A stretch of 55,016 bases of DNA from Pseudomonadota bacterium (lineage in GTDB: Bacteria; Pseudomonadota; Gammaproteobacteria; Acidiferrobacterales; Acidiferrobacteraceae): contig JAJYHM010000022.1 in NCBI GenBank assembly GCA_021784755.1, positions 38,719-93,734 of the forward strand, read 5' to 3'. Positions 1-55,016 of the stretch are shown here, one piece after another. The notes below the pieces were generated by a model. It saw only the letters and a list, made by a program, of their open reading frames with translations, was not told where the DNA came from and did no database searches. Positions within the stretch are counted from its first letter, which is position 1, and each line of letters starts with the position of its first letter. The translations under genes were made by a program, and so were the position numbers.

Positions 1-632
1 TGCGCCATTTTTGTTGTGATCCCGGCACACAAGGCCCCTGCGGCCAAGCCCGGGACGAGCGTGCGCAGGGGCGCGAACCTCTGGCGTGCCGCAAGGATCC
101 CTTGCTCGGAGAGCTTCTCCAGAGGCAGGCGCAGAGTCTTTAGAAGTTCTTCGACGTTGAGTGCAAGCGGCAGGGCCGCTTCGAAGAGTATCGCTCCGTC
201 ATGGCGTATGAGGAAGGCGCAGGCCACCTTGCGGCCCGCGACGACGATGTCGTTGGGGGCTGTGAATACCGCTTCGATTCCGGCTTCACGAATGACCCCA
301 ACGAACGGCGTGCATAGGGCCGACATGAGGGCCGCGGGGGCTACGCCCGCGTAGCGACCCGCGGGGAGGGCGAGCACCACGATCAGCGTATCCGGGTCGA
401 GAGACAGGCTTCCGCCTCCAGTCCGTCGTCGCACGACCGGGAAGCGATCGCCTATATACGAAAGCCTAAGCGCGCGATCAGGATCCTCAAAGGCCCCGAT
501 GAGGGCGCAACGCGCCAGGCGCACGAAGCCGAGTACGGTCTCGCCATTCAAGGCGCGCGCCCACAAGCCGGCCTCGTAGGCGGCAAATTGGTCGGGTGCC
601 AGGCGCGGCGCTTCGTGCCAGGCCAGCATCAT
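1..632 (-). CDS. Lipoate-protein ligase A (LplA/BPL) family protein, 3' end outside the window
   Basis: About 210 residues are visible before the window edge cuts off the C-terminus. The protein shows the hallmarks of the biotin/lipoate ligase fold: a nucleotide-binding loop RRRTGGGSLSLDP near residue 70 and PNDIVVAGRKVACAF near residue 127, where the lysine corresponds to the catalytic lysine of LplA. Family members join lipoate or octanoate to acceptor proteins in the cytoplasm. The start ATG shares ATGA with the ubiV stop, so it is translationally coupled to ubiV. It is therefore the fifth gene of the rSAM-ubiUV operon. Its acceptor is not visible; a role in quinone synthesis or in an anaerobic lipoyl enzyme is only suggested by position. 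An octanoyltransferase (LipM-like) is the main alternative. Confidence 0.72.
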   Translation of the reverse strand, partial: MMLAWHEAPRLAPDQFAAYEAGLWARALNGETVLGFVRLARCALIGAFEDPDRALRLSYIGDRFPVVRRRTGGGSLSLDPDTLIVVLALPAGRYAGVAPAALMSALCTPFVGVIREAGIEAVFTAPNDIVVAGRKVACAFLIRHDGAILFEAALPLALNVEELLKTLRLPLEKLSEQGILAARQRFAPLRTLVPGLAAGALCAGITTKMA

Positions 633-1519
633 GGGATATGGCTGCGGCCGGCGGCACCCCGCCAATATCCGTTGGCATCCTGCCCACCGGTCAAAGGCGC
701 GAGGCGGTTCTGACCTTCCGCGACCGTATAACGCCCCTGCAAGACGCCCTCGAAGGCATCGATCACAAGTGCCGTATCGCGTATCTCCGGCATGATGCGC
801 AGGATATCGACGCGCGCGCGCCGCATGGTATCGATCTCGGCGATATAGTTTATGGGCTGCGCGGCGTGGATCTGCAGACCGTTCAGCGTGAGAAAGGCAT
901 CATCCTCCTGGGTGCGAACCAGTACGCCCTCCGGTTCACGTTCGCACACCCACTCGCACTGGTCCTTGCCGCGATCGGCGTTGCGCGCGCTGAAACAGCG
1001 CGCCGAATAGGCGAGCGCCGGGCGACCAAAAGCCAAGAGCTCGCATTCTATGCCCGGGGGCCCCGCAGCACGCAAAGTCGCCAAGGCCTCGCCGCTCAAC
1101 TCCAAGGAAGCCACGAAGCGCGTGGCCCCCGCGTCGGCAAGGATCGCCAAGGCATCCTCGTTATAGACGTTGAGCGTAGCCCCGGCGACGAAGGGCGTAT
1201 GGCGGGAGAGCGAGACTGCGCTCATGTCATTGGCCTCTATGGGGAAGCGGCCGTTGTCGCAGAGCCTGCGGGTCGCCTTGAGCTCCGCCTCTCCATCGAC
1301 GAGCACCAGACTCGACAACACGACCTCCTTGCCGCTGCTTGTGAGCTTTTCAGCAATCGCCATCCAGTCAGCCAATCCCGGGCTGCGCCGCTTGTAGCAC
1401 ACCGTCTCGCCCAAATAGACGATATCGACGGCCGTATCGGCGATCGCGTCATAAAAGGCGAGGACCGCCTCCCGTGACCAGAAAAACGGTATGGGCGCGA
1501 GCGCAAGCCTCATCGCCAA
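629..1519 (-). CDS. ubiV: UbiV, O2-independent ubiquinone hydroxylation protein (peptidase U32 family)
   Basis: 296 residues, close to E. coli UbiV (292) and colinear with it throughout: VYLGETVC near residue 35, SARCFSARNADRGKDQCEWVC at 172-192 and NGYWRGAAG at the C-terminus. Cysteines 41, 175, 188 and 192 match the four 4Fe-4S ligands known in UbiV. UbiV forms a heterodimer with UbiU and, with the lipid carrier UbiT, performs the ring hydroxylations of ubiquinone synthesis without O2. The start overlaps the end of ubiU by 10 bases; an alternative ATG lies two codons downstream. No ubiT is visible in the window. Confidence 0.93.
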   Translation of the reverse strand: MAMRLALAPIPFFWSREAVLAFYDAIADTAVDIVYLGETVCYKRRSPGLADWMAIAEKLTSSGKEVVLSSLVLVDGEAELKATRRLCDNGRFPIEANDMSAVSLSRHTPFVAGATLNVYNEDALAILADAGATRFVASLELSGEALATLRAAGPPGIECELLAFGRPALAYSARCFSARNADRGKDQCEWVCEREPEGVLVRTQEDDAFLTLNGLQIHAAQPINYIAEIDTMRRARVDILRIMPEIRDTALVIDAFEGVLQGRYTVAEGQNRLAPLTGGQDANGYWRGAAGRSHIP

Positions 1520-2517
1520 GGCCTATGGAAAGCGCCCAAGGTCTGTTGCCGACCTTCGGATAGGGATGTCAAAGCCTCCGCCCATTCGGGACGGACAGTG
1601 AACCCTTGCGGGTCGCGCGCACATGCGTCCAGGGCGGCACGCATGACTGTGGTCACGCGCGCGACATACGACGGCGATCTCTGGCGGCCTTCGATCTTGA
1701 TCGCACGCACCGGGATCTGCGCGAGCTCAGCCAGGATAGGCAAGACATTGAGGCTGGTCGGCTCTTCGAGGGCATACGCCACATGGTTGTCGACCTTGAA
1801 GCGCCCTTTACAGATTGTGGGGTAGCCAGCCTTTTCGGTCTTTTCGAAGGCGTCGATCAATATGCCATTCAGGCGCACACGGCGGCGCCCACCCTCCTCT
1901 TCCCACCGCACTGACGATGCCGGCGAGCACGCCCCGCAGGTATTGGGTGATACCCCGGTTGCATAAGACGACAAGGCGCAGCGCCCCTCGACCATGACGC
2001 AGAGGCCACCAAATGCGAAGACCTCCAGGTCCAGCGGGGCGTGGGCGGCAAGTTTGTGGACCTGGTTCAGGGCCAGCACGCGCGGAAGAATGGCGCGCAC
2101 GACCCCGAAGTTCTCGACATAAAATCGCAATGACTCGGCATTGGTGGCAGACCCTTGTACCGAGAGGTGACGCGGCACCGAAGGATGGTGCCGGGCACAA
2201 TGGCGCAGCACCGCGAGATCGGCGGCGATGACGGCATCGACCCCGGAGGCGACCGCCTCGTCGGCGGTCCGTCGCCATAGAGCCACGCGACCTGGCTGCG
2301 CATAAGTATTGAGGGCAAGATAGACCTTGCGTTTGCGGTCGTGGGCATAACGCGCACCCGCCGTGATATCCGCAGAGGTGAAGTTAAGTCCCGGGAAATT
2401 GCGCGCATTGGTCTCGTTGCGCAGTCCCACATAGACGGCATCGGCGCCATGATCGATAGCGGCTTCAAGAGCAGCCAAGGTCCCGGCCGGGCACACGAGC
2501 TCGGGCATCGCTACCAT
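1510..2517 (-). CDS. ubiU: UbiU, O2-independent ubiquinone hydroxylation protein (peptidase U32 family)
   Basis: 335 residues from the chosen ATG, close to E. coli UbiU (331). The N-terminus MPELVCPAGTLAALEAAIDH matches the family start MELLCPAGNL, and a longer upstream reading has no support. A GAGGGGGT ribosome site lies just before this ATG, which overlaps the stop of the preceding gene. Cysteines 173, 180, 197 and 236 (GGLC, EGRC, CGAC, TICKGR) correspond to the four 4Fe-4S ligands of UbiU. The C-terminal SLSEGRQQTLGAFHRPW is also typical. It is the partner of UbiV in anaerobic ubiquinone synthesis; co-transcription with ubiV follows from the overlapping ends. Confidence 0.93.
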   Translation of the reverse strand: MVAMPELVCPAGTLAALEAAIDHGADAVYVGLRNETNARNFPGLNFTSADITAGARYAHDRKRKVYLALNTYAQPGRVALWRRTADEAVASGVDAVIAADLAVLRHCARHHPSVPRHLSVQGSATNAESLRFYVENFGVVRAILPRVLALNQVHKLAAHAPLDLEVFAFGGLCVMVEGRCALSSYATGVSPNTCGACSPASSVRWEEEGGRRRVRLNGILIDAFEKTEKAGYPTICKGRFKVDNHVAYALEEPTSLNVLPILAELAQIPVRAIKIEGRQRSPSYVARVTTVMRAALDACARDPQGFTVRPEWAEALTSLSEGRQQTLGAFHRPWR

Positions 2518-3443
2518 GAGACCCCCTCGCAGGCCAGAACCCCCTGGCGGGTCCCACGCCGCGCCAGTTCGGCCGTGATGGCGTTCAATACGCGCCACTT
2601 CCCGATACACCAGTCCGGGGCCAAGAGCAGGGCCGCCTTGGCGGTCCCGGTGAGGCGATGAAAAACGACATGACGGGGCGTGCGCTCAACGAGATCAGCG
2701 ACGATACCGACATAAGTTGACAGCTCGAGAGGCGCGATCTTCCCGGCGCGATAGTCCTGCGCGAGGCGGCTGCCGCGCACGACGTGCAGCGGGTGGATCT
2801 TGAGGCCGGCGACGCCCAAAGACAGCACGCGAGCGAGCGTATGCAACGCGTGGTCGCGGCGCTCTTGCGGCAGACCCACGATGAGGTGGGTACACACCGG
2901 GATCCCATAACGCTGTAACAGAGCAATGGCGTCTTGATACTCGCGATAACCGTGACCCCGATTGACGCGCGCGAGCGTCTCATCAAAGCTCGATTGCAGG
3001 CCCAGCTCCACCCACACCAAGAAGCCCCGGTCGCGATACGAGGCAATCAAGGCGACCGCCTCTTCCGACAGGCAATCGGGGCGCGTGCCCACACTCAGGC
3101 CCACGACCCCCGGTACTGCCAGGGCCTCCTCATAAGCCGCGCTCAGGCGCGACAAGGGACCATAGGTGTTCGTGTAGGTCTGGAAATAGGCGATGACTTT
3201 CCGCGCGCGGGTACGACGCCGGACACAGCGCATGCCTTCGCAGATCTGGTCGCCTATACTTCGGGCCTGGACGGGGGGATGGAACGATTTGTTGTTGCAA
3301 AAGGTGCAACCCCCGCGCCCCCGCGTGCCATCGCGATTGGGGCAGGTGAAGCCCGCGTCTACGGTCACCTTATGGACGCGCTCGCCGAATTCACGGAGAA
3401 GCTGCTGCCCGAAGGTCTCAACGAACTCGGAAAGAACGGCCAT
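2511..3443 (-). CDS. Radical SAM protein, YhcC type (TIGR01212 family)
   Basis: 310 residues from the chosen ATG, equal to E. coli YhcC (309). The reading frame is open another 20 codons upstream, but the family starts at a MxxLxxxVxxFG motif, and TGGAG precedes this ATG. The cluster cysteines are C34, C46 and C49 in CPNRDGTRGRGGCTFC, the long-spaced pattern of this family instead of the usual CX3CX2C. Further conserved blocks are YFQTYTNTYG, VGTRPDC and HLIVGLPQE. The biochemical role of YhcC proteins is not settled. Here the gene overlaps ubiU downstream and the other radical SAM gene upstream, which ties it to the anaerobic quinone operon. Confidence 0.88.
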   Translation of the reverse strand: MAVLSEFVETFGQQLLREFGERVHKVTVDAGFTCPNRDGTRGRGGCTFCNNKSFHPPVQARSIGDQICEGMRCVRRRTRARKVIAYFQTYTNTYGPLSRLSAAYEEALAVPGVVGLSVGTRPDCLSEEAVALIASYRDRGFLVWVELGLQSSFDETLARVNRGHGYREYQDAIALLQRYGIPVCTHLIVGLPQERRDHALHTLARVLSLGVAGLKIHPLHVVRGSRLAQDYRAGKIAPLELSTYVGIVADLVERTPRHVVFHRLTGTAKAALLLAPDWCIGKWRVLNAITAELARRGTRQGVLACEGVSW

Positions 3444-4086
3444 CGGTCGACTCCAGGGGGCGCGCGCGGAACCCCACACGCAGATCGCCGGCGATGCGTG
3501 CACAGGCGTCTATATCGACGCCCGGCAAGCCTTCTATGGCAGTCAACGTGACGCGTGGGACATACATTCGACAACGGGCGGCAAACGCCAGCATGGCGGC
3601 GTAGCTGCCGGGGCGACCAGGGCGGCAGAGGCGCTCATAGGTCGTCTCATCAGCGGCGTTGAGAGAAATCGAGACATGGTCTATGAGCCCTTTGAGCTCG
3701 GGGACCACGTCGCGACCGTGTACGAGACTTGCCAGGCCGTCGGTATTGAGCCGGATCGGCGTACCCGTCGCGCGCAACGCCGCGGACACGGCGAGCAACT
3801 CCGGCCATCGCGTCGTAGGCTCTCCCAGACCGCAGAAGACGTACTCAGCGCAGGGGCCCGCCTCCAGCGCCGCCTGCACCAAGGCCGTGCTCGAGGGCTC
3901 GTCTATGACCCGAAGGCGCAGTCGCGCATCCGCAACCGTCCACAGACCGTGAAACTTGGGGCAAAACCGGCAGCGCAAGGTACAGCGATTCGTGAGGTTG
4001 AGATAGACCCCGTCTCGCAGACGGTAGGCCGAGACCACCGGCGACGGACGTCCACTGCCATCCTTGTAGGCCACCACCCCCGCCAT
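3418..4086 (-). CDS. Radical SAM protein, TatD-linked type
   Basis: 222 residues with a standard radical SAM cluster motif NRCTLRCRFC (C35, C39, C42), then FCGLGEPTTR (the GGEP-like SAM-binding strand) and SISLNAADETTYERLCRP. The short core without an auxiliary-cluster domain and the YLNLTNRC start resemble the TatD-associated radical SAM family, whose reaction is unknown to me. It is the first gene of the minus-strand operon; its start is 78 bases from the centre of the FNR box at 4158-4171. A weak GGGGGTG ribosome site precedes the ATG. No tatD gene is in the window. An activase for another operon product is possible but not shown. Confidence 0.8.
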   Translation of the reverse strand: MAGVVAYKDGSGRPSPVVSAYRLRDGVYLNLTNRCTLRCRFCPKFHGLWTVADARLRLRVIDEPSSTALVQAALEAGPCAEYVFCGLGEPTTRWPELLAVSAALRATGTPIRLNTDGLASLVHGRDVVPELKGLIDHVSISLNAADETTYERLCRPGRPGSYAAMLAFAARCRMYVPRVTLTAIEGLPGVDIDACARIAGDLRVGFRARPLESTDGRSFRVR

Positions 4087-4157
4087 GCGCCCGCACCCCC
4101 GCGCTCGTAATCATGAAACCGAGGCTGAAAGTCTACGCACAGAAACTCCTCTCAAGC

Positions 4158-4171
4158 TTGATGGATATCAA
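4158..4171. promoter_or_regulatory. Perfect FNR box between the divergent ubiUV and nrdDG operons
   Basis: TTGATGGATATCAA matches the FNR consensus TTGATNNNNATCAA at all ten fixed bases. Taking it as centred at -41.5 (class II activation), the minus-strand promoter would have its -10 at 4130-4135, which reads TAGACT on that strand. The plus-strand -10 would be at 4194-4199, TATTGG. So one site could activate both units. An FNR orthologue is encoded at 12857-13591. The match is seen; the promoter geometry is inferred. Confidence 0.85.
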
Positions 4172-4232
4172 GTGACGACATCGCAAGGAGTTGTATTGGT
4201 AGAGTCCCGAAACAACAAGGAGTAGGGTAGTC

Positions 4233-6233
4233 ATGGCCGTCTCATACCCTGATAGCGTACGCAAACGCGACGGTCGCGTCGTACCCTTCGATGATCGCAA
4301 AATCTACTATGCACTCCTGCGCGCTGGCCTCGCTACGGGCGAGTATGGACCCGATGAAGCGACCCTCATGACGGAGCAGGTGGGTGCGCGCGCGCCCGCC
4401 GGCAGCCCAGATGTCGAAACCATCCAGGACCTCGTAGAGGATAACCTGCTCGCGCACGGTCATAGACGCACCGCCCGCGCCTATATCGTCTACCGGGAAA
4501 AACGCCGCCTGACCCGCGAACAAGGCAAGGTGCGCGTCGAAGTCGAAGAGGCCATCACCGAGTACCTCGACCGCCGCGACTGGCGCGTGCAGGCCAATGC
4601 CAACCAGGGCTACTCCCTAGGCGGGCTGATACTGAGCGTCTCCGGCAAAATGGTTGCAAACTTTTGGCTGAATCACGTCTATCCAAAAGAGGTGGGCGAG
4701 GCCCATCGCGACGGCGCCCTGCACATCCACGATCTCGACATGTTGTCAGGCTATTGCGCGGGCTGGTCGCTGCGCACATTGCTCACGGAAGGGCTGAACG
4801 GGGTCGCGAACAAGGTCGAGGCGAACCCTCCGAAACACCTCTCGAGCGCCGTGGGTCAGATCGTGAACTTCCTTGGGACGCTGCAGAACGAATGGGCCGG
4901 GGCGCAGGCCTTCAGTTCCTTTGACACCTATCTCGCGCCGTTCGTGCGCAAAGATCACATGCGCTATGAAGACGTCCTGCAGTGCATCCAGGAGCTCATT
5001 TACAACCTCAACATCCCGTCGCGCTGGGGCACGCAGACACCTTTCACGAACCTGACGTTCGACTGGACCTGTCCCGCGGATCTACGCGATCAGGTGCCCC
5101 TCATAGGGGGCGAAGAGATGCCCTTTACCTATGGTGACCTCGCACCTGAGATGGCTATGATCAACAAGGCCTACCTCGAGGTTATGGAAACGGGGGACGC
5201 CAAGGGCCGGGTCTTCACCTTCCCGATACCGACCTACAACATCACCCCCGACTTCGAGTGGGAAGGGGAAAACGCCGAACGGCTCTTCTCTCTTACTGCC
5301 AAATACGGCCTTCCGTATTTCCAGAATTTTCTGAACTCCGACCTCAAGCCGCACATGGTGCGGTCCATGTGTTGTCGCTTGCAGCTGGACCTGACAGAAC
5401 TCCTAAAGAGAGGGAACGGCCTCTTTGGCTCGGCGGAACAGACGGGGTCGCTTGGCGTCGTCACGATCAATTGCGCCCGCTTAGGCTATCTGCACAGGGG
5501 CGATGAGCCCGGTCTCTTCCGCAATCTCGACCAACTCCTCGAACTTGCACGTACGAGTCTCGAGATCAAGCGCAAGACCATACAGACCTATATGGACCAG
5601 GGGCTATTCCCCTACACGAAGCGCTATCTGGGCACGCTACGCAACCACTTCTCGACGATAGGCATCAATGGGATCAACGAGATGGTACGCAACTTCACGG
5701 CCGAGGAGGCGGACATCACGGCACCGCAAGGTCATGCCATGGCATGCCGCCTTCTCGATCATATGCGCGGGCGGCTCACGGAGTTTCAGGAGCAGACGGG
5801 ACACCTCTATAACCTCGAGGCGTCGCCGGCCGAGGGCGCGACCTACCGGTTCGCGCGCGCCGACCGCAAACGCTTCCCTGGCATCTGCCAAGCCGGGACG
5901 GCCGAGCGCCCCTATTATACCAATTCGTCCCAGTTGCCGGCGGGATTCACGGACGACCCCTTCGAGGCACTGGAACGCCAGGAGGACCTGCAGAGACGCT
6001 ACACAGGGGGGACGGTATTGCACCTCTACTTGAACGAGCGCCTATCGAGCCCTTCGGTCGCGCGCGATTTGGTACGACGGGCCTTGGGGCGCTTTCGTCT
6101 GCCCTACATCACCATTACACCGACCTTTTCTATATGCCCGCGTCACGGTTATCTCGCGGGCGAGCACCCCTTTTGCCCGATCTGCGACGAAGAAGCGTGG
6201 GCCCGGCGACGGACTTTGGCGCAAGCCGAGTGA
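4233..6233 (+). CDS. nrdD: Anaerobic (class III) ribonucleoside-triphosphate reductase, catalytic part lacking the glycyl-radical tail
   Basis: 666 residues. An ATP-cone domain occupies about residues 7-95 (VRKRDGRVVPFDDRKIYYAL), followed by the ten-stranded barrel with SGYCAGWSL and VVTINCARLGY, which carry the conserved active-site cysteines. The C-terminal zinc motif is CPRHGYLAGEHPFCPIC. Standard NrdD proteins continue past this motif into a glycyl-radical segment (RxxGY). Here the frame stops 13 residues after it, and that segment is encoded by the adjacent gene at 6243. The enzyme makes dNTPs from NTPs under anoxia using a radical generated by NrdG. AAGGAG lies upstream of the ATG. Expression is probably FNR-dependent through the box at 4158-4171. 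Confidence 0.95.
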   Translation: MAVSYPDSVRKRDGRVVPFDDRKIYYALLRAGLATGEYGPDEATLMTEQVGARAPAGSPDVETIQDLVEDNLLAHGHRRTARAYIVYREKRRLTREQGKVRVEVEEAITEYLDRRDWRVQANANQGYSLGGLILSVSGKMVANFWLNHVYPKEVGEAHRDGALHIHDLDMLSGYCAGWSLRTLLTEGLNGVANKVEANPPKHLSSAVGQIVNFLGTLQNEWAGAQAFSSFDTYLAPFVRKDHMRYEDVLQCIQELIYNLNIPSRWGTQTPFTNLTFDWTCPADLRDQVPLIGGEEMPFTYGDLAPEMAMINKAYLEVMETGDAKGRVFTFPIPTYNITPDFEWEGENAERLFSLTAKYGLPYFQNFLNSDLKPHMVRSMCCRLQLDLTELLKRGNGLFGSAEQTGSLGVVTINCARLGYLHRGDEPGLFRNLDQLLELARTSLEIKRKTIQTYMDQGLFPYTKRYLGTLRNHFSTIGINGINEMVRNFTAEEADITAPQGHAMACRLLDHMRGRLTEFQEQTGHLYNLEASPAEGATYRFARADRKRFPGICQAGTAERPYYTNSSQLPAGFTDDPFEALERQEDLQRRYTGGTVLHLYLNERLSSPSVARDLVRRALGRFRLPYITITPTFSICPRHGYLAGEHPFCPICDEEAWARRRTLAQAE

Positions 6234-6242
6234 GGAGGAAAC

Positions 6243-6422
6243 ATGAACGCGATCAAAGAAGGTAAGGAAGAACGGGGCGGTCTTCGCCCCGAGGAGCGTC
6301 AGCCATGCGAAGTGTGGACAAGGGTGATGGGCTACCATCGACCTGTGGCGTCGTTCAACGAGGGCAAGAAGGGCGAGCACTACGAGCGGAGGTTCTTCGT
6401 GGAGAGCCGGCTGTCGACCTAG
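6243..6422 (+). CDS. Separate glycyl-radical domain of class III ribonucleotide reductase (59 aa)
   Basis: A 59-codon gene begins 9 bases after the nrdD stop, behind a strong ribosome site (TGAGGAGGAAACATG) that uses the nrdD stop bases. It encodes RVMGYHRPVASFNEGKKGEH at residues 27-46, which matches the glycyl-radical segment of NrdD (R-x-x-GY, then a N-x-GK-x-x-E run), with Gly30 as the expected radical site. The N-terminal 25 residues are charged and linker-like. Since nrdD itself ends before this segment, the protein presumably docks into NrdD and is activated by NrdG. A programmed or accidental frameshift joining the two is the alternative, but the dedicated start and ribosome site argue for a real separate gene. 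Confidence 0.82.
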   Translation: MNAIKEGKEERGGLRPEERQPCEVWTRVMGYHRPVASFNEGKKGEHYERRFFVESRLST

Positions 6423-7108
6423 CCTTAGGACTGGGCGGCCTCGTGCCCTGGAGTAGCGTCGACTACCCGGGGCATCAGGCCGCTGTTTTGTTCGTCGGTG
6501 GCTGCCCCTGGCGCTGCCCCTACTGCCACAATAGTCATCTCTGGGAGACCCAGACCGGCCTGTCGTGGGCGGCCGCGCGGGCGTTTCTCGAAAGCCGGGT
6601 GGGCCTCCTGGATGCCGTGGTCATGAGCGGTGGCGAGCCCCTCGCGCAAGCCACCGCAGTCCGCGAAGCCCTGATCGAAGCACGCCTGCTCGGTTTCGCG
6701 ACGGCCCTGCACACTGCGGGCGTATCTCCGCGGCGCTTCGAGAATCTTCTCGGATATATCGATTGGGTCGGGCTCGATGTGAAGGGGCCGTTCTCGAAAT
6801 ACGACGCCATCACTGCACGCAAAGGAAGCGGCGAAGCGGCGCGCGCGTCGGTGGAAATACTGCTGCAAAGCGGAAAACCTTACGAGTTGCGCACAACCGT
6901 CCATCCGGCCCTACTGTCGGACGCGGATCTCCTGGCCATGGTGGCGGAAGTTGTGGCCATGGGCGCGCGCTCGATGACCTTGAAGAGCTTTCGCCCGACC
7001 GGCTGCCCGGATCCAGAGCTCTCGGCGGCCTATCGCCCCTGGCTTACACCCGCCCTCGCAAAGGCGCTGCGCGCCATCATGCCGACAGTAGTGCTGCCCG
7101 GCCATTGA
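6305..7108 (+). CDS. nrdG: Anaerobic ribonucleotide reductase activating protein (radical SAM)
   Basis: 267 residues as drawn. The radical SAM motif is GGCPWRCPYCHN (C67, C71, C74), preceded by VDYPG and followed by SGGEPL and DVKGPFSKYD, typical of the longer NrdG type (TIGR02495-like). The enzyme installs the glycyl radical on NrdD. The conserved part begins near residue 42 (LGLGGLVPWSSVDYPG), and the only ATG upstream is at 6305. That ATG has a good ribosome site (GAGGAG, 8 bases upstream) but lies inside the glycyl-radical gene in another frame, giving a 118-base overlap. Alternatives are CTG 6431 or GTG 6443, the latter with AGGA 12 bases upstream. Function is secure, the start is not. 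Confidence 0.88.
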   Translation: MRSVDKGDGLPSTCGVVQRGQEGRALRAEVLRGEPAVDLALGLGGLVPWSSVDYPGHQAAVLFVGGCPWRCPYCHNSHLWETQTGLSWAAARAFLESRVGLLDAVVMSGGEPLAQATAVREALIEARLLGFATALHTAGVSPRRFENLLGYIDWVGLDVKGPFSKYDAITARKGSGEAARASVEILLQSGKPYELRTTVHPALLSDADLLAMVAEVVAMGARSMTLKSFRPTGCPDPELSAAYRPWLTPALAKALRAIMPTVVLPGH

Positions 7109-7153
7109 TCCAAAGGCGTGGCTAAGGTCGCCATCGGCATCGCTGGCCGGACA

Positions 7154-7175
7154 CTATAGGCTGAACGGCCTATAG
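7154..7175. terminator. Hairpin between convergent nrdG and the CopD-like gene
   Basis: CTATAGGC and GCCTATAG form a perfect 8-bp stem with a 6-base loop in the 112-base gap between convergent genes. There is no U-run on either side, so a termination role is only a guess. Confidence 0.4.
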
Positions 7176-7180
7176 CCAGC

Positions 7181-7204
7181 GGGGCCGAACGGCCCATCAG
7201 GGCG
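7181..7204. repeat. REP-like extragenic palindrome
   Basis: GGGGCCGAACGGCCCATCAGG is a GGGCC-4-GGCCC palindrome. Its reverse complement (CCTGATGGGCCnnnnGGCCC) matches the palindrome at 25365-25384, so a small repeat family occurs at two places in the window in opposite orientation. Confidence 0.5.
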
Positions 7205-7220
7205 AGAAGGATGTCACGGG

Positions 7221-7706
7221 TCAACCGACGCCCTGCGCGCCAAGAACGGCGCCCACTACCACCAAAATGGCAATCGCAAGTAGAACTATGTGGCCCCGCA
7301 ACAACAGGCGCCGGGTCGCCTCGCCATCGCGCGCCCCGCGTTCGCGCAAGCGCCTATGCAAGAACAGCGGCTCCAACACGAAAAGTAGCAGCATAAAAAA
7401 CGCCCAGAACGCGATCATGCCATCGACCCACAGACCGTGCGACGTGCCGACGAGGGCCAAGAGAGGCAATCGCGCCAACATCGCACCACCTGTGGCGCCG
7501 GCGACCAAGACCCAGATCCGTGCCTGGAGACCGAATCGGCGCTCGATCTCGAGGAATGCCGGGATGCGCTCGGCGGCTGGCAATCGCGCCAAGGCCGGGA
7601 GCACGACCGTAGTGACAAAGCCCATGCCGCCCACCCATGCGACCACGGACAGAACGTGCAGGGCCAGGAGCGCGGGGAACATCGGGAAACGGGCCATGGT
7701 GATCAT
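7221..7706 (-). CDS. CopD-like integral membrane protein
   Basis: 161 residues from the ATG that overlaps the nnrS stop by four bases (ATGA). Four predicted membrane segments are visible, at about residues 8-30, 53-73, 85-107 and 135-158. The first contains LHVLSVVAWVGGMGF, a His-x-x-x-x-x-x-Trp-Val-Gly-Gly pattern seen in CopD-domain and related heme- or copper-associated membrane proteins. It is the last gene of the hemerythrin-NnrS operon. A role in heme or metal handling for that cluster is inferred from position; the exact family is uncertain. Confidence 0.65.
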   Translation of the reverse strand: MITMARFPMFPALLALHVLSVVAWVGGMGFVTTVVLPALARLPAAERIPAFLEIERRFGLQARIWVLVAGATGGAMLARLPLLALVGTSHGLWVDGMIAFWAFFMLLLFVLEPLFLHRRLRERGARDGEATRRLLLRGHIVLLAIAILVVVGAVLGAQGVG

Positions 7707-8908
7707 GGCGCGGGCGGTCGGGTGGTGGTGGCGAGCATGACGGCATAGCGCGCAGCCCAAGGTAACAAGGCCAGAATGGCGATGGGGGCCGCGAATACGC
7801 TCAGATCATAAGGGGCAAGCCGCTCCAGCATCGGAACGTCGGAGGCAACCCTCAGGATCGCCGCGACCTCTATGCCCAGGAGTGCAACCCAGCTCAAGAG
7901 ATCGCTCGAAAGCCCGCGTCCCGAGTGGCCGCGCGTGACACGGGTAGCCATAGCCACGATCAAGCTCATCGCAAAACCGATAGCGAGGGCATGCAAGGGG
8001 CCGCGGCCCAGATGCGGATGGCCGGCGACCAAGCCGGCATCACCTAGGGCGTACAAGACGAAGCCCACCCCGAGCCAGGCATAGCCCGCGTAGAGCAAGA
8101 GCAAGAGCCCGTGGCGCACAACATCGCGCCGAAACCAGAGTGTCAGGAAATACCAGGCCACCGCCGCTATCGCGGCATCCAGAAAAATGAGCGGGGCGCG
8201 CCAAGCGAGGCTTGCCATGAGGGCATGGGCGCTTGTAGCGGCAAGGAAGCCTGGCGGGATCCTGGGATCGGCCGGTGGACGCTTATAGTCTGCAAGCACC
8301 GAGGCCGTAAAAAACGGGATCATGCGATAACTCACCCCAAAGAGGGTGGGTAGCAGGAAGACGAAGAGCCCGACCCGGATCGGGATCGCGAAGGGGATCG
8401 GCGAGCCGCGCCAAAGGGCAGCCGCGTAAAGCGCAAGCCCCACGACCTCCGCCGTCAGCGTCACAGTGAAGACCAATACACCCTGGCGCGCCGGTTTGCG
8501 CGCGCGGCGATAAACGCCGATGAGCGCGGCGACAAGGCGCGCATCGCCCAAGGCCATGAGGACGGCGCCAAGAACGATCGCCCGATCGCCCAAAAGGAGG
8601 CCCGCGTACACGAGCACGAGGCCCACGACCCGCACGGCGAAGGCATCGCGGTAGGCGCGACGCGCAACCGGGGCGGTCTGCATCCATCGGGGAAAGGTGG
8701 TGGCCAGAAAACCGAACACGAAAAACGGGAAGACCCCGTACAGCATCAGGAAGCCATGCAGAGCAACCGGCGACACAGGGAGAGCGGGGAGCGGATAGGC
8801 GCCGGCAAACGCCCCCATGAGCCACAGCGCCCACAGGATCAAGGCGAACAAGACCTGCACGAGGCCACCCAGAAAATAGGCGATGTGGGGGGCATCAAAG
8901 AGCCGCAC
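7703..8908 (-). CDS. nnrS: NnrS family membrane protein
   Basis: 401 residues with about twelve hydrophobic segments. NnrS features are the N-terminal APHIAYFLGG, HGFLMLYGVFPFFVFGF near residue 50, and HALAIGFAMSLIVAMATRVTRGHSGR near residue 310, with histidines placed as in heme-binding NnrS. NnrS is a heme- and copper-containing membrane protein that relieves nitrosative stress, often under NO- or oxygen-responsive control. The start overlaps the upstream membrane gene by 14 bases. Together with hemerythrin and DUF2249 this forms a conserved type of NO-stress cluster. Confidence 0.9.
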   Translation of the reverse strand: MRLFDAPHIAYFLGGLVQVLFALILWALWLMGAFAGAYPLPALPVSPVALHGFLMLYGVFPFFVFGFLATTFPRWMQTAPVARRAYRDAFAVRVVGLVLVYAGLLLGDRAIVLGAVLMALGDARLVAALIGVYRRARKPARQGVLVFTVTLTAEVVGLALYAAALWRGSPIPFAIPIRVGLFVFLLPTLFGVSYRMIPFFTASVLADYKRPPADPRIPPGFLAATSAHALMASLAWRAPLIFLDAAIAAVAWYFLTLWFRRDVVRHGLLLLLYAGYAWLGVGFVLYALGDAGLVAGHPHLGRGPLHALAIGFAMSLIVAMATRVTRGHSGRGLSSDLLSWVALLGIEVAAILRVASDVPMLERLAPYDLSVFAAPIAILALLPWAARYAVMLATTTRPPAP

Positions 8909-10184
8909 GGGACAAGCCTCCAGTGGAGGCCCGGGAAACGCGCTGGTAAAAGATGTGCGCGGTGAAGAGATTGGCGCCGAGCAGGGCTCCGTCCGCGATC
9001 CACAAAAGCGCGGCGCCCTCGCAAAGGGCCTGCGGCCACGTTATCGCCGCAAGACTGAGTCCTATGGTGGCCAGATGCAAGACGGCGTGGACGCGCATGG
9101 ACCGCTCGCTGATGGCGGACGTCATAAGGACGATGGGATGTCCGGGGCGTCGCTGAAGATGGAGCCACACGAGAAAGGGAACGATCTTGTAGAGCATGCC
9201 ACTCATCAGGGAGGCGGCAGCCCCCATGAGGGCCAGTAGACCATAAGCGAGCGGCCACTTGAGACCGGAAAGAAGGCCCACCGCCATAAACGCGCCCACC
9301 ACGGCTGACGCAATTAGGCTCACCAAGCCGATATACCAAAAGAACGTCATGGCGTCACAACGCCTACGGCCGCGCGTCCAGAGGCGTTGGCCGAGGAGCC
9401 CCGCATAAGCGACAACGACCGCCGCCAAGACGACGCGAAGGGTGCTCTCGACGGCAGGAACCGGCCATGCTCGAGCGATGAGGGTCGCGAACAGTAGAAT
9501 CGAAACGAGTGGTCCCAGAACGAGAGAGACACGCGGCGACCAAGGCCTGGCACCTTGAAACATGGGCAGAACCTGCGCGGCGACCGCCGCCCACAACACG
9601 AAGACGCCGCCCGCGAGCGCCCACAAGGGATGGGCGTGCAGGAGCGTAGCCGACACCGGGGTGCCGGCGGCGCGCTCGCCGGCCATAACAAGACCGAAGG
9701 CCAGGGCGATGCCCAGCAGCGTGACTGCATAGAACATGGGCGTCATCGTCTTGTGTTTCGGCAATCGCCACAAGACCCAAGCGCCCGATAAGGTAAAGGC
9801 ACCGGCGGCTATGGCCAGAGGCACCGCCGCCAGACCAAAAAAGAACGGTGGCCCCTGAAGAAAGGCGGCCGCCAAAAGCAGCGCCCCCAGGGCGAAACCC
9901 CAGCGGACGGCCAGGGCGAGGCCCGCCACGCGCGGGAACGAGGTGCCGGACACTACCGGCACCAGCTGAAACGCGGCGGCGGTGGCAATCAACATCAGAA
10001 AGCCTATGGTCACGAGATGGGTGGCGGCGAGCACGGCCGGCGTATAACGGTCCTGCAAGGCCCCGGGGCCCGCCGCCAAGAGCACCGCCCCGGCCGCGAC
10101 AAGGAACCAGGGCGCCCAGAGAAAGGAGCGCAGAACCGATGCCAGAGGCGGCGCCTCGTCAAAGGCGAGGCCGCGTGCGCTCAT
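8895..10184 (-). CDS. Polytopic membrane protein, NnrS/CcoN-like
   Basis: 429 residues from the ATG that shares ATGA with the upstream DUF2249 stop; a longer frame upstream is not needed. About twelve hydrophobic helices are visible. Several histidines sit in or near helices (ATHLVTIGF, LLHAHPLWALAGG, VLHLATIGL), a layout like heme-binding membrane proteins such as NnrS or the CcoN subunit, without the complete metal-ligand set I could assign. It lies between DUF2249 and nnrS, so a heme- or NO-related role is likely. I do not recognise an exact family. Confidence 0.65.
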   Translation of the reverse strand: MSARGLAFDEAPPLASVLRSFLWAPWFLVAAGAVLLAAGPGALQDRYTPAVLAATHLVTIGFLMLIATAAAFQLVPVVSGTSFPRVAGLALAVRWGFALGALLLAAAFLQGPPFFFGLAAVPLAIAAGAFTLSGAWVLWRLPKHKTMTPMFYAVTLLGIALAFGLVMAGERAAGTPVSATLLHAHPLWALAGGVFVLWAAVAAQVLPMFQGARPWSPRVSLVLGPLVSILLFATLIARAWPVPAVESTLRVVLAAVVVAYAGLLGQRLWTRGRRRCDAMTFFWYIGLVSLIASAVVGAFMAVGLLSGLKWPLAYGLLALMGAAASLMSGMLYKIVPFLVWLHLQRRPGHPIVLMTSAISERSMRVHAVLHLATIGLSLAAITWPQALCEGAALLWIADGALLGANLFTAHIFYQRVSRASTGGLSRAAL

Positions 10185-10423
10185 GGGCTCATGCCCGGGC
10201 CGCGTGTTATGACGACATCGTAAACGCAGTCTTCGCCGCGCGGGATCGCTACGGACTCGTAGGAATACCCTCGTTCGGCCAGCAGACCAAACAAGGGGTA
10301 GGGCTGGCGAGGCAGACGCACCCGCACGCACTCTCCGGGACCCAGGGCAGTCGCCGCCTGCAGAGCGACCTGCAAGGGCTCGGGCGGCGGCAGATCGCTT
10401 GCATCGACGAAGCGTTCATGCAT
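10181..10423 (-). CDS. DUF2249 domain protein
   Basis: 80 residues. The pattern DASDLPPPEPLQVALQAATA, then PGECVRVRLPRQPYPLFGLL and ERGYSYE, is characteristic of DUF2249, a small TusA-like fold usually found beside hemerythrin, NnrS and denitrification genes. No TusA-type catalytic cysteine is present at the N-terminus. The start overlaps the hemerythrin stop by 8 bases, and the end overlaps the next gene by 4. The molecular function is unknown. Confidence 0.82.
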   Translation of the reverse strand: MHERFVDASDLPPPEPLQVALQAATALGPGECVRVRLPRQPYPLFGLLAERGYSYESVAIPRGEDCVYDVVITRGPGMSP

Positions 10424-10847
10424 GGACGACCGGCGCCTCCTTCATGACTTCGAGCAGACGACCGGCGCAATCGGCAAGCAGGCTGTCGCTCATGGGATAG
10501 AGGACATTCTCCTCCTTCAAGTGATGCTGCGATACGAGGATGGTCAGGGTATCGAAAAGCGCCCGGCACTCCACGCCGCTTCCGCTGCGCCCCTCTGCGA
10601 GCAGCGAGCGAATGGCGTCATGCTCCTCGCGCATGATGATGAGCGGCCCCCCGGGCCCTGTGCGCCGCGCGAACTCCGGAAACAAGACCCGCTCCTCGAT
10701 CCCCAGGTGATGCTCCATGGCCTCGCTGAACGCAAGCAGAGCCTCTTGCGCGCGCGGCGTGCCGCAGGCGTTCTCCGCGTCCTCCATGAGGCGATCCAGC
10801 TCACGGTGCTGACGCGCCAAGAAACTCGACAGGATTTGATTCGACAC
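10416..10847 (-). CDS. Hemerythrin-like (HHE) domain protein
   Basis: 143 residues, a four-helix bundle with the di-iron ligand pattern of hemerythrins: H14 (RQHRELD), H46/H47 and E51 (EHHLGIEE), H76 (REEHDAI), H108/H109 and E112 (SQHHLKEEN). Such proteins bind O2 or NO, or store iron, in the cytoplasm. It is the first gene of a five-gene minus-strand operon with nnrS, which favours NO or redox sensing or scavenging. A degenerate FNR/DNR-like site lies 67 bases upstream of its start. Confidence 0.88.
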   Translation of the reverse strand: MSNQILSSFLARQHRELDRLMEDAENACGTPRAQEALLAFSEAMEHHLGIEERVLFPEFARRTGPGGPLIIMREEHDAIRSLLAEGRSGSGVECRALFDTLTILVSQHHLKEENVLYPMSDSLLADCAGRLLEVMKEAPVVHA

Positions 10848-10907
10848 GGTTCATTCCCCAAAAAAATGTAGTGCGATCATTGTCGGACCGTCACCCGCCT
10901 TACGCCA

Positions 10908-10921
10908 TTGCCTTAGGTCAA
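10908..10921. promoter_or_regulatory. Degenerate FNR/DNR-like site upstream of the hemerythrin-nnrS operon
   Basis: TTGCCTTAGGTCAA keeps the TTG and CAA ends of the FNR/DNR consensus and 7-8 of its 10 fixed bases. Its centre is 67 bases before the hemerythrin start; I could not place a convincing -10 at the class II distance. Suggestive only. Confidence 0.4.
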
Positions 10922-10970
10922 GACGGCCGACAAGCCCGAAAGCAGGCGGTGAGCGACGTCTCGGACATTA

Positions 10971-10986
10971 TATTGCTATAGCAATA
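10971..10986. promoter_or_regulatory. Perfect 16-bp palindrome, probable MarR operator
   Basis: TATTGCTATAGCAATA is a perfect palindrome 57 bases before the marR start, followed by a partial copy (GTTGCTATGC). MarR proteins commonly bind such AT-rich palindromes in their own promoters, so autoregulation and possibly control of the divergent hemerythrin operon are inferred. Confidence 0.65.
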
Positions 10987-11042
10987 GTTGCTATGCTATC
11001 TTTTATCGTACATCCCTCCAAAAAGGTGTGCGGAGACAGACC

Positions 11043-11672
11043 ATGCCCGGACCCCGAAAGATGCGAGCCCGAATCGAAACCGTCGATGCGACGACTGCGC
11101 GATTCGTCATAGAGGAAAGCCTGGGTTACCTCGTCAATGCCGCCGCGCGCCTTTTGGCGCGCTCGCTGCATCACCGCATCTCGCGCCATGGCGTCCCGAT
11201 TGGGCAGTGGCCGTTCCTCATGTTCCTGTGGGAGGAGGAAGGCCTTACACAGAAGGCGCTGAGCCACCGCATTCCGATCGACGAAGCGACTACCGTGAGA
11301 ACGCTGGACCGCATGGAGCGCGACGGCTGGGTACGCCGCACGCGCAATCCGTACGACCGCCGCCAGACCTTGGTCTTTTTGACGGAGGCAGGCCATGCGC
11401 TCGAAAAGGTCTTGCTGCCGTACGCAAGCGAGGTCAACGAGATGGCAATGCAGGGCCTGGACCAGACCCAAAGAACCCATCTCCTAAAGCTGTTACAGGG
11501 GCTTGTCGCACGACTACAGACCGATCATGCACCGTGGCCTGCCACGCGATCGGTCGCAGGCAACCACACGGCCCACCCCCCGGAAAACGAATCCGCCGGC
11601 GGTCGTGTGCGCGAACGCAAAGGAAGGAGGCGCACCGGGCAACCATCAAAGGTCGAGGTGCCGCCAAAATGA
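11043..11672 (+). CDS. MarR family transcriptional regulator
   Basis: 209 residues from the ATG with GGAG 7 bases upstream. The winged helix is clear: LTQKALSHRIPIDEATTVRT (helix-turn-helix, about residues 70-89), LDRMERDGWVRRTRNPYDRR (wing, about 90-109) and LTEAGHALE. The N-terminal dimer helices include LGYLVNAAARLLARSLHHRI. A low-complexity tail of about 50 residues after residue 160 is unusual for the family. The palindrome at 10971-10986 is its likely operator. The next gene starts inside its stop codon. The effector is unknown. Confidence 0.88.
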   Translation: MPGPRKMRARIETVDATTARFVIEESLGYLVNAAARLLARSLHHRISRHGVPIGQWPFLMFLWEEEGLTQKALSHRIPIDEATTVRTLDRMERDGWVRRTRNPYDRRQTLVFLTEAGHALEKVLLPYASEVNEMAMQGLDQTQRTHLLKLLQGLVARLQTDHAPWPATRSVAGNHTAHPPENESAGGRVRERKGRRRTGQPSKVEVPPK

Positions 11673-12193
11673 ACCAGGCGACGGCTAGGCCGGAGACCGC
11701 GCTCCGATTGAGGAGAGACGCCACTATGGGAAAGAGACTACACCTCGCGGCCGCCCTACTCGCCACCGTCATCGTCACGGTCTTCTGCGCAGCGACGCTG
11801 ACCGTAGAGCTGCTTGGCACACGGCCGCAGATTGCCCTCGTCAAGCAACTGATCGTATTTCCTGGTCTCGCGATCCTCATTCCCGCGCTCGTCGTGACTG
11901 GGCTTTCCGGGAACCGCTTGGCCCGGGGCCATCGGCACCCCCTCGTGGGACGCAAGATGACGCGCATGCGGCTCATAGCCGGCAACGGTATCCTGATCCT
12001 CGTCCCCTGCGCGCTCTATCTGAGCCACCTGGCGTCGGCAAATCGATTCGATGCCCGTTTCGCCACCATCCAAGGCCTTGAGATCTGTGCCGGGATCACC
12101 AATATTGTGCTGATGGCGCTCAACATCCGCGATGGTCTGCGAATCAGGCGCGGACCGCAGGGGGATGTGGCGGACGACCGAGGCGCCCGATGA
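11669..12193 (+). CDS. Small integral membrane protein, function unknown
   Basis: 174 residues from an ATG that shares ATGA with the marR stop, with GAGGTG upstream. A second possible start at 11726 (MGKRLHLAAALL) has GAGGAG in front and would remove 19 residues. Four hydrophobic segments are visible: LAAALLATVIVTVFCAATLT, LIVFPGLAILIPALVVTGLS, GNGILILVPCALYLS and ICAGITNIVLMALNIRDGL. I do not recognise the family. Coupling to marR suggests it is controlled by that regulator. Confidence 0.7.
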   Translation: MNQATARPETALRLRRDATMGKRLHLAAALLATVIVTVFCAATLTVELLGTRPQIALVKQLIVFPGLAILIPALVVTGLSGNRLARGHRHPLVGRKMTRMRLIAGNGILILVPCALYLSHLASANRFDARFATIQGLEICAGITNIVLMALNIRDGLRIRRGPQGDVADDRGAR

Positions 12194-12856
12194 GCGTGCG
12201 ACACGTCCAAAACAGCGCGACGACCCGCCCCTGATTGAACCAGACAGTGCCGCTGTCGGGGTGAACATCGATGATGCCGCGGTCGCCCTGGCGGACGATC
12301 CCCTCACTCACAGAGCCCCTCGCCACAGGCCTGCGTCGTCGGGTTCAGCCGGTCTCCCTTCCATGTCGACCTCTTTGCATCTAGAGCACAGGAGAGACCT
12401 GCGCTTGAGCCTTGGTGTGGGCGCCGGGCGGCCGATCCATGGGAAGTTTTGCACACTGGCGCGCGGCGGGGGCGCTCACAGACGCGCTGACATCCGGTAG
12501 ATCCCCGTTTCCGGACTGCGGCACCGCCGACCCGCGTGTGCGGAAGGAGCACGCCGAATCGGGTGCCGGCCCTGCAGCCGCGACGCGCCGCTCGGCTGTC
12601 CGCCGGGTGGTGCCACGTGTTAGCCCCAAAAGAGATAGGCGATCGGTCCTCCCTATCCCCAAAGACGTAAATGGTTCGGCAAAACACCCCAAACCGTTCC
12701 CTGCCCCCAGCGCGCGGAGTACACTTACGTGCCGTATGCGATTGGCCTTGATAGCTGTCAAAAGTAGCATATCCTTATAAACAACAAGATAGGGTCCGGA
12801 GGCCAGAGGCTTCTGGTTGCGCCGGAAGCCACCTCAACGATAGGACGACGCGACAC
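12194..12856. other. 663-base stretch without a confident gene
   Basis: I see no convincing coding region. A minus-strand frame at 12144-12326 (GDRGIIDVHPDSGTVWF) is locally protein-like but overlaps the end of the membrane gene and matches nothing I recognise. The last 110 bases hold the FNR box and promoter of the fnr gene. Confidence 0.5.
12748..12761. promoter_or_regulatory. FNR box in the fnr promoter
   Basis: TTGATAGCTGTCAA matches 9 of the 10 fixed FNR consensus bases. A good -10 (TATAAA) lies at 12776-12781; the box then covers the -35 region, about 33 bases before the expected start of transcription. That position suits repression, that is negative autoregulation as known for E. coli fnr. 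The match is seen, the role inferred. Confidence 0.75.
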
Positions 12857-13591
12857 ATGGCGGTTACGAGTTTCGAGGCCAGCCTGAGACAACGGTGTTC
12901 GAACTGCAGTCTGCGGGAGATCTGTCTGCCCCTTGGGCTAGACGCCGAAGAGTTGGGGAAACTGGACGACCTCGTCAAGCGCAGACGACGCGTCTTTGCC
13001 GGTCAACACCTGTTCCGCGCGGGCGACCCCCTGCAGTCTCTTGCTGCCGTGCGCACGGGGTTTTTCAAGATCTACGAGGTGAGCGCGGGCGGCCACGAGC
13101 AGATCACGGCCTTTCCCATGGAAGGCGAACTCATGGGTCTCGACGCGATCAGTACCGATGCGCACCGCGGCAACGCCGTGGCGCTCGAGGATAGCGAGGT
13201 ATGCGAGATCCCCTTCACGAGGCTCGAAACGCTGCTGTCCGACCTTCCTCGTCTGCAACATCAATTCCATAAACTCCTAAGCGGCGCAATCGCAAGCGAC
13301 CACGGCCTTATGATGGTGCTTGGCACCATGACCGCCGAACTCAAAGTGGCCGCCTTCCTCTTGAACCTCTCGGACCGCCTTGAGGCGCGCGGCCAGCCAC
13401 GTGCCATCATTCGCCTCCCCATGTCGCGCGAAGAGATCGGCAACTATCTTGGGCTCAAGCTTGAGACGGTGAGCCGCATGTTCTCCAGGCTGCGCGATGA
13501 TGGGCTCATAGCGACCGAGGGACGGAAGACCGAAATTCTCGAACACAAAGCCCTGAGAGACCTCTGCCTCCAAGGCCCCCTGCGGGCCTGA
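12857..13591 (+). CDS. fnr: FNR, oxygen-sensing global regulator
   Basis: 244 residues. The N-terminal RCSNCSLREICLP supplies C14, C17 and C23, and C116 lies in EDSEVCEIPF; this is the four-cysteine 4Fe-4S set of E. coli FNR (C20, C23, C29, C122). The cyclic-nucleotide-like barrel is followed by a dimer helix and the helix-turn-helix MSREEIGNYLGLKLETVSRM, with the E-x-x-SR recognition residues that read TTGAT. It activates or represses genes when oxygen is absent. A box of its own lies upstream, and a perfect box lies between nrdD and the ubiUV operon, so both are probable targets. Confidence 0.95.
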   Translation: MAVTSFEASLRQRCSNCSLREICLPLGLDAEELGKLDDLVKRRRRVFAGQHLFRAGDPLQSLAAVRTGFFKIYEVSAGGHEQITAFPMEGELMGLDAISTDAHRGNAVALEDSEVCEIPFTRLETLLSDLPRLQHQFHKLLSGAIASDHGLMMVLGTMTAELKVAAFLLNLSDRLEARGQPRAIIRLPMSREEIGNYLGLKLETVSRMFSRLRDDGLIATEGRKTEILEHKALRDLCLQGPLRA

Positions 13592-13622
13592 CGCGGCGCA
13601 CGTCGAACCCCTACCGGAACGA

Positions 13623-13656
13623 ACACCCGCGGCACGACGGTGCTTCGCGGGGGTGT
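13623..13656 (+). terminator. Weak hairpin terminator after fnr
   Basis: ACACCCGC pairs with GCGGGGGTGT around a 16-base loop, 31 bases after the fnr stop, followed by GCGTCTTT. The U-run is short, so termination is plausible but not strong. Confidence 0.45.
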
Positions 13657-13749
13657 GCGTCTTTATGTGCCTATTCTTGGGCTGCGCGGAAGCAGTATGG
13701 TATGAGGGAAATTGTCATAACCAAGCCTGTGTCCTGCAGGGGGCATACC

Positions 13750-13955
13750 TTGGCCACAAGAAAGCCTAGCGCTAATGAGCTCGACGTCAAAGCCTTGCTG
13801 AGGGAAGACCGGGATCTCGGAAGTCGTTGACGAAAGACGGGCCCCAGGAGGTCCTGGAGGCCGAGATGACTGAGTTGCTGGGGGCCGGCGCCCGCCGAGC
13901 GCCACGCTGCAAGCTTTTAAAGGAGCACTTTGGTGGCCGCCCCCTTTGGCGCTAG
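13750..13955 (+). pseudogene. Decayed N-terminal fragment of an IS256-family (mutator) transposase
   Basis: The fragment begins LATRKPSANELDVKALLRED from TTG and hits a stop at 13828. In the next frame it continues SLTKDGPQEVLEAEMTELLG, then diverges and stops at 13955. The block QEVLEAEMTELLGAG is the conserved N-terminal motif of IS256-type transposases. About 55-60 of roughly 400 residues remain, with at least one frameshift and no DDE domain. No terminal inverted repeats were found. The following bases up to 14202 hold no gene I can support. Confidence 0.75.
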
Positions 13956-14202
13956 CCGTGGAGGCACATACAATCCGCGAGCGCGCCCGTCCATCGTGCA
14001 GCATAAACAGCAAACCAGGCCGCAGCCACGGCGTCTGGCCGTCTCCCCCGCCGCGCCCTCGCCACACACGCCCTTGGTCTGAACGACCAAAGTCCGAGCG
14101 ACCTTGGCCCGATGAACAACGGCAGGCCGAGCCGTATAACGGCACAGCACGGTCGGGCTTCTCCCGGCCCGCTTGAAACCCGATCACTCAAGGAGGTCAC
14201 CC

Positions 14203-16497
14203 ATGCCAGTGAAGGCAAGAATCGCCGGAGCCCTGCTCGCGTGCGCCGTTTTATCCGCCTGCAACGGAGGCGGTGGAGGCAGCAGCGCGCCGTCCGGAGG
14301 CAGCGCGCCGACGGCCGGCGGTCCGGCCCCCACGGGCCTCCAGCAGTGCCAGGCCGTCTCGACCGTGCCGGCCACCACGACAGTTCCTGCAAGCCCCACG
14401 AACGCGCCTACCAGCGGGACTGTGCAGTCCTCCCTGATCCTAGTCCCCTCGGGCAGTCATAGCCTGGGCGTGTACCTACGCAACCCGTGGACCGGAGCGG
14501 TGGTGGATCGCGGCTATGTGCCGACCGGGCAAGGGGCCTCCGGGGTGGCCGTGAGCGCAAGCCGCTTCGTGTATGTGGCGAACAAAACGGATGGAACGGT
14601 GTCAGCCTACGCCTGGGACAGCACGACCGACACCCTGACATCGCTCGGTAAGGCGATAGCGAGCGGCCCGGGAACCGCGTCGCTCGCCGTGGTGGGTTCC
14701 ACCCTTTACGCCCTGAACGCCGGCAACGACACGATTTCCAGCTTCGCGATCGGTAGCGGCGGCACCCTGACCTTGAGCGGCACCACCGCGCCGCTGGCAG
14801 CCTCCGTGACGAGCCTGGTTGCCGGATCGGGAGTCCTGTATGGCTTGGCCTCCGACGGCATTACAAGTTTTAGCGCGGGCAGCGCGGCGCCGACCGCGCT
14901 TGCGACCACGGCCTTGAGCGGGGTTATCGCGGGAACCACCAATAGCGCCGGCAACCTCTTTGTGCTGACATCAGGGAACGTCATCGCCTTCAATGCCGGG
15001 GCGAGCGGCGCCTTGAGCCAGCAAGACAGCGTCCCACTGCCGTCGGGGCTCACCGCCAGCGCCCTGTCGGTCGGTGCCACCCAGCTGAACGTCGTGGGCC
15101 AGGGCTCCGGCAACATGGAGCTCGTGACCTTTCCGGTCATAAGCGGTGGCGTCGCGTGTCCCACCTCGGCGGTGCTCGGATCGTCGGGGCAGCCAACCGG
15201 GGCGCTCGTCTCGCCGGGTGGCCACACGGTCTATGTCACCAATGCGACCCATGACGATCTCGTAGCCTACACCGCCACCACGGCGGGCTCGGGGCCCACG
15301 CTGCTCGGTTCGGTGCGCACGCGGCCCACGCCGCATGGTCTTGCGGATCTCGTGGCCACAGTCGGCGTCTCGCCGCAAATGCTCTATGTCGTAGACCAGG
15401 GCACAAACCAGATCCTAGGCTACGGGGTGGGCGCCAATGGCGCCTTGACCGGCCTGACCACCACCGGAAACGGCGGTAACGGGCCGAGCGCCGGGACGAT
15501 CTCGCCCGATGGCGAGACCTTCTACGCCTCGGACTGGTCCAGCGGGGGCCAGGGGGCCGTCATGGGCCTCCCGATCCATAGCGACGGAACGCTCGGCACG
15601 GCGGCTGGGCCGTACAATACCGGCAATGCCCCCATGGGTGTAAGCACCGACACATCCGGCCGCTATCTGTATGTGGCCAACAGCAACTACGACAACAACA
15701 CCCAAACCAACGGCCCGGGATCAATCACAGGCTTTAGCCTGTCCAGCACCCCGCCCGTGCAAGAACTAAGCAGCAGCCCTACGCCAACGAGCGGCCTCTA
15801 TCCCATGCTACTCACCGTCGATCCCACCGGACAATACCTGTATGTCGCCCAGTATTCCTCCGGGAGCATCGAAGGATTTGGCATAAACCAGGATAGCGGC
15901 GCCCTGACCACGCCTAGCACCTATACCGCCGGAAACAATCCCTGGACAGTCATCACGGGACCCGCAGGCCGCCACCTCTATGTCAGCAACAACGGCTACG
16001 GCGCGCAAATCTCGATCTACCGGATTCAGCCAACCGACGGCGCGCTGGTCCCCGCCACGACCTCGACCCTGACGCTTGCAAGCGGCCAGAAGCCCCTGGG
16101 GCTTGCGATCGGGCCCAAGGGTCGCCGGCTCTATGTGGCGACCCAGGAGGCAACGGGCGGGGGGGCAAACGGCGTCGTTGAGGTCTTTACCCGCAACGAT
16201 CCGCTCGCTGTGGGTGTAGGCTGGGACCCAACGCCCGTGATGCTGAGCACCGCCACGCCATTTACGGACGCCTATGGGTTAGCCATCGCGCATAATGGCA
16301 GGGCCCTCTACGTAGTCGACAATGTGCCCTGCACCGCAGTAAGCAGCACGAGCTGCACACCCCAGCCTGGAAATATTCAGGCGCTGGCCATCCCATCGTT
16401 TAACCAAGCGCGCAACGCAGCCGCCTACACCTCCCTCGGGCTGGCGACAACAGGCAGTCAACCCGTGCAGGCAATCCCAGGCGGAGGGCTTGGATAA
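14203..16497 (+). CDS. Beta-propeller lipoprotein (lactonase/YVTN-repeat type)
   Basis: 764 residues from the ATG with AAGGAGGT 5 bases upstream. A lipoprotein signal peptide ends in the lipobox LSAC (MPVKARIAGALLACAVLSAC), then a Gly/Ser/Ala/Pro linker. The rest repeats a blade motif of the type GRYLYVANSN: RFVYVANKTDGTVSAY, HTVYVTNATHDD, QMLYVVDQGTN, QYLYVAQYSSGSIEGF, RHLYVSNNGYGAQISIY, RRLYVATQEA and RALYVVDN. This is the pattern of lactonase-like and YncE-like propellers. Its length suggests two propellers. It is probably anchored in a membrane facing the periplasm or outside. Substrate unknown; no catalytic set can be assigned. A strong terminator follows. Confidence 0.82.
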   Translation: MPVKARIAGALLACAVLSACNGGGGGSSAPSGGSAPTAGGPAPTGLQQCQAVSTVPATTTVPASPTNAPTSGTVQSSLILVPSGSHSLGVYLRNPWTGAVVDRGYVPTGQGASGVAVSASRFVYVANKTDGTVSAYAWDSTTDTLTSLGKAIASGPGTASLAVVGSTLYALNAGNDTISSFAIGSGGTLTLSGTTAPLAASVTSLVAGSGVLYGLASDGITSFSAGSAAPTALATTALSGVIAGTTNSAGNLFVLTSGNVIAFNAGASGALSQQDSVPLPSGLTASALSVGATQLNVVGQGSGNMELVTFPVISGGVACPTSAVLGSSGQPTGALVSPGGHTVYVTNATHDDLVAYTATTAGSGPTLLGSVRTRPTPHGLADLVATVGVSPQMLYVVDQGTNQILGYGVGANGALTGLTTTGNGGNGPSAGTISPDGETFYASDWSSGGQGAVMGLPIHSDGTLGTAAGPYNTGNAPMGVSTDTSGRYLYVANSNYDNNTQTNGPGSITGFSLSSTPPVQELSSSPTPTSGLYPMLLTVDPTGQYLYVAQYSSGSIEGFGINQDSGALTTPSTYTAGNNPWTVITGPAGRHLYVSNNGYGAQISIYRIQPTDGALVPATTSTLTLASGQKPLGLAIGPKGRRLYVATQEATGGGANGVVEVFTRNDPLAVGVGWDPTPVMLSTATPFTDAYGLAIAHNGRALYVVDNVPCTAVSSTSCTPQPGNIQALAIPSFNQARNAAAYTSLGLATTGSQPVQAIPGGGLG

Positions 16498-16552
16498 GCC
16501 GAAAAACGCAAGGCGTGGGCGCCCTCAGGGACGCCTCACGATTCCAAGTGCG

Positions 16553-16584
16553 GCGCGGACGGGGGTACTCGTCCGCGCTTTTTT
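16553..16584 (+). terminator. Intrinsic terminator of the propeller lipoprotein gene
   Basis: GCGCGGACG and CGTCCGCGC form a perfect 9-bp stem around an 8-base loop, followed by six T. It lies 56 bases after the stop codon and abuts the end of the convergent ferritin-like gene. Confidence 0.9.
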
Positions 16585-17173
16585 ACATGAGTTTCCGAGA
16601 GGCCTGCGCGGCCGCGGCGCCCATGCCGGTTTTCACATTCATCTTCTCCTCGGGCGGTGGGATCACAGCCGGTATATCGAGCGAGGCCGCCCAGAGCTCG
16701 CGTGCCCATCCACGCGCATGATAGAAGTGACGATCCTCCTGGTCTTCGACCTCATCGTAGGCTTTTTTTAGAGTAGCCGCGTTACTGCCGTCCATCTTCT
16801 TTGCAATTTCGCCGATCAATTGCCAATTCATGTGGTCTTTGAGTTCGGCAGTCGCCACGGCCTCGGCGGCGACGATCTCGGCCTGCCCTCGCGCACCCGA
16901 GCTGAGCGCCCCCTGCATGGCCTTTATGAGAGTCTCGGCGTAGCTGCGCACGATCTTGCGTCCGCTCGTCTCCTTTTCTGGGTTGATGCCGAACTCGCTA
17001 CAGATCTCCCCTAGAATCTGCTCATGACGCCGGGTTTCGCCGAGATACTTCTCCCATTCCTTGCGCAAATCGACGTTCTGCGCACAGTTGATCGCGGTCT
17101 CGTATATCTTGACGCCGCCACGCTCGGTTTCGAGGGCCTCACACAAAAATTCGTCTACCTTAGTCCGGTTCAT
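16583..17173 (-). CDS. Ferritin-like domain protein
   Basis: 196 residues from the ATG with AGAGG upstream; a GTG two codons earlier is possible. Helical throughout, with metal-ligand-like positions typical of the ferritin-like fold: EALETERGGVKIYE near residue 15, GETRRHEQIL near 47, AAEAVATAELKDHMNW near 105 and DEVEDQEDRHFYHARGW near 140. A proline-rich tail follows. A di-iron role in iron or peroxide handling is expected, but the precise subfamily is not clear to me. It is transcribed alone, convergent with the propeller gene. Confidence 0.72.
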   Translation of the reverse strand: MNRTKVDEFLCEALETERGGVKIYETAINCAQNVDLRKEWEKYLGETRRHEQILGEICSEFGINPEKETSGRKIVRSYAETLIKAMQGALSSGARGQAEIVAAEAVATAELKDHMNWQLIGEIAKKMDGSNAATLKKAYDEVEDQEDRHFYHARGWARELWAASLDIPAVIPPPEEKMNVKTGMGAAAAQASRKLM

Positions 17174-17432
17174 ATACACCTCTTCGTGTTCACGTTGTCG
17201 CCACCTTGGCGATGGGCATTATCTTCCCGCGCCCCGGCGTGAGGATCGGGCCTATGCCGGACCAGCATCGGCATCGCTCATGCAGGAACGGGTTCGTGCC
17301 CATCCATAGCGGCGGATAGCCGCACATTGACTACACCAATATGGTTCGATACATGGAAGAAATGTGTGAGGTGTGGCACCGTCATCGCGGCGCTATCGGC
17401 GATGATGGCGTAGTATTAGGTAAGGCGGAGGC

Positions 17433-17462
17433 AAAAAGAGACCCGGGACGGCCCCGGGTCTC
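17433..17462 (-). terminator. Intrinsic terminator of glnA
   Basis: GAGACCCGGG and CCCGGGTCTC form a 10-bp stem; read on the minus strand it is followed by TTTTT. It lies 35 bases after the glnA stop. Confidence 0.9.
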
Positions 17463-17496
17463 GGTCAAGCCACTTCTGTCGAGACGCAGTGTCTGT

Positions 17497-18903
17497 CTAG
17501 ATACTGTAGTACATATCGAACTCGATTGGATGCGTGGTCATGCGCAACCGCGTGACCTCTTGCATCTTGAGCGCGACATAGGAGCTCAGGAAGTCCTCGG
17601 TAAAGACGCCGCCTGCGGTCAGGAACTTGTGATCCTTCTCCAGGGCCTCGAGCGCCATGTCCAGGGAGTGGCAGACAGTCGGAATCTTCTTCGCCTCCTT
17701 GGGCGTGAGCTCGTAGAGGTCGTGGTCGGCGGCCTCGCCCGGGTTGATCTTGTTCGCAATACCATCAAGACCGGCCATCATCATGGCCGCGAATGCGAGG
17801 TAGGGGTTGGCACCCGGATCCGGGAACCGCACCTCGATGCGTCGGCCCTTGGGGTTCGCCACATACGGAATGCGAATGGAGGCCGAGCGGTTGCGCGCCG
17901 AATAGGCAAGCATGACAGGCGCCTCGAAACCGGGGACCAGCCGCTTGTAGCTATTGGTGAGCGGGTTTGTGATCGCGTTCAGGGCGCGTGCGTGTTTGAT
18001 GATGCCGCCGATGTAAAAAAGCGCAAGCTCGCTCAAACCCGCATAGCCATCACCCGTGAAGAGGTTCTTGCCGCCCTTGGCCAAGGACTGGTGGCAATGC
18101 ATCCCCGAGCCGTTGTCGCCGACGATGGGCTTGGGCATGAAGGTGGCGGTCTTGCCGTGATTGCGCGCCACATTGTGCACGCAGTACTTCAGGATCTGAA
18201 GCTCGTCAGCCTTGCGCACGAGCGAGGCGAACTGGGTCGCGATCTCGTTTTGGTTGGCGGTAGCGACCTCGTGGTGATGGGCCTCGACGACGAGACCCAT
18301 CTCGGCCATCGCGAGGGTCATCGCGCTGCGGATGTCCTGTGAGGAGTCGACCGGCGGGACCGGGAAATAGCCGCCCTTGACACCCGGCCTATGGCCCAGA
18401 TTGCCGCCGTCGTAATCCTTGCCGGTATTCCAGGCTGCCTCTTCCGAGTCGATGCGGCAGGACGAGCCAGACATGTCCACGCTCCAGCGCACGTCATCAA
18501 AGATGAAGAATTCCGGCTCGGGGCCGAAATAAGCGGTATCGGCGATGCCGGTGCTCTTCAGATAGGCCTCGGCCCGCTTGGCGATGGAGCGCGGGTCGCG
18601 ATCGTAGCCCTGCATGTTGGAGGGTTCCAGGACGTCACAGCGCAAAAGCAGGGTCGGTTCTTCGGTAAACGGATCGAGCACGGCGGTGGCGGCTTCCGGC
18701 ATGAGCACCATGTCGGACTCATTGATGGCCTTCCACCCGGCGATGGAGGAGCCGTCGAACATCTTCCCTTCCTCGAACAGCTTCTCATCCACGGTATGGG
18801 ACGGCACAGTGACGTGCTGCTCCTTACCCTTAGTGTCGGTAAACCGGAAATCGACGAACTTGACGTCGTTATCCTTGATCATCTTCAAGACGTTGGCAGA
18901 CAT
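17497..18903 (-). CDS. glnA: Glutamine synthetase type I
   Basis: 468 residues, the usual length for the bacterial dodecameric enzyme. Signatures are [17 protein letters not shown] near residue 50, [11 protein letters not shown] near 127, [17 protein letters not shown] near 260 and [10 protein letters not shown] near 342. [15 protein letters not shown] near residue 395 carries the tyrosine that adenylyltransferase modifies. It makes glutamine from glutamate, ammonia and ATP. AGGAGAG precedes the ATG. Upstream lie a sigma-54 promoter and two NtrC sites, so the gene is probably nitrogen-regulated. It is transcribed alone. Confidence 0.98.
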
Positions 18904-18969
18904 GCATCTCTCCTGACTCTGGATTATTTTGGGGCGCCGGGGCGGCTGTTACGCCTGAGGCGGCCATTT

Positions 18970-18985
18970 TGCACGAAATATGCCA
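18970..18985 (-). promoter_or_regulatory. Sigma-54 promoter of glnA
   Basis: On the minus strand TGGCATATTTCGTGCA fits TGGCAC-N5-TTGCA, with the invariant GG (-24) and GC (-12) at the exact spacing. Transcription would begin near 18959, giving a leader of about 55 bases. Confidence 0.82.
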
Positions 18986-19037
18986 CTAAGCAAACGAGGC
19001 GGAGTGGGCATTTGCGGGCCCATGCCGGGTCCGTGTA

Positions 19038-19054
19038 TGCACTACAACAGTGCA
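19038..19054. promoter_or_regulatory. NtrC binding site, glnA-proximal
   Basis: TGCACTACAACAGTGCA is a 17-bp palindrome matching TGCACC-N5-GGTGCA. Its centre is about 87 bases upstream of the predicted sigma-54 start. Confidence 0.8.
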
Positions 19055-19067
19055 CTCCGACAAAACG

Positions 19068-19084
19068 TGCACTATTATGGTGCC
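19068..19084. promoter_or_regulatory. NtrC binding site, glnA-distal
   Basis: TGCACTATTATGGTGCC matches the NtrC consensus with an imperfect end. Its centre is 30 bases, near three helical turns, from the other site, the arrangement of an NtrC enhancer. It sits just outside the stop of the upstream efflux gene. Confidence 0.75.
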
Positions 19085-19085
19085 T

Positions 19086-20243
19086 CTAATGGAAGCACAC
19101 CCGCACCGAGCCGATCTGCTGGTCTCGGGCAGCGGCCTCGGCGAAACGCGCCTGGAGGGCCCGGCCCGCGGCCACGGTCGGCGCGAGATCAAGAGATAGA
19201 TGCACCTCGACCGCGATCTTTCCCCCCAGGTAATGCAGCACGACCGTGTCTATGGCGCCAGCGGGTTCGATATCCGCGAAGTAATGCTCAAGACGTTTCA
19301 TCACCTCGGCCCGCAAGGGTAGACGCGCATTGGTCGCGGCATGCTCGTCATCCTCCGAGTCGATATGGACGACGACATCGGCGATGTTACCCACGTGGCG
19401 CATGAGGGCGACCCGTACCATCTCGCTGATCTGGTGACCCTCCGACACGCTGATGGATCCGTCGACGAGGATGTGGACGTCGACGAAGGCAAGCCCGCCG
19501 GCCCTGCGCGTGCGTAACAGATGCAGGGTATGGACACCGTCGATCGACAGGATGACGCGACGGATACGTTCGAGCTTTTCGGTTTCGAGCCCGGTGTCAA
19601 CCAATTCGCGTAAGGCTTGCCAACCGAGCATGGCGCCCATGCGCACGATAAGGATGGCCACACCAATGGCCGCCACGCCATCCAGGTCGCTTATGCCGAG
19701 CATGCTGCCGGCGACACCGACGGCCACGACCATCGATGAAAAGACGTCAGTCCGGTAATGCCAGGCATTGGCGTGCAAGAGGTCAGAACGCAACCGCGTA
19801 CCGGCCCCTCGCATATAGCGAAAGAGGCCTTCCTTGATAGCGATGGCTGCCAGCGCCATGACAAGCGCCAGGATATCGGGGCGCGCAAGATGCGTCGGCG
19901 TGCTGAGGGCCGCCGCCGCGTGCAGGGCAATACCCACTCCAGTACCGACCAGTACCAGGCTCAGGCCGAACGTGCCGGCCGTTTCGATGCGCGCGTGACC
20001 ATAAGGATGATCCTCATCCGCACCCCGCGCCCCAAAGCGCGCCGCGGCAAGCACAAGCAAGTCACTCAAGAGGTCCGACAGGGTATGAAAGCCGTCGGCG
20101 ACGAGCGCCGCCGAGCGTCCGATAACGCCGATGGCAAGCTGGCCCGCAGCCAGCGCCACATTGATAAAAAGACCCTTCAGGACGACCTTCTGGCGCTCCG
20201 ATCCGGCCTCGTCGCCCGCTTGCGCGCCGCGCTCCACCGTCAC
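19086..20243 (-). CDS. Cation diffusion facilitator (CDF) family efflux transporter
   Basis: 385 residues from a GTG that shares GTGA with the stop of the tusA-like gene. Six membrane segments are visible. The metal-site motifs are ADGFHTLSDLLSD in helix II and HYRTDVFSS in helix V. HPYGHARIET lies between helices II and III, as in CDF proteins. A cytoplasmic dimerisation domain starts near residue 220, and a second ferredoxin-like stretch follows, making it longer than the minimal 300-residue CDF. It exports divalent metals such as zinc, iron or cobalt by proton exchange; the metal is not predictable. It forms an operon with a sulfur-relay pair. Confidence 0.88.
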   Translation of the reverse strand: MTVERGAQAGDEAGSERQKVVLKGLFINVALAAGQLAIGVIGRSAALVADGFHTLSDLLSDLLVLAAARFGARGADEDHPYGHARIETAGTFGLSLVLVGTGVGIALHAAAALSTPTHLARPDILALVMALAAIAIKEGLFRYMRGAGTRLRSDLLHANAWHYRTDVFSSMVVAVGVAGSMLGISDLDGVAAIGVAILIVRMGAMLGWQALRELVDTGLETEKLERIRRVILSIDGVHTLHLLRTRRAGGLAFVDVHILVDGSISVSEGHQISEMVRVALMRHVGNIADVVVHIDSEDDEHAATNARLPLRAEVMKRLEHYFADIEPAGAIDTVVLHYLGGKIAVEVHLSLDLAPTVAAGRALQARFAEAAARDQQIGSVRVCFH

Positions 20244-20461
20244 CTCCCAGCCCTCACTACGATCACGATCTCCCCGGAAGACTCGGTCCGAGTCTCCAGG
20301 ATCTCGTGGCCCTCGAGCCGGCACCATGCCGGTATGTCATACAGTGCGCCGGGATCCGTGCAGCGGACCGTGAGCCGGTCGCCGATCGCGACCTTAGCCA
20401 TGGCGGCGCTCAGACGTATGACCGGCATGGGGCAGAGAAGAAAGCGGGCATCAATGTCCAT
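20240..20461 (-). CDS. TusA-like sulfur carrier protein
   Basis: 73 residues with the signature LLCPMPVIRLSAAM; Cys10 is the persulfide-carrying cysteine of TusA proteins. The rest follows the fold (GDRLTVRCTDPGALYDIPAW and a C-terminal strand). It passes sulfur between proteins in the cytoplasm. It starts 3 bases after the PP-loop enzyme, so it is the likely sulfur donor to that enzyme. TusA relatives also act in sulfur oxidation with DsrE and Hdr-like proteins, but none of those is in the window. Confidence 0.9.
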   Translation of the reverse strand: MDIDARFLLCPMPVIRLSAAMAKVAIGDRLTVRCTDPGALYDIPAWCRLEGHEILETRTESSGEIVIVVRAGR

Positions 20462-20464
20462 GGC

Positions 20465-21508
20465 CTACAAGTACCAATCCGTCGCCAGGGCGTGCGGAGG
20501 AAGCGGCGCGACCTCCCGGTCATGGCGCGACCCATTGGGCTCTCCCACCGCCACACGCACGGTCTGCGCCGCCCGCCCCTGGCCGAAACGGGCGGCAATA
20601 GCGCAGGCTAGGTCGAGGTCGGCGTCATCGGCCGCGCCCTGAAGCAGGGCGAGCGGGCCATTGTGCTCGGGCGTCCACAAGTGCACGAAGCGATTGCGAT
20701 AGCCCTCCAAGAAGCGATTCTCCCCCTCCTCGCGACCGATGATCAGCTTGAAGGACGGGCGCGGACGCAAATGGCGCCCGATCTTCAGAAGCATGATGTC
20801 ATCAAAGTCGTAGCGGCGCTCGCCCCGACTCCCCCACAGGTCCCGCAGCTTCTTTGTATAGTTCGGGTCGGTCAGGAAGCAACAACCGCCGGCCGGCTGC
20901 GCATACTCGTAACCGTACGCGTGCGCCATCCCGATCTGGGGCTTGCGATTACGCCCGCTCAAACCTAACAGGCGCTCGCGATCGACCCAACCCTCGCGCT
21001 CCGGAAGGGTAGGTGGCAAAAGTTTGGCGCAGAGCGGCCGCAAGAGCCGATCCAAGGCCCCCGACTCGCGCGCCACCACAGGAAGGGTATCGCGCCTTTG
21101 CGACATCGGCCGCTGGCCCAGAACCTCGCCTGTCACAATGAAATCGAAGCCGTGTTCTTCCATCCACTGCCGGGCGTGGCCCACCATGAAGGACTTGCAG
21201 TCGAGGCAAGGATTCAGGTGCGCCCCATAGCCGTGGCGAGGATTCAAAACGACATCCTTGTACTCTTCGATCACCTCGATGATATGTAGGCGGATGCCGA
21301 GCTGCTCGGCGCTATGAAGGGCATTGTTGCGCACCGGGCGGGCCCTCCGATCGAGGCGCACGGCATGCGTATGCCCTTCGACGCAAAAGCCCGTAAAAAA
21401 GTTGATCCCCTCGACATGGATACCCTGGTCGAGCATCAACCGGGCCGCGAGCATGGAATCGAGGCCGCCCGACAGCAATACCACAGCCTTGCGCTTGCGT
21501 TCTTCCAT
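20465..21508 (-). CDS. PP-loop ATP pyrophosphatase, tRNA thiolation-like (MnmA/ThiI-related)
   Basis: 347 residues. The PP-loop SGGLDS is at residues 13-18, followed by GINFFTGFC and the CxxC pair NPCLDCKSFM (C100, C103). FIVTGEVLGQRPMSQ and GGCCFLTDPNYTKKL follow. The C-terminal third (DFDDIMLLKIGRHLRP, KLIIGREEGEN) resembles an NFACT-R-like RNA-binding segment. The protein resembles a group annotated as 2-thiouridylase-like, distinct from true MnmA. It would activate a base or carboxyl with ATP and add sulfur. The adjacent TusA-like gene fits as donor. Its RNA or other target is unknown. Confidence 0.78.
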   Translation of the reverse strand: MEERKRKAVVLLSGGLDSMLAARLMLDQGIHVEGINFFTGFCVEGHTHAVRLDRRARPVRNNALHSAEQLGIRLHIIEVIEEYKDVVLNPRHGYGAHLNPCLDCKSFMVGHARQWMEEHGFDFIVTGEVLGQRPMSQRRDTLPVVARESGALDRLLRPLCAKLLPPTLPEREGWVDRERLLGLSGRNRKPQIGMAHAYGYEYAQPAGGCCFLTDPNYTKKLRDLWGSRGERRYDFDDIMLLKIGRHLRPRPSFKLIIGREEGENRFLEGYRNRFVHLWTPEHNGPLALLQGAADDADLDLACAIAARFGQGRAAQTVRVAVGEPNGSRHDREVAPLPPHALATDWYL

Positions 21509-21885
21509 AGCCTCGTGCGGGACTCCTCGGCCCTTGGTGCGCTTGCGCCCGCCGCGCGCCTTTCCAGGGGGCCGCCAGTATATCGCGCCGGGTGGCCGTC
21601 CCGCACCTCATGGGAAGATGCGGGTGCGGATATCGGCGATCCTCGCAAAGCCCGAGAGCGAGCGCCCTTCAGGGACGCGGGCGTTTTTCCAAAGCCCGTG
21701 TGTGCCCTACTTGGGGACGCGGTCTTACGGCAACAGGGGGCGCGCCAAAATCGATCCAAAGCCCCGGTCGGTGCGCTCACGGGCCCGGACGGGCGTTTGC
21801 CGAAACCGCCGCTTACCCTTTATAGTGGGCGGGGGCCGGCAGCGACCGAGGGTCGCCCGCGCACCTCTCTCTTAAGGACCACGAC
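21509..21885. other. Intergenic region with glyQ promoter
   Basis: 377 bases separate the divergent PP-loop gene and glyQ. I see no gene here. It contains a hairpin CCCGCA/TGCGGG near 21600-21622, a weak CGCCC/GGGCG hairpin followed by five T near 21664-21686, and the glyQ promoter at 21797-21826. Confidence 0.5.
21797..21826 (+). promoter_or_regulatory. Sigma-70 type promoter of glyQS
   Basis: TTGCCG and TATAGT are separated by 18 bases, close to consensus. The start of transcription would be about 50 bases before the glyQ start. Confidence 0.6.
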
Positions 21886-22764
21886 GTGACATTCCAGGAA
21901 CTCATTTTTGCCCTGCAGCGCTACTGGGCGAAACAAGGGTGTGTGATCGAGCAGGCCTACGACGTCGAGGTGGGCGCCGGGACCTTCCACCCCGCGACCT
22001 TTCTCGGCAGTCTCGGACCCGAACCCTTGCGCGCCGCCTACGTGCAGCCGTCGCGACGCCCCACGGACGGTCGTTACGGAGAAAACCCGAACCGCCTGCA
22101 GCGCTATTTCCAGTTTCAGGTCGTACTGAAACCCTCGCCCCTGGACATCCAGGATCTGTACCTGAAATCCCTGCAGGCGCTCGGCATCGATCTGGCGACC
22201 AATGACGTCCGCTTCGTCGAAGATAACTGGGAATCGCCGACCCTGGGGGCCTGGGGGCTCGGCTGGGAGGTCTGGCTGAACGGCATGGAGGTGAGTCAGT
22301 TCACCTACTTCCAGCAGGCCGGCGGTCTCGAATGTCGGCCGGTGACCGGCGAAATTACCTATGGCCTGGAAAGGCTCGCCATGTATCTGCAAGGCTGCGA
22401 CAACGTCTACGACCTCGCCTGGAACGAGGAGGTCCGTTACGGAGACCTCTACCGGCAAAACGAGATCGAGCAGTCGCGCTTCAATTTCGAGGAGGCGAGC
22501 GTCGAAGCACTGTTCGCGCGGTTTCAGGCCTTCGAGGACGAGTGCCAGCGCTTGATCGCCGCCGATCTTCCGCTGCCGGCCTACGACCACGTGCTGCACG
22601 CCTCGCACACCTTCAATCTGCTCGATGCCCGCCATGCCCTGAGCGTCACCGAACGCGCACGCACGATAGGCCGGGTGCGCGCCCTGGCCCGCGGCGTGGC
22701 CGAAAACTATTATCGAAAACGCGAGGCTTTGGGATTCCCCAGGATGCGACGGACCGATGGCTAA
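21886..22764 (+). CDS. glyQ: Glycyl-tRNA synthetase alpha subunit
   Basis: 292 residues starting at GTG with AAGGA 8 bases upstream. It is the catalytic subunit of the bacterial alpha2beta2 enzyme. Characteristic blocks are [20 protein letters not shown] at the N-terminus, [20 protein letters not shown] near residue 57, the motif-2-like [15 protein letters not shown], and [14 protein letters not shown] near residue 157. It forms glycyl-adenylate and charges tRNA-Gly. It overlaps glyS by 8 bases, so the two subunits are co-translated. Confidence 0.98.
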
Positions 22765-24871
22765 GAAAGAGGATCTCCTGCTTGAGATCGGCACCGAGGA
22801 ACTCCCCCCCCGGGAACTCCTCACGCTGGGCGCGGCCTTGGGCGCGGGCCTATCCGCAGCGCTCATTGACAAGCGCCTGGCGACCACCGATAGCGCCGTG
22901 CAAACCTTCGCCGCCCCCCGCCGCATCGCGGCGCGCATAACGGCGATCGCCGCCCGCCAAGAAGCGCAGACCGTCGTCCGCAAGGGGCCCGCGCTCGCTG
23001 CGGCGTTCGAGAAGGACGGTTCACCGACCAAGGCGGCGCTCGGCTTCGCGCGCTCCCTGGGTATCGAAGTGTCCTCCCTGGAAACCCTGAACACCGAGCG
23101 CGGGGTGTTTCTCGGCTACCGCGAGCGGCAAAGAAGTCGCACCCTCACGGAGGTCTTGGGCGAAGTCCTACCTGGTGTCCTGCTGGCACTGCCCGCCGGA
23201 CGGCGCATGCGCTGGGGCGCGGGCGATGGCGAATTCGTGCGTCCGGTCCATTGGGTAGTGGCCCTGCAGGGCGCGCGCGTTCTGCGTATCCCAGTATTCG
23301 GGCTCGTAAGCGGCCGACGCTCACGGGGCCATAGGTTTCATGCGCCGCGTCCCCTCAATATCCCAACAGCCGGCGCCTACGAAAAGATCCTTGAGGACCA
23401 CGGACAGGTGGTCGCGGATTTCGGTGAGCGGCGGGACCGGATCCGCAGCCAGATCGAGCATCTGGCCATGACAGCAAACGCCCAGGCGATCGTGGACCCC
23501 GAGCTTCTGGACCTTGTCACGGCGCTCGTCGAATGGCCGCACGCCGTTCTCGGGGCCTTTGATGAAGCGTTTCTCGACGTGCCGCGCGAGGCACTGATCG
23601 CCGCCATGCAGGGTCACCAGAAATATTTCCCGCTCGAACGCGAGGGGCGGCTCTTGCCGCGCTTCATCACCGTCGCAAACATCGTGCCGAAGGACGACCA
23701 AGCGATACGCAAGGGCAACGAGCGGGTGCTCGTGGCCCGCTTCGCCGATGCCCGCTTCTTTTGGGACAGCGACCGCAAGAAGTCCCTCGAGGCCTATGCG
23801 CAGGGACTCTCCCAGGTGGCGTTCGAGAAGCGTCTCGGCAGTCTCGCGGACAAGGCATCGCGACTCGAGCGACTGGCGCGCGTCATCGGCTCGGAACTTG
23901 CCCTCGATCGCGAGCAGGCCGGGCGGGCCGCCGCACTGTGCAAAGCCGACCTCCTCACCGGCATGGTGGGCGAGTTTCCAGAGCTCCAGGGTGTCATGGG
24001 TGGACATTACGCGCTATGCCATGGGGAAGCGCCAGCAATCGCCCAGGCCATCGCCGAGCATTACAGGCCGCGCTTTTCGGGCGACGCCCTGCCCGCAAGC
24101 CCGCTCGGTCTGACGCTCGCCCTAACCGACAAGCTCGACACCCTCGTAGGCATCTTCGGGATCGGGCTGGGCCCCACCGGGGACAAGGACCCCTTCGCCC
24201 TGCGGCGCGCCGCCATAGGCATCCTGCGGCTTTTGGAGACCCTGGGCGAACATCATGGCGGCGACCTCGAGATCGCGCCGCTCATCGATAGGGCGCGCGC
24301 GCAATATCCCGAGGGCCTGCTCGCGCCGACGGCAACGGATGAGGTGCACCGCTTCCTCGCCGAACGCCTGCGCAACCTTTTGGAAAACAGGTTTTCACAA
24401 GACGTCGTGGCAGCGGCCTCAAGCGGAGGCCTGGTCCGCGTGTTTGACACGGTGCGCCGCGCCCAGGCGCTCGCCGCCTTTGCGCAAAGCGCGCACGCTG
24501 CCTCTCTGGCCGGCGCGCACAAGCGCATACGTAACATCCTGAAGCAAAACCGCGAACCCCTGGACGCCCAGACCCCGTGGGCCGGCGTCGAGGCCGCGGA
24601 CGCGCGCCTGGCCCGGGAAGTCGAGCGCTGCGAGAGAGCGACCGGTGAGCATATGCAGGCCGGCGACTATCAGGGCGCTCTCGAATCGCTGCGCGTGCTG
24701 CGGCCCGCAGTCGATGCCTTCTTCGAGGACGTGCTCGTCATGAGCGATGACGCGGAGACTCGCAAGGGCCGCTTGCGTCTTCTCACCCGTCTCGCCGCCT
24801 TGTTCGAGGCCGTGGGCGATCTGTCCTGTCTAAAAATTGCCGGAGAGCTGCGGTCAACTACCCCGCCCTAA
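22757..24871 (+). CDS. glyS: Glycyl-tRNA synthetase beta subunit
   Basis: 704 residues, near the usual 690. The N-terminus [16 protein letters not shown] and the blocks [49 protein letters not shown] and [15 protein letters not shown] are diagnostic. [20 protein letters not shown] holds the HD-like region, and a C-terminal helical anticodon-binding-like domain follows. It binds tRNA-Gly for the alpha subunit. No separate promoter is visible. Confidence 0.98.
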
Positions 24872-24876
24872 CAGGC

Positions 24877-25140
24877 CATAGGTCATGCCCCCACGAAACG
24901 GGGGTTGTCCACGGTCCACCATGTACGGCCGGCAATGACGGCGGAGCTTGCAGGGAGGCAATGCAAGCGCGGTTGACCAGGATAGGGCAGTCCATCGTGG
25001 CTCCGTGACACAGAGGTCGCTCATGGCCGCTACGGGCCACCGGGACGCACCGGCGAATGCTTCCTCAGTTCGCCGCTCTGCAAGGGGGGATCACCTTGCA
25101 GGCCGTGGACAACCCCCGTTTCGTGGGGGCATGACCTATG
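24877..25140. repeat. 264-bp segment bounded by a perfect 38-bp inverted repeat
   Basis: Bases 24877-24914 and 25103-25140 are exact reverse complements over all 38 positions. Each arm contains an inner hairpin CCCCC-acgaaac-GGGGG. The 188-base interior has no open frame of note and includes another small palindrome (GCTTGCA/TGCAAGC). No target-site duplication is visible at the outer ends. A MITE-like element, a structured RNA or a cruciform are all possible. The left arm starts 6 bases after the glyS stop and could double as its terminator. Confidence 0.85.
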
Positions 25141-25397
25141 CTGGCGCATAGGGTAAACGCGGAAGGTCCCCGCCGCCATCGCAAGACGGGGGCCGTTGTG
25201 TGATAGTCCCGAGGGGAGCGAGGTGCGAGCCTCTGTCACAAGGCCCTTACGGGCTGGCAGCCGGGAATGGGCCCTATGGCCCACAATGAGACCGGCATTG
25301 ACTTAACCGGAGGCGGTGGTAAACCGTCTCCTATTGCCGGCCGCATGGCCGGTTACCTCCCCGGCCTGATGGGCCATACGGCCCGCAATGACGCCGG
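24921..25397. repeat. Cluster of REP-like extragenic palindromes
   Basis: The unit ATGGGCC-4-GGCCC-NCAATGANNCCGG occurs at 25267-25295 and 25369-25397, with a shorter relative at 24921-24944 and an inverted relative around 25330-25352 (CCGGCCGCATGGCCGG). Between them lies another hairpin, GGAGGCGGT/ACCGTCTCC near 25310-25331. The whole gap from glyS to the next gene (24872-25415) has no gene I can support. Confidence 0.65.
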
Positions 25398-25415
25398 GGT
25401 ATCACGGAGACACTG

Positions 25416-25757
25416 ATGAACGATACCGATCAGAACTCCTTCGCCGCCATGCGCGACGCCGTCCAGCGCTTTCATGACAAACACGACTTCAAGAACCGGG
25501 GTGGCGAGGAGCTCGCCTATCGAGTGGCGCTCATGGCCGAGGAACTAGGCGAGATCTCGGCCTGCGTCACCAAGGGTAAGCCGCGGGAGGCGCTGGCCGA
25601 GGAATGTGCCGACCTGCTGATCCTCCTGATCGGCACGGCGATTGCCGCGGACTTCCCGCTAGAACGCGCCTTCTGGGATAAAATGGACGCGATCATGAAG
25701 CGCTCGGCGCGGATGGTCAGCGGTCGTATACGCGTATCCGAATTCCGGGACTCCTAA
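25416..25757 (+). CDS. MazG-like nucleotide pyrophosphohydrolase
   Basis: 113 residues, all-alpha. The metal-binding pattern is EELGEI (residues about 42-47) and EECADLL (about 62-68), the E-x-x-E...E-x-x-D signature of MazG-type NTP pyrophosphatases. FHDKHDF and KGKPREAL are also typical. Such enzymes hydrolyse non-canonical or surplus NTPs to NMP and PPi. CACGGAG precedes the ATG. It starts a tightly packed plus-strand run with gmhB, plsC and queH. The substrate cannot be predicted. Confidence 0.85.
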   Translation: MNDTDQNSFAAMRDAVQRFHDKHDFKNRGGEELAYRVALMAEELGEISACVTKGKPREALAEECADLLILLIGTAIAADFPLERAFWDKMDAIMKRSARMVSGRIRVSEFRDS

Positions 25758-25758
25758 A

Positions 25759-26316
25759 ATGCGCCTTGTCATCCTCGACCGCGACGGTGTCATAAACGAA
25801 GACTCGGACCACTACATCAAGACGCCGGACGAGTGGCGCCCGATACCAGGAAGCCTCGAAGCGATCGCGCGCCTCACGCACGCCGGCATCCAGGTCGTGG
25901 TGGCCACCAACCAGTCCGGCATCGCGCGCGGCCTCTTCAATGTCGATATGCTTGGGCGAATCCACAATCGTATGCTCGACGAGGTCCACCACCGGGGCGG
26001 CGAAATCGAGGCGATCTTCTTTTGCCCCCACGGCCCCAAAGACGCCTGTGGCTGCCGCAAACCCTTGCCCGGCCTCTTTCACGACATCGCGGCGCGCTTC
26101 AAGACCAGTTTAAACGGCACCTACGCAGTCGGCGACAGCCTGCGCGACATCGAGGCGGCGCGGGCGGTGCAGGCCCTCCCTGTGCTCGTGCGCAGCGGCA
26201 AGGGGGCACGCATGGTCGCTCATGGCGGCACGGGGCTCGACGGGGTGCCGATCTATGATGACCTCGCCGCGTTCTGTGAGGCGCTGCTCTCCGGTTCGAT
26301 AGGCCCCAGCACGTGA
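25759..26316 (+). CDS. gmhB: D-glycero-beta-D-manno-heptose 1,7-bisphosphate 7-phosphatase
   Basis: 185 residues of the HAD family. The nucleophile motif is LDRDGVIN at the N-terminus, then VVATNQSGIARGLF, the zinc-binding loop CPHGPKDACGCRKPLPGLF near residues 92-110, and YAVGDSLRDIEAA. The zinc loop is specific for GmhB among HAD phosphatases. It makes the heptose precursor for the LPS inner core. It begins one base after the preceding stop and overlaps plsC by four bases. Confidence 0.95.
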   Translation: MRLVILDRDGVINEDSDHYIKTPDEWRPIPGSLEAIARLTHAGIQVVVATNQSGIARGLFNVDMLGRIHNRMLDEVHHRGGEIEAIFFCPHGPKDACGCRKPLPGLFHDIAARFKTSLNGTYAVGDSLRDIEAARAVQALPVLVRSGKGARMVAHGGTGLDGVPIYDDLAAFCEALLSGSIGPST

Positions 26317-27068
26317 TAAAACATCTGCGCGCGGCGGCCTTCCAGGTCGGATTTGTGCTATCGATCGCCGTTTGGGCGCCCGTCGTGCTCGCGCTCTTCT
26401 GGCTGCGACCCATACCGCGCTACCGGGTCATCAGTCAGTGGGGTCGATTCAATGTATGGTGGCTCAAGCTCACCTGCGGACTGTCCTATGAAGTCGAGGG
26501 GCGGGAAAATATCCCGGCCGCGCCCTGTGTCATTCTCGCCAAACACCAGTCGACATGGGAGACCCTGGCGTTTCAGTGGATCTTCCCACCGCATGTATGG
26601 GTACTCAAAAGGGAGCTCCTCTGGATCCCCCTGCTCGGCTGGGGGATGGCCTTGAGCGAGCCCATAGCGATCGCCCGCGAAAAGCGCCGCAAGGCCATCG
26701 ACCAGGTCATACAGGGGGGGCGCAAGCGCCTCGCGCAGGGACGCCACATCATCATCTTTCCTGAGGGGACGCGGGTGCCGGCCGGGGATCATGGACGATT
26801 CAAGCTGGGTGGCGCGCGGCTCGCGCTCGCGGCCGGCTGCCCGGTGCTCCCTGTGGCGCACAATGCCGGCTGTTTCTGGCCTCGTCGCGTCTTCGTCAAG
26901 GAGCCGGGCGTAATCAAGGTCGTGATCGGCGAACCCATTTCACCGCAGGGCCTGGACGCGGCGGCCCTCACCGCCCGCATCGAGGACTGGATCCGGACGA
27001 CCACGGAGGCCCTTGAAAAGGCGGAGGGGCTGCCATCGAAGAAGGCAACCGATAAAATGGCGCCATGA
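26313..27068 (+). CDS. plsC: 1-acyl-sn-glycerol-3-phosphate acyltransferase
   Basis: 251 residues starting at a GTG that shares GTGA with the gmhB stop. One N-terminal membrane segment is followed by the acyltransferase motifs KHQSTWET (the histidine of motif I, with Glu in place of the usual Asp), [12 protein letters not shown] (motif III) and [10 protein letters not shown] (motif IV). It adds the second acyl chain to lysophosphatidic acid at the inner membrane. The HX4E variant is common in the PlsC type found next to gmhB and is probably active. Confidence 0.92.
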
Positions 27069-27718
27069 ACGATGAACGCCCCCTGCTCGCTCCGCCCGCC
27101 CATGACCGGCGCATCCTCCTGCACTCCTGTTGCGCGCCGTGCGCCGCCGACGTCATGCAAGAGATGCAGCGATCGGAGATCGACTTTGAAGTCTTGTTCT
27201 ATAACCCCAACATCCATCCCCTGAAGGAGTATGAGCTGCGCAAGACCGAGAACAAGCGCTACGCTGACCGGCTGCGCGTGCCGTTCGTGGACCTCGACTA
27301 CGACAAAGATGATTGGTTTGCGCGCGTGAAGGGTCTGGAAAACGAGCCCGAGCGCGGCGCGCGTTGCACACTGTGTTTCGATATGCGCTTCGAGCGCTCG
27401 GCCCTTTATGCCGTCGAGCACGGCTTCAAAGTCTTTACGAGTTCGCTTGGCATATCGCGCTGGAAGGACATGGATCAGATCAATGCTTGCGGCGAACGTG
27501 CGGCGCAACGCTACCCGGACTTGAGTTACTGGACCTTCAATTGGCGCAAGGGCGGCGGAAGCCAACGCATGATCCAGATCTCCAAGGAACAACGTTTCTA
27601 TCAGCAGGAATACTGCGGCTGCGTCTATTCCTTACGTGACACGAACCGCGCACGGGGCGCACGCGGATACGCCAAAATCCGCTTCGGCGAGCGCTTCTAT
27701 GGCGACGATCAGAGCTAG
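27065..27718 (+). CDS. queH: Epoxyqueuosine reductase QueH
   Basis: 217 residues. Conserved cysteine sites are [13 protein letters not shown] near residue 18, RCTLCFDMR near 100 and QEYCGCVYS near 182, with [16 protein letters not shown] and [11 protein letters not shown] between. This is the QueH (formerly DUF208) pattern, which binds a 4Fe-4S cluster and a second iron. It performs the last step of queuosine synthesis in tRNA, replacing QueG. It shares ATGA with plsC and overlaps the convergent rsmA end by four bases. Confidence 0.93.
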
Positions 27719-28482
27719 AGGCGCTCGCGCGCATACGCGGCCAGCGCCGCAAACTCAGCGACCGTCAAGGTCTCGGCGCGTCGCATAGGGTCAATGCCCA
27801 ACACAGGCCAATCCTCGCCTTGGAAATAACTTCGCAACGACTGGCGGAGCATCTTGCGCCGTTGCGAAAAGGCGCAAGCGACGATCGCCGCGAAAAGGGC
27901 CGTGTCCGTCGCCGGGATGTGCGAGGCGTGGGGCCGCAGGGCCACGAGCCGCGACTCGACCGCAGGCGGTGGCACGAAGGCCTCTGCCGCGACCGTGAAA
28001 AGCGGCGTGACCTCGCAACGCGCCTGCACCATCACGGAGAGTCTTCCATAGTCACGCCCGCCAGGTGGGGCCGCCAGGCGGTCGACCACCTCCTTTTGCA
28101 GCAGGAATACCATGCTCGCGATACAGGGCTGATCGAGAAAATGGAAAATGAGCGGGCTCGAGATGTTGTAGGGGAGGTTGCCCACCACGCGCAGACGGCC
28201 CGGCACGAGATCGCAAAGCGCTAAGCGCAAGGCATCGGCTTCGTGCACAACCACGCGGTCCGGGGCGAAGCGTCGCTTCAAGCCCACGATCAGGTCGCGA
28301 TCGATTTCGACCACATGCAGACTCTCAAGGCGGTCCAGCAAATGGGCCGTGAGGGCACCATCGCCCGGACCGATCTCGACTGTGTGCTCGCCTGGGGCCT
28401 GTGCGCAGTTCTGGGCTATATGCGCGAGCACAAAGGTGTCGCGCAGGAAGTGCTGGCCGAACCGCTTCTTAAGCGCGGGCAC
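27715..28482 (-). CDS. rsmA: 16S rRNA (adenine1518-N6/adenine1519-N6)-dimethyltransferase
   Basis: 255 residues. The start [11 protein letters not shown], the SAM-binding loop [12 protein letters not shown], and the catalytic [15 protein letters not shown] near residue 102 are diagnostic of RsmA/KsgA. It dimethylates two adenines in helix 45 of 16S rRNA in late assembly of the small subunit. The start overlaps pdxA by 14 bases. The order lptD-surA-pdxA-rsmA is the classic gammaproteobacterial one. Confidence 0.97.
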
Positions 28483-29458
28483 GGATGCTCGCCAAGGTCT
28501 GTGCCAGCGCCATGGCGGCCACCATGCTGCCGGGATCTATCAACCCGGTGCCGGCGCGGTCGAGTGCGGTCCCGTGGTCGACCGAGGTCCTGGGGAAGGG
28601 CAAACCGAGGGTGACGTTCACCCCCTCCCCAAAGCCTTGCGCCTTCAGCACCGGCAGCCCCTGATCGTGGTACATGGCAAGCACGGCATGCCAGTCCGCA
28701 AGGCGTTCGCGCACAAATGCGGTATCGGCGGATAACGGGCCTTGGGCCTGGATCCCACGGGCGCGCGCCCGCGCCACGGCCGGCGCTATGACATCGATCT
28801 CCTCGCGACCCAAATGGCCGCCCTCGCCCGCGTGCGGGTTCAGACCCAACACCGCGATACGAGGGTTCGCAAACCCGAAATCCCGCTTGAGGTCCGCATC
28901 CAGGATCGCGAGCGCCGCGTCGAGGCGTTCCGCGGTGACGGCCCCCGGTACGCTGGCAAGTGGCAGGTGGGTCGTAAGCAGGGCCACACGCAAAGAACCT
29001 GCGACCAGCATCATGACCACCTCGGCCACACCAGCCTCGCGCGCCAGGAATTCCGTGTGGCCCGTAAAGGCATGGCCTGCCTCGTTGATCACACCTTTAT
29101 GCACGGGCCCCGTGACGAGCGCCGCGAACTCGCCCTCGAGGCAGCCGCGCGTCGCACGCTCAAGACAGGACAGGACATATTCAGCGTTGGCCGGATCCAG
29201 GATTCCGGGTCTCACGTGCTGACCGAGCGCAACCGGTAAAACCGAGAGCCCGCGCACCCCGGGGGCGTAACGCGGCCAAGACCGCGCGCGACCGCGCAAC
29301 TTTGCCCGCTCGTCCAGCAGATCCGGATCCGCCACACACACCCAATCCGCCGCCTCGTCGAAATCGAGCAGAGCCATGAGGTCGGGCCCGATCCCCGCCG
29401 GCTCTCCCGGCGTGATGGCGATGACCGGACGCTTAGGCTCGGCTCGGGTAACGGACAT
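28469..29458 (-). CDS. pdxA: 4-hydroxythreonine-4-phosphate dehydrogenase
   Basis: 329 residues from the ATG; a GTG four codons upstream (29470) is also possible. Family blocks are PVIAITPGEPAGIGPDL at the N-terminus, FAALVTGPVHKGVINEAG, TGHTEFLA, LGLNPHAGEGGHLG and GLPFPRTSVDHGTALD. The histidines in the last blocks bind the divalent metal. It acts in the DXP-dependent route to pyridoxal phosphate. It overlaps the end of surA by 26 bases and rsmA by 14. Confidence 0.96.
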   Translation of the reverse strand: MSVTRAEPKRPVIAITPGEPAGIGPDLMALLDFDEAADWVCVADPDLLDERAKLRGRARSWPRYAPGVRGLSVLPVALGQHVRPGILDPANAEYVLSCLERATRGCLEGEFAALVTGPVHKGVINEAGHAFTGHTEFLAREAGVAEVVMMLVAGSLRVALLTTHLPLASVPGAVTAERLDAALAILDADLKRDFGFANPRIAVLGLNPHAGEGGHLGREEIDVIAPAVARARARGIQAQGPLSADTAFVRERLADWHAVLAMYHDQGLPVLKAQGFGEGVNVTLGLPFPRTSVDHGTALDRAGTGLIDPGSMVAAMALAQTLASIRARA

Positions 29459-30674
29459 AGGCGTCGTCACGCAAGGTCTGCAGCCAACGCACGTAAAGCG
29501 CGTTACCCTTGCGCATGCGCAGCAGTCGGCGCGCCTCGCTACGCGTCATCCCGGCCCGCACGCGCCGCGCCGTCACCTCGATCAGGGTCTGACCCTGCGC
29601 GGTGGCGAACGGGCCGCCGACCGTATGCAGAGGCAAGTGTTTGACCGCCGCGGCAAGACCCGGCGGCAGAGAGGCTACACTCACCCAGCCGAGCGAGCCC
29701 CCCCGCACGGCGGCGCTGCCCTGCGAATACGCGCGGGCCAGGCTCGCGAAATCAGCGCCTCGCGCAAGGCGCGCCTTCAGAGCCTTCAGTTTTTCGCGCA
29801 CCATGGTAGCCGACATCTGCCGCGACGGACGCAAGACGATCTCACGCACGCGGGCCTGTTCCTGCGCGGGCCCCTTCACCCCGGCGCGCTTACCCTTCAG
29901 CTTTACGAGATAATAGGCGCCGTGCCCCGATACCAAGCGCACATCGCCGGTCGTCATGGCGCGCAGGGGTTCCAGGAAGCTCCGAGGCAGGCGCGACGCC
30001 GTGCGCCACCCCATCTCCCCACCCTCCAGGGCGTGCGGATCCTGGGAATAGGCTATGGCGGCCTGACTGAAGGGCTCGCCCCCCTGCACCTTCGCCAAGA
30101 TCTTGCGGGCGCGCGCCTCTACCGCGCGCCGTTGTGCGGCATCCGCGGCAGCCGGAAGCTGCAGCGTGATCTCGGCCACACGATAGCGCGTCCCATTGGC
30201 GGCGCGTGTCTCTGCCAGAAAGCGGTCGACCGCGCGGCGCGTGATGACGACCGACTGGCTTATACGACGCATGACGAGCTCACGGATGGTGAGTTCGGTG
30301 CGCAACCGACGCCGGAAGTCCGCCCGCGTAAAGCCCTCGGACGCAACCGCTTGCTGAAATTCCGGCACGGTCATGTGGTTGTGAGCGGCAAGCTGCACCA
30401 AGGCATGCTTCAACTGGGTAGCGCTCACACGGATGCCGATATTATGCGCATACTGGAGCTCAAGGCGCTGCATAACCATTTGGCTCAAGACCTTCCTCGC
30501 CAGGAGATGCCGCGGGGGCACGGCGACCCCGTGCGCCGCTAGTCGCTTCAAGAGCATGGAGACGCGCTTGTCTAGCTCTTTTTGAGTGATGACCTCGTTA
30601 TTCACGACGGCGACGATCTTGTCGATCGTCACCGGATGGATCGCGGCCGAGGCCTGCGGGAGTGCGGCGGACAT
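29433..30674 (-). CDS. surA: Periplasmic chaperone/peptidyl-prolyl isomerase SurA, signal peptide apparently incomplete
   Basis: 413 residues. The N-terminal chaperone region (IDKIVAVVNNEVITQKELDK) and two parvulin domains (from VAEITLQLP near residue 165 and VREIVLRPS near 275) match SurA. It escorts outer-membrane proteins such as LptD in the periplasm. The N-terminus is MSAALPQASAAIHPV, which looks like only the end of a signal peptide, without a basic start or hydrophobic core. An in-frame TGA lies four codons upstream, and lptD ends 18 bases before the ATG. The GAGGAG site confirms the start. So export is unexplained: either a non-standard signal, or a mutation or sequence error upstream. 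Confidence 0.93.
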   Translation of the reverse strand: MSAALPQASAAIHPVTIDKIVAVVNNEVITQKELDKRVSMLLKRLAAHGVAVPPRHLLARKVLSQMVMQRLELQYAHNIGIRVSATQLKHALVQLAAHNHMTVPEFQQAVASEGFTRADFRRRLRTELTIRELVMRRISQSVVITRRAVDRFLAETRAANGTRYRVAEITLQLPAAADAAQRRAVEARARKILAKVQGGEPFSQAAIAYSQDPHALEGGEMGWRTASRLPRSFLEPLRAMTTGDVRLVSGHGAYYLVKLKGKRAGVKGPAQEQARVREIVLRPSRQMSATMVREKLKALKARLARGADFASLARAYSQGSAAVRGGSLGWVSVASLPPGLAAAVKHLPLHTVGGPFATAQGQTLIEVTARRVRAGMTRSEARRLLRMRKGNALYVRWLQTLRDDAYVRYPSRA

Positions 30675-30692
30675 ACGATTATCTCCTCACGT

Positions 30693-32849
30693 TCAAGAAC
30701 CGAGCATGAAGCCATGTTGGCTGAGCGGTACGACGGGCGCAGACCCGAGCGCCCCCAAACCGTTCAACGTGAACTCGAACATGGCGGTCGTGAATTGGCT
30801 GTTATTCAGACCGAGGGTCCTACCCACGTAAAACCCCATCCCCCAGCAGCAGCTATTGTATTGGATACCGAGATAGGACTCCAAACTTGCCGACTGCATG
30901 AGCGAATAGCTGGTCTCTGCCAGAGTCGTCCAGCGCCGAAACAAGGGCCACTGGATCGAGAGATCCACCTGCTCCTGTACCCCGCGAATAAACCTATGGC
31001 CTACCGTCACGATAGCATTGGGCTTGGGGTGGTACTCAACATAAGCATCCCCTTCGTCGGTCTGGTCGTTCCTGGGGTTCCAGGCGAGCGACCCGCGTAG
31101 ATACCATTGCGAGCTCAGACGCGCGTAGGCCTCGGCTGCCAGGTCGGACGTACGATTGAGAACGCGCGTCTGGTAATTCGCGTAAATCGAGGGCTTGTGG
31201 AAGTAATAGATCTCGCCGACACTCGCGCGCAAGCGTTCGCGACCCGCGGAGGAATAGAGCCGTGTTGTGAGGGCGGCGGTCACCTGGTTGGCATCGACCT
31301 GTTGATCGGGGCCAAAGAAACTGTTGGTGCGGAACAAATCGGTGTAATTGAAAGGCGCGGGTGCCGTGTCAAAAAGGGGGATTCCCTGCTGGTTCCGGTA
31401 GGGGACGTATAGATATGAGAGTTCGGGCTCTAGGGTCTGGCGCCCGCCATTTGAAAGCGCCCGCTCAAAGTTCAGGCCATCGGTCAGGTGCGCGATCGGG
31501 GTGGTCCGACGAATCGTCGGCTGACCCGCTATCCAATAATCGGTCTCGCGAACAGCAAGCTTCGGGTCGATGAAGCCGGCCGGCCAACGCCAGGGATAGC
31601 TCACCGTCGGGACGAGATCGACACGCTTGGCCGGCACCGCCCCGCCGCCCACGAAGCGCACCGCGCTCGCCTTCAGGCCGTAGTGCAATCGATCAGGCTT
31701 GTCGCTGGCGCGGGCGCGCAACAAGAGCGCCGGCAGCTCTTCGTAGAGCGGGTAGGCGCCCCCGACACTCGTGTCTAAAAGCTGATAGGACGACCCGCCC
31801 AGACGCAAACGCAGACGGCGCCCCGAGTAGCCGACCTGCCCCAGCTGCGGCAGGTCGACCTGACTTTGGAGGGCGAAATTCGCGCTGAAATCCGTATAGA
31901 ACGCCGGATCGGAGACGCGATTGTAATTGACGTTCGCCCACCAATAGGGATTGAAGACCTGGTTGTGGGTGATAGCCAAGGCGTAGCGGCGGCGACCTGT
32001 GACGCGATCCGCGGGGATATAGTCGATGCGGTCCGAGCCGCTGTAACTCCGCCCCAGGTAACGGAAATGATTACGCAACAAGAGGCCGCGGCGGGCCAGA
32101 ATCTCGGGCGTGGTGATCAAGTCGTAATTGGGTGCGAGATTCCAGTAGTAGGGAACCGAGAGCATGATCCCCGAGGTGCTTGAGGTCCCGTAACGTGGGG
32201 GCAGGAAGCCCGACTTGCGCTTGGATGATATCGGGAAGCTCAGGTAGGGCCAGTAGAAGATCGGCACGCCCTTGAAAACCACCCGCGCGTCGGTCGCAAT
32301 ACCCACATCCTTGGTGTAATTCAGGTGCAGACGGTCGGCGTGGATGTACCAGACCTTCGTGCCCTTCGGGCACATGGTGTAGCGCGTATCCTTGATGTCG
32401 GACTTGTGGCGACTGCGCAAGATGACCATGACCGCCTGCCCGCGCGCATTGCTATGGGGGAGAATGAAGTGGACACCACGGGCGACGCCCCGGTGAGTGG
32501 TGCGATTCATATGCAGATAATGCGCCCGCAGCTCGCCGCCCTGGGCGCCAGTCACGCGCACGTCACCCAAAGCCGTGAAGGCATTGGTCCTGCGGTTGAA
32601 TCGAATGCGCCGGGCGCGCACGGTCTCCGACCCATAGGTGAGGACCACATGACCGCTGAAGACGGTCACGCCATCGCGAAAGGCACGGGCCTTGTCCGCC
32701 AGGACATGGGCGATTTTGTGGCTACCGTGGCCGGCGACGAAAGGGGCCGGCCGGGCGGCAGGCGGGGGACATGCGGCGCTCGCGCTGAAAGCACACAAGA
32801 GCGACAGCAGGAGCCCCGTCGAAGTGCGCGCGGCAACGGTGCGGGGCAT
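30693..32849 (-). CDS. lptD: LPS assembly outer-membrane protein LptD
   Basis: 718 residues from the ATG that begins a clear signal peptide (MPRTVAARTSTGLLLSLLCA, cleaved after SASA). A longer TTG start is unlikely. The N-terminal OstA-like jellyroll (AFRDGVTVFSGHVVLTYG) is followed by a 26-strand-type barrel with GFLPPRYGTSSTSGIML. Four cysteines fit the E. coli disulfides: C27, the cysteine of YTMCPKGT, and the adjacent pair in NSCCWGMG. It inserts LPS into the outer leaflet with LptE, which is not in the window. It diverges from amgK and leads the surA-pdxA-rsmA operon. Confidence 0.96.
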   Translation of the reverse strand: MPRTVAARTSTGLLLSLLCAFSASAACPPPAARPAPFVAGHGSHKIAHVLADKARAFRDGVTVFSGHVVLTYGSETVRARRIRFNRRTNAFTALGDVRVTGAQGGELRAHYLHMNRTTHRGVARGVHFILPHSNARGQAVMVILRSRHKSDIKDTRYTMCPKGTKVWYIHADRLHLNYTKDVGIATDARVVFKGVPIFYWPYLSFPISSKRKSGFLPPRYGTSSTSGIMLSVPYYWNLAPNYDLITTPEILARRGLLLRNHFRYLGRSYSGSDRIDYIPADRVTGRRRYALAITHNQVFNPYWWANVNYNRVSDPAFYTDFSANFALQSQVDLPQLGQVGYSGRRLRLRLGGSSYQLLDTSVGGAYPLYEELPALLLRARASDKPDRLHYGLKASAVRFVGGGAVPAKRVDLVPTVSYPWRWPAGFIDPKLAVRETDYWIAGQPTIRRTTPIAHLTDGLNFERALSNGGRQTLEPELSYLYVPYRNQQGIPLFDTAPAPFNYTDLFRTNSFFGPDQQVDANQVTAALTTRLYSSAGRERLRASVGEIYYFHKPSIYANYQTRVLNRTSDLAAEAYARLSSQWYLRGSLAWNPRNDQTDEGDAYVEYHPKPNAIVTVGHRFIRGVQEQVDLSIQWPLFRRWTTLAETSYSLMQSASLESYLGIQYNSCCWGMGFYVGRTLGLNNSQFTTAMFEFTLNGLGALGSAPVVPLSQHGFMLGS

Positions 32850-32939
32850 CGGGGTATAGTCAAGTGTCAGCCGGGGGCTAAAATCGCATACAATCGCCTG
32901 CCTAGGCAAGGGCTCGCTTGAACGAAGGGGAAAATTGCT

Positions 32940-33929
32940 GTGGTCGACGACGAACGGTTAGGCGCCGTGGCGCAATTTGCGGGACAGGCACTGGGCGCCA
33001 TGGCGTTCTCGATCGCCCCCGCATCCTCCGACGCGAGCTTTCGGCGCTACTTTCGGATAACAGCGGGGCCCAATTCGTGGATCGCCATGGACGCCCCTCC
33101 CGAAAAAGAGGACCTCGCGCTCTTCGTCAAGATCGCGCGGCGCTTCCGAGCGCTAGGCCTGCACGTCCCTGAGGTCCTGGCCTGCGATCTCGACGCGGGC
33201 TTCGCCCTGTTGAGCGACCTCGGTCACGTCCCCTATCTTCAGGCCCTGAACGATGAGACGGCCGACCGCCTCTACGGCGACGCCCTCGGGGCCCTGGTGG
33301 TGCTGCAGACCGGGACCTTCGCCGACCCGGGCTTCCTGCCCCCTTACGACGAGGCCTTGCTGCGCCAGGAAATGGAGCGCTTCCCGGAGTGGTATCTTCG
33401 CCGTTACCTGGGCCTGACGCCGACCGATGCGCAAAGACAGATGCTGGAGGCCGCGTTCGCACGCCTCGTCGCATCGGCGCTCGATCAACCCCAGGTGTGG
33501 GTCCATCGCGACTACCACTCGCGCAATCTGCTCGTGAACAACATCCACAACCCAGGCATCCTCGACTTCCAGGATGCAGTGCTTGGGCCCATCACCTACG
33601 ACCTCGTCTCGCTGCTCAAAGATTGCTATATCGCCTGGCCGCGCGCGCGCGTGGTCGATTGGGTGAAGGGCTATTGCGCGCTCGCGCGCGAATCGGGGCT
33701 GCACTGTTGCAAGGATGACACACTCTTCCTTGAGTGGTTCGACCGCATGGGCATTCAGCGCCACCTGAAGGTCGCGGGCATATTCGCGCGACTGCATCTG
33801 CGCGACGGCAAGTCCGGCTACCTGGCCGATCTGCCGCTCACCATGCGCTACCTCAAGGAGGCGACCGCCCTCTACCCGGATCTCGCCGCACTCCACCACC
33901 TCCTCTGCACGCTGCCGGAGTCGCCGTGA
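32940..33929 (+). CDS. amgK: Anomeric N-acetylmuramate/N-acetylglucosamine kinase AmgK
   Basis: 329 residues starting at GTG with GAAGGGG upstream. An aminoglycoside-phosphotransferase-type kinase: SSDASFRRYFRI at the N-lobe, catalytic WVHRDYHSRNLLV (about residues 188-200) and ILDFQDAVLGPITYDLVSLL with the metal-binding Asp. With the adjacent MurU this is the cell-wall recycling route that bypasses de novo MurA/MurB steps, described in Pseudomonas and many gammaproteobacteria. It lies divergent to lptD and overlaps murU. Confidence 0.93.
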   Translation: MVDDERLGAVAQFAGQALGAMAFSIAPASSDASFRRYFRITAGPNSWIAMDAPPEKEDLALFVKIARRFRALGLHVPEVLACDLDAGFALLSDLGHVPYLQALNDETADRLYGDALGALVVLQTGTFADPGFLPPYDEALLRQEMERFPEWYLRRYLGLTPTDAQRQMLEAAFARLVASALDQPQVWVHRDYHSRNLLVNNIHNPGILDFQDAVLGPITYDLVSLLKDCYIAWPRARVVDWVKGYCALARESGLHCCKDDTLFLEWFDRMGIQRHLKVAGIFARLHLRDGKSGYLADLPLTMRYLKEATALYPDLAALHHLLCTLPESP

Positions 33930-34579
33930 AGGCCATGATATTGGCCGCCGGACGCGGCGAGCGCATGCGTCCTCTGACCGATGTGATACCAAAGCCCCTG
34001 CTCACAGTCCGCGGGACACCGCTTTTGGACCGACTCATTATGCAACTGGTCGCCGCCGGATTCGGCGACATCGTCATAAACGTCGCCCACCTGGGCCACC
34101 GCATCCGCGAACACCTGGGATCGGGCGCGCAGCTGCGCGCGAACATCGCCTATTCGGAAGAAGGCCCAGCGAGCCTCGAGACCGGTGGAGGCATACGTCG
34201 CGCGCTCCCACTGCTCGGCTGCGGTCCGTTTCTGGTTGTGAACGGCGATATCTACACGGATTTTCCCTTCGGGGGCTTGCCGAGGACACTCGAAGGGCTA
34301 GCCCACTTGGTTCTGGTCGACAACCCGGAACATCATCCCGACGGAGACTTTGGTCTGCGCACGGGAAAGGTTGTGGATGCGCCACCGCGGCTTACCTTCG
34401 CTGGCATCGGCGTCTACGATGCCGCCTTGTTCTCGGATAGGACCGACGAGCGTTTCCCGCTAGGGCCGCTGCTGCGTGAGACCGCAAGGCGCGGCCTCGT
34501 CACGGGCGAGCGTCATCACGGACTTTGGACCGACGTCGGGACCCCCGAAAGGCTTGCCGCACTGAATGGGGGCGACTGA
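33926..34579 (+). CDS. murU: N-acetylmuramate alpha-1-phosphate uridylyltransferase MurU
   Basis: 217 residues from a GTG that shares GTGA with the amgK stop; Pseudomonas MurU has about 223. The nucleotidyltransferase signature is MILAAGRGERMRPLTDVIPK, followed by PLLTVRGTPLLDRLI, NGDIYTDF (metal site) and GLWTDVGTPERL at the end. It converts MurNAc-1-phosphate to UDP-MurNAc in peptidoglycan recycling. Operon position next to amgK supports MurU over a generic sugar nucleotidyltransferase. Confidence 0.92.
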   Translation: MKAMILAAGRGERMRPLTDVIPKPLLTVRGTPLLDRLIMQLVAAGFGDIVINVAHLGHRIREHLGSGAQLRANIAYSEEGPASLETGGGIRRALPLLGCGPFLVVNGDIYTDFPFGGLPRTLEGLAHLVLVDNPEHHPDGDFGLRTGKVVDAPPRLTFAGIGVYDAALFSDRTDERFPLGPLLRETARRGLVTGERHHGLWTDVGTPERLAALNGGD

Positions 34580-35017
34580 ATGGACGCGCCGGAAGATGTG
34601 GCGCTGCCTGCAGAGCTGATGGCGCAGGCGCAGGCGCAGTGGATGACGCTGATGACGGTCGCCGTCTGGGGTGATCTCAAAAGCGAGCAGCTGGGGCTTC
34701 TTGGCAAGCTGCGCAAGCGCATCCTGGACCTCGGCGAACGACTGAAATCCCTCGATGGCGACCGTGCCTGGATCCCCAAACGGCGCGAGCGCATCAAAAA
34801 CCTTCTGGGCTCGTGTCTGAGCGCACGCGATGCGCTCCTGCAGGCCGAACGCGCAGCGCAAGGCGTCACAGGCGGACGGGATATCGGAAAACTCTCGGAG
34901 GCCTTCGTTGCCCTCCACAGGCTCATCACATCCGAACTGCAGGGACACGAAAATGCCTGGGCGGAGACCCTCCAGGCCTTGAATAGAGAGGCTTTACAGG
35001 AAGACGACGAACCATAA
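34580..35017 (+). CDS. Hypothetical helical protein downstream of murU
   Basis: 145 residues, starting directly after the murU stop. The sequence is predicted almost all-helical and charged (KLRKRILDLGERLKSL, RRERIKNLLGSCLSARDAL), with no signal peptide or membrane segment. I recognise no domain. Coupling to murU suggests expression with the recycling pair, but no function can be assigned. Confidence 0.65.
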   Translation: MDAPEDVALPAELMAQAQAQWMTLMTVAVWGDLKSEQLGLLGKLRKRILDLGERLKSLDGDRAWIPKRRERIKNLLGSCLSARDALLQAERAAQGVTGGRDIGKLSEAFVALHRLITSELQGHENAWAETLQALNREALQEDDEP

Positions 35018-35046
35018 AAAAGAAAGGCCGTGTCAAAGACACGGCC
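35016..35046 (-). terminator. Intrinsic terminator of the histone-H1-like gene
   Basis: GGCCGTGTC and GACACGGCC pair around a 3-base loop; read on the minus strand it is followed by TTTCTTTTTT. It lies 17 bases past the stop of the H1-like gene and just beside the end of the convergent hypothetical gene. Confidence 0.9.
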
Positions 35047-35063
35047 CACTGCGCTCCTGCAGT

Positions 35064-35324
35064 CTACTTCTTGGTGCGCGCCTTCTTCTTTTTTGCGGCC
35101 GTGGCCCGGGGCGCCGACTTCTTGACCGAAGCCTTAGCACGTGACTTCATCGCCGACTTCGGGGCAGATGCCCTTTTCGGCGCGGCCTTCTTAACGGCCG
35201 CTTTCTTGGTCACAGACTTTTTGGCCGACGACTTCTTGATGGCCGACTTTTTGGCCGACGCCTTGGCTGGCGCGCTTTTTCGTGCCGCCTTCTTGGGCGC
35301 CGCCGCCTTCTTCTTTATTGCCAT
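35064..35324 (-). CDS. Histone H1-like, lysine/alanine-rich DNA-binding protein
   Basis: 86 residues, about a third Lys plus many Ala, Ser, Pro and Arg, in KKAxxKKS-type repeats, without hydrophobic or acidic residues. This composition is that of bacterial H1-like proteins and of the C-terminal part of AlgP/AlgR3. Such proteins bind DNA non-specifically in the nucleoid. AAGGAGTGAG precedes the ATG and a good terminator follows, so this is a real single-gene unit. Target genes are unknown. Confidence 0.85.
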   Translation of the reverse strand: MAIKKKAAAPKKAARKSAPAKASAKKSAIKKSSAKKSVTKKAAVKKAAPKRASAPKSAMKSRAKASVKKSAPRATAAKKKKARTKK

Positions 35325-36000
35325 ACGCTCACTCCTTCGTTCATGTTAAGAGTCGCACCCCGCCAACTCTCCGCCTCCCTGAGTTCGGGCGTCGGGGCAA
35401 GGAGCCAACCGGCCAATCCACGATCGGGACAGGTGTCTCGACCGCATGCCTCGGAGCGCGAGATCTCGACACGCGCCCGTTTCCCAGCGTGACGGACGTC
35501 GCAGTTACGTACATCACGAGATCGCGTCGTCGTCAAGGCTAACTGTAACAGCGATATCAACATTTGCAAACAATTTGGTCGGCATTCTCGTTAAAAGATG
35601 TGGCGACGGGTTCGAATACGCGATGCAACCCGGTTACCGAAGCCCGAAGAGGCGAGAGAGCCGAAGACCTTCGGCTCGGGACGGAGCTCGGTCGGCCGAC
35701 TGCGCGTTGATCGAACGCGATGACGATACGAGGGCGCGAACAAGGCCGCTCAAGAACAGCGCGGCCTCGCGGCGCGACGCCTTTGCGATAGCGGCCGTGA
35801 ACGTGCGGTAAGGTTCGCGCTGCTTTATGCGCAAAACCCTCATGCTGCGCCTCTCGTGGGACAAATCGGACCAGAGTCCGGCACAGAGCGGCAAGGAGTC
35901 TGGCATGATGGCCACCATCTAGTGCCTAACACGGGTTCCGGCGACTTGTGGCGCCCCCAAGTGCCCACCCATTCTGAAAGAACCTGGAGGATGCTGATTC
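35325..36000. other. 676-base stretch without a confident gene
   Basis: The right end holds the ribosome site of the next gene (GGAGG at 35986). A minus-strand frame of 94 codons (35634-35918) is open, but its composition is not convincing and it has no clear ribosome site. A GGGTTCGAATAC near 35608 resembles a tRNA T-loop, but the arms do not pair. I see nothing else. Confidence 0.5.
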
Positions 36001-36390
36001 ATGACTAATCTAACCCCCTCTGAGCTTAAGCGCTTAACAGATAAACTGACGACCCGCCGCAGTGAACTTGAGGCTATGGTTCGCACCGACGCCGAACATG
36101 ACAACCTTCGGCGGATGGGCGGCGAGGTTGGGGACCCAGGCGATGAGTCGGCGGCACTTCAGCAGACCGACCTGAATCTGGCAGAGATGGAAGGCAGCGT
36201 GCGGGAACTGCAAGCCATCGACCAGGCCCTGGAACGCGTCAGGGAGAGCCGCTACGGGCATTGCGCGGAATGCGGGTGCGACATCCCCGCCGCGCGTCTC
36301 GACGCCTACCCTACCGCCGAACGCTGCACGCCCTGTCAGGCACGCCATGAGCGTGTGTATGGGGGGCGTGACGTCACGCCCTCCCTTTAA
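36001..36390 (+). CDS. DksA/TraR-type zinc finger protein
   Basis: 129 residues: an N-terminal coiled-coil (LKRLTDKLTTRRSELEAMV ... ELQAIDQALERVRE) followed by the zinc finger YGHCAECGCDIPAARLDAYP ... RCTPCQARHE near residues 86-115, with all four cysteines. Such proteins act in the RNA polymerase secondary channel. It is shorter than DksA (about 150), and the coiled-coil tip does not show the DxxDxA tip I would expect of DksA, so a DksA2- or TraR-like paralogue is more likely. It is transcribed alone. Confidence 0.85.
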   Translation: MTNLTPSELKRLTDKLTTRRSELEAMVRTDAEHDNLRRMGGEVGDPGDESAALQQTDLNLAEMEGSVRELQAIDQALERVRESRYGHCAECGCDIPAARLDAYPTAERCTPCQARHERVYGGRDVTPSL

Positions 36391-36508
36391 GGACACGGAC
36401 GGCGCCGCTTCCTGAGCAACGCCCCCGGCTGCGCCGAGAGGCGCTAGGCGCAATCTGCTAAAATGTCCCCGCGGCAGACTTTGCCGTTTCGCTCGGTGGA
36501 CTGAAACC

Positions 36509-37897
36509 ATGCAATTGACCGTGATCGGAACGGGCTATGTCGGGCTCGTGACTGGCGCATGTTTTGCGGAGATGGGCAACGAAGTCGCGTGCGTGGATAT
36601 CGACGAACGCAAGATCGAGGGGCTCAAACGGGGCGTACTGCCCATATATGAGCCAGGGCTCGAGGATATCGTCCGCAGCAATGTCGATGCCGGACGACTG
36701 CAATTCACAACCTCGCTCAAAGACGCCCTGGCCACGAGCGACGTGTACTTCATAGCAGTAGGCACGCCACCGCGTGAAGATGGATCGGCGGACCTGCGCC
36801 ATGTGCTGGACGTCGCGCGCGAAATCGGCCGCCACCTCGATCACTACGCGATAATCGTCGACAAGTCCACCGTGCCCGTGGGCACCGCGGAGCGCGTGCG
36901 CGAGGCGATCGCAACCGAGCTCAAGGCGCGCGACATGAACACCCCCTTCGATGTCGTGAGCAACCCTGAATTCTTGAAAGAAGGTGACGCCATCGCGGAT
37001 TTCATGCGACCGGACCGCGTGGTCGTGGGCTGCGCGTCCGACCGGGCCCGTGATCGCATGCGGGACCTCTACGCGACCTTCATGCGTAATCATGACCGCC
37101 TACTCTTCATGAGCGTGCGGGCCGCGGAGATGACGAAGTACGCAGCGAACGCGATGCTCGCAACAAAAATCTCGTTTATCAACGAGATCGCCAACCTCTG
37201 CGAACGCTTGGACGTGGACGTGGAAAGCGTGCGGCAGGGGATAGGCTCGGATAGCCGCATCGGATACTCCTTCATCTATCCCGGCTGCGGCTACGGCGGT
37301 TCCTGCTTCCCGAAAGACGTGAAGGCGATCATCCATATGGCCGATGAGTGCGGCTTCGAGCCCACGGTCCTGAAAGCGGTGGAGCAGCGTAACGAACAAC
37401 AAAAGCATGTGCTTTTTCAACACATCACCGGGGAATACGGCAGCGATCTCAAGGGACGACATTTTGCCGTCTGGGGCCTCGCTTTCAAGCCCGGAACGGA
37501 CGATATGCGAGAGGCGTCGTCCGTGGTGCTGCTCGAAAGTCTCATAGCCGCCGGGGCGACGGTCACGGCATACGATCCCGTGGCCGCCGAGACGGCGCGC
37601 GCCGAACTGCCGAAGGCTTGGCTCGAACGGGGCACGCTCAAGATCGTCAACGATCAATATCGGGCGCTTGAAGGGGCCGATGCGCTGATCCTCGTGACGG
37701 AATGGAAACCCTTCAGACATCCCGATTTCGAGAGGATCCTCAAGCTCCTGAAGAGTCCCCGCGTGTTCGATGGCCGCAACCAGTACAGCCCGCAACAACT
37801 TGCCGAATTGGGCTTCCGGTATACCGGCATCGGTCGCTCCAATCTCCGTCAAATGGAGCAAGACCAAAAGGTTGACAAGGGGCGGCGGTCGTCGTAG
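36509..37897 (+). CDS. ugd: UDP-glucose 6-dehydrogenase
   Basis: 462 residues. The NAD-binding start is MQLTVIGTGYVGLVTGACFA, followed by VGTPPREDGSADL, STVPVGTAERV, the fold SNPEFLKEGDAI, and the catalytic GYGGSCFPKDVKAI with Cys near residue 268, then FKPGTDDMREASS. It oxidises UDP-glucose to UDP-glucuronate, the first precursor of L-Ara4N. The arn operon is about 4 kb downstream on the other strand, so Ugd supplies it from a separate transcript. Confidence 0.96.
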   Translation: MQLTVIGTGYVGLVTGACFAEMGNEVACVDIDERKIEGLKRGVLPIYEPGLEDIVRSNVDAGRLQFTTSLKDALATSDVYFIAVGTPPREDGSADLRHVLDVAREIGRHLDHYAIIVDKSTVPVGTAERVREAIATELKARDMNTPFDVVSNPEFLKEGDAIADFMRPDRVVVGCASDRARDRMRDLYATFMRNHDRLLFMSVRAAEMTKYAANAMLATKISFINEIANLCERLDVDVESVRQGIGSDSRIGYSFIYPGCGYGGSCFPKDVKAIIHMADECGFEPTVLKAVEQRNEQQKHVLFQHITGEYGSDLKGRHFAVWGLAFKPGTDDMREASSVVLLESLIAAGATVTAYDPVAAETARAELPKAWLERGTLKIVNDQYRALEGADALILVTEWKPFRHPDFERILKLLKSPRVFDGRNQYSPQQLAELGFRYTGIGRSNLRQMEQDQKVDKGRRSS

Positions 37898-38193
37898 CGT
37901 GGCCGCCAAGGCTGACTTTCTTGTAAAGAAAGGATGAGGTGTGGTCACGAGCGACCAGGAAGGCAGCTACCCAGGAGGCAACTGTCCTGACGACCCCCTT
38001 GGTGCCGGACACGAACTCAAGTGGCTCGCAACCGTAACTGCGCTACCCGCGGCGAGCCAGACCGGCAACGGCGAAAGAGGCCTCGGTCGCAGTTGGAATC
38101 ATACCGGCCAGCGACAAGCGTGGTCGCGAAGACTCGTCGAGGCAAAGAAAGTCGTGCGTCCTTAAGGGCGCACTCTATTTGATAGCAGGGGTT

Positions 38194-39204
38194 ATGACTC
38201 ACACGGCGCGCACGGTAGAAGAACTCTTCGAATTGCCCTTTTTCGACCTCTTGTTCGAGGCACACTCGGCCCATCGCCGACACTTCAATGCGAACGAGAT
38301 CCAGATCAGCACCCTGCTGTCGATCAAGACAGGGGGCTGCCCCGAGGACTGCGGATACTGTCCGCAATCACGGCGCCACCACACGGGTGTCGAGGACGAG
38401 GACTTACTGAGCGTCGACGAAGTGGTGGCGGCGGCGCGGCGCGCGAAGGCCAGCGGTGCCGGTCGCTTCTGCATGGGCGCGGCATGGCGCGGCCCCAAGG
38501 AGCGCGACCTCGCGCGCGTGGCGGAGATGATCGCGGCGATCCGTGACCTGGGGCTCGAGACCTGCGCGACTCTGGGGCTGCTGCGGGAGGGCCAGGCGGA
38601 GCAACTCGCTCAAGCGGGCCTCGACTACTACAACCATAACCTGGACACGAGCCGCGAATTCTACGGGGAAGTCATCGGTACACGCACGTACGACGACCGC
38701 CTGGAAACCCTTGCGCGCGTGCGCAAGGCCGGACTCAAGGTCTGCTGCGGAGGTATCGTCGGCATGGGCGAGGACAGACGGGATCGCGCCGGCCTCATAG
38801 CGCAGCTCGCGGCGCTTGATCCGCCACCGGAGAGCGTGCCGGTCAATCTCCTCGTGCGCGTCCCGGGGACGCCGCTTGGAGAGGCCGCGGGCCTCGAGCC
38901 CTTCGAATTCGTGCGCACCATCGCCGTGGCGCGCATCTGCCTGCCGCATAGCCGCGTGCGCATCGCCGCCGGCCGCGAAGGGATGAGCGAAGAACTACAG
39001 GCGCTCTGCTATTTCGCCGGTGCCAACTCCATCTTTGCAGGCGAGGTGCTGCTCACGACACCGAACCCCAAAGTGGCCGCCGACCAGGCCTTGTTCGCCA
39101 AGCTGGGGCTCAAGACCTGCGCCCCCGCGGCCTTGGAGGCGGAGGGCGCAAGGGATCCAGGGGCCATTCATGACGGGGATAGCGCGCCGCGAGGCTGCGC
39201 CTGA
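38194..39204 (+). CDS. bioB: Biotin synthase
   Basis: 336 residues from the ATG that begins [15 protein letters not shown], matching the family start; a TTG five codons upstream has no ribosome site. The radical SAM cluster motif is [11 protein letters not shown] (CX3CX2C), with the 2Fe-2S site in [26 protein letters not shown] and RIAAGRE. It inserts sulfur into dethiobiotin. No other bio gene is in the window. The 3' end overlaps the convergent hrpB by 95 bases. The 296-base gap upstream holds nothing I recognise. Confidence 0.97.
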
Positions 39205-41584
39205 GTTCCAGGTAAGCGGTCTGCCAAAAACCACGGAGATCGGATGTCACTTGCAGGGGCCGCCGCGCGGGCGAGAGCAGCTCCAGCGTGACACGCACCC
39301 GGCCCCCGGCCACCGCCGGGGCCTCGGTCATGCCAAAAAACTCCTGTAAGGGCGCGGCCAGTACCGGTCCCCGGTCGTCGGAATAACGTAACGCATAGCG
39401 ACGCCCCGAACGCAGGGCGAGCGCCTCCGGCGCCAGGCGCTCGAGCTCCGCCCATTGATCTCGGGTCAAGAGGCCGCAACGAAGACCGCGACCCACATCC
39501 ACCCGCACCACAGGGTCCCGCGCGCTCGCCGCTATGATGGTCGCGCCCAGCCAGCGCCCTGCATTGGCGGCGAGCGCCTCATCACGCATATCGGGCCACC
39601 CGTCCGCGGGCCGCGACGAAGCAAGCCACTGAAGCCGCGTGCGCAGCGCGCATGCCTCCTCATCCCAGGCCAGCACGCCCAGGCCGCCGCGCCGCACCGC
39701 CGCTTCTAAAATGCCCCCGAAATCGGCATCCACGGGCAAGGGGGCGGGCAGGGCCTTAAAAACGATATCCCCGAGCGCCCACTCCCGGTGTGCGCCGAAG
39801 GCCTGCGCCCGTTCATCCCAGCGCGTATGCAGGCGCTCGACCGCCGTCTGCTGTAGTCTCGCCCATACGAGGCTTGGTATGGGGGTTGCCAAGCGGATCC
39901 ACGGACCATCCGCGGCCTCCTCGACGATCAATGCGATAAGCGCCTCCTCGCGGCTCAAGGGGTCCGCCAGCGGCAGGCGCGCCCGCGGGCCGCAGGCGAG
40001 CTTGAAGACCGGGGCCTCCCCACCCTCTACGCGCAGGGCAATGCGATCGCGGTAAGCCGGGATCAGAAGCTCGGCCAGGACTTCGGCGGTCGGGTCCATC
40101 CCCTCCCAAGGCGGCACCCCCATCCGGCGCGCGAGCCTGCGAAGCCTCAGGCCAGGCGCCGAGCGCGGGTGTGCTCGTAAGAGCGCAAGGCGCGTGACGA
40201 CCGACGCATCGTCGCGATCGCGCGCGAGGTCACGCTCGTCCAAAAGGGCGCCCAGCGCGCAGACCAGTGGATAGCGTGCAGGGTCGGCCTGCGCCAAGAC
40301 CGCACCCAGTCGCGGGCTCAGACCGTAGTCCACGGCGCGACGGCCGGCGGGGGTGACGGATCCGCCGCCGTCCACGAGCCCCAGATCCCGAAGAAGACTG
40401 CGTGCCGCATCGAGCGCGGCGGTCGGGGGCTTGGTGATCCACTTGAGGGCCTGGGCGTCGGGTGTGCCCCACGCCGCCAGATCGAGCGCAAGCCCGCTTA
40501 GATCGCTCTGCTCGATCTCGGGCTTTGCGAAGCGCGGGCGCCCCCGGTGGTCGCCCTCGGTCCAAAGACGCAGGCAATGGCCTGGGCGCACACGGCCGGC
40601 ACGGCCGGCACGCTGATCAGCGAGGTCCTGGCTTGCCGGGGAGGTGAGGAGACGCGTCAATCCGCTCGCGCGGTCGAAAGATGCGGCGCGCACGAGACCT
40701 GCGTCGACCACGGCATCGACACGCGGCAGGGTCACGCTGCTCTGCGCAACAGCACTCGCCAGGATCACGCGCCGGCACCCGGCGTGTTCGCGCACCAGAT
40801 CCTGTTCGGACGCACTCATCGTTCCATGGAGCCGATGGAGCGCAAACCCCATGCTCGAGACATCATTCAGGAGGGCGCGCTCACAGAGGACGATTTCGCG
40901 CATGCCCGGGAGGAACACGAGGACATCGCCGCGCGTAAGCGCAAGGACCCGCAACACGCCTTCGCGAACGAGGCGATCGAGACGCGCATCGGGCGGTCTT
41001 GGCAGATATTCGATCATGACCGGGAACTGCCGGCCCTGCGATTCAATGAGGGGCGCGTCCGGGAAGTGTTCGGCGACGGTCTCCATGGCCAAAGTCGCCG
41101 ACATGAGCAAAACGCGCAGATCCGGCCGTAGACCCGCCTGGACGTCACGCACCAGGGCCAGCCCAAGGTCGGTGGCGAGATGCCGCTCATGGACCTCATC
41201 AAAAATGACAAGACCGATGTCATCCAGCCCGGGGTCGTGCTGCAGGCGTCTCGTCAATAAGCCTTCGGTCACGACTTCGATGCGCGTCGCGCGCGAAACG
41301 ACCGTTTCGGTGCCCGTGCGGTAGCCGATGGTCGCTCCTACGCGCTCGTCGCGGCTTGCCGCCATCCATTCGCACGCCAATCGCGCCGCGAGCTTGCGGG
41401 GCTCGAGCATGAGGATCTTACGGCCTTCAAGGAACGCGAGGTCGAGCAGGGCAGGCGGTACGAAAGTGGTTTTGCCGCTGCCTGTGGGTGCCGACAGCAC
41501 CACCACAGGCTGGCGCATGAGGGCCACCTTGAGCGCGCCCAGGCTTTGGCCTACCGGCGGCGGATCGGACGGTAACCCGCTCAA
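39110..41584 (-). CDS. hrpB: ATP-dependent RNA helicase HrpB
   Basis: 824 residues. Helicase motifs are [13 protein letters not shown] (Walker A), [12 protein letters not shown] (DEVH box), [10 protein letters not shown] (motif III) and [19 protein letters not shown] (motif VI), followed by a winged-helix/ratchet region and the HrpB-specific C-terminal domain. It belongs to the DEAH/RHA group; the cellular role is unclear. It starts inside the arnD stop (ATGA), so it is probably the last gene of the arn operon. Its last 95 bases overlap bioB. Confidence 0.95.
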
Positions 41585-42495
41585 GCGACGGCGTTGCCCT
41601 GGACGGCGAGCGTCCCTGAGCGTCCATCGATCTCGGCCAGGATAAGTTCATGCGCCGGTATGGTAGCGGGGGCCACGAGCGCGGCGCGCGCGACATCCGC
41701 CAAGGTGATGAACTGCACGCGCATAGACACCGCACGCGTCAGGAACTCGCGAAACCAGGCGTATTTGGCCATACCCTCGATTTCCGCGTGGAGGGTCATG
41801 ACATTGACCTCGTTACGGCGCAGCAGGGAGAAATAGTGGGTCGCGAGCGACTCTTCGGGGTAGTCAGGGCGCCCCAGGAGCTCATCCAGAGTCGGTAGGG
41901 TGCTCGGGATCTGGAGGGTTTGAAACCGCTCTTTGCGAACCACGGGAAAAAACGGGCAGACCCCGCGCGCATCACTCGCGTAGGTAAGACCCGCCTCGTC
42001 GTAGACGGTGAGGCTCTGAGCGTCGGCCTGCCAGCCGGCAGCCGCCGCAGAGGCCGCCGGGACCCCGAAGACCCGCTCGAACTCAGCGCGCGCCCGTCCG
42101 AATTCACGGCGCACCTCACCTATGCGCATGTGATGCAGCCCGTCCTGCCACCGGATGTGGTCGTAGCAGTGGATGCCAACATCGTGACCGGCATCCCGCA
42201 CCGCGCGCATGAGGCCGGCATGGCGCGCGCCGATGTGTGGACCTGGCCACAGTACGCCATTTAAGAGGGTACGAACGCCATAGGTGCTCACCACACTGGT
42301 GCGCCTCACCTTCTTCAAGAAGCCGGGACGAAAGACCCGCCGCAGGGCGCGGCCGGTGTTGTCCGGCCCCAAGGAGAAGAAGAAGCTCGCGCGTATCCCG
42401 AGCTCGCCAAAGACTCGCGCCAGGGCCGGGACACCGAGGCGCGTGCCGCGCTCGGTATCCACATCGACTTTCAGGGCGAGAACGAGGTCGGGCAT
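41581..42495 (-). CDS. arnD: 4-deoxy-4-formamido-L-arabinose-phosphoundecaprenol deformylase ArnD
   Basis: 304 residues of the polysaccharide deacetylase (NodB) fold: LALKVDVDTERGTRLGVPAL at the start (metal-binding Asp), DVGIHCYDHIRWQD with the His-x-x-x-His-like metal site, and VMTLHAEIEGM near the C-terminus. ArnD removes the formyl group before transfer of L-Ara4N to lipid A. It lies 4 bases after the decarboxylase gene and overlaps hrpB. Confidence 0.94.
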   Translation of the reverse strand: MPDLVLALKVDVDTERGTRLGVPALARVFGELGIRASFFFSLGPDNTGRALRRVFRPGFLKKVRRTSVVSTYGVRTLLNGVLWPGPHIGARHAGLMRAVRDAGHDVGIHCYDHIRWQDGLHHMRIGEVRREFGRARAEFERVFGVPAASAAAAGWQADAQSLTVYDEAGLTYASDARGVCPFFPVVRKERFQTLQIPSTLPTLDELLGRPDYPEESLATHYFSLLRRNEVNVMTLHAEIEGMAKYAWFREFLTRAVSMRVQFITLADVARAALVAPATIPAHELILAEIDGRSGTLAVQGNAVA

Positions 42496-42499
42496 CCCC

Positions 42500-43534
42500 T
42501 TATTGAAGCTCCTGCGAAGGACGGCCGAGATGATAATCGAGTGTCTTGCGTAGCGCCGTCGTCAGGTCGGTCCGCGGCTCCCACCCCAGATAATTCCGGG
42601 CATTCTCTATGGAAGGTACGCGCGTCAGGATGTCCTGATAGCCTTCGCCGTAGTACTCCTTTGAGTTCACCGCCACGATGTTCACCTGATCGGCAAGCTT
42701 GGCATAGCGCGGGTAGGATCGGACCAGGCTTACGAGGGCATCCGCCAGCTCTTTGATGGAGCAATCATTGCGGGGGTTGCCGATGTTGAAAATCCGGCCA
42801 TCGGCGCAGCCGTCCCGGTTTTCTATGATGCGCAGCAAGGCATCGACACCGTCGTCGATGTAGGTGAAGCTGCGCCGCTGGTTACCGCCGTCGACGAGCT
42901 GGATGTCCTTGCCGCGCAGGATATTGCCAAGGAACTGGGTCAAGACGCGCGAGCTGCCTTCCTTGGGTTCGAGGATATTGTCGAGTTTTGGCCCGATCCA
43001 GTTGAAGGGCCGGAAAAGCGTGAAGGGCAGGCCTTCCTTCCCGTAGGCGTAAATGACGCGATCCATGAGCTGCTTGGAGCACGAGTAAATCCAGCGCTGC
43101 TTGTGGATGGGCCCGAGGACCAAGTGGCTGGTCTCCTCATTGAAGGGCGTGTCCGCGCTCATGCCGTAGACCTCCGAGGTCGACGGAAACAGCACGCGCC
43201 GCTTATGGCGCACGCATTTACGCACGATGTCGAGGTTGGCCTCGAAATCGAGCTCGAAGACACGCAAAGGGTCGGTCACATAGGTCGCGGGGGTGGCGAT
43301 GGCCACCAAAGGCAGCACGACATCGCACTTCTTTATGTGGTATTCGATCCACTCGCGATTGACCGTGATGTCACCTTCCACGAAATGGAAGCGCGGATTC
43401 CCAAGACAGGTCTCGAGCTTGTCGTTGTTCATGTCCATGCCGTAGACCTCCCAATCCTTCTGCTCGAGGATAGTCTGCGTCAGACTGTTACCGATAAATC
43501 CGTTGACTCCCAGAATAAGGACTTTCAGGGCCAT
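42500..43534 (-). CDS. arnA: UDP-glucuronate decarboxylase, C-terminal ArnA equivalent
   Basis: 344 residues of an extended SDR protein. VLILGVNGFIGNSL (NAD loop), PSTSEVYGM, YSCSKQLMDRVIYAY (catalytic Tyr-x-x-x-Lys) and RPFNWIGPKLD match the dehydrogenase half of E. coli ArnA. It oxidises and decarboxylates UDP-glucuronate to UDP-Ara4O. In E. coli this domain is fused to the formyltransferase; here it is a separate gene following it after 37 bases. Confidence 0.93.
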   Translation of the reverse strand: MALKVLILGVNGFIGNSLTQTILEQKDWEVYGMDMNNDKLETCLGNPRFHFVEGDITVNREWIEYHIKKCDVVLPLVAIATPATYVTDPLRVFELDFEANLDIVRKCVRHKRRVLFPSTSEVYGMSADTPFNEETSHLVLGPIHKQRWIYSCSKQLMDRVIYAYGKEGLPFTLFRPFNWIGPKLDNILEPKEGSSRVLTQFLGNILRGKDIQLVDGGNQRRSFTYIDDGVDALLRIIENRDGCADGRIFNIGNPRNDCSIKELADALVSLVRSYPRYAKLADQVNIVAVNSKEYYGEGYQDILTRVPSIENARNYLGWEPRTDLTTALRKTLDYHLGRPSQELQ

Positions 43535-43571
43535 TACGCTTCTCCAAAATAATGACGGGGGGCGGTTGCCA

Positions 43572-44489
43572 TCAACCGACGCGCTCGCCTGTTATGAATC
43601 GCCGGCTTTCGGGCGCGACAGTACTCGCCCATTCCAGCCTTTCGACACGAAATCCGCCATCACGGGTCGTCACGATGAGCGGCTCGACTGATATCACGTG
43701 ACCGGGGGTCGGTCGCGCGCGCGCGGCCAAGTCGACGGGCCTGCCCCACCAGATCACGAAGCGCAGGCCCCGCACCTCACTGAAGGCGCCCGGGTAAGGC
43801 TCGGTGAGCGCACGCACGAAATTGAATATCGACGCCCCGCTGCTATCCCAGTCGATACGCCCATCCTCCGGCCCCCGGCCGCCAAAGGTCGTGGCCTGGC
43901 TCTCGTCCTGAGGGCGGCGGGGCGCGCGTCCTGCCATGATCGCATCATGGCTGCGCGCAAGCACCCTGACGGCGACATCGGTCACCTTTAAAAAGACATC
44001 TTGCGCGGTATCATCGGGGCCTATGATACAGGCCTCCTGATCGACGATATCGCCGGCGTCGGCGCGCCCGACCATGTAATGAAGGGTGGCGCCGGTCTCG
44101 CGCTCGCCGTGAATAATGGCCCAATTGACGGGCACCCGCCCCCGGTAGCGCGGCAATAGCGACCCATGCATGTTAAAGGCGCCGGCAGGCGGGATCGCGA
44201 GGATCTCGCGCGGGATCATGTTCCGGTAATAAAACGAGTAGATCACATCCGGACGCCATTCGCGAATCCGCGCGACGATCGCCGGGTCCTTTAATGACGA
44301 AGGGACAAGCACCGGTACGCCCGCTTGCCGCGCCAGGTCCGCGACCGAGCGAAACCAGATCCTTTCGCGCGGATTATCCTCGTGCGTAAAGACCGCCGAT
44401 ACCGCTACCCCGCGCGCAAGCAACCACTCGAGGCAGCGGTAGCCCACCTCGTGGTAAGCAAAGACTACGACGCGCGTGCTACTTGTCAT
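43572..44489 (-). CDS. UDP-Ara4N formyltransferase, N-terminal ArnA equivalent
   Basis: 305 residues, similar to the first ArnA domain. The formyltransferase core has FNMHGSLLPRYRGRVPVNWA (the catalytic Asn-x-His) and GATLHYMVGRADAGDIVDQ (the Asp that completes the triad), as in E. coli N102, H104 and D140. It uses N10-formyltetrahydrofolate to formylate UDP-Ara4N. A formyltransferase C-terminal domain follows (ATTFGGRGPEDGRIDW). It overlaps arnC by 11 bases. Confidence 0.9.
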   Translation of the reverse strand: MTSSTRVVVFAYHEVGYRCLEWLLARGVAVSAVFTHEDNPRERIWFRSVADLARQAGVPVLVPSSLKDPAIVARIREWRPDVIYSFYYRNMIPREILAIPPAGAFNMHGSLLPRYRGRVPVNWAIIHGERETGATLHYMVGRADAGDIVDQEACIIGPDDTAQDVFLKVTDVAVRVLARSHDAIMAGRAPRRPQDESQATTFGGRGPEDGRIDWDSSGASIFNFVRALTEPYPGAFSEVRGLRFVIWWGRPVDLAARARPTPGHVISVEPLIVTTRDGGFRVERLEWASTVAPESRRFITGERVG

Positions 44490-45420
44490 CGATCGCCTGA
44501 ATCACCTCGCGAATCACGAAGCGAGGTCGCTTACGCACCTCCAGATAAATTCGGCCGATATATTCGCCGATGATGCCGAGACCAAAGATTCCAAGCCCTA
44601 CAAGAAAGTACATGATGCCAAACAGCGTGAAGACGCCCTGAACCTCGGGACCCACGAAGATCCGCTGCAAAAGGAGATAAACCACGAGCAGGGCGCTCAA
44701 AAGCGACACCGCAAAGCCGAGCATGGTGAAAATCTGGAGCGGCACCAGCGAAAAGCCGGTCATGAGATCGAAATTCAGCCGCAAGAGGTTATAGATGTGG
44801 TACTTCGAGTGCCCGGCGGCGCGCGGCGCGTGCGCCACTTCGATCTCGGTCGGCTTGGCGGCGAAGCTGTAGGCGAGCGCGGGTATGAACGTGGAGACCT
44901 CGCCGCTCGTCGCGATGTTGTCCACGATATGCCGGCGATAGGCACGTAGCATGCACCCCTGGTCACGCATCTCGATGCGTGTGATCCGCGCCCGCACCAT
45001 ATTGATAAGACGCGAGGCGTTGCGGCGAAACCAGGTGTCCTGGCGATCGCGTCGATAGCCGCCGACAACATCGTAGCCTTGCTCGATCTTCTCGACGAGC
45101 CGGGGGATGTCCTCGGGCGGGTTCTGCAAGTCGGCGTCGAGAGTCACGATGATGTCGCCGCGCACATACTCGAAGGCCGCCATGATGGCCATGTGTTGGC
45201 CGAAGTTGCCGTTGAAGTTGATCACGCGCACCTGATCCGGGCGCTCTTGATACAGCTCCCGCAGGATCTCGCCGGAACGGTCGGCACTACCGTCGTTTGT
45301 GAACACGATCTCGTACGGCCGACCCATGCCATCGAGGACCGCGACAAGACGTTCGAACAGGGGGCGGAGATTCTCCTCCTCGTTGTAAACGGGGATGACG
45401 GCACTCAGGTAGGGGCGCAT
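44479..45420 (-). CDS. arnC: Undecaprenyl-phosphate 4-deoxy-4-formamido-L-arabinose transferase ArnC
   Basis: 313 residues: a GT2 glycosyltransferase domain (SAVIPVYNEEENLRPLF, NFNGNFGQHMAIMAAF, TLDADLQNPPED with the metal-binding DAD) followed by two membrane segments near residues 230-285. It moves the formylated sugar to undecaprenyl phosphate on the inner leaflet. It lies 3 bases after arnB. Confidence 0.95.
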   Translation of the reverse strand: MRPYLSAVIPVYNEEENLRPLFERLVAVLDGMGRPYEIVFTNDGSADRSGEILRELYQERPDQVRVINFNGNFGQHMAIMAAFEYVRGDIIVTLDADLQNPPEDIPRLVEKIEQGYDVVGGYRRDRQDTWFRRNASRLINMVRARITRIEMRDQGCMLRAYRRHIVDNIATSGEVSTFIPALAYSFAAKPTEIEVAHAPRAAGHSKYHIYNLLRLNFDLMTGFSLVPLQIFTMLGFAVSLLSALLVVYLLLQRIFVGPEVQGVFTLFGIMYFLVGLGIFGLGIIGEYIGRIYLEVRKRPRFVIREVIQAIDDK

Positions 45421-45423
45421 CCG

Positions 45424-46590
45424 TCAGGCCTTCTCGAACACATCGGCCATGGCCGCGATGACGCGGTCCTGGTCGGCGTCCGACATCATAGGAAAGAGCG
45501 GCAGACTCACGATGCGCTCCGAAATGGTCTCGGCGCGCGGGAAATCACCCAGCTGATAGCCGTAGCGGTCCCGGTAATAGGGGTAGAGGTGCGCCGCGCG
45601 GTAATGGATGGCCGTGCCGATATTACGCGCCTTCATCTCGGCCATGAAGCGCTCGCGGTCCATGCCCGCCGCCTCTGGGTTCAACAGAGGCGCAAACAGG
45701 TGCCAAGCCGGGCGATGGGGATAGGATGGGGATCCCGGCAACTCCCATTGGGGCCAGGCGGCGAGCCGCTCAAGGTAACGCTGCGCGAGCTCGGTGCGCC
45801 TCTGGATGAACCCCTCCAGGGCCGGAAGCTGATGGAGACCCAGCGCCGCCTGCATGTCCATCATATTATACTTGAATCCGGGCGCCACGATCTCGTAATG
45901 CGCCGCTCCCTGCTTGCCAAACCGATTCCAGGCCTCCCTGTCCATGCCATGAAAGCGCGAGAGCGCAACATCGGCAGCCAAGTGTTGATCCGTCGTTATG
46001 ACCGCACCGCCTTCGCCGGTCGTGATGTTCTTGTTGGGGTGGAAGCTAAAAACTTGCGTATCGCCGAACGCGCCGATGCGCCGACCCTTATATTCCGTGC
46101 CTATCGCATGGGCCGCATCTTCTATGACCCGCAGATTATGCTTGCGCGCCAACGCGTAGAGAGGATCGAGATCCACAGGTACGCCCGCGAAGTGCACGGG
46201 CACGAGCGCCCGCGTACGGGGCGTGATCGCCGCCTCGATCCGGGCGACATCCATGTTATAGGTGCCGGGCTCGACATCGACCAAGACCGGCCGGCCACCC
46301 GCTATCACGATCGTGTTCAAGGTGGCGGCGAAGGTCATGGGCGAGGTTATGACCTCGTCGCCCGGCAGCAGGCGCAAAGCCGCGAGCGCCAGATGGAGGC
46401 CCGCGGTCGCCGACGACAAGGCAAGCGCGAATCCGCCCCCGGTGTAAACCTTGAGAGCCTCCTCGAACTGCTTGACCCGGGGTCCTGTTGTGATCCACCC
46501 GGATCGCAGGCAGGCCACCACCTCATTGATCGCCTCCTCGCTCAAGGTGGGGCGCGAAAAGGGCAGAAACTCCTCCTCGGAATGACTCAT
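45424..46590 (-). CDS. arnB: UDP-4-amino-4-deoxy-L-arabinose aminotransferase ArnB
   Basis: 388 residues of the DegT/DnrJ/EryC1 aminotransferase family. SGWITTGPRVKQFEEAL at the start, ALSSATAGLHLAL, VIEDAAHAIGTEYKG and FSFHPNKNITTGEGGAV are diagnostic; the lysine of the last block holds PLP. It transfers an amino group from glutamate to UDP-Ara4O. GGAG precedes the ATG. One base separates it from the flippase gene. Confidence 0.95.
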   Translation of the reverse strand: MSHSEEEFLPFSRPTLSEEAINEVVACLRSGWITTGPRVKQFEEALKVYTGGGFALALSSATAGLHLALAALRLLPGDEVITSPMTFAATLNTIVIAGGRPVLVDVEPGTYNMDVARIEAAITPRTRALVPVHFAGVPVDLDPLYALARKHNLRVIEDAAHAIGTEYKGRRIGAFGDTQVFSFHPNKNITTGEGGAVITTDQHLAADVALSRFHGMDREAWNRFGKQGAAHYEIVAPGFKYNMMDMQAALGLHQLPALEGFIQRRTELAQRYLERLAAWPQWELPGSPSYPHRPAWHLFAPLLNPEAAGMDRERFMAEMKARNIGTAIHYRAAHLYPYYRDRYGYQLGDFPRAETISERIVSLPLFPMMSDADQDRVIAAMADVFEKA

Positions 46591-46591
46591 G

Positions 46592-46957
46592 TCAGCTCCT
46601 TGTTATGAGGTAGGTGCCGAGAATGATGACGGCGATCCCGGCAAGCCGCACGGGGGTCAGTGCTTCCTGGAAGAGGTAATAGCTCGCCACTGCGTTCATG
46701 ATATAGCCGAGACTCAGCATAGGGTAAGCAAAGCTGACCTGGACGCGCGACAAGACCAGGAGCCAGACGACGAAGCTTATGACATACATCGCAAGCCCGG
46801 CGAACACGAAAGGATTGAAAGCAACGCGTAAGCCAATGGGGACGATGTTCGCCCAATCGAATGCGAAATAACCGATACGCCGCATCCCCTCCTTCAAGAC
46901 GAGTTGGGCCGCGGCATTCAGGAACACGCCAAGAAGTATGAGCGGCAAGTAACGCAT
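46592..46957 (-). CDS. arnE: ArnE-like small flippase subunit (EamA/SMR type)
   Basis: 121 residues with four hydrophobic helices (LPLILLGVFLNAAAQLVLKE, NPFVFAGLAMYVISFVVWLL, VSFAYPMLSLGYIMNAVASY and VRLAGIAVIILGTYLI). The SMR-type fold and operon position fit the flippase that moves undecaprenyl-phosphate-L-Ara4N across the inner membrane. E. coli uses an ArnE/ArnF pair; only one subunit is visible here, so it may act as a homodimer. Calling it ArnE rather than ArnF is a convention. Confidence 0.85.
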   Translation of the reverse strand: MRYLPLILLGVFLNAAAQLVLKEGMRRIGYFAFDWANIVPIGLRVAFNPFVFAGLAMYVISFVVWLLVLSRVQVSFAYPMLSLGYIMNAVASYYLFQEALTPVRLAGIAVIILGTYLITRS

Positions 46958-46959
46958 GG

Positions 46960-48636
46960 TCAGGACGCCTTGTTGCCTACGATGACATTGAAGTGGTTGC
47001 CGGTCACCATATACATCCGGACCCCGCGTTTACGCAGACTCTGGTAGGTCGGACGGCTCGTGACCATGTAAACGGTGCGATCACTGTCCCACTGCCGCCA
47101 AAACGCCGGACCCCGCATGACCCAAGGCGTCTTTTCGAGCGTCGTGCCGTAACCGAGTTCGCCCTTGTAGTTCACGATCTCGACGCGTCGGCGCAGATAA
47201 AAGGGCACATCCTGGTAGTACCAACCATAGCAGGCGACGATCGCCTTGGGGGTAAGCAGGGGCCGCAGTTTCAAAGCCAAGGTCTTCACGCTGCGCGTGT
47301 CGAGATAGGAGGCCGAGGCATTGACGCCCAACAAAAAGAGACTGAAGCCGGCGGCAAGCGTGAAGACCCCGGCCGCAAGACCGCGCTTCAAACCGGCCCA
47401 GCTCGCCGCCACCGACGTCAGGGCCAGGATGGCGCCGAGCACCCCCATGGCGATGGCCATGGCATGAGGGTCCAGGCTCGGGCGAGTGGCGGGGACCACA
47501 AAGGCGGCGGCTGCACCCAAGGCGACCCCCACGGGCGCAATCGCCCGAAACGCCCATCGGTCACCCCGAGCAAGGGGTTCATCCCAACGCGCATCGAGGT
47601 AGCGGCCGATCAGGATGGCAAGCGGCGGGAACACGGGCAGGATGTAGGGGACGAGCTTGGAATCGGACGCCGAGAAAAAAACAAAGATCGAGCCTACCCA
47701 GATGGCGAGCAGCAAGGTCTCGGCGTGCGCCACCCGGTCGCGCCATAGGGGCCTTAAGTTGAATCGCAGGCTTTGGACGATAAACGCGCTCCAAGGCAGG
47801 ATGCCCGCCAACAGGATGGGCAGAAAATACCAGAACGGCTGATAACGGTGCGCGACGTCCGTAAGGTAGCGCTCAAAGTGCTGGCGGATGAAATAATAGT
47901 GCAGAAAGGTCGGGTGCTTCAGCTGCACGAGGATGTGCCAAGGGGCGGCCACCAAAAAGAAAAGGGCAAAACCGGTCGGCGCATACATACGCCGCAGGAT
48001 GGACCAGTCCCAGAGCGCGATGATCCAAAGCCCGATAGCCATCATCGGGAATACGACACCGATCAGACCCTTGGTGAGGGTGGCGAGCGCCGCCAACACG
48101 AATGCCGTCCACATGCCCAATCGCCGATGCCACCCCGGAGGTTCGCGATGAGCCAACATGAAAGCGAAAAGCGTAAGCGACAGCAGCACAGAGACCGTCA
48201 TGTCCAGCGTGACGAGATGGCCCATCCCGAAATAGAGCAGGGAGGTTCCAAGGACTAGGGCGGACAAAAGGCCCGTGCGCCGTCCATAGAAGGCTCGACC
48301 GGCGGCATAGACCGCCACACAGCCCAGAACCGCGAAAAACGCCGTCCAGAACCGCATGGACCACTCGCTTAAGCCGAGCACCCGAATCGACAGGGTCTGT
48401 AGCCAGTAGAAAAGCGGCGGTTTCTCGAAATACAGCACGCCGTCGAGTCGCGGGGTAATGTAGTGTCCGGTCGCCACCATCTGGCGCGGAATCTCGGAAT
48501 AACGCGCCTCGTCGGGCACGCCGAGCTCCCGGCTCCCGAGCATGATGCCAAAGAGGAGTGCCGCCACGAGAGTGACGAGAAAGACGTCGGACGACCAGGA
48601 GCGACGAGGCGACGTGGTTTGGGGAGTCAAAGACAT
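46960..48636 (-). CDS. arnT: Lipid A L-Ara4N transferase ArnT (GT83)
   Basis: 558 residues from the ATG beginning MSLTPQTTSPRRSW; E. coli ArnT has 550. An open frame upstream would add 41 residues with no support. About 12 membrane helices in the N-terminal two-thirds. The PMT-type catalytic region is PDEARYSEIPRQM with VLYFEKPPLFYWL following. The C-terminal periplasmic part follows. It transfers L-Ara4N from undecaprenyl phosphate to lipid A phosphates. It heads the minus-strand operon arnT-arnE-arnB-arnC-formyltransferase-decarboxylase-arnD-hrpB; no PmrA-type site was seen upstream. Confidence 0.9.
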   Translation of the reverse strand: MSLTPQTTSPRRSWSSDVFLVTLVAALLFGIMLGSRELGVPDEARYSEIPRQMVATGHYITPRLDGVLYFEKPPLFYWLQTLSIRVLGLSEWSMRFWTAFFAVLGCVAVYAAGRAFYGRRTGLLSALVLGTSLLYFGMGHLVTLDMTVSVLLSLTLFAFMLAHREPPGWHRRLGMWTAFVLAALATLTKGLIGVVFPMMAIGLWIIALWDWSILRRMYAPTGFALFFLVAAPWHILVQLKHPTFLHYYFIRQHFERYLTDVAHRYQPFWYFLPILLAGILPWSAFIVQSLRFNLRPLWRDRVAHAETLLLAIWVGSIFVFFSASDSKLVPYILPVFPPLAILIGRYLDARWDEPLARGDRWAFRAIAPVGVALGAAAAFVVPATRPSLDPHAMAIAMGVLGAILALTSVAASWAGLKRGLAAGVFTLAAGFSLFLLGVNASASYLDTRSVKTLALKLRPLLTPKAIVACYGWYYQDVPFYLRRRVEIVNYKGELGYGTTLEKTPWVMRGPAFWRQWDSDRTVYMVTSRPTYQSLRKRGVRMYMVTGNHFNVIVGNKAS

Positions 48637-48807
48637 GGCACAACGGGATCTGGAGTTGCGCGGCAGGGTAGCACATATGAGGGGCATAAGGCAGACCGAT
48701 ATTGCCGCCGGGCCCGTTTTTTCCCTCGAGGTCGGGGCGGTTGCGCCGTTTATCGCCATCCGCTACCCTAGCACGGTTAAAAAAACCGATGGATGGAGCC
48801 TTGAACG

Positions 48808-49260
48808 ATGAAAAATTCGCGGATCAGAATACTGGCTGGCGCGGTCACCTTGGCGGTAACCACGACGGCCTTCGCCTCCCCTGCCTCTGTCGCCCTCTCG
48901 CAAGCCGTACAAAGAGGGGCACACATATTCAACACCGACAGCTTTGGTAGCCACGAGCGCAATGCCCACGGACAGCATACGACCTGCTCCACCTGCCATA
49001 TCGACGGAGGTCGGGTCATGGGGCGCCTGCCGAACGGCAAGAGGATCCCGAGTCTCGTGAACGCGGCCGCCATCTTTCCGCGGTACAACCCGAAGATGCA
49101 CAAGGTCATCACCTTGGAGACCCAGATCCGCTCGTGCGTGCATAACGGTCTGCTCGGACATCCGCCCGCTTACGGGAGCCAAACCATGGCCGACCTCGTC
49201 AGCTACCTCGGATCACTCGCCCATGGGCAGCGGGTGATGATAGGCGGCATGCCGCACTAA
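48808..49260 (+). CDS. Periplasmic monoheme cytochrome c
   Basis: 150 residues with a signal peptide (MKNSRIRILAGAVTLAVTTT, cleaved near AFA-SPA) and one heme site CSTCH at 60-64. The C-terminal half (RIPSLVNAAA, LETQIRSCVHNGLLG, MADLVSYLGSLAHGQ) recalls the cytochrome domains of SoxA, SoxX and TsdA, where a Met or a modified Cys ligates the iron. It may take electrons in sulfur oxidation or respiration. It stands alone between divergent arnT and convergent yfcE-like genes. Confidence 0.85.
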   Translation: MKNSRIRILAGAVTLAVTTTAFASPASVALSQAVQRGAHIFNTDSFGSHERNAHGQHTTCSTCHIDGGRVMGRLPNGKRIPSLVNAAAIFPRYNPKMHKVITLETQIRSCVHNGLLGHPPAYGSQTMADLVSYLGSLAHGQRVMIGGMPH

Positions 49261-49781
49261 CGCGGCTTGGGCGGCGGCACCTCACGAATCGCAAAGGTCA
49301 TCTCCTCGAGATCCGCGATAATATAGGTCGCCGCCGCGCCCACACCCCCCACGGTCCCCGGGTTGACCATAGTGGTCTTGCCACCCTTCACGTTCGGGAC
49401 CGCTTTGACCTCGGCCACGTGATCGTGCCCGCAACACACGATATCCCAGTCGCCCGTACACGCCAGCGCGTAAGCATAGTGCGGGTAATGCACAAGAAAG
49501 ACGCGGCGACCCCCGAGCCCTATATCGGCGTCCTGGCCGTAATAACGCACGAAAGTCTCCGGTTCGTGGCCTAGCCGCGACATATGGAAGGTGTCACCCG
49601 TGTTGTTCCCGTGGATGGCGTGAACCGGCAAGCCGTGCCGGCGCAGGGTGCGCAGGGTGCTTGGGGCCACGATATCGCCGCAGTGGAGCACGGCTTGGGC
49701 CCCGAGGACCCGAGCCTCGGCTACGGCGGCGTTCAGGAGTTCACGGTTGTCATGGCTATCGGAGACAATGCAGATCTTCAT
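49257..49781 (-). CDS. YfcE/MJ0936-type metallophosphoesterase
   Basis: 174 residues. Metal-binding motifs of the calcineurin-like fold are SDSHDN, LHCGDI, IHGNNTGD (Asn in the GNxD position) and CCGHDHVA; NPGTVGGVGA follows. Small proteins of this type hydrolyse phosphodiesters in the cytoplasm; the natural substrate is unknown. Its stop overlaps the cytochrome stop region by four bases (convergent). Confidence 0.9.
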   Translation of the reverse strand: MKICIVSDSHDNRELLNAAVAEARVLGAQAVLHCGDIVAPSTLRTLRRHGLPVHAIHGNNTGDTFHMSRLGHEPETFVRYYGQDADIGLGGRRVFLVHYPHYAYALACTGDWDIVCCGHDHVAEVKAVPNVKGGKTTMVNPGTVGGVGAAATYIIADLEEMTFAIREVPPPKPR

Positions 49782-49878
49782 GCGCGCAGTCTAGCAAGTT
49801 CGGTGACGTCCGACACCTCGCGGTGAGACGCAGGCATGCCCGGACCGCGCCCGTGAGCGGGCACGCGAGGGGAAGAGA

Positions 49879-49902
49879 CCCGCGGCCCCACCGGGCCGCG
49901 GG
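49879..49902 (-). terminator. Hairpin terminator of the pfp-hppA operon
   Basis: CCCGCGGCCC and GGGCCGCGGG form a 10-bp GC stem with a 4-base loop, 17 bases after the hppA stop. On the minus strand it is followed by GTCTCTTCC, a poor U-run, so termination is likely but not certain. Confidence 0.65.
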
Positions 49903-49918
49903 CAGGAACGAAGGACCC

Positions 49919-51967
49919 CTAAAAGTGGAGCAAGGGGACCAGTAAGAGCGCCACGATATTGATGATCTTGATCATGGGATTGACCGCGGGCCCCGCCGTG
50001 TCCTTATACGGGTCGCCCACCGTATCCCCAGTCACGGCGGCCTTGTGGGCGTCCGACCCTTTGCCCCCGAAGTGGTTGTCCTCTATGTACTTTTTGGCGT
50101 TATCCCAGGCACCGCCCCCGGTCGTCATGGAGATGGCCACGAACAAGCCCGTGACGATACTGCCCATCAAGAGGCCGCCCAAGGCCTGCGCCCCGAGCAG
50201 AATACCGACGGCCACTGGCACCAGGACCGGCAGCAGCGAGGGGATGATCATCTCCCGGATCGCCGCCTTCGTGAGCATGTCGACCGCGCGCGAGTAATCG
50301 GGCCGACCGCTGCCGTCCATGATACCTGGGATCTCCTTGAACTGGCGACGCACCTCGACCACAACCGCGCCTGCCGCCCGGCCGACCGCCTCCATGGCCA
50401 TGGCACCAAATAGGTAGGGGACGAGCCCGCCCAGGAAGAGGCCGATGATCACCATATGGTTAGAGAGATCGAAGCTCACAACCTGGCCTGTGCGCGCCGT
50501 GAGCTCGTGCGTAAAGTCGGAAAAGAGCACGAGCGCGGCAAGCCCAGCCGATCCTATGGCATAACCCTTGGTGACGGCCTTGGTGGTGTTCCCCACGGCG
50601 TCAAGCGGGTCGGTCACCGCCCGCACCGCAGGCGGCAGGTTGGCCATTTCGGCAATGCCGCCGGCGTTGTCGGTTATGGGGCCGTAGGCGTCAAGCGCGA
50701 TGATCATGCCGGCAAGTGAGAGCATAGCGGTCGCAGCGACCGCTATGCCATAGAGTCCCGCGAAGTGATACGCGAGACCTATGCCCCCACAGATCACGAG
50801 CACAGGCGCGGCCGTGGCCTTCATCGACACCGCAAGCCCGGCTATGACGTTTGTGCCATGCCCCGTAGTGGAGGCCTGCGCGATCGAACGGACCGGCTTG
50901 TACTCGGTGGCCGTGTAATATTCGGTGATGACGACCAACAGACCCGTGACGAGCAGACCGGTCAACGCCGAATAGTAGATGTCGTCGACCGACAAGGGCA
51001 GGCTACCTGCGGAAAAGGCGGGGACCCCGCGCATGAGCCAGACCGTGACCGGATAGAACGCAATCGCCGCGATCACTCCTGTGACGATCAAGCCGCGGTA
51101 GAGGGCGTTCATGATCTTGCCCCCATCGCGCGCCCGCACAAACCAAGTGCCGATGATAGAGGCGACGATGGAGGCGGCGCCCAGCGCGAGCGGGTAAATA
51201 AGTGCCCCGCGGAAACCCGGAAAATCCAGATGCCCGAGCAATAAGGTGGCGACCACCGTGACCGCGTAGGTCTCGAAGAGGTCGGCGGCCATGCCGGCGC
51301 AATCCCCGACATTGTCCCCCACGTTATCGGCGATGACGGCGGGGTTGCGCGGGTCGTCCTCCGGAATACCAGCCTCCACCTTGCCCACAAGGTCCGCACC
51401 GACATCCGCGCCCTTGGTAAAGATTCCGCCGCCCAGACGGGCAAAGATCGAAATCAACGAACCCCCAAAAGCGAGCCCCACGAGGGGCGAGACGTCGATA
51501 TGGCCCGAGGCCGGCGTGAGCGCGAGCAGCACCGCGAAGTAGCCGGCCACGCCCAGGAGCCCCAATCCCACGACCAAAAGGCCGGTAATGGAGCCGCCGC
51601 GAAAAGCGACCCGCAAGGCCGCGTTGATGCCGCCCGAGGCGGCAGCAGCGGTGCGAACGTTCGAGCGAACCGAGACGTTCATCCCGATATAGCCTGCAAG
51701 CCCCGACAAGATTGCGCCGATGGCGAAGCCAATGGCCGTCAGGGAATGAAGGAAGAAGAAGATCAGAACAAAAAGCGAGACACCGACCAGGGCGACGGTG
51801 CGGTATTGACGATTCAAGTAGGCCTTGGCCCCTTCCTGAACAGCTTGCGCAATCTCCATCATGCGCGCGGTGCCGGTGGGTTGCTTCATAACCCAAAGAG
51901 TGGAAATACCGCCGTATAACAGCGCCAACAGGGCACAAAAGAACACGACCGCAAGATCGACAAACAT
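49919..51967 (-). CDS. hppA: K+-independent proton-translocating membrane pyrophosphatase
   Basis: 682 residues with about 16 membrane helices. The pyrophosphate site is [20 protein letters not shown], and the block [20 protein letters not shown] follows. [17 protein letters not shown] carries the lysine that marks the K+-independent proton-pumping subfamily, where K+-dependent enzymes have Ala. It uses PPi hydrolysis to pump protons, or makes PPi from the gradient. It follows pfp and a 71-residue protein on the same strand, linking PPi use to glycolysis. Confidence 0.96.
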
Positions 51968-52029
51968 GCTATGGCTCCCCTAGGATGACAATGCAAAAAT
52001 GGCAAATCCCGGGGCGGGCGCCTTTGATG

Positions 52030-52245
52030 TTATGACTTCTTTAGCGCCAACCCCCCTTCGAACCGGGTACCCGGTTCGAAACCAAAAACACGGTCCAACC
52101 CCACCTCGCAGATCAAACCGTCGACCGCAGCCTGCCCATGCTCGCGGAAGACCTCCGAGAGTATGACCTTGGCTGCGTTGCCGTTATAAAAGCCCCCGAA
52201 ACCAGCTTGCACCTGCAAGAGCTCGCGGGCCTTGTCAATTGTCAT
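52030..52245 (-). CDS. Small conserved-looking protein between pfp and hppA
   Basis: 71 residues from the ATG 2 bases after the pfp stop. The sequence (MTIDKARELLQVQAGFGGFY, then NAAKVILSEVFREHG, GLICEVGLDRVFGFEPGTRF) is well-formed, mixed helix and strand, with no membrane segment or known motif I can name. Its position between two PPi enzymes suggests a role in their regulation or assembly. A longer upstream frame runs into pfp and is not used. Confidence 0.75.
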   Translation of the reverse strand: MTIDKARELLQVQAGFGGFYNGNAAKVILSEVFREHGQAAVDGLICEVGLDRVFGFEPGTRFEGGLALKKS

Positions 52246-52247
52246 GG

Positions 52248-53513
52248 TCAAACCTTGAATTCGCCGCGTAGCTTCTTCTTGACCGCCGCATTTTTCAGGC
52301 GCACATACTGGGGGAGACCGTTCTTGTAAGGCGGATAGTCTTCTCCCTGGATCAAAGGCTCGAGATAGGTCCGGCATTTCCGGGTGATGCCGAAACCATC
52401 TTCTGTAATGAAATCATCCGGCATCTTCTTCTCGACATTCGCCACATCCGCGAGATTCGCGACGCCAAGCTCCCACTTATAGGGGCGGCTGGACTTGCGA
52501 ACGATGATCGGCATGACGGCATTATGGCCCTTCAGAGCCAACTCCACTGCCCTCTTTCCAAGGGCATACGCCTGCTCGACGTCGGTCTTGGAGGCGATGT
52601 GGCGCGCGGCGCGCTGCAGATAGTCCGCGACCGCCCAATGGTATTTGTATCCGAGCTTGTCCTTTATCCGTTGAGCGACGACCGGGGCCACGCCGCCCAA
52701 TTGGGCGTGACCGAAGGCGTCCTTGAGGCCGCTCTCGGCGAGGAACTTTCCGTCCTGGCCCTTCACGCCCTCGGATACCACGATGGCGCAGTAGCCATGG
52801 GCCTTCACAGCCTGGTCCACACGCGCAAGGAATGCGGGCTCGTCGAAGACGCGCTCGGGGAACAGAATGATATGAGGCGCATCGCCCACTTTCTCGGCCG
52901 CGAGCCCCCCGGCGGCCGCTATCCACCCCGCATGGCGCCCCATGACCTCCATGACGAAGATCTTGGTCGAGGTCTTGGCCATACTCGCGACATCGAAACC
53001 CGCCTCGCGGATAGAGACGGCCACATATTTCGCAACGGACCCGAAACCGGGGGAACAATCCGTGAACGGCAAGTCGTTATCCACGGTTTTCGGCACCCCG
53101 ACGCAGACCACGGGGTAGCCCAGGCGCTCGCCGATCTGCGAGACCTTATATGCGGTATCCTGGGAGTCGCCACCACCGTTATAGAAGAAGTAGCCGATGT
53201 CATGGGCGCGGAAGACTTCAATAAGACGCTCGTACTGCGCCTTGTTCTCCTCCAGCCCTTTGAGCTTGTAGCGGCATGAGCCGAATGCCCCCGCTGGGGT
53301 ATGGCGCAGGGCCCGTATGGCCTCGATCGACTCCTTGCTCGTATCAATTAGGTCCTCGGTGAGGGCGCCGATGATGCCGTTACGTCCGGCGTAGACCTTG
53401 CCGATTTTGGTTTTATACCGACGGGCGGTCTCTATAACCCCGCACGCCGACGCGTTGATGACGGCTGTCACGCCGCCTGATTGGGCATAGAACGCGTTTT
53501 TGGGCTTTGCCAT
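52248..53513 (-). CDS. pfp: Pyrophosphate-dependent 6-phosphofructokinase
   Basis: 421 residues. The PFK fold is seen in FYAQSGGVTAVINASACGVI at the N-terminus, FYNGGGDSQDTAYKV near residue 110, VPKTVDNDLPFTDCSPGFGS near 140 and EVMGRHAGWIAAAGGLA near 190. The GGGDSQDT and PKTVDND blocks are those of PPi-dependent enzymes (ATP enzymes have GGDGS and PGTIDND). It phosphorylates fructose 6-phosphate reversibly with PPi. A ribosome site AAGGAG precedes it. The gene is in one operon with hppA. Confidence 0.94.
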   Translation of the reverse strand: MAKPKNAFYAQSGGVTAVINASACGVIETARRYKTKIGKVYAGRNGIIGALTEDLIDTSKESIEAIRALRHTPAGAFGSCRYKLKGLEENKAQYERLIEVFRAHDIGYFFYNGGGDSQDTAYKVSQIGERLGYPVVCVGVPKTVDNDLPFTDCSPGFGSVAKYVAVSIREAGFDVASMAKTSTKIFVMEVMGRHAGWIAAAGGLAAEKVGDAPHIILFPERVFDEPAFLARVDQAVKAHGYCAIVVSEGVKGQDGKFLAESGLKDAFGHAQLGGVAPVVAQRIKDKLGYKYHWAVADYLQRAARHIASKTDVEQAYALGKRAVELALKGHNAVMPIIVRKSSRPYKWELGVANLADVANVEKKMPDDFITEDGFGITRKCRTYLEPLIQGEDYPPYKNGLPQYVRLKNAAVKKKLRGEFKV

Positions 53514-53568
53514 AACTCTCGACTGCTCCTTGGGCTAAATGGAAATGGGAAGGGTGTCATTCATGGGT

Positions 53569-53925
53569 TCAAGCATCGGGGTGGGCAGGGTGGTCGCGGC
53601 GGCTTTCGTGGTCGGCTTGCAGCTGTAAGAGGTGGGTTACACACTCGCCGATGTCAGCATAAACATCGCGGCCCGTGCCGTAGTGCTCGTTGGGACCATA
53701 GAAGAATTGGCATCGATAGCGGCCTTCGCCAACCTTGAAGACCACGAAGCTGGCTCCGCGTTCGGCCCAGAAGAGGGTGGGGCAGACAGTCAAGACCGGC
53801 GAGTCGGGGTCGAGCCGCAACTCACTATCAGCGGCCTCCAGGGGCACGGCCTTGCCGTAGCGCTCCGCAACTGCCGACCGGACTACCCACAGCTCCGTAT
53901 CGTTAAAGTCTGGTATGTCTGGCAT
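53569..53925 (-). CDS. Hypothetical protein upstream of pfp
   Basis: 118 residues. The sequence is acidic and soluble: ELWVVRSAVAERYGKAVPLE, LTVCPTLFWAERGASFVVFK, FFYGPNEHYGTGRDVYADIG. It has no signal peptide or membrane segment. I do not recognise a family. It ends 55 bases before pfp on the same strand, so co-transcription with the PPi operon is plausible. Confidence 0.65.
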   Translation of the reverse strand: MPDIPDFNDTELWVVRSAVAERYGKAVPLEAADSELRLDPDSPVLTVCPTLFWAERGASFVVFKVGEGRYRCQFFYGPNEHYGTGRDVYADIGECVTHLLQLQADHESRRDHPAHPDA

Positions 53926-54055
53926 CGAGAAGTACCTCTCCGCAGGCGAGGCCCCAGAACCAGCCCCGCAAAGTGCCGCTAGCGTAACGCAAAAAGGTCC
54001 GGAATACAGGATGTGTCGCAGACTTTTTTTGCCTTCGCTTGTTCCTCCAAAAACA

Positions 54056-54084
54056 TTGACGGCAAGGGAGGCAGAATGTAGCTT
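54056..54084 (+). promoter_or_regulatory. Possible sigma-70 promoter of adk
   Basis: TTGACG is followed after 17 bases by TAGCTT; the -35 is strong, the -10 weak. TACGAT at 54084-54089 is an alternative -10 with poor spacing. The start would lie about 75 bases before adk. Confidence 0.4.
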
Positions 54085-54165
54085 ACGATATGGGACAGAC
54101 CCTGCTCAGGGAAAACAAATAACGAACCACAACCTGGTCAATTCGAGACTAAAAGCGAGACTACC

Positions 54166-55016
54166 ATGCGAATCGTGTTATTGGGAGCACCGGGCTCCGG
54201 GAAAGGGACACAGTCAAAACTGTTGGTCGAAAAGTACAAGATTCCCCAAATCTCCACAGGCGACCTTCTTCGGGCGGCGGTCGCCGCGGGGACCGAGCTT
54301 GGCAAGCGGGCCAAGGCGGCGATGGACAACGGGCAGCTCGTGAGCGATGAGATCGTGCTCGGAATGATCCAGGACAGGCTGAGCCAGGCCGATGCGAAAA
54401 ATGGCTTCATACTGGACGGCTTTCCGCGCAACAACCCCCAAGCGCAAGCCCTCGATTCCCTCCTCGCGCGCCTCGGCCAACCTCTGCAACTTGCGCTTCT
54501 CGTCGACGTCAACCACGAGATCCTCCTGAAACGCCTGACCGGCCGGCGGACCTGTGCCGACTGCGGCCAGATGTATAACATCTACTTCCAGGCATCCAAG
54601 GTGCCGGGGCGCTGCGACAAGTGCGGCGGCTCGTTGCAAGAGAGGGCGGACGACAAGGAAGAGACGATACGCAAACGCCTCGATGTCTACGAACAGCAGA
54701 CCGCCCCGTTGATCGCCTACTACAAGAGCCAAAACAAGCTGCGCAGGATTGTGGGCGAAGGCGACGTGCAGGAGATCTTTAGGAACGTCGCGAACATCAT
54801 TGAGGGCCACATCCACCCCTTGGCCACCTTACGTCCGGTGGCGACACCGGCCCCGGTGGCCAAACCGAAGCCCGCGGCCGTCAAGCCGCAGCCGATCAGC
54901 GCCGCCGCGACCGGAAAGCCGGCCCTGCAAAACGCCGTGACGGAGAAGAAAGCGGCACCGAAGAAGGCCACGGCGGTAGCGGCCACGCCCAAAAAGGCCA
55001 GCGTGAAGAAGGTCGC
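54166..55016 (+). CDS. adk: Adenylate kinase with a Lys/Ala/Pro-rich C-terminal tail, 3' end outside the window
   Basis: 283 residues are visible before the window ends. The P-loop GAPGSGKGT is at 7-15, STGDLLR near 30, DGFPR at 84-88, and the LID domain has four cysteines (C130, C133, C150, C153) arranged as a zinc site. The kinase fold ends near residue 215, the usual length. A tail of at least 65 residues then begins (PVAKPKPAAVKPQP, EKKAAPKKATAVAATPKKAS), in composition like the H1-like protein at 35064-35324. The enzyme balances AMP, ADP and ATP in the cytoplasm. The tail could bind nucleic acid, but this is only a guess. Confidence 0.95.
   Translation, partial: MRIVLLGAPGSGKGTQSKLLVEKYKIPQISTGDLLRAAVAAGTELGKRAKAAMDNGQLVSDEIVLGMIQDRLSQADAKNGFILDGFPRNNPQAQALDSLLARLGQPLQLALLVDVNHEILLKRLTGRRTCADCGQMYNIYFQASKVPGRCDKCGGSLQERADDKEETIRKRLDVYEQQTAPLIAYYKSQNKLRRIVGEGDVQEIFRNVANIIEGHIHPLATLRPVATPAPVAKPKPAAVKPQPISAAATGKPALQNAVTEKKAAPKKATAVAATPKKASVKKV

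Follow-up and report, generated by a model that had tools for sequence, protein, structure and literature searches.

In class III ribonucleotide reductases (RNRs), the reductase NrdD carries the glycyl radical and is paired with NrdG, which activates it (PMC4009431, PMC2795772). The 5'-deoxyadenosyl radical made by NrdG takes the hydrogen atom of the glycine, after which the radical moves to a cysteine (PMC4493059); here and below, PMC sources are cited for the portions of their text that were available. The NrdD/NrdG systems of T4, E. coli, Thermotoga maritima and Prevotella copri share with the locus described here the barrel, the ATP-cone, the zinc motif, the finger-loop cysteines, the RxxGY loop and the NrdG activase. 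Unlike in these known class III enzymes, the glycyl-radical domain (GRD) of this locus is a separate polypeptide.

Small stand-alone glycyl-radical domains that serve a partner enzyme are represented by GrcA/YfiD and by the phage-borne T4 Y06I, both of them autonomous glycyl radical cofactors for pyruvate formate-lyase (PMC8683613, PMC12338860). Only two such spare parts have been validated, both for pyruvate formate-lyase, while others may exist (PMC8683613, available text). The GRD of the present locus is likewise small and free, but its partner is an RNR rather than pyruvate formate-lyase. In Pseudomonas aeruginosa, one RNR chain is likewise divided between two adjacent ORFs, NrdJa/NrdJb (PMC4009431); that enzyme, however, belongs to class II, and NrdJb carries an IscU-like and a zinc-finger domain but no radical domain (PMC9669993). 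Phage nrdD genes occur in pieces as well, but this fragmentation reflects introns, inteins and broken coding regions, with no free GRD in the available text (PMC3653736). By motif, the NrdD examined here (RSMCCR and GLFGS, read by eye) agrees with the NrdDh4 subgroup, which has MCCR and a Phe finger loop, whereas the accessible account of NrdDh4 mentions no separate GRD (PMC4493059). A separate class III radical domain is undescribed in the literature searched, which comprised the available portions of PMC9531940, PMC9669993, PMC4493059, PMC11226230, PMC11528403, PMC8683613, PMC8463856, PMC5645315, PMC3019208, PMC2864759, PMC3653736, PMC2795772, PMC4009431 and PMC12338860 (Siedow 1999 and Wei 2014 may say more), and the same search found no biochemistry of any split NrdD/GRD pair.

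The nrdD-GRD-nrdG locus

The window (the whole 55,016-nt stretch of DNA analyzed) encodes nrdD, the GRD and nrdG in that order (Table 1). The 666-residue nrdD product aligns with positions 2-530 of the 562 positions of Pfam NRDD (PF13597, E 7.8e-170), contains an ATP-cone (PF03477, E 1e-18) and matches NCBIfam NF006126 at 1087.1 bits. It also has the class III fold, according to matches taken from the Foldseek second-look list only. The same-chain glycyl-radical motif of class III NrdD is absent: the NRDD match stops at 530/562 and the rest lies on a separate ORF, in agreement with the preliminary description, which had reported that nrdD lacks an RxxGY segment. That description also had nrdD ending 13 residues after the zinc motif; the end does fall after the motif, but 15 residues follow it.

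The small ORF supplies the missing domain. Its match to NRDD is confined to the final 33 positions (530-562, E 1.6e-7), and it also matches positions 550-579 of TIGR02487 (E 1.2e-5), the relationship to NrdD C-termini that had been anticipated. The radical glycine, Gly30, sits where expected, in its RVMGYHRP loop. The proposal that it is a separate gene with its own strong ribosome site is borne out by the AGGAGG ahead of its ATG, and a 5-6-base SD-like motif precedes the chosen ATG in 14/14 analyzed genus/family loci, a count biased upward by a script that picked the ATG with the best SD. Confidence in the GRD of the structure model is modest (pLDDT about 62-67), the protein having been predicted as a single read-through chain and not as two. 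In the host assembly, a profile search finds one NRDD core and a single separate GRD piece; a second, complete NrdD could be absent from this assembly because it is 85.65% complete.

Downstream, ORF 6305-7108 matches TIGR02495 (NrdG2, E 2.5e-50, 170.5 bits, cut-off 131.15), placing the specific radical-SAM activase of class III RNR near nrdD. Its frame is open from 6305, far inside the small gene, with the conserved part beginning at about GTG 6443; the start sites may therefore overlap or be coupled. The palindrome 5' of nrdD, which we take to be a site for the regulator FNR/ANR, is the sole such match across the window (0.06 expected in shuffles). An FNR/ANR-like site recurs at -74 to -76 in 7/7 near relatives, L033-L039; among the 72 loci examined, 4 more have one no further than 400 bp 5'. 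Overall, 12/72 loci have a match, one of them inside the gene (0.014 expected per stretch).

Table 1. Features of the nrdD-GRD-nrdG locus in window coordinates.
Feature	Position	Strand	Basis
FNR/ANR-type palindrome TTGATGGATATCAA, about 75 bp 5' of nrdD	4158..4171	+	unique window match
nrdD, catalytic subunit (ATP-cone and barrel); ATG 4233, TGA 6231-6233	4233..6233	+	PF13597, PF03477, NF006126
MCCR codons (presumed thiyl-radical cysteine)	5367..5378	+	sequence; motif class from PMC4493059 (available text)
Zinc motif CPRHGYLAGEHPFCPIC near nrdD end, residues 635-651	6135..6185	+	sequence
AGGAGG ribosome-binding site of small gene	6233..6238	+	sequence; overlaps A of nrdD TGA
Stand-alone GRD gene, 59 aa; radical Gly30 codon (RVMGY) at 6330-6332	6243..6422	+	profile matches, conservation
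nrdG, radical-SAM activase	6443..7108	+	TIGR02495; start at about GTG 6443 chosen by eye

Distribution of the split

The preliminary description could not say how far the split extends; it proves to be widespread and is found in several bacterial phyla. Among 80 relatives fetched by NrdD sequence, the split script called 74 as adjacent splits and 4 as fused (L082, L083, L084, L086), and it missed 2: L078, in whose genome the GRD sits on another contig, and L094, which is split under genetic code 25 (seen as L165). The small ATG lies between -44 and +171 nt from the nrdD stop. The script covered the + strand only and thereby missed 10/98 loci. In the Gracilibacteria genome of L094/L165, TGA is seemingly read as an amino acid, with 34 TGA codons in the core match and 2 in the GRD match.

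The split is common in the sampled Campylobacterota, Alphaproteobacteria, Patescibacteria and Verrucomicrobiota. Counted by hand from tables, with the centre genome included, it occurs in 59/75 NRDD-bearing genomes of Campylobacterota (150 searched; a short NrdD in 43, an in-frame stop in 16, all 16 sequence-checked), 25/35 of Alphaproteobacteria (289 searched, a sample that overlaps that of Pseudomonadota), at least 28/52 of Patescibacteria (192 searched; 24 separate matches and 4 in-frame cases, those 4 checked) and at least 19/56 of Verrucomicrobiota, where two NrdD types show it (79 searched; the 19 include 6 checked in-frame cases). It is also present in 15/57 Pseudomonadota (398 searched) and 1/70 Actinomycetota (246 searched). 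The last sequence check of in-frame cases found a split in 13/13 Campylobacterota, 2/2 Patescibacteria and 5/6 Verrucomicrobiota (not G1432). In G1432 (L385) and G1459 (L351), a mid-gene stop interrupts nrdD, unlike the GRD split. G870, a single 762-codon fused frame, is counted as fused in Alphaproteobacteria.

Of the genomes with a short NrdD, a GRD accompanies it in 13/13 Pseudomonadota (besides the window's own genome and omitting G395, which has a partial sub-cut-off match), 23/23 Alphaproteobacteria, 24/24 Patescibacteria, 13/13 Verrucomicrobiota and 43/43 Campylobacterota (42 by table, G1108 by sequence). The exception is the actinomycetal genome G701 (L331), whose NrdD stops after the zinc motif but in which no GRD was found. 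Conversely, no genome in the Pseudomonadota, Alphaproteobacteria, Campylobacterota, Patescibacteria, Actinomycetota or Verrucomicrobiota samples has a GRD match without an NrdD match. G1308 and G1260 have a profile GRD match distant from NrdD, and motif patterns did not recover these GRDs (L388, L389).

A GRD-like stretch, fused in some cases, is present in 29 records of the plasmid collection. They include pHG1 of Cupriavidus necator H16, where NrdD is split (676 aa, 76.19 kDa) and public annotation already names the small gene nrdD; the NrdD of Siedow 1999 is reportedly 76.2 kDa. Two loci have unusual NrdD genes. The NrdD ORF of a Buchananbacteria MAG (L101:2983-5994) encodes 1004 aa, about 320 residues more than its relatives, and possibly contains an intein; L185 has two adjacent NrdD-like genes, one with GK replacing GY at the radical glycine.

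Independence and conservation of the small gene

In the window, nrdD and the small ORF share a frame, with a single TGA and three further codons separating them, an arrangement that called for a test of read-through and of a nonsense mutation. Across genus/family loci, the small gene lies in frame 0, 1 or 2 relative to nrdD and follows TAA, TAG or TGA. Frames and selection were analyzed in 14/18 of these loci (L010, L013, L014 and L020 were left out by the strict pattern). For the small gene, taken over its conserved part, the median dN/dS is 0.065 (57/91 pairs usable); for nrdD it is 0.076 (79/91 pairs usable). A continuous nrdD in relatives or an unconserved small ORF, which the preliminary description had named as evidence against the split, is not what is seen: genus relatives are also split, and purifying selection on the small ORF is strong. 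The observation of a split nrdD/GRD is thus confirmed and conserved.

A chance small ORF is excluded by the NRDD profile match and by purifying selection. That an ordinary nrdD was broken by a nonsense mutation or an assembly error is what the single in-frame TGA of the window might at first suggest, but the three frames, the three stops, the small gene's own ATG, its purifying selection and the 74/80 split relatives refute a pseudogene or an artefact and leave this explanation with practically no probability. Programmed read-through of the stop (or selenocysteine insertion) or frameshifting, giving a fused chain, would fit the in-frame TGA too, as well as the in-frame TAA that separates the two genes in 16 Campylobacterota genomes. 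It is rejected as highly improbable, because frame, stop codon and spacing are free to vary among relatives and because unlinked copies of nrdD and the GRD exist.

Unlinked and additional copies

In several genomes the two genes are apart. G1081 carries nrdD and three GRDs on one 1.85-Mb contig, with the GRD nearest nrdD about 95 kb away and directly 5' of nrdG; in G371 the nrdD and GRD matches are about 9.5 kb apart, and in G469, G987 and G817 they are on different contigs. Genomes of this kind suggest that NrdD and the GRD associate in trans. Four of these five detached GRDs (G1081, G371, G469, G987) lie directly 5' of nrdG; that of G817 (L325) has no adjoining nrdG. As nrdG also comes next in 113/119 loci with room in which the GRD adjoins nrdD (several genomes counted twice), the radical domain and the activase tend to stay together. 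No nrdG adjoins the extra GRD copies, such as the two others of G1081 and three of G716. G716 (L196-L199) has one NrdD and four GRD genes, and G462 (L162/L163/L166) one NrdD and three.

A different kind of protein is found in four Actinomycetota genomes (L188-L191, from G535, G611, G523 and G643). These proteins of about 110 residues combine an extra N-terminal part with a canonical-type GRD (RRITGYLVGT), and the genomes also encode a fused NrdD. They are candidate GrcA-like spare parts for an ordinary NrdD.

Viral and prophage copies

Scanning IMG/VR with the GRD profile gave 408 relatives, of which the best 80 were kept; a second query gave 36 rows with 35 new loci. Among the 116 viral loci examined (one of them, L208, from the phage collection, and two contigs fetched twice), the fetched stretch carries a stand-alone GRD but no NrdD core in 113, a separate GRD next to NrdD in 2 (L214, L295) and a fused form in 1 (L208), proportions that describe the best matches and do not extend to all 408. 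A whole-record search of 50 contigs (13-183 kb, possibly fragments) found the GRD only in 49, and NrdD as well in L214. This record (G1347) has its own NrdD, the core of which appears as two matches with a gap, and a separate GRD. No nrdG adjoins any of the 101 stand-alone viral GRDs with room for it; 12 more lack room.

Phage structural or packaging genes lie near the GRD in 7/10 viral loci (two proteins tested per locus): a terminase in L228, a portal in L233, a head-tail adaptor in L253 and L305, a tail gene in L260, a terminase and a portal in L277, and a tape measure in L289. L275 showed no structural gene near the GRD, and L212 and L213 gave no PHROG match, with two proteins tried in each. 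Two of five bacterial loci tested are prophages, namely L200 (terminase and endolysin adjoining the GRD) and L163 (terminase and tail). Near the GRDs of L203 and L205 there was no PHROG match, near that of L192 there was one, of unknown function, and the proteins tried near that of L345 gave none. For want of structural matches, the phage identity of L212, L213, L203, L205, L192, L275 and L345 rests on IMG/VR or on appearance. In Verrucomicrobiota, the GRDs of L332, L333 and L349 adjoin Sak4-like annealing, ssDNA-binding, helicase or exonuclease genes, and that of L336 is near a tail fibre gene.

The viral GRDs have a dN/dS of 0.159 (251 pairs) and keep the radical glycine in 100% of 93 distinct sequences, the search motif itself including that glycine. 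The PHROG family phrog_4132 ('unknown function') is matched by 16/19 GRD profile members. Four queries of 50,697 phage records found no stand-alone GRD, the matches being MT835493 (the fused NrdD of L208) and ANMV-1 virus (under an annotated anaerobic RNR), and the viral claim therefore rests on IMG/VR contigs and prophages. The occurrence of the GRD alone in some uncultivated phages and prophages suggests an exchangeable part.

Evolution of split and fused forms

A quick tree built from 68 NrdD cores, 38 of them split and 30 fused (L170, L184 and L185 set by hand to fused, L157 added by hand), implies 9 state changes, at least 6 of them forced by starred branches; shuffled states give a mean of 22 changes, with 0/500 as low as 9. 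L170, L184 and L185b sit on long branches and are unreliable, and gain and loss of the split are indistinguishable because the tree is unrooted. The actinomycetal fused forms L082, L084 and L114 are nested in a clade (SH-aLRT 99) in which 23 of 27 rows are split, and L157/L158 form a separate NrdD lineage that split independently.

Free domains also carry a sequence signature. Of 119 distinct separate cellular GRDs, 99% have an Arg 6 residues before the motif W/Y/F, as do 100% of the 93 distinct viral ones but 2/19 distinct fused forms (L168 and one in which it follows the zinc CxxC); many fused forms have a zinc CxxC at -10/-7. This Arg may be a docking residue. It is also present in the fused G870, which retains the N-terminal segment that characterizes free GRDs and looks as if it had been joined recently.

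A probable two-polypeptide class III RNR

Taken at the level of sequence, the evidence establishes the split, its conservation, the independent frames, the unlinked copies, the nrdD-GRD-nrdG order, the linkage to nrdG and the viral copies. The system is very probably a two-polypeptide class III RNR, made up of the nrdD catalytic subunit, the 59-aa radical subunit and the nrdG activase. Points against this reading are the modest pLDDT of the GRD, the incomplete host assembly, the detached GRD of G817 that lacks an adjoining nrdG, and the short NrdD of G701, for which no GRD was found. NrdD would provide the ATP-cone, the barrel, the MCCR finger loop and the zinc finger without a radical glycine, and NrdG would act as activase of the small subunit by removing a hydrogen atom from its Gly30. 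The small protein would then bind in trans, docking in the NrdD barrel at the place of the fused C-terminus, and would pass the radical to the finger-loop cysteine. By analogy with GrcA/YfiD and pyruvate formate-lyase, this trans-acting domain is probably replaceable, and we infer that the small subunit may be exchanged after oxygen cleavage. More tentatively, and with the balance tipping slightly the other way, the GRD may be an exchangeable cofactor that cells replace after oxygen cleavage, that some genomes hold in multiple copies and that phages of such hosts carry to keep or re-start host anaerobic dNTP synthesis while infecting. Oxygen damage is a conceivable argument for the split; genomes with a fused NrdD may respire too, and since splits also occur in Patescibacteria, such an advantage is not obvious.

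In a rival reading, the small protein would serve a complete NrdD as a GrcA/YfiD-like spare part and would not be an obligatory subunit. Extra GRD copies in genomes with a split NrdD and the GRD-bearing proteins of the four Actinomycetota genomes with a fused NrdD are what a spare part would lead one to expect. The partner of GrcA/YfiD, however, bears its own GRD, whereas the only NrdD core of the host assembly, itself incomplete, has none, which should make the small protein indispensable to it; with nrdG directly 3' of the GRD in nearly all linked loci (113/119 with room, some genomes counted twice), a spare-part role is very unlikely. For the phage copies, the question is whether they support the host enzyme or act as a decoy, blocking the host RNR or tying up NrdG. 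The same conserved residues would permit competition too, and no nrdG stands beside the stand-alone viral copies (0/101 with room), but retention of the radical glycine in all 93 distinct viral GRDs (under a search motif that includes it) and the viral dN/dS of 0.16 speak against this, and we regard a decoy as unlikely, at perhaps one chance among a few.

A two-polypeptide class III RNR would have consequences beyond this locus. Collections restricted to full-length sequences with all key motifs, as is the rule of RNRdb, could miss split enzymes (PMC2795772, available text). With the radical-bearing part a free subunit in several phyla, activation and radical transfer could be studied separately and the part swapped, and the suggestion that spare parts exist beyond pyruvate formate-lyase (PMC8683613, available text) becomes directly testable. 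The viral copies (phrog_4132) would be a means of influencing host anaerobic DNA synthesis with one small gene.
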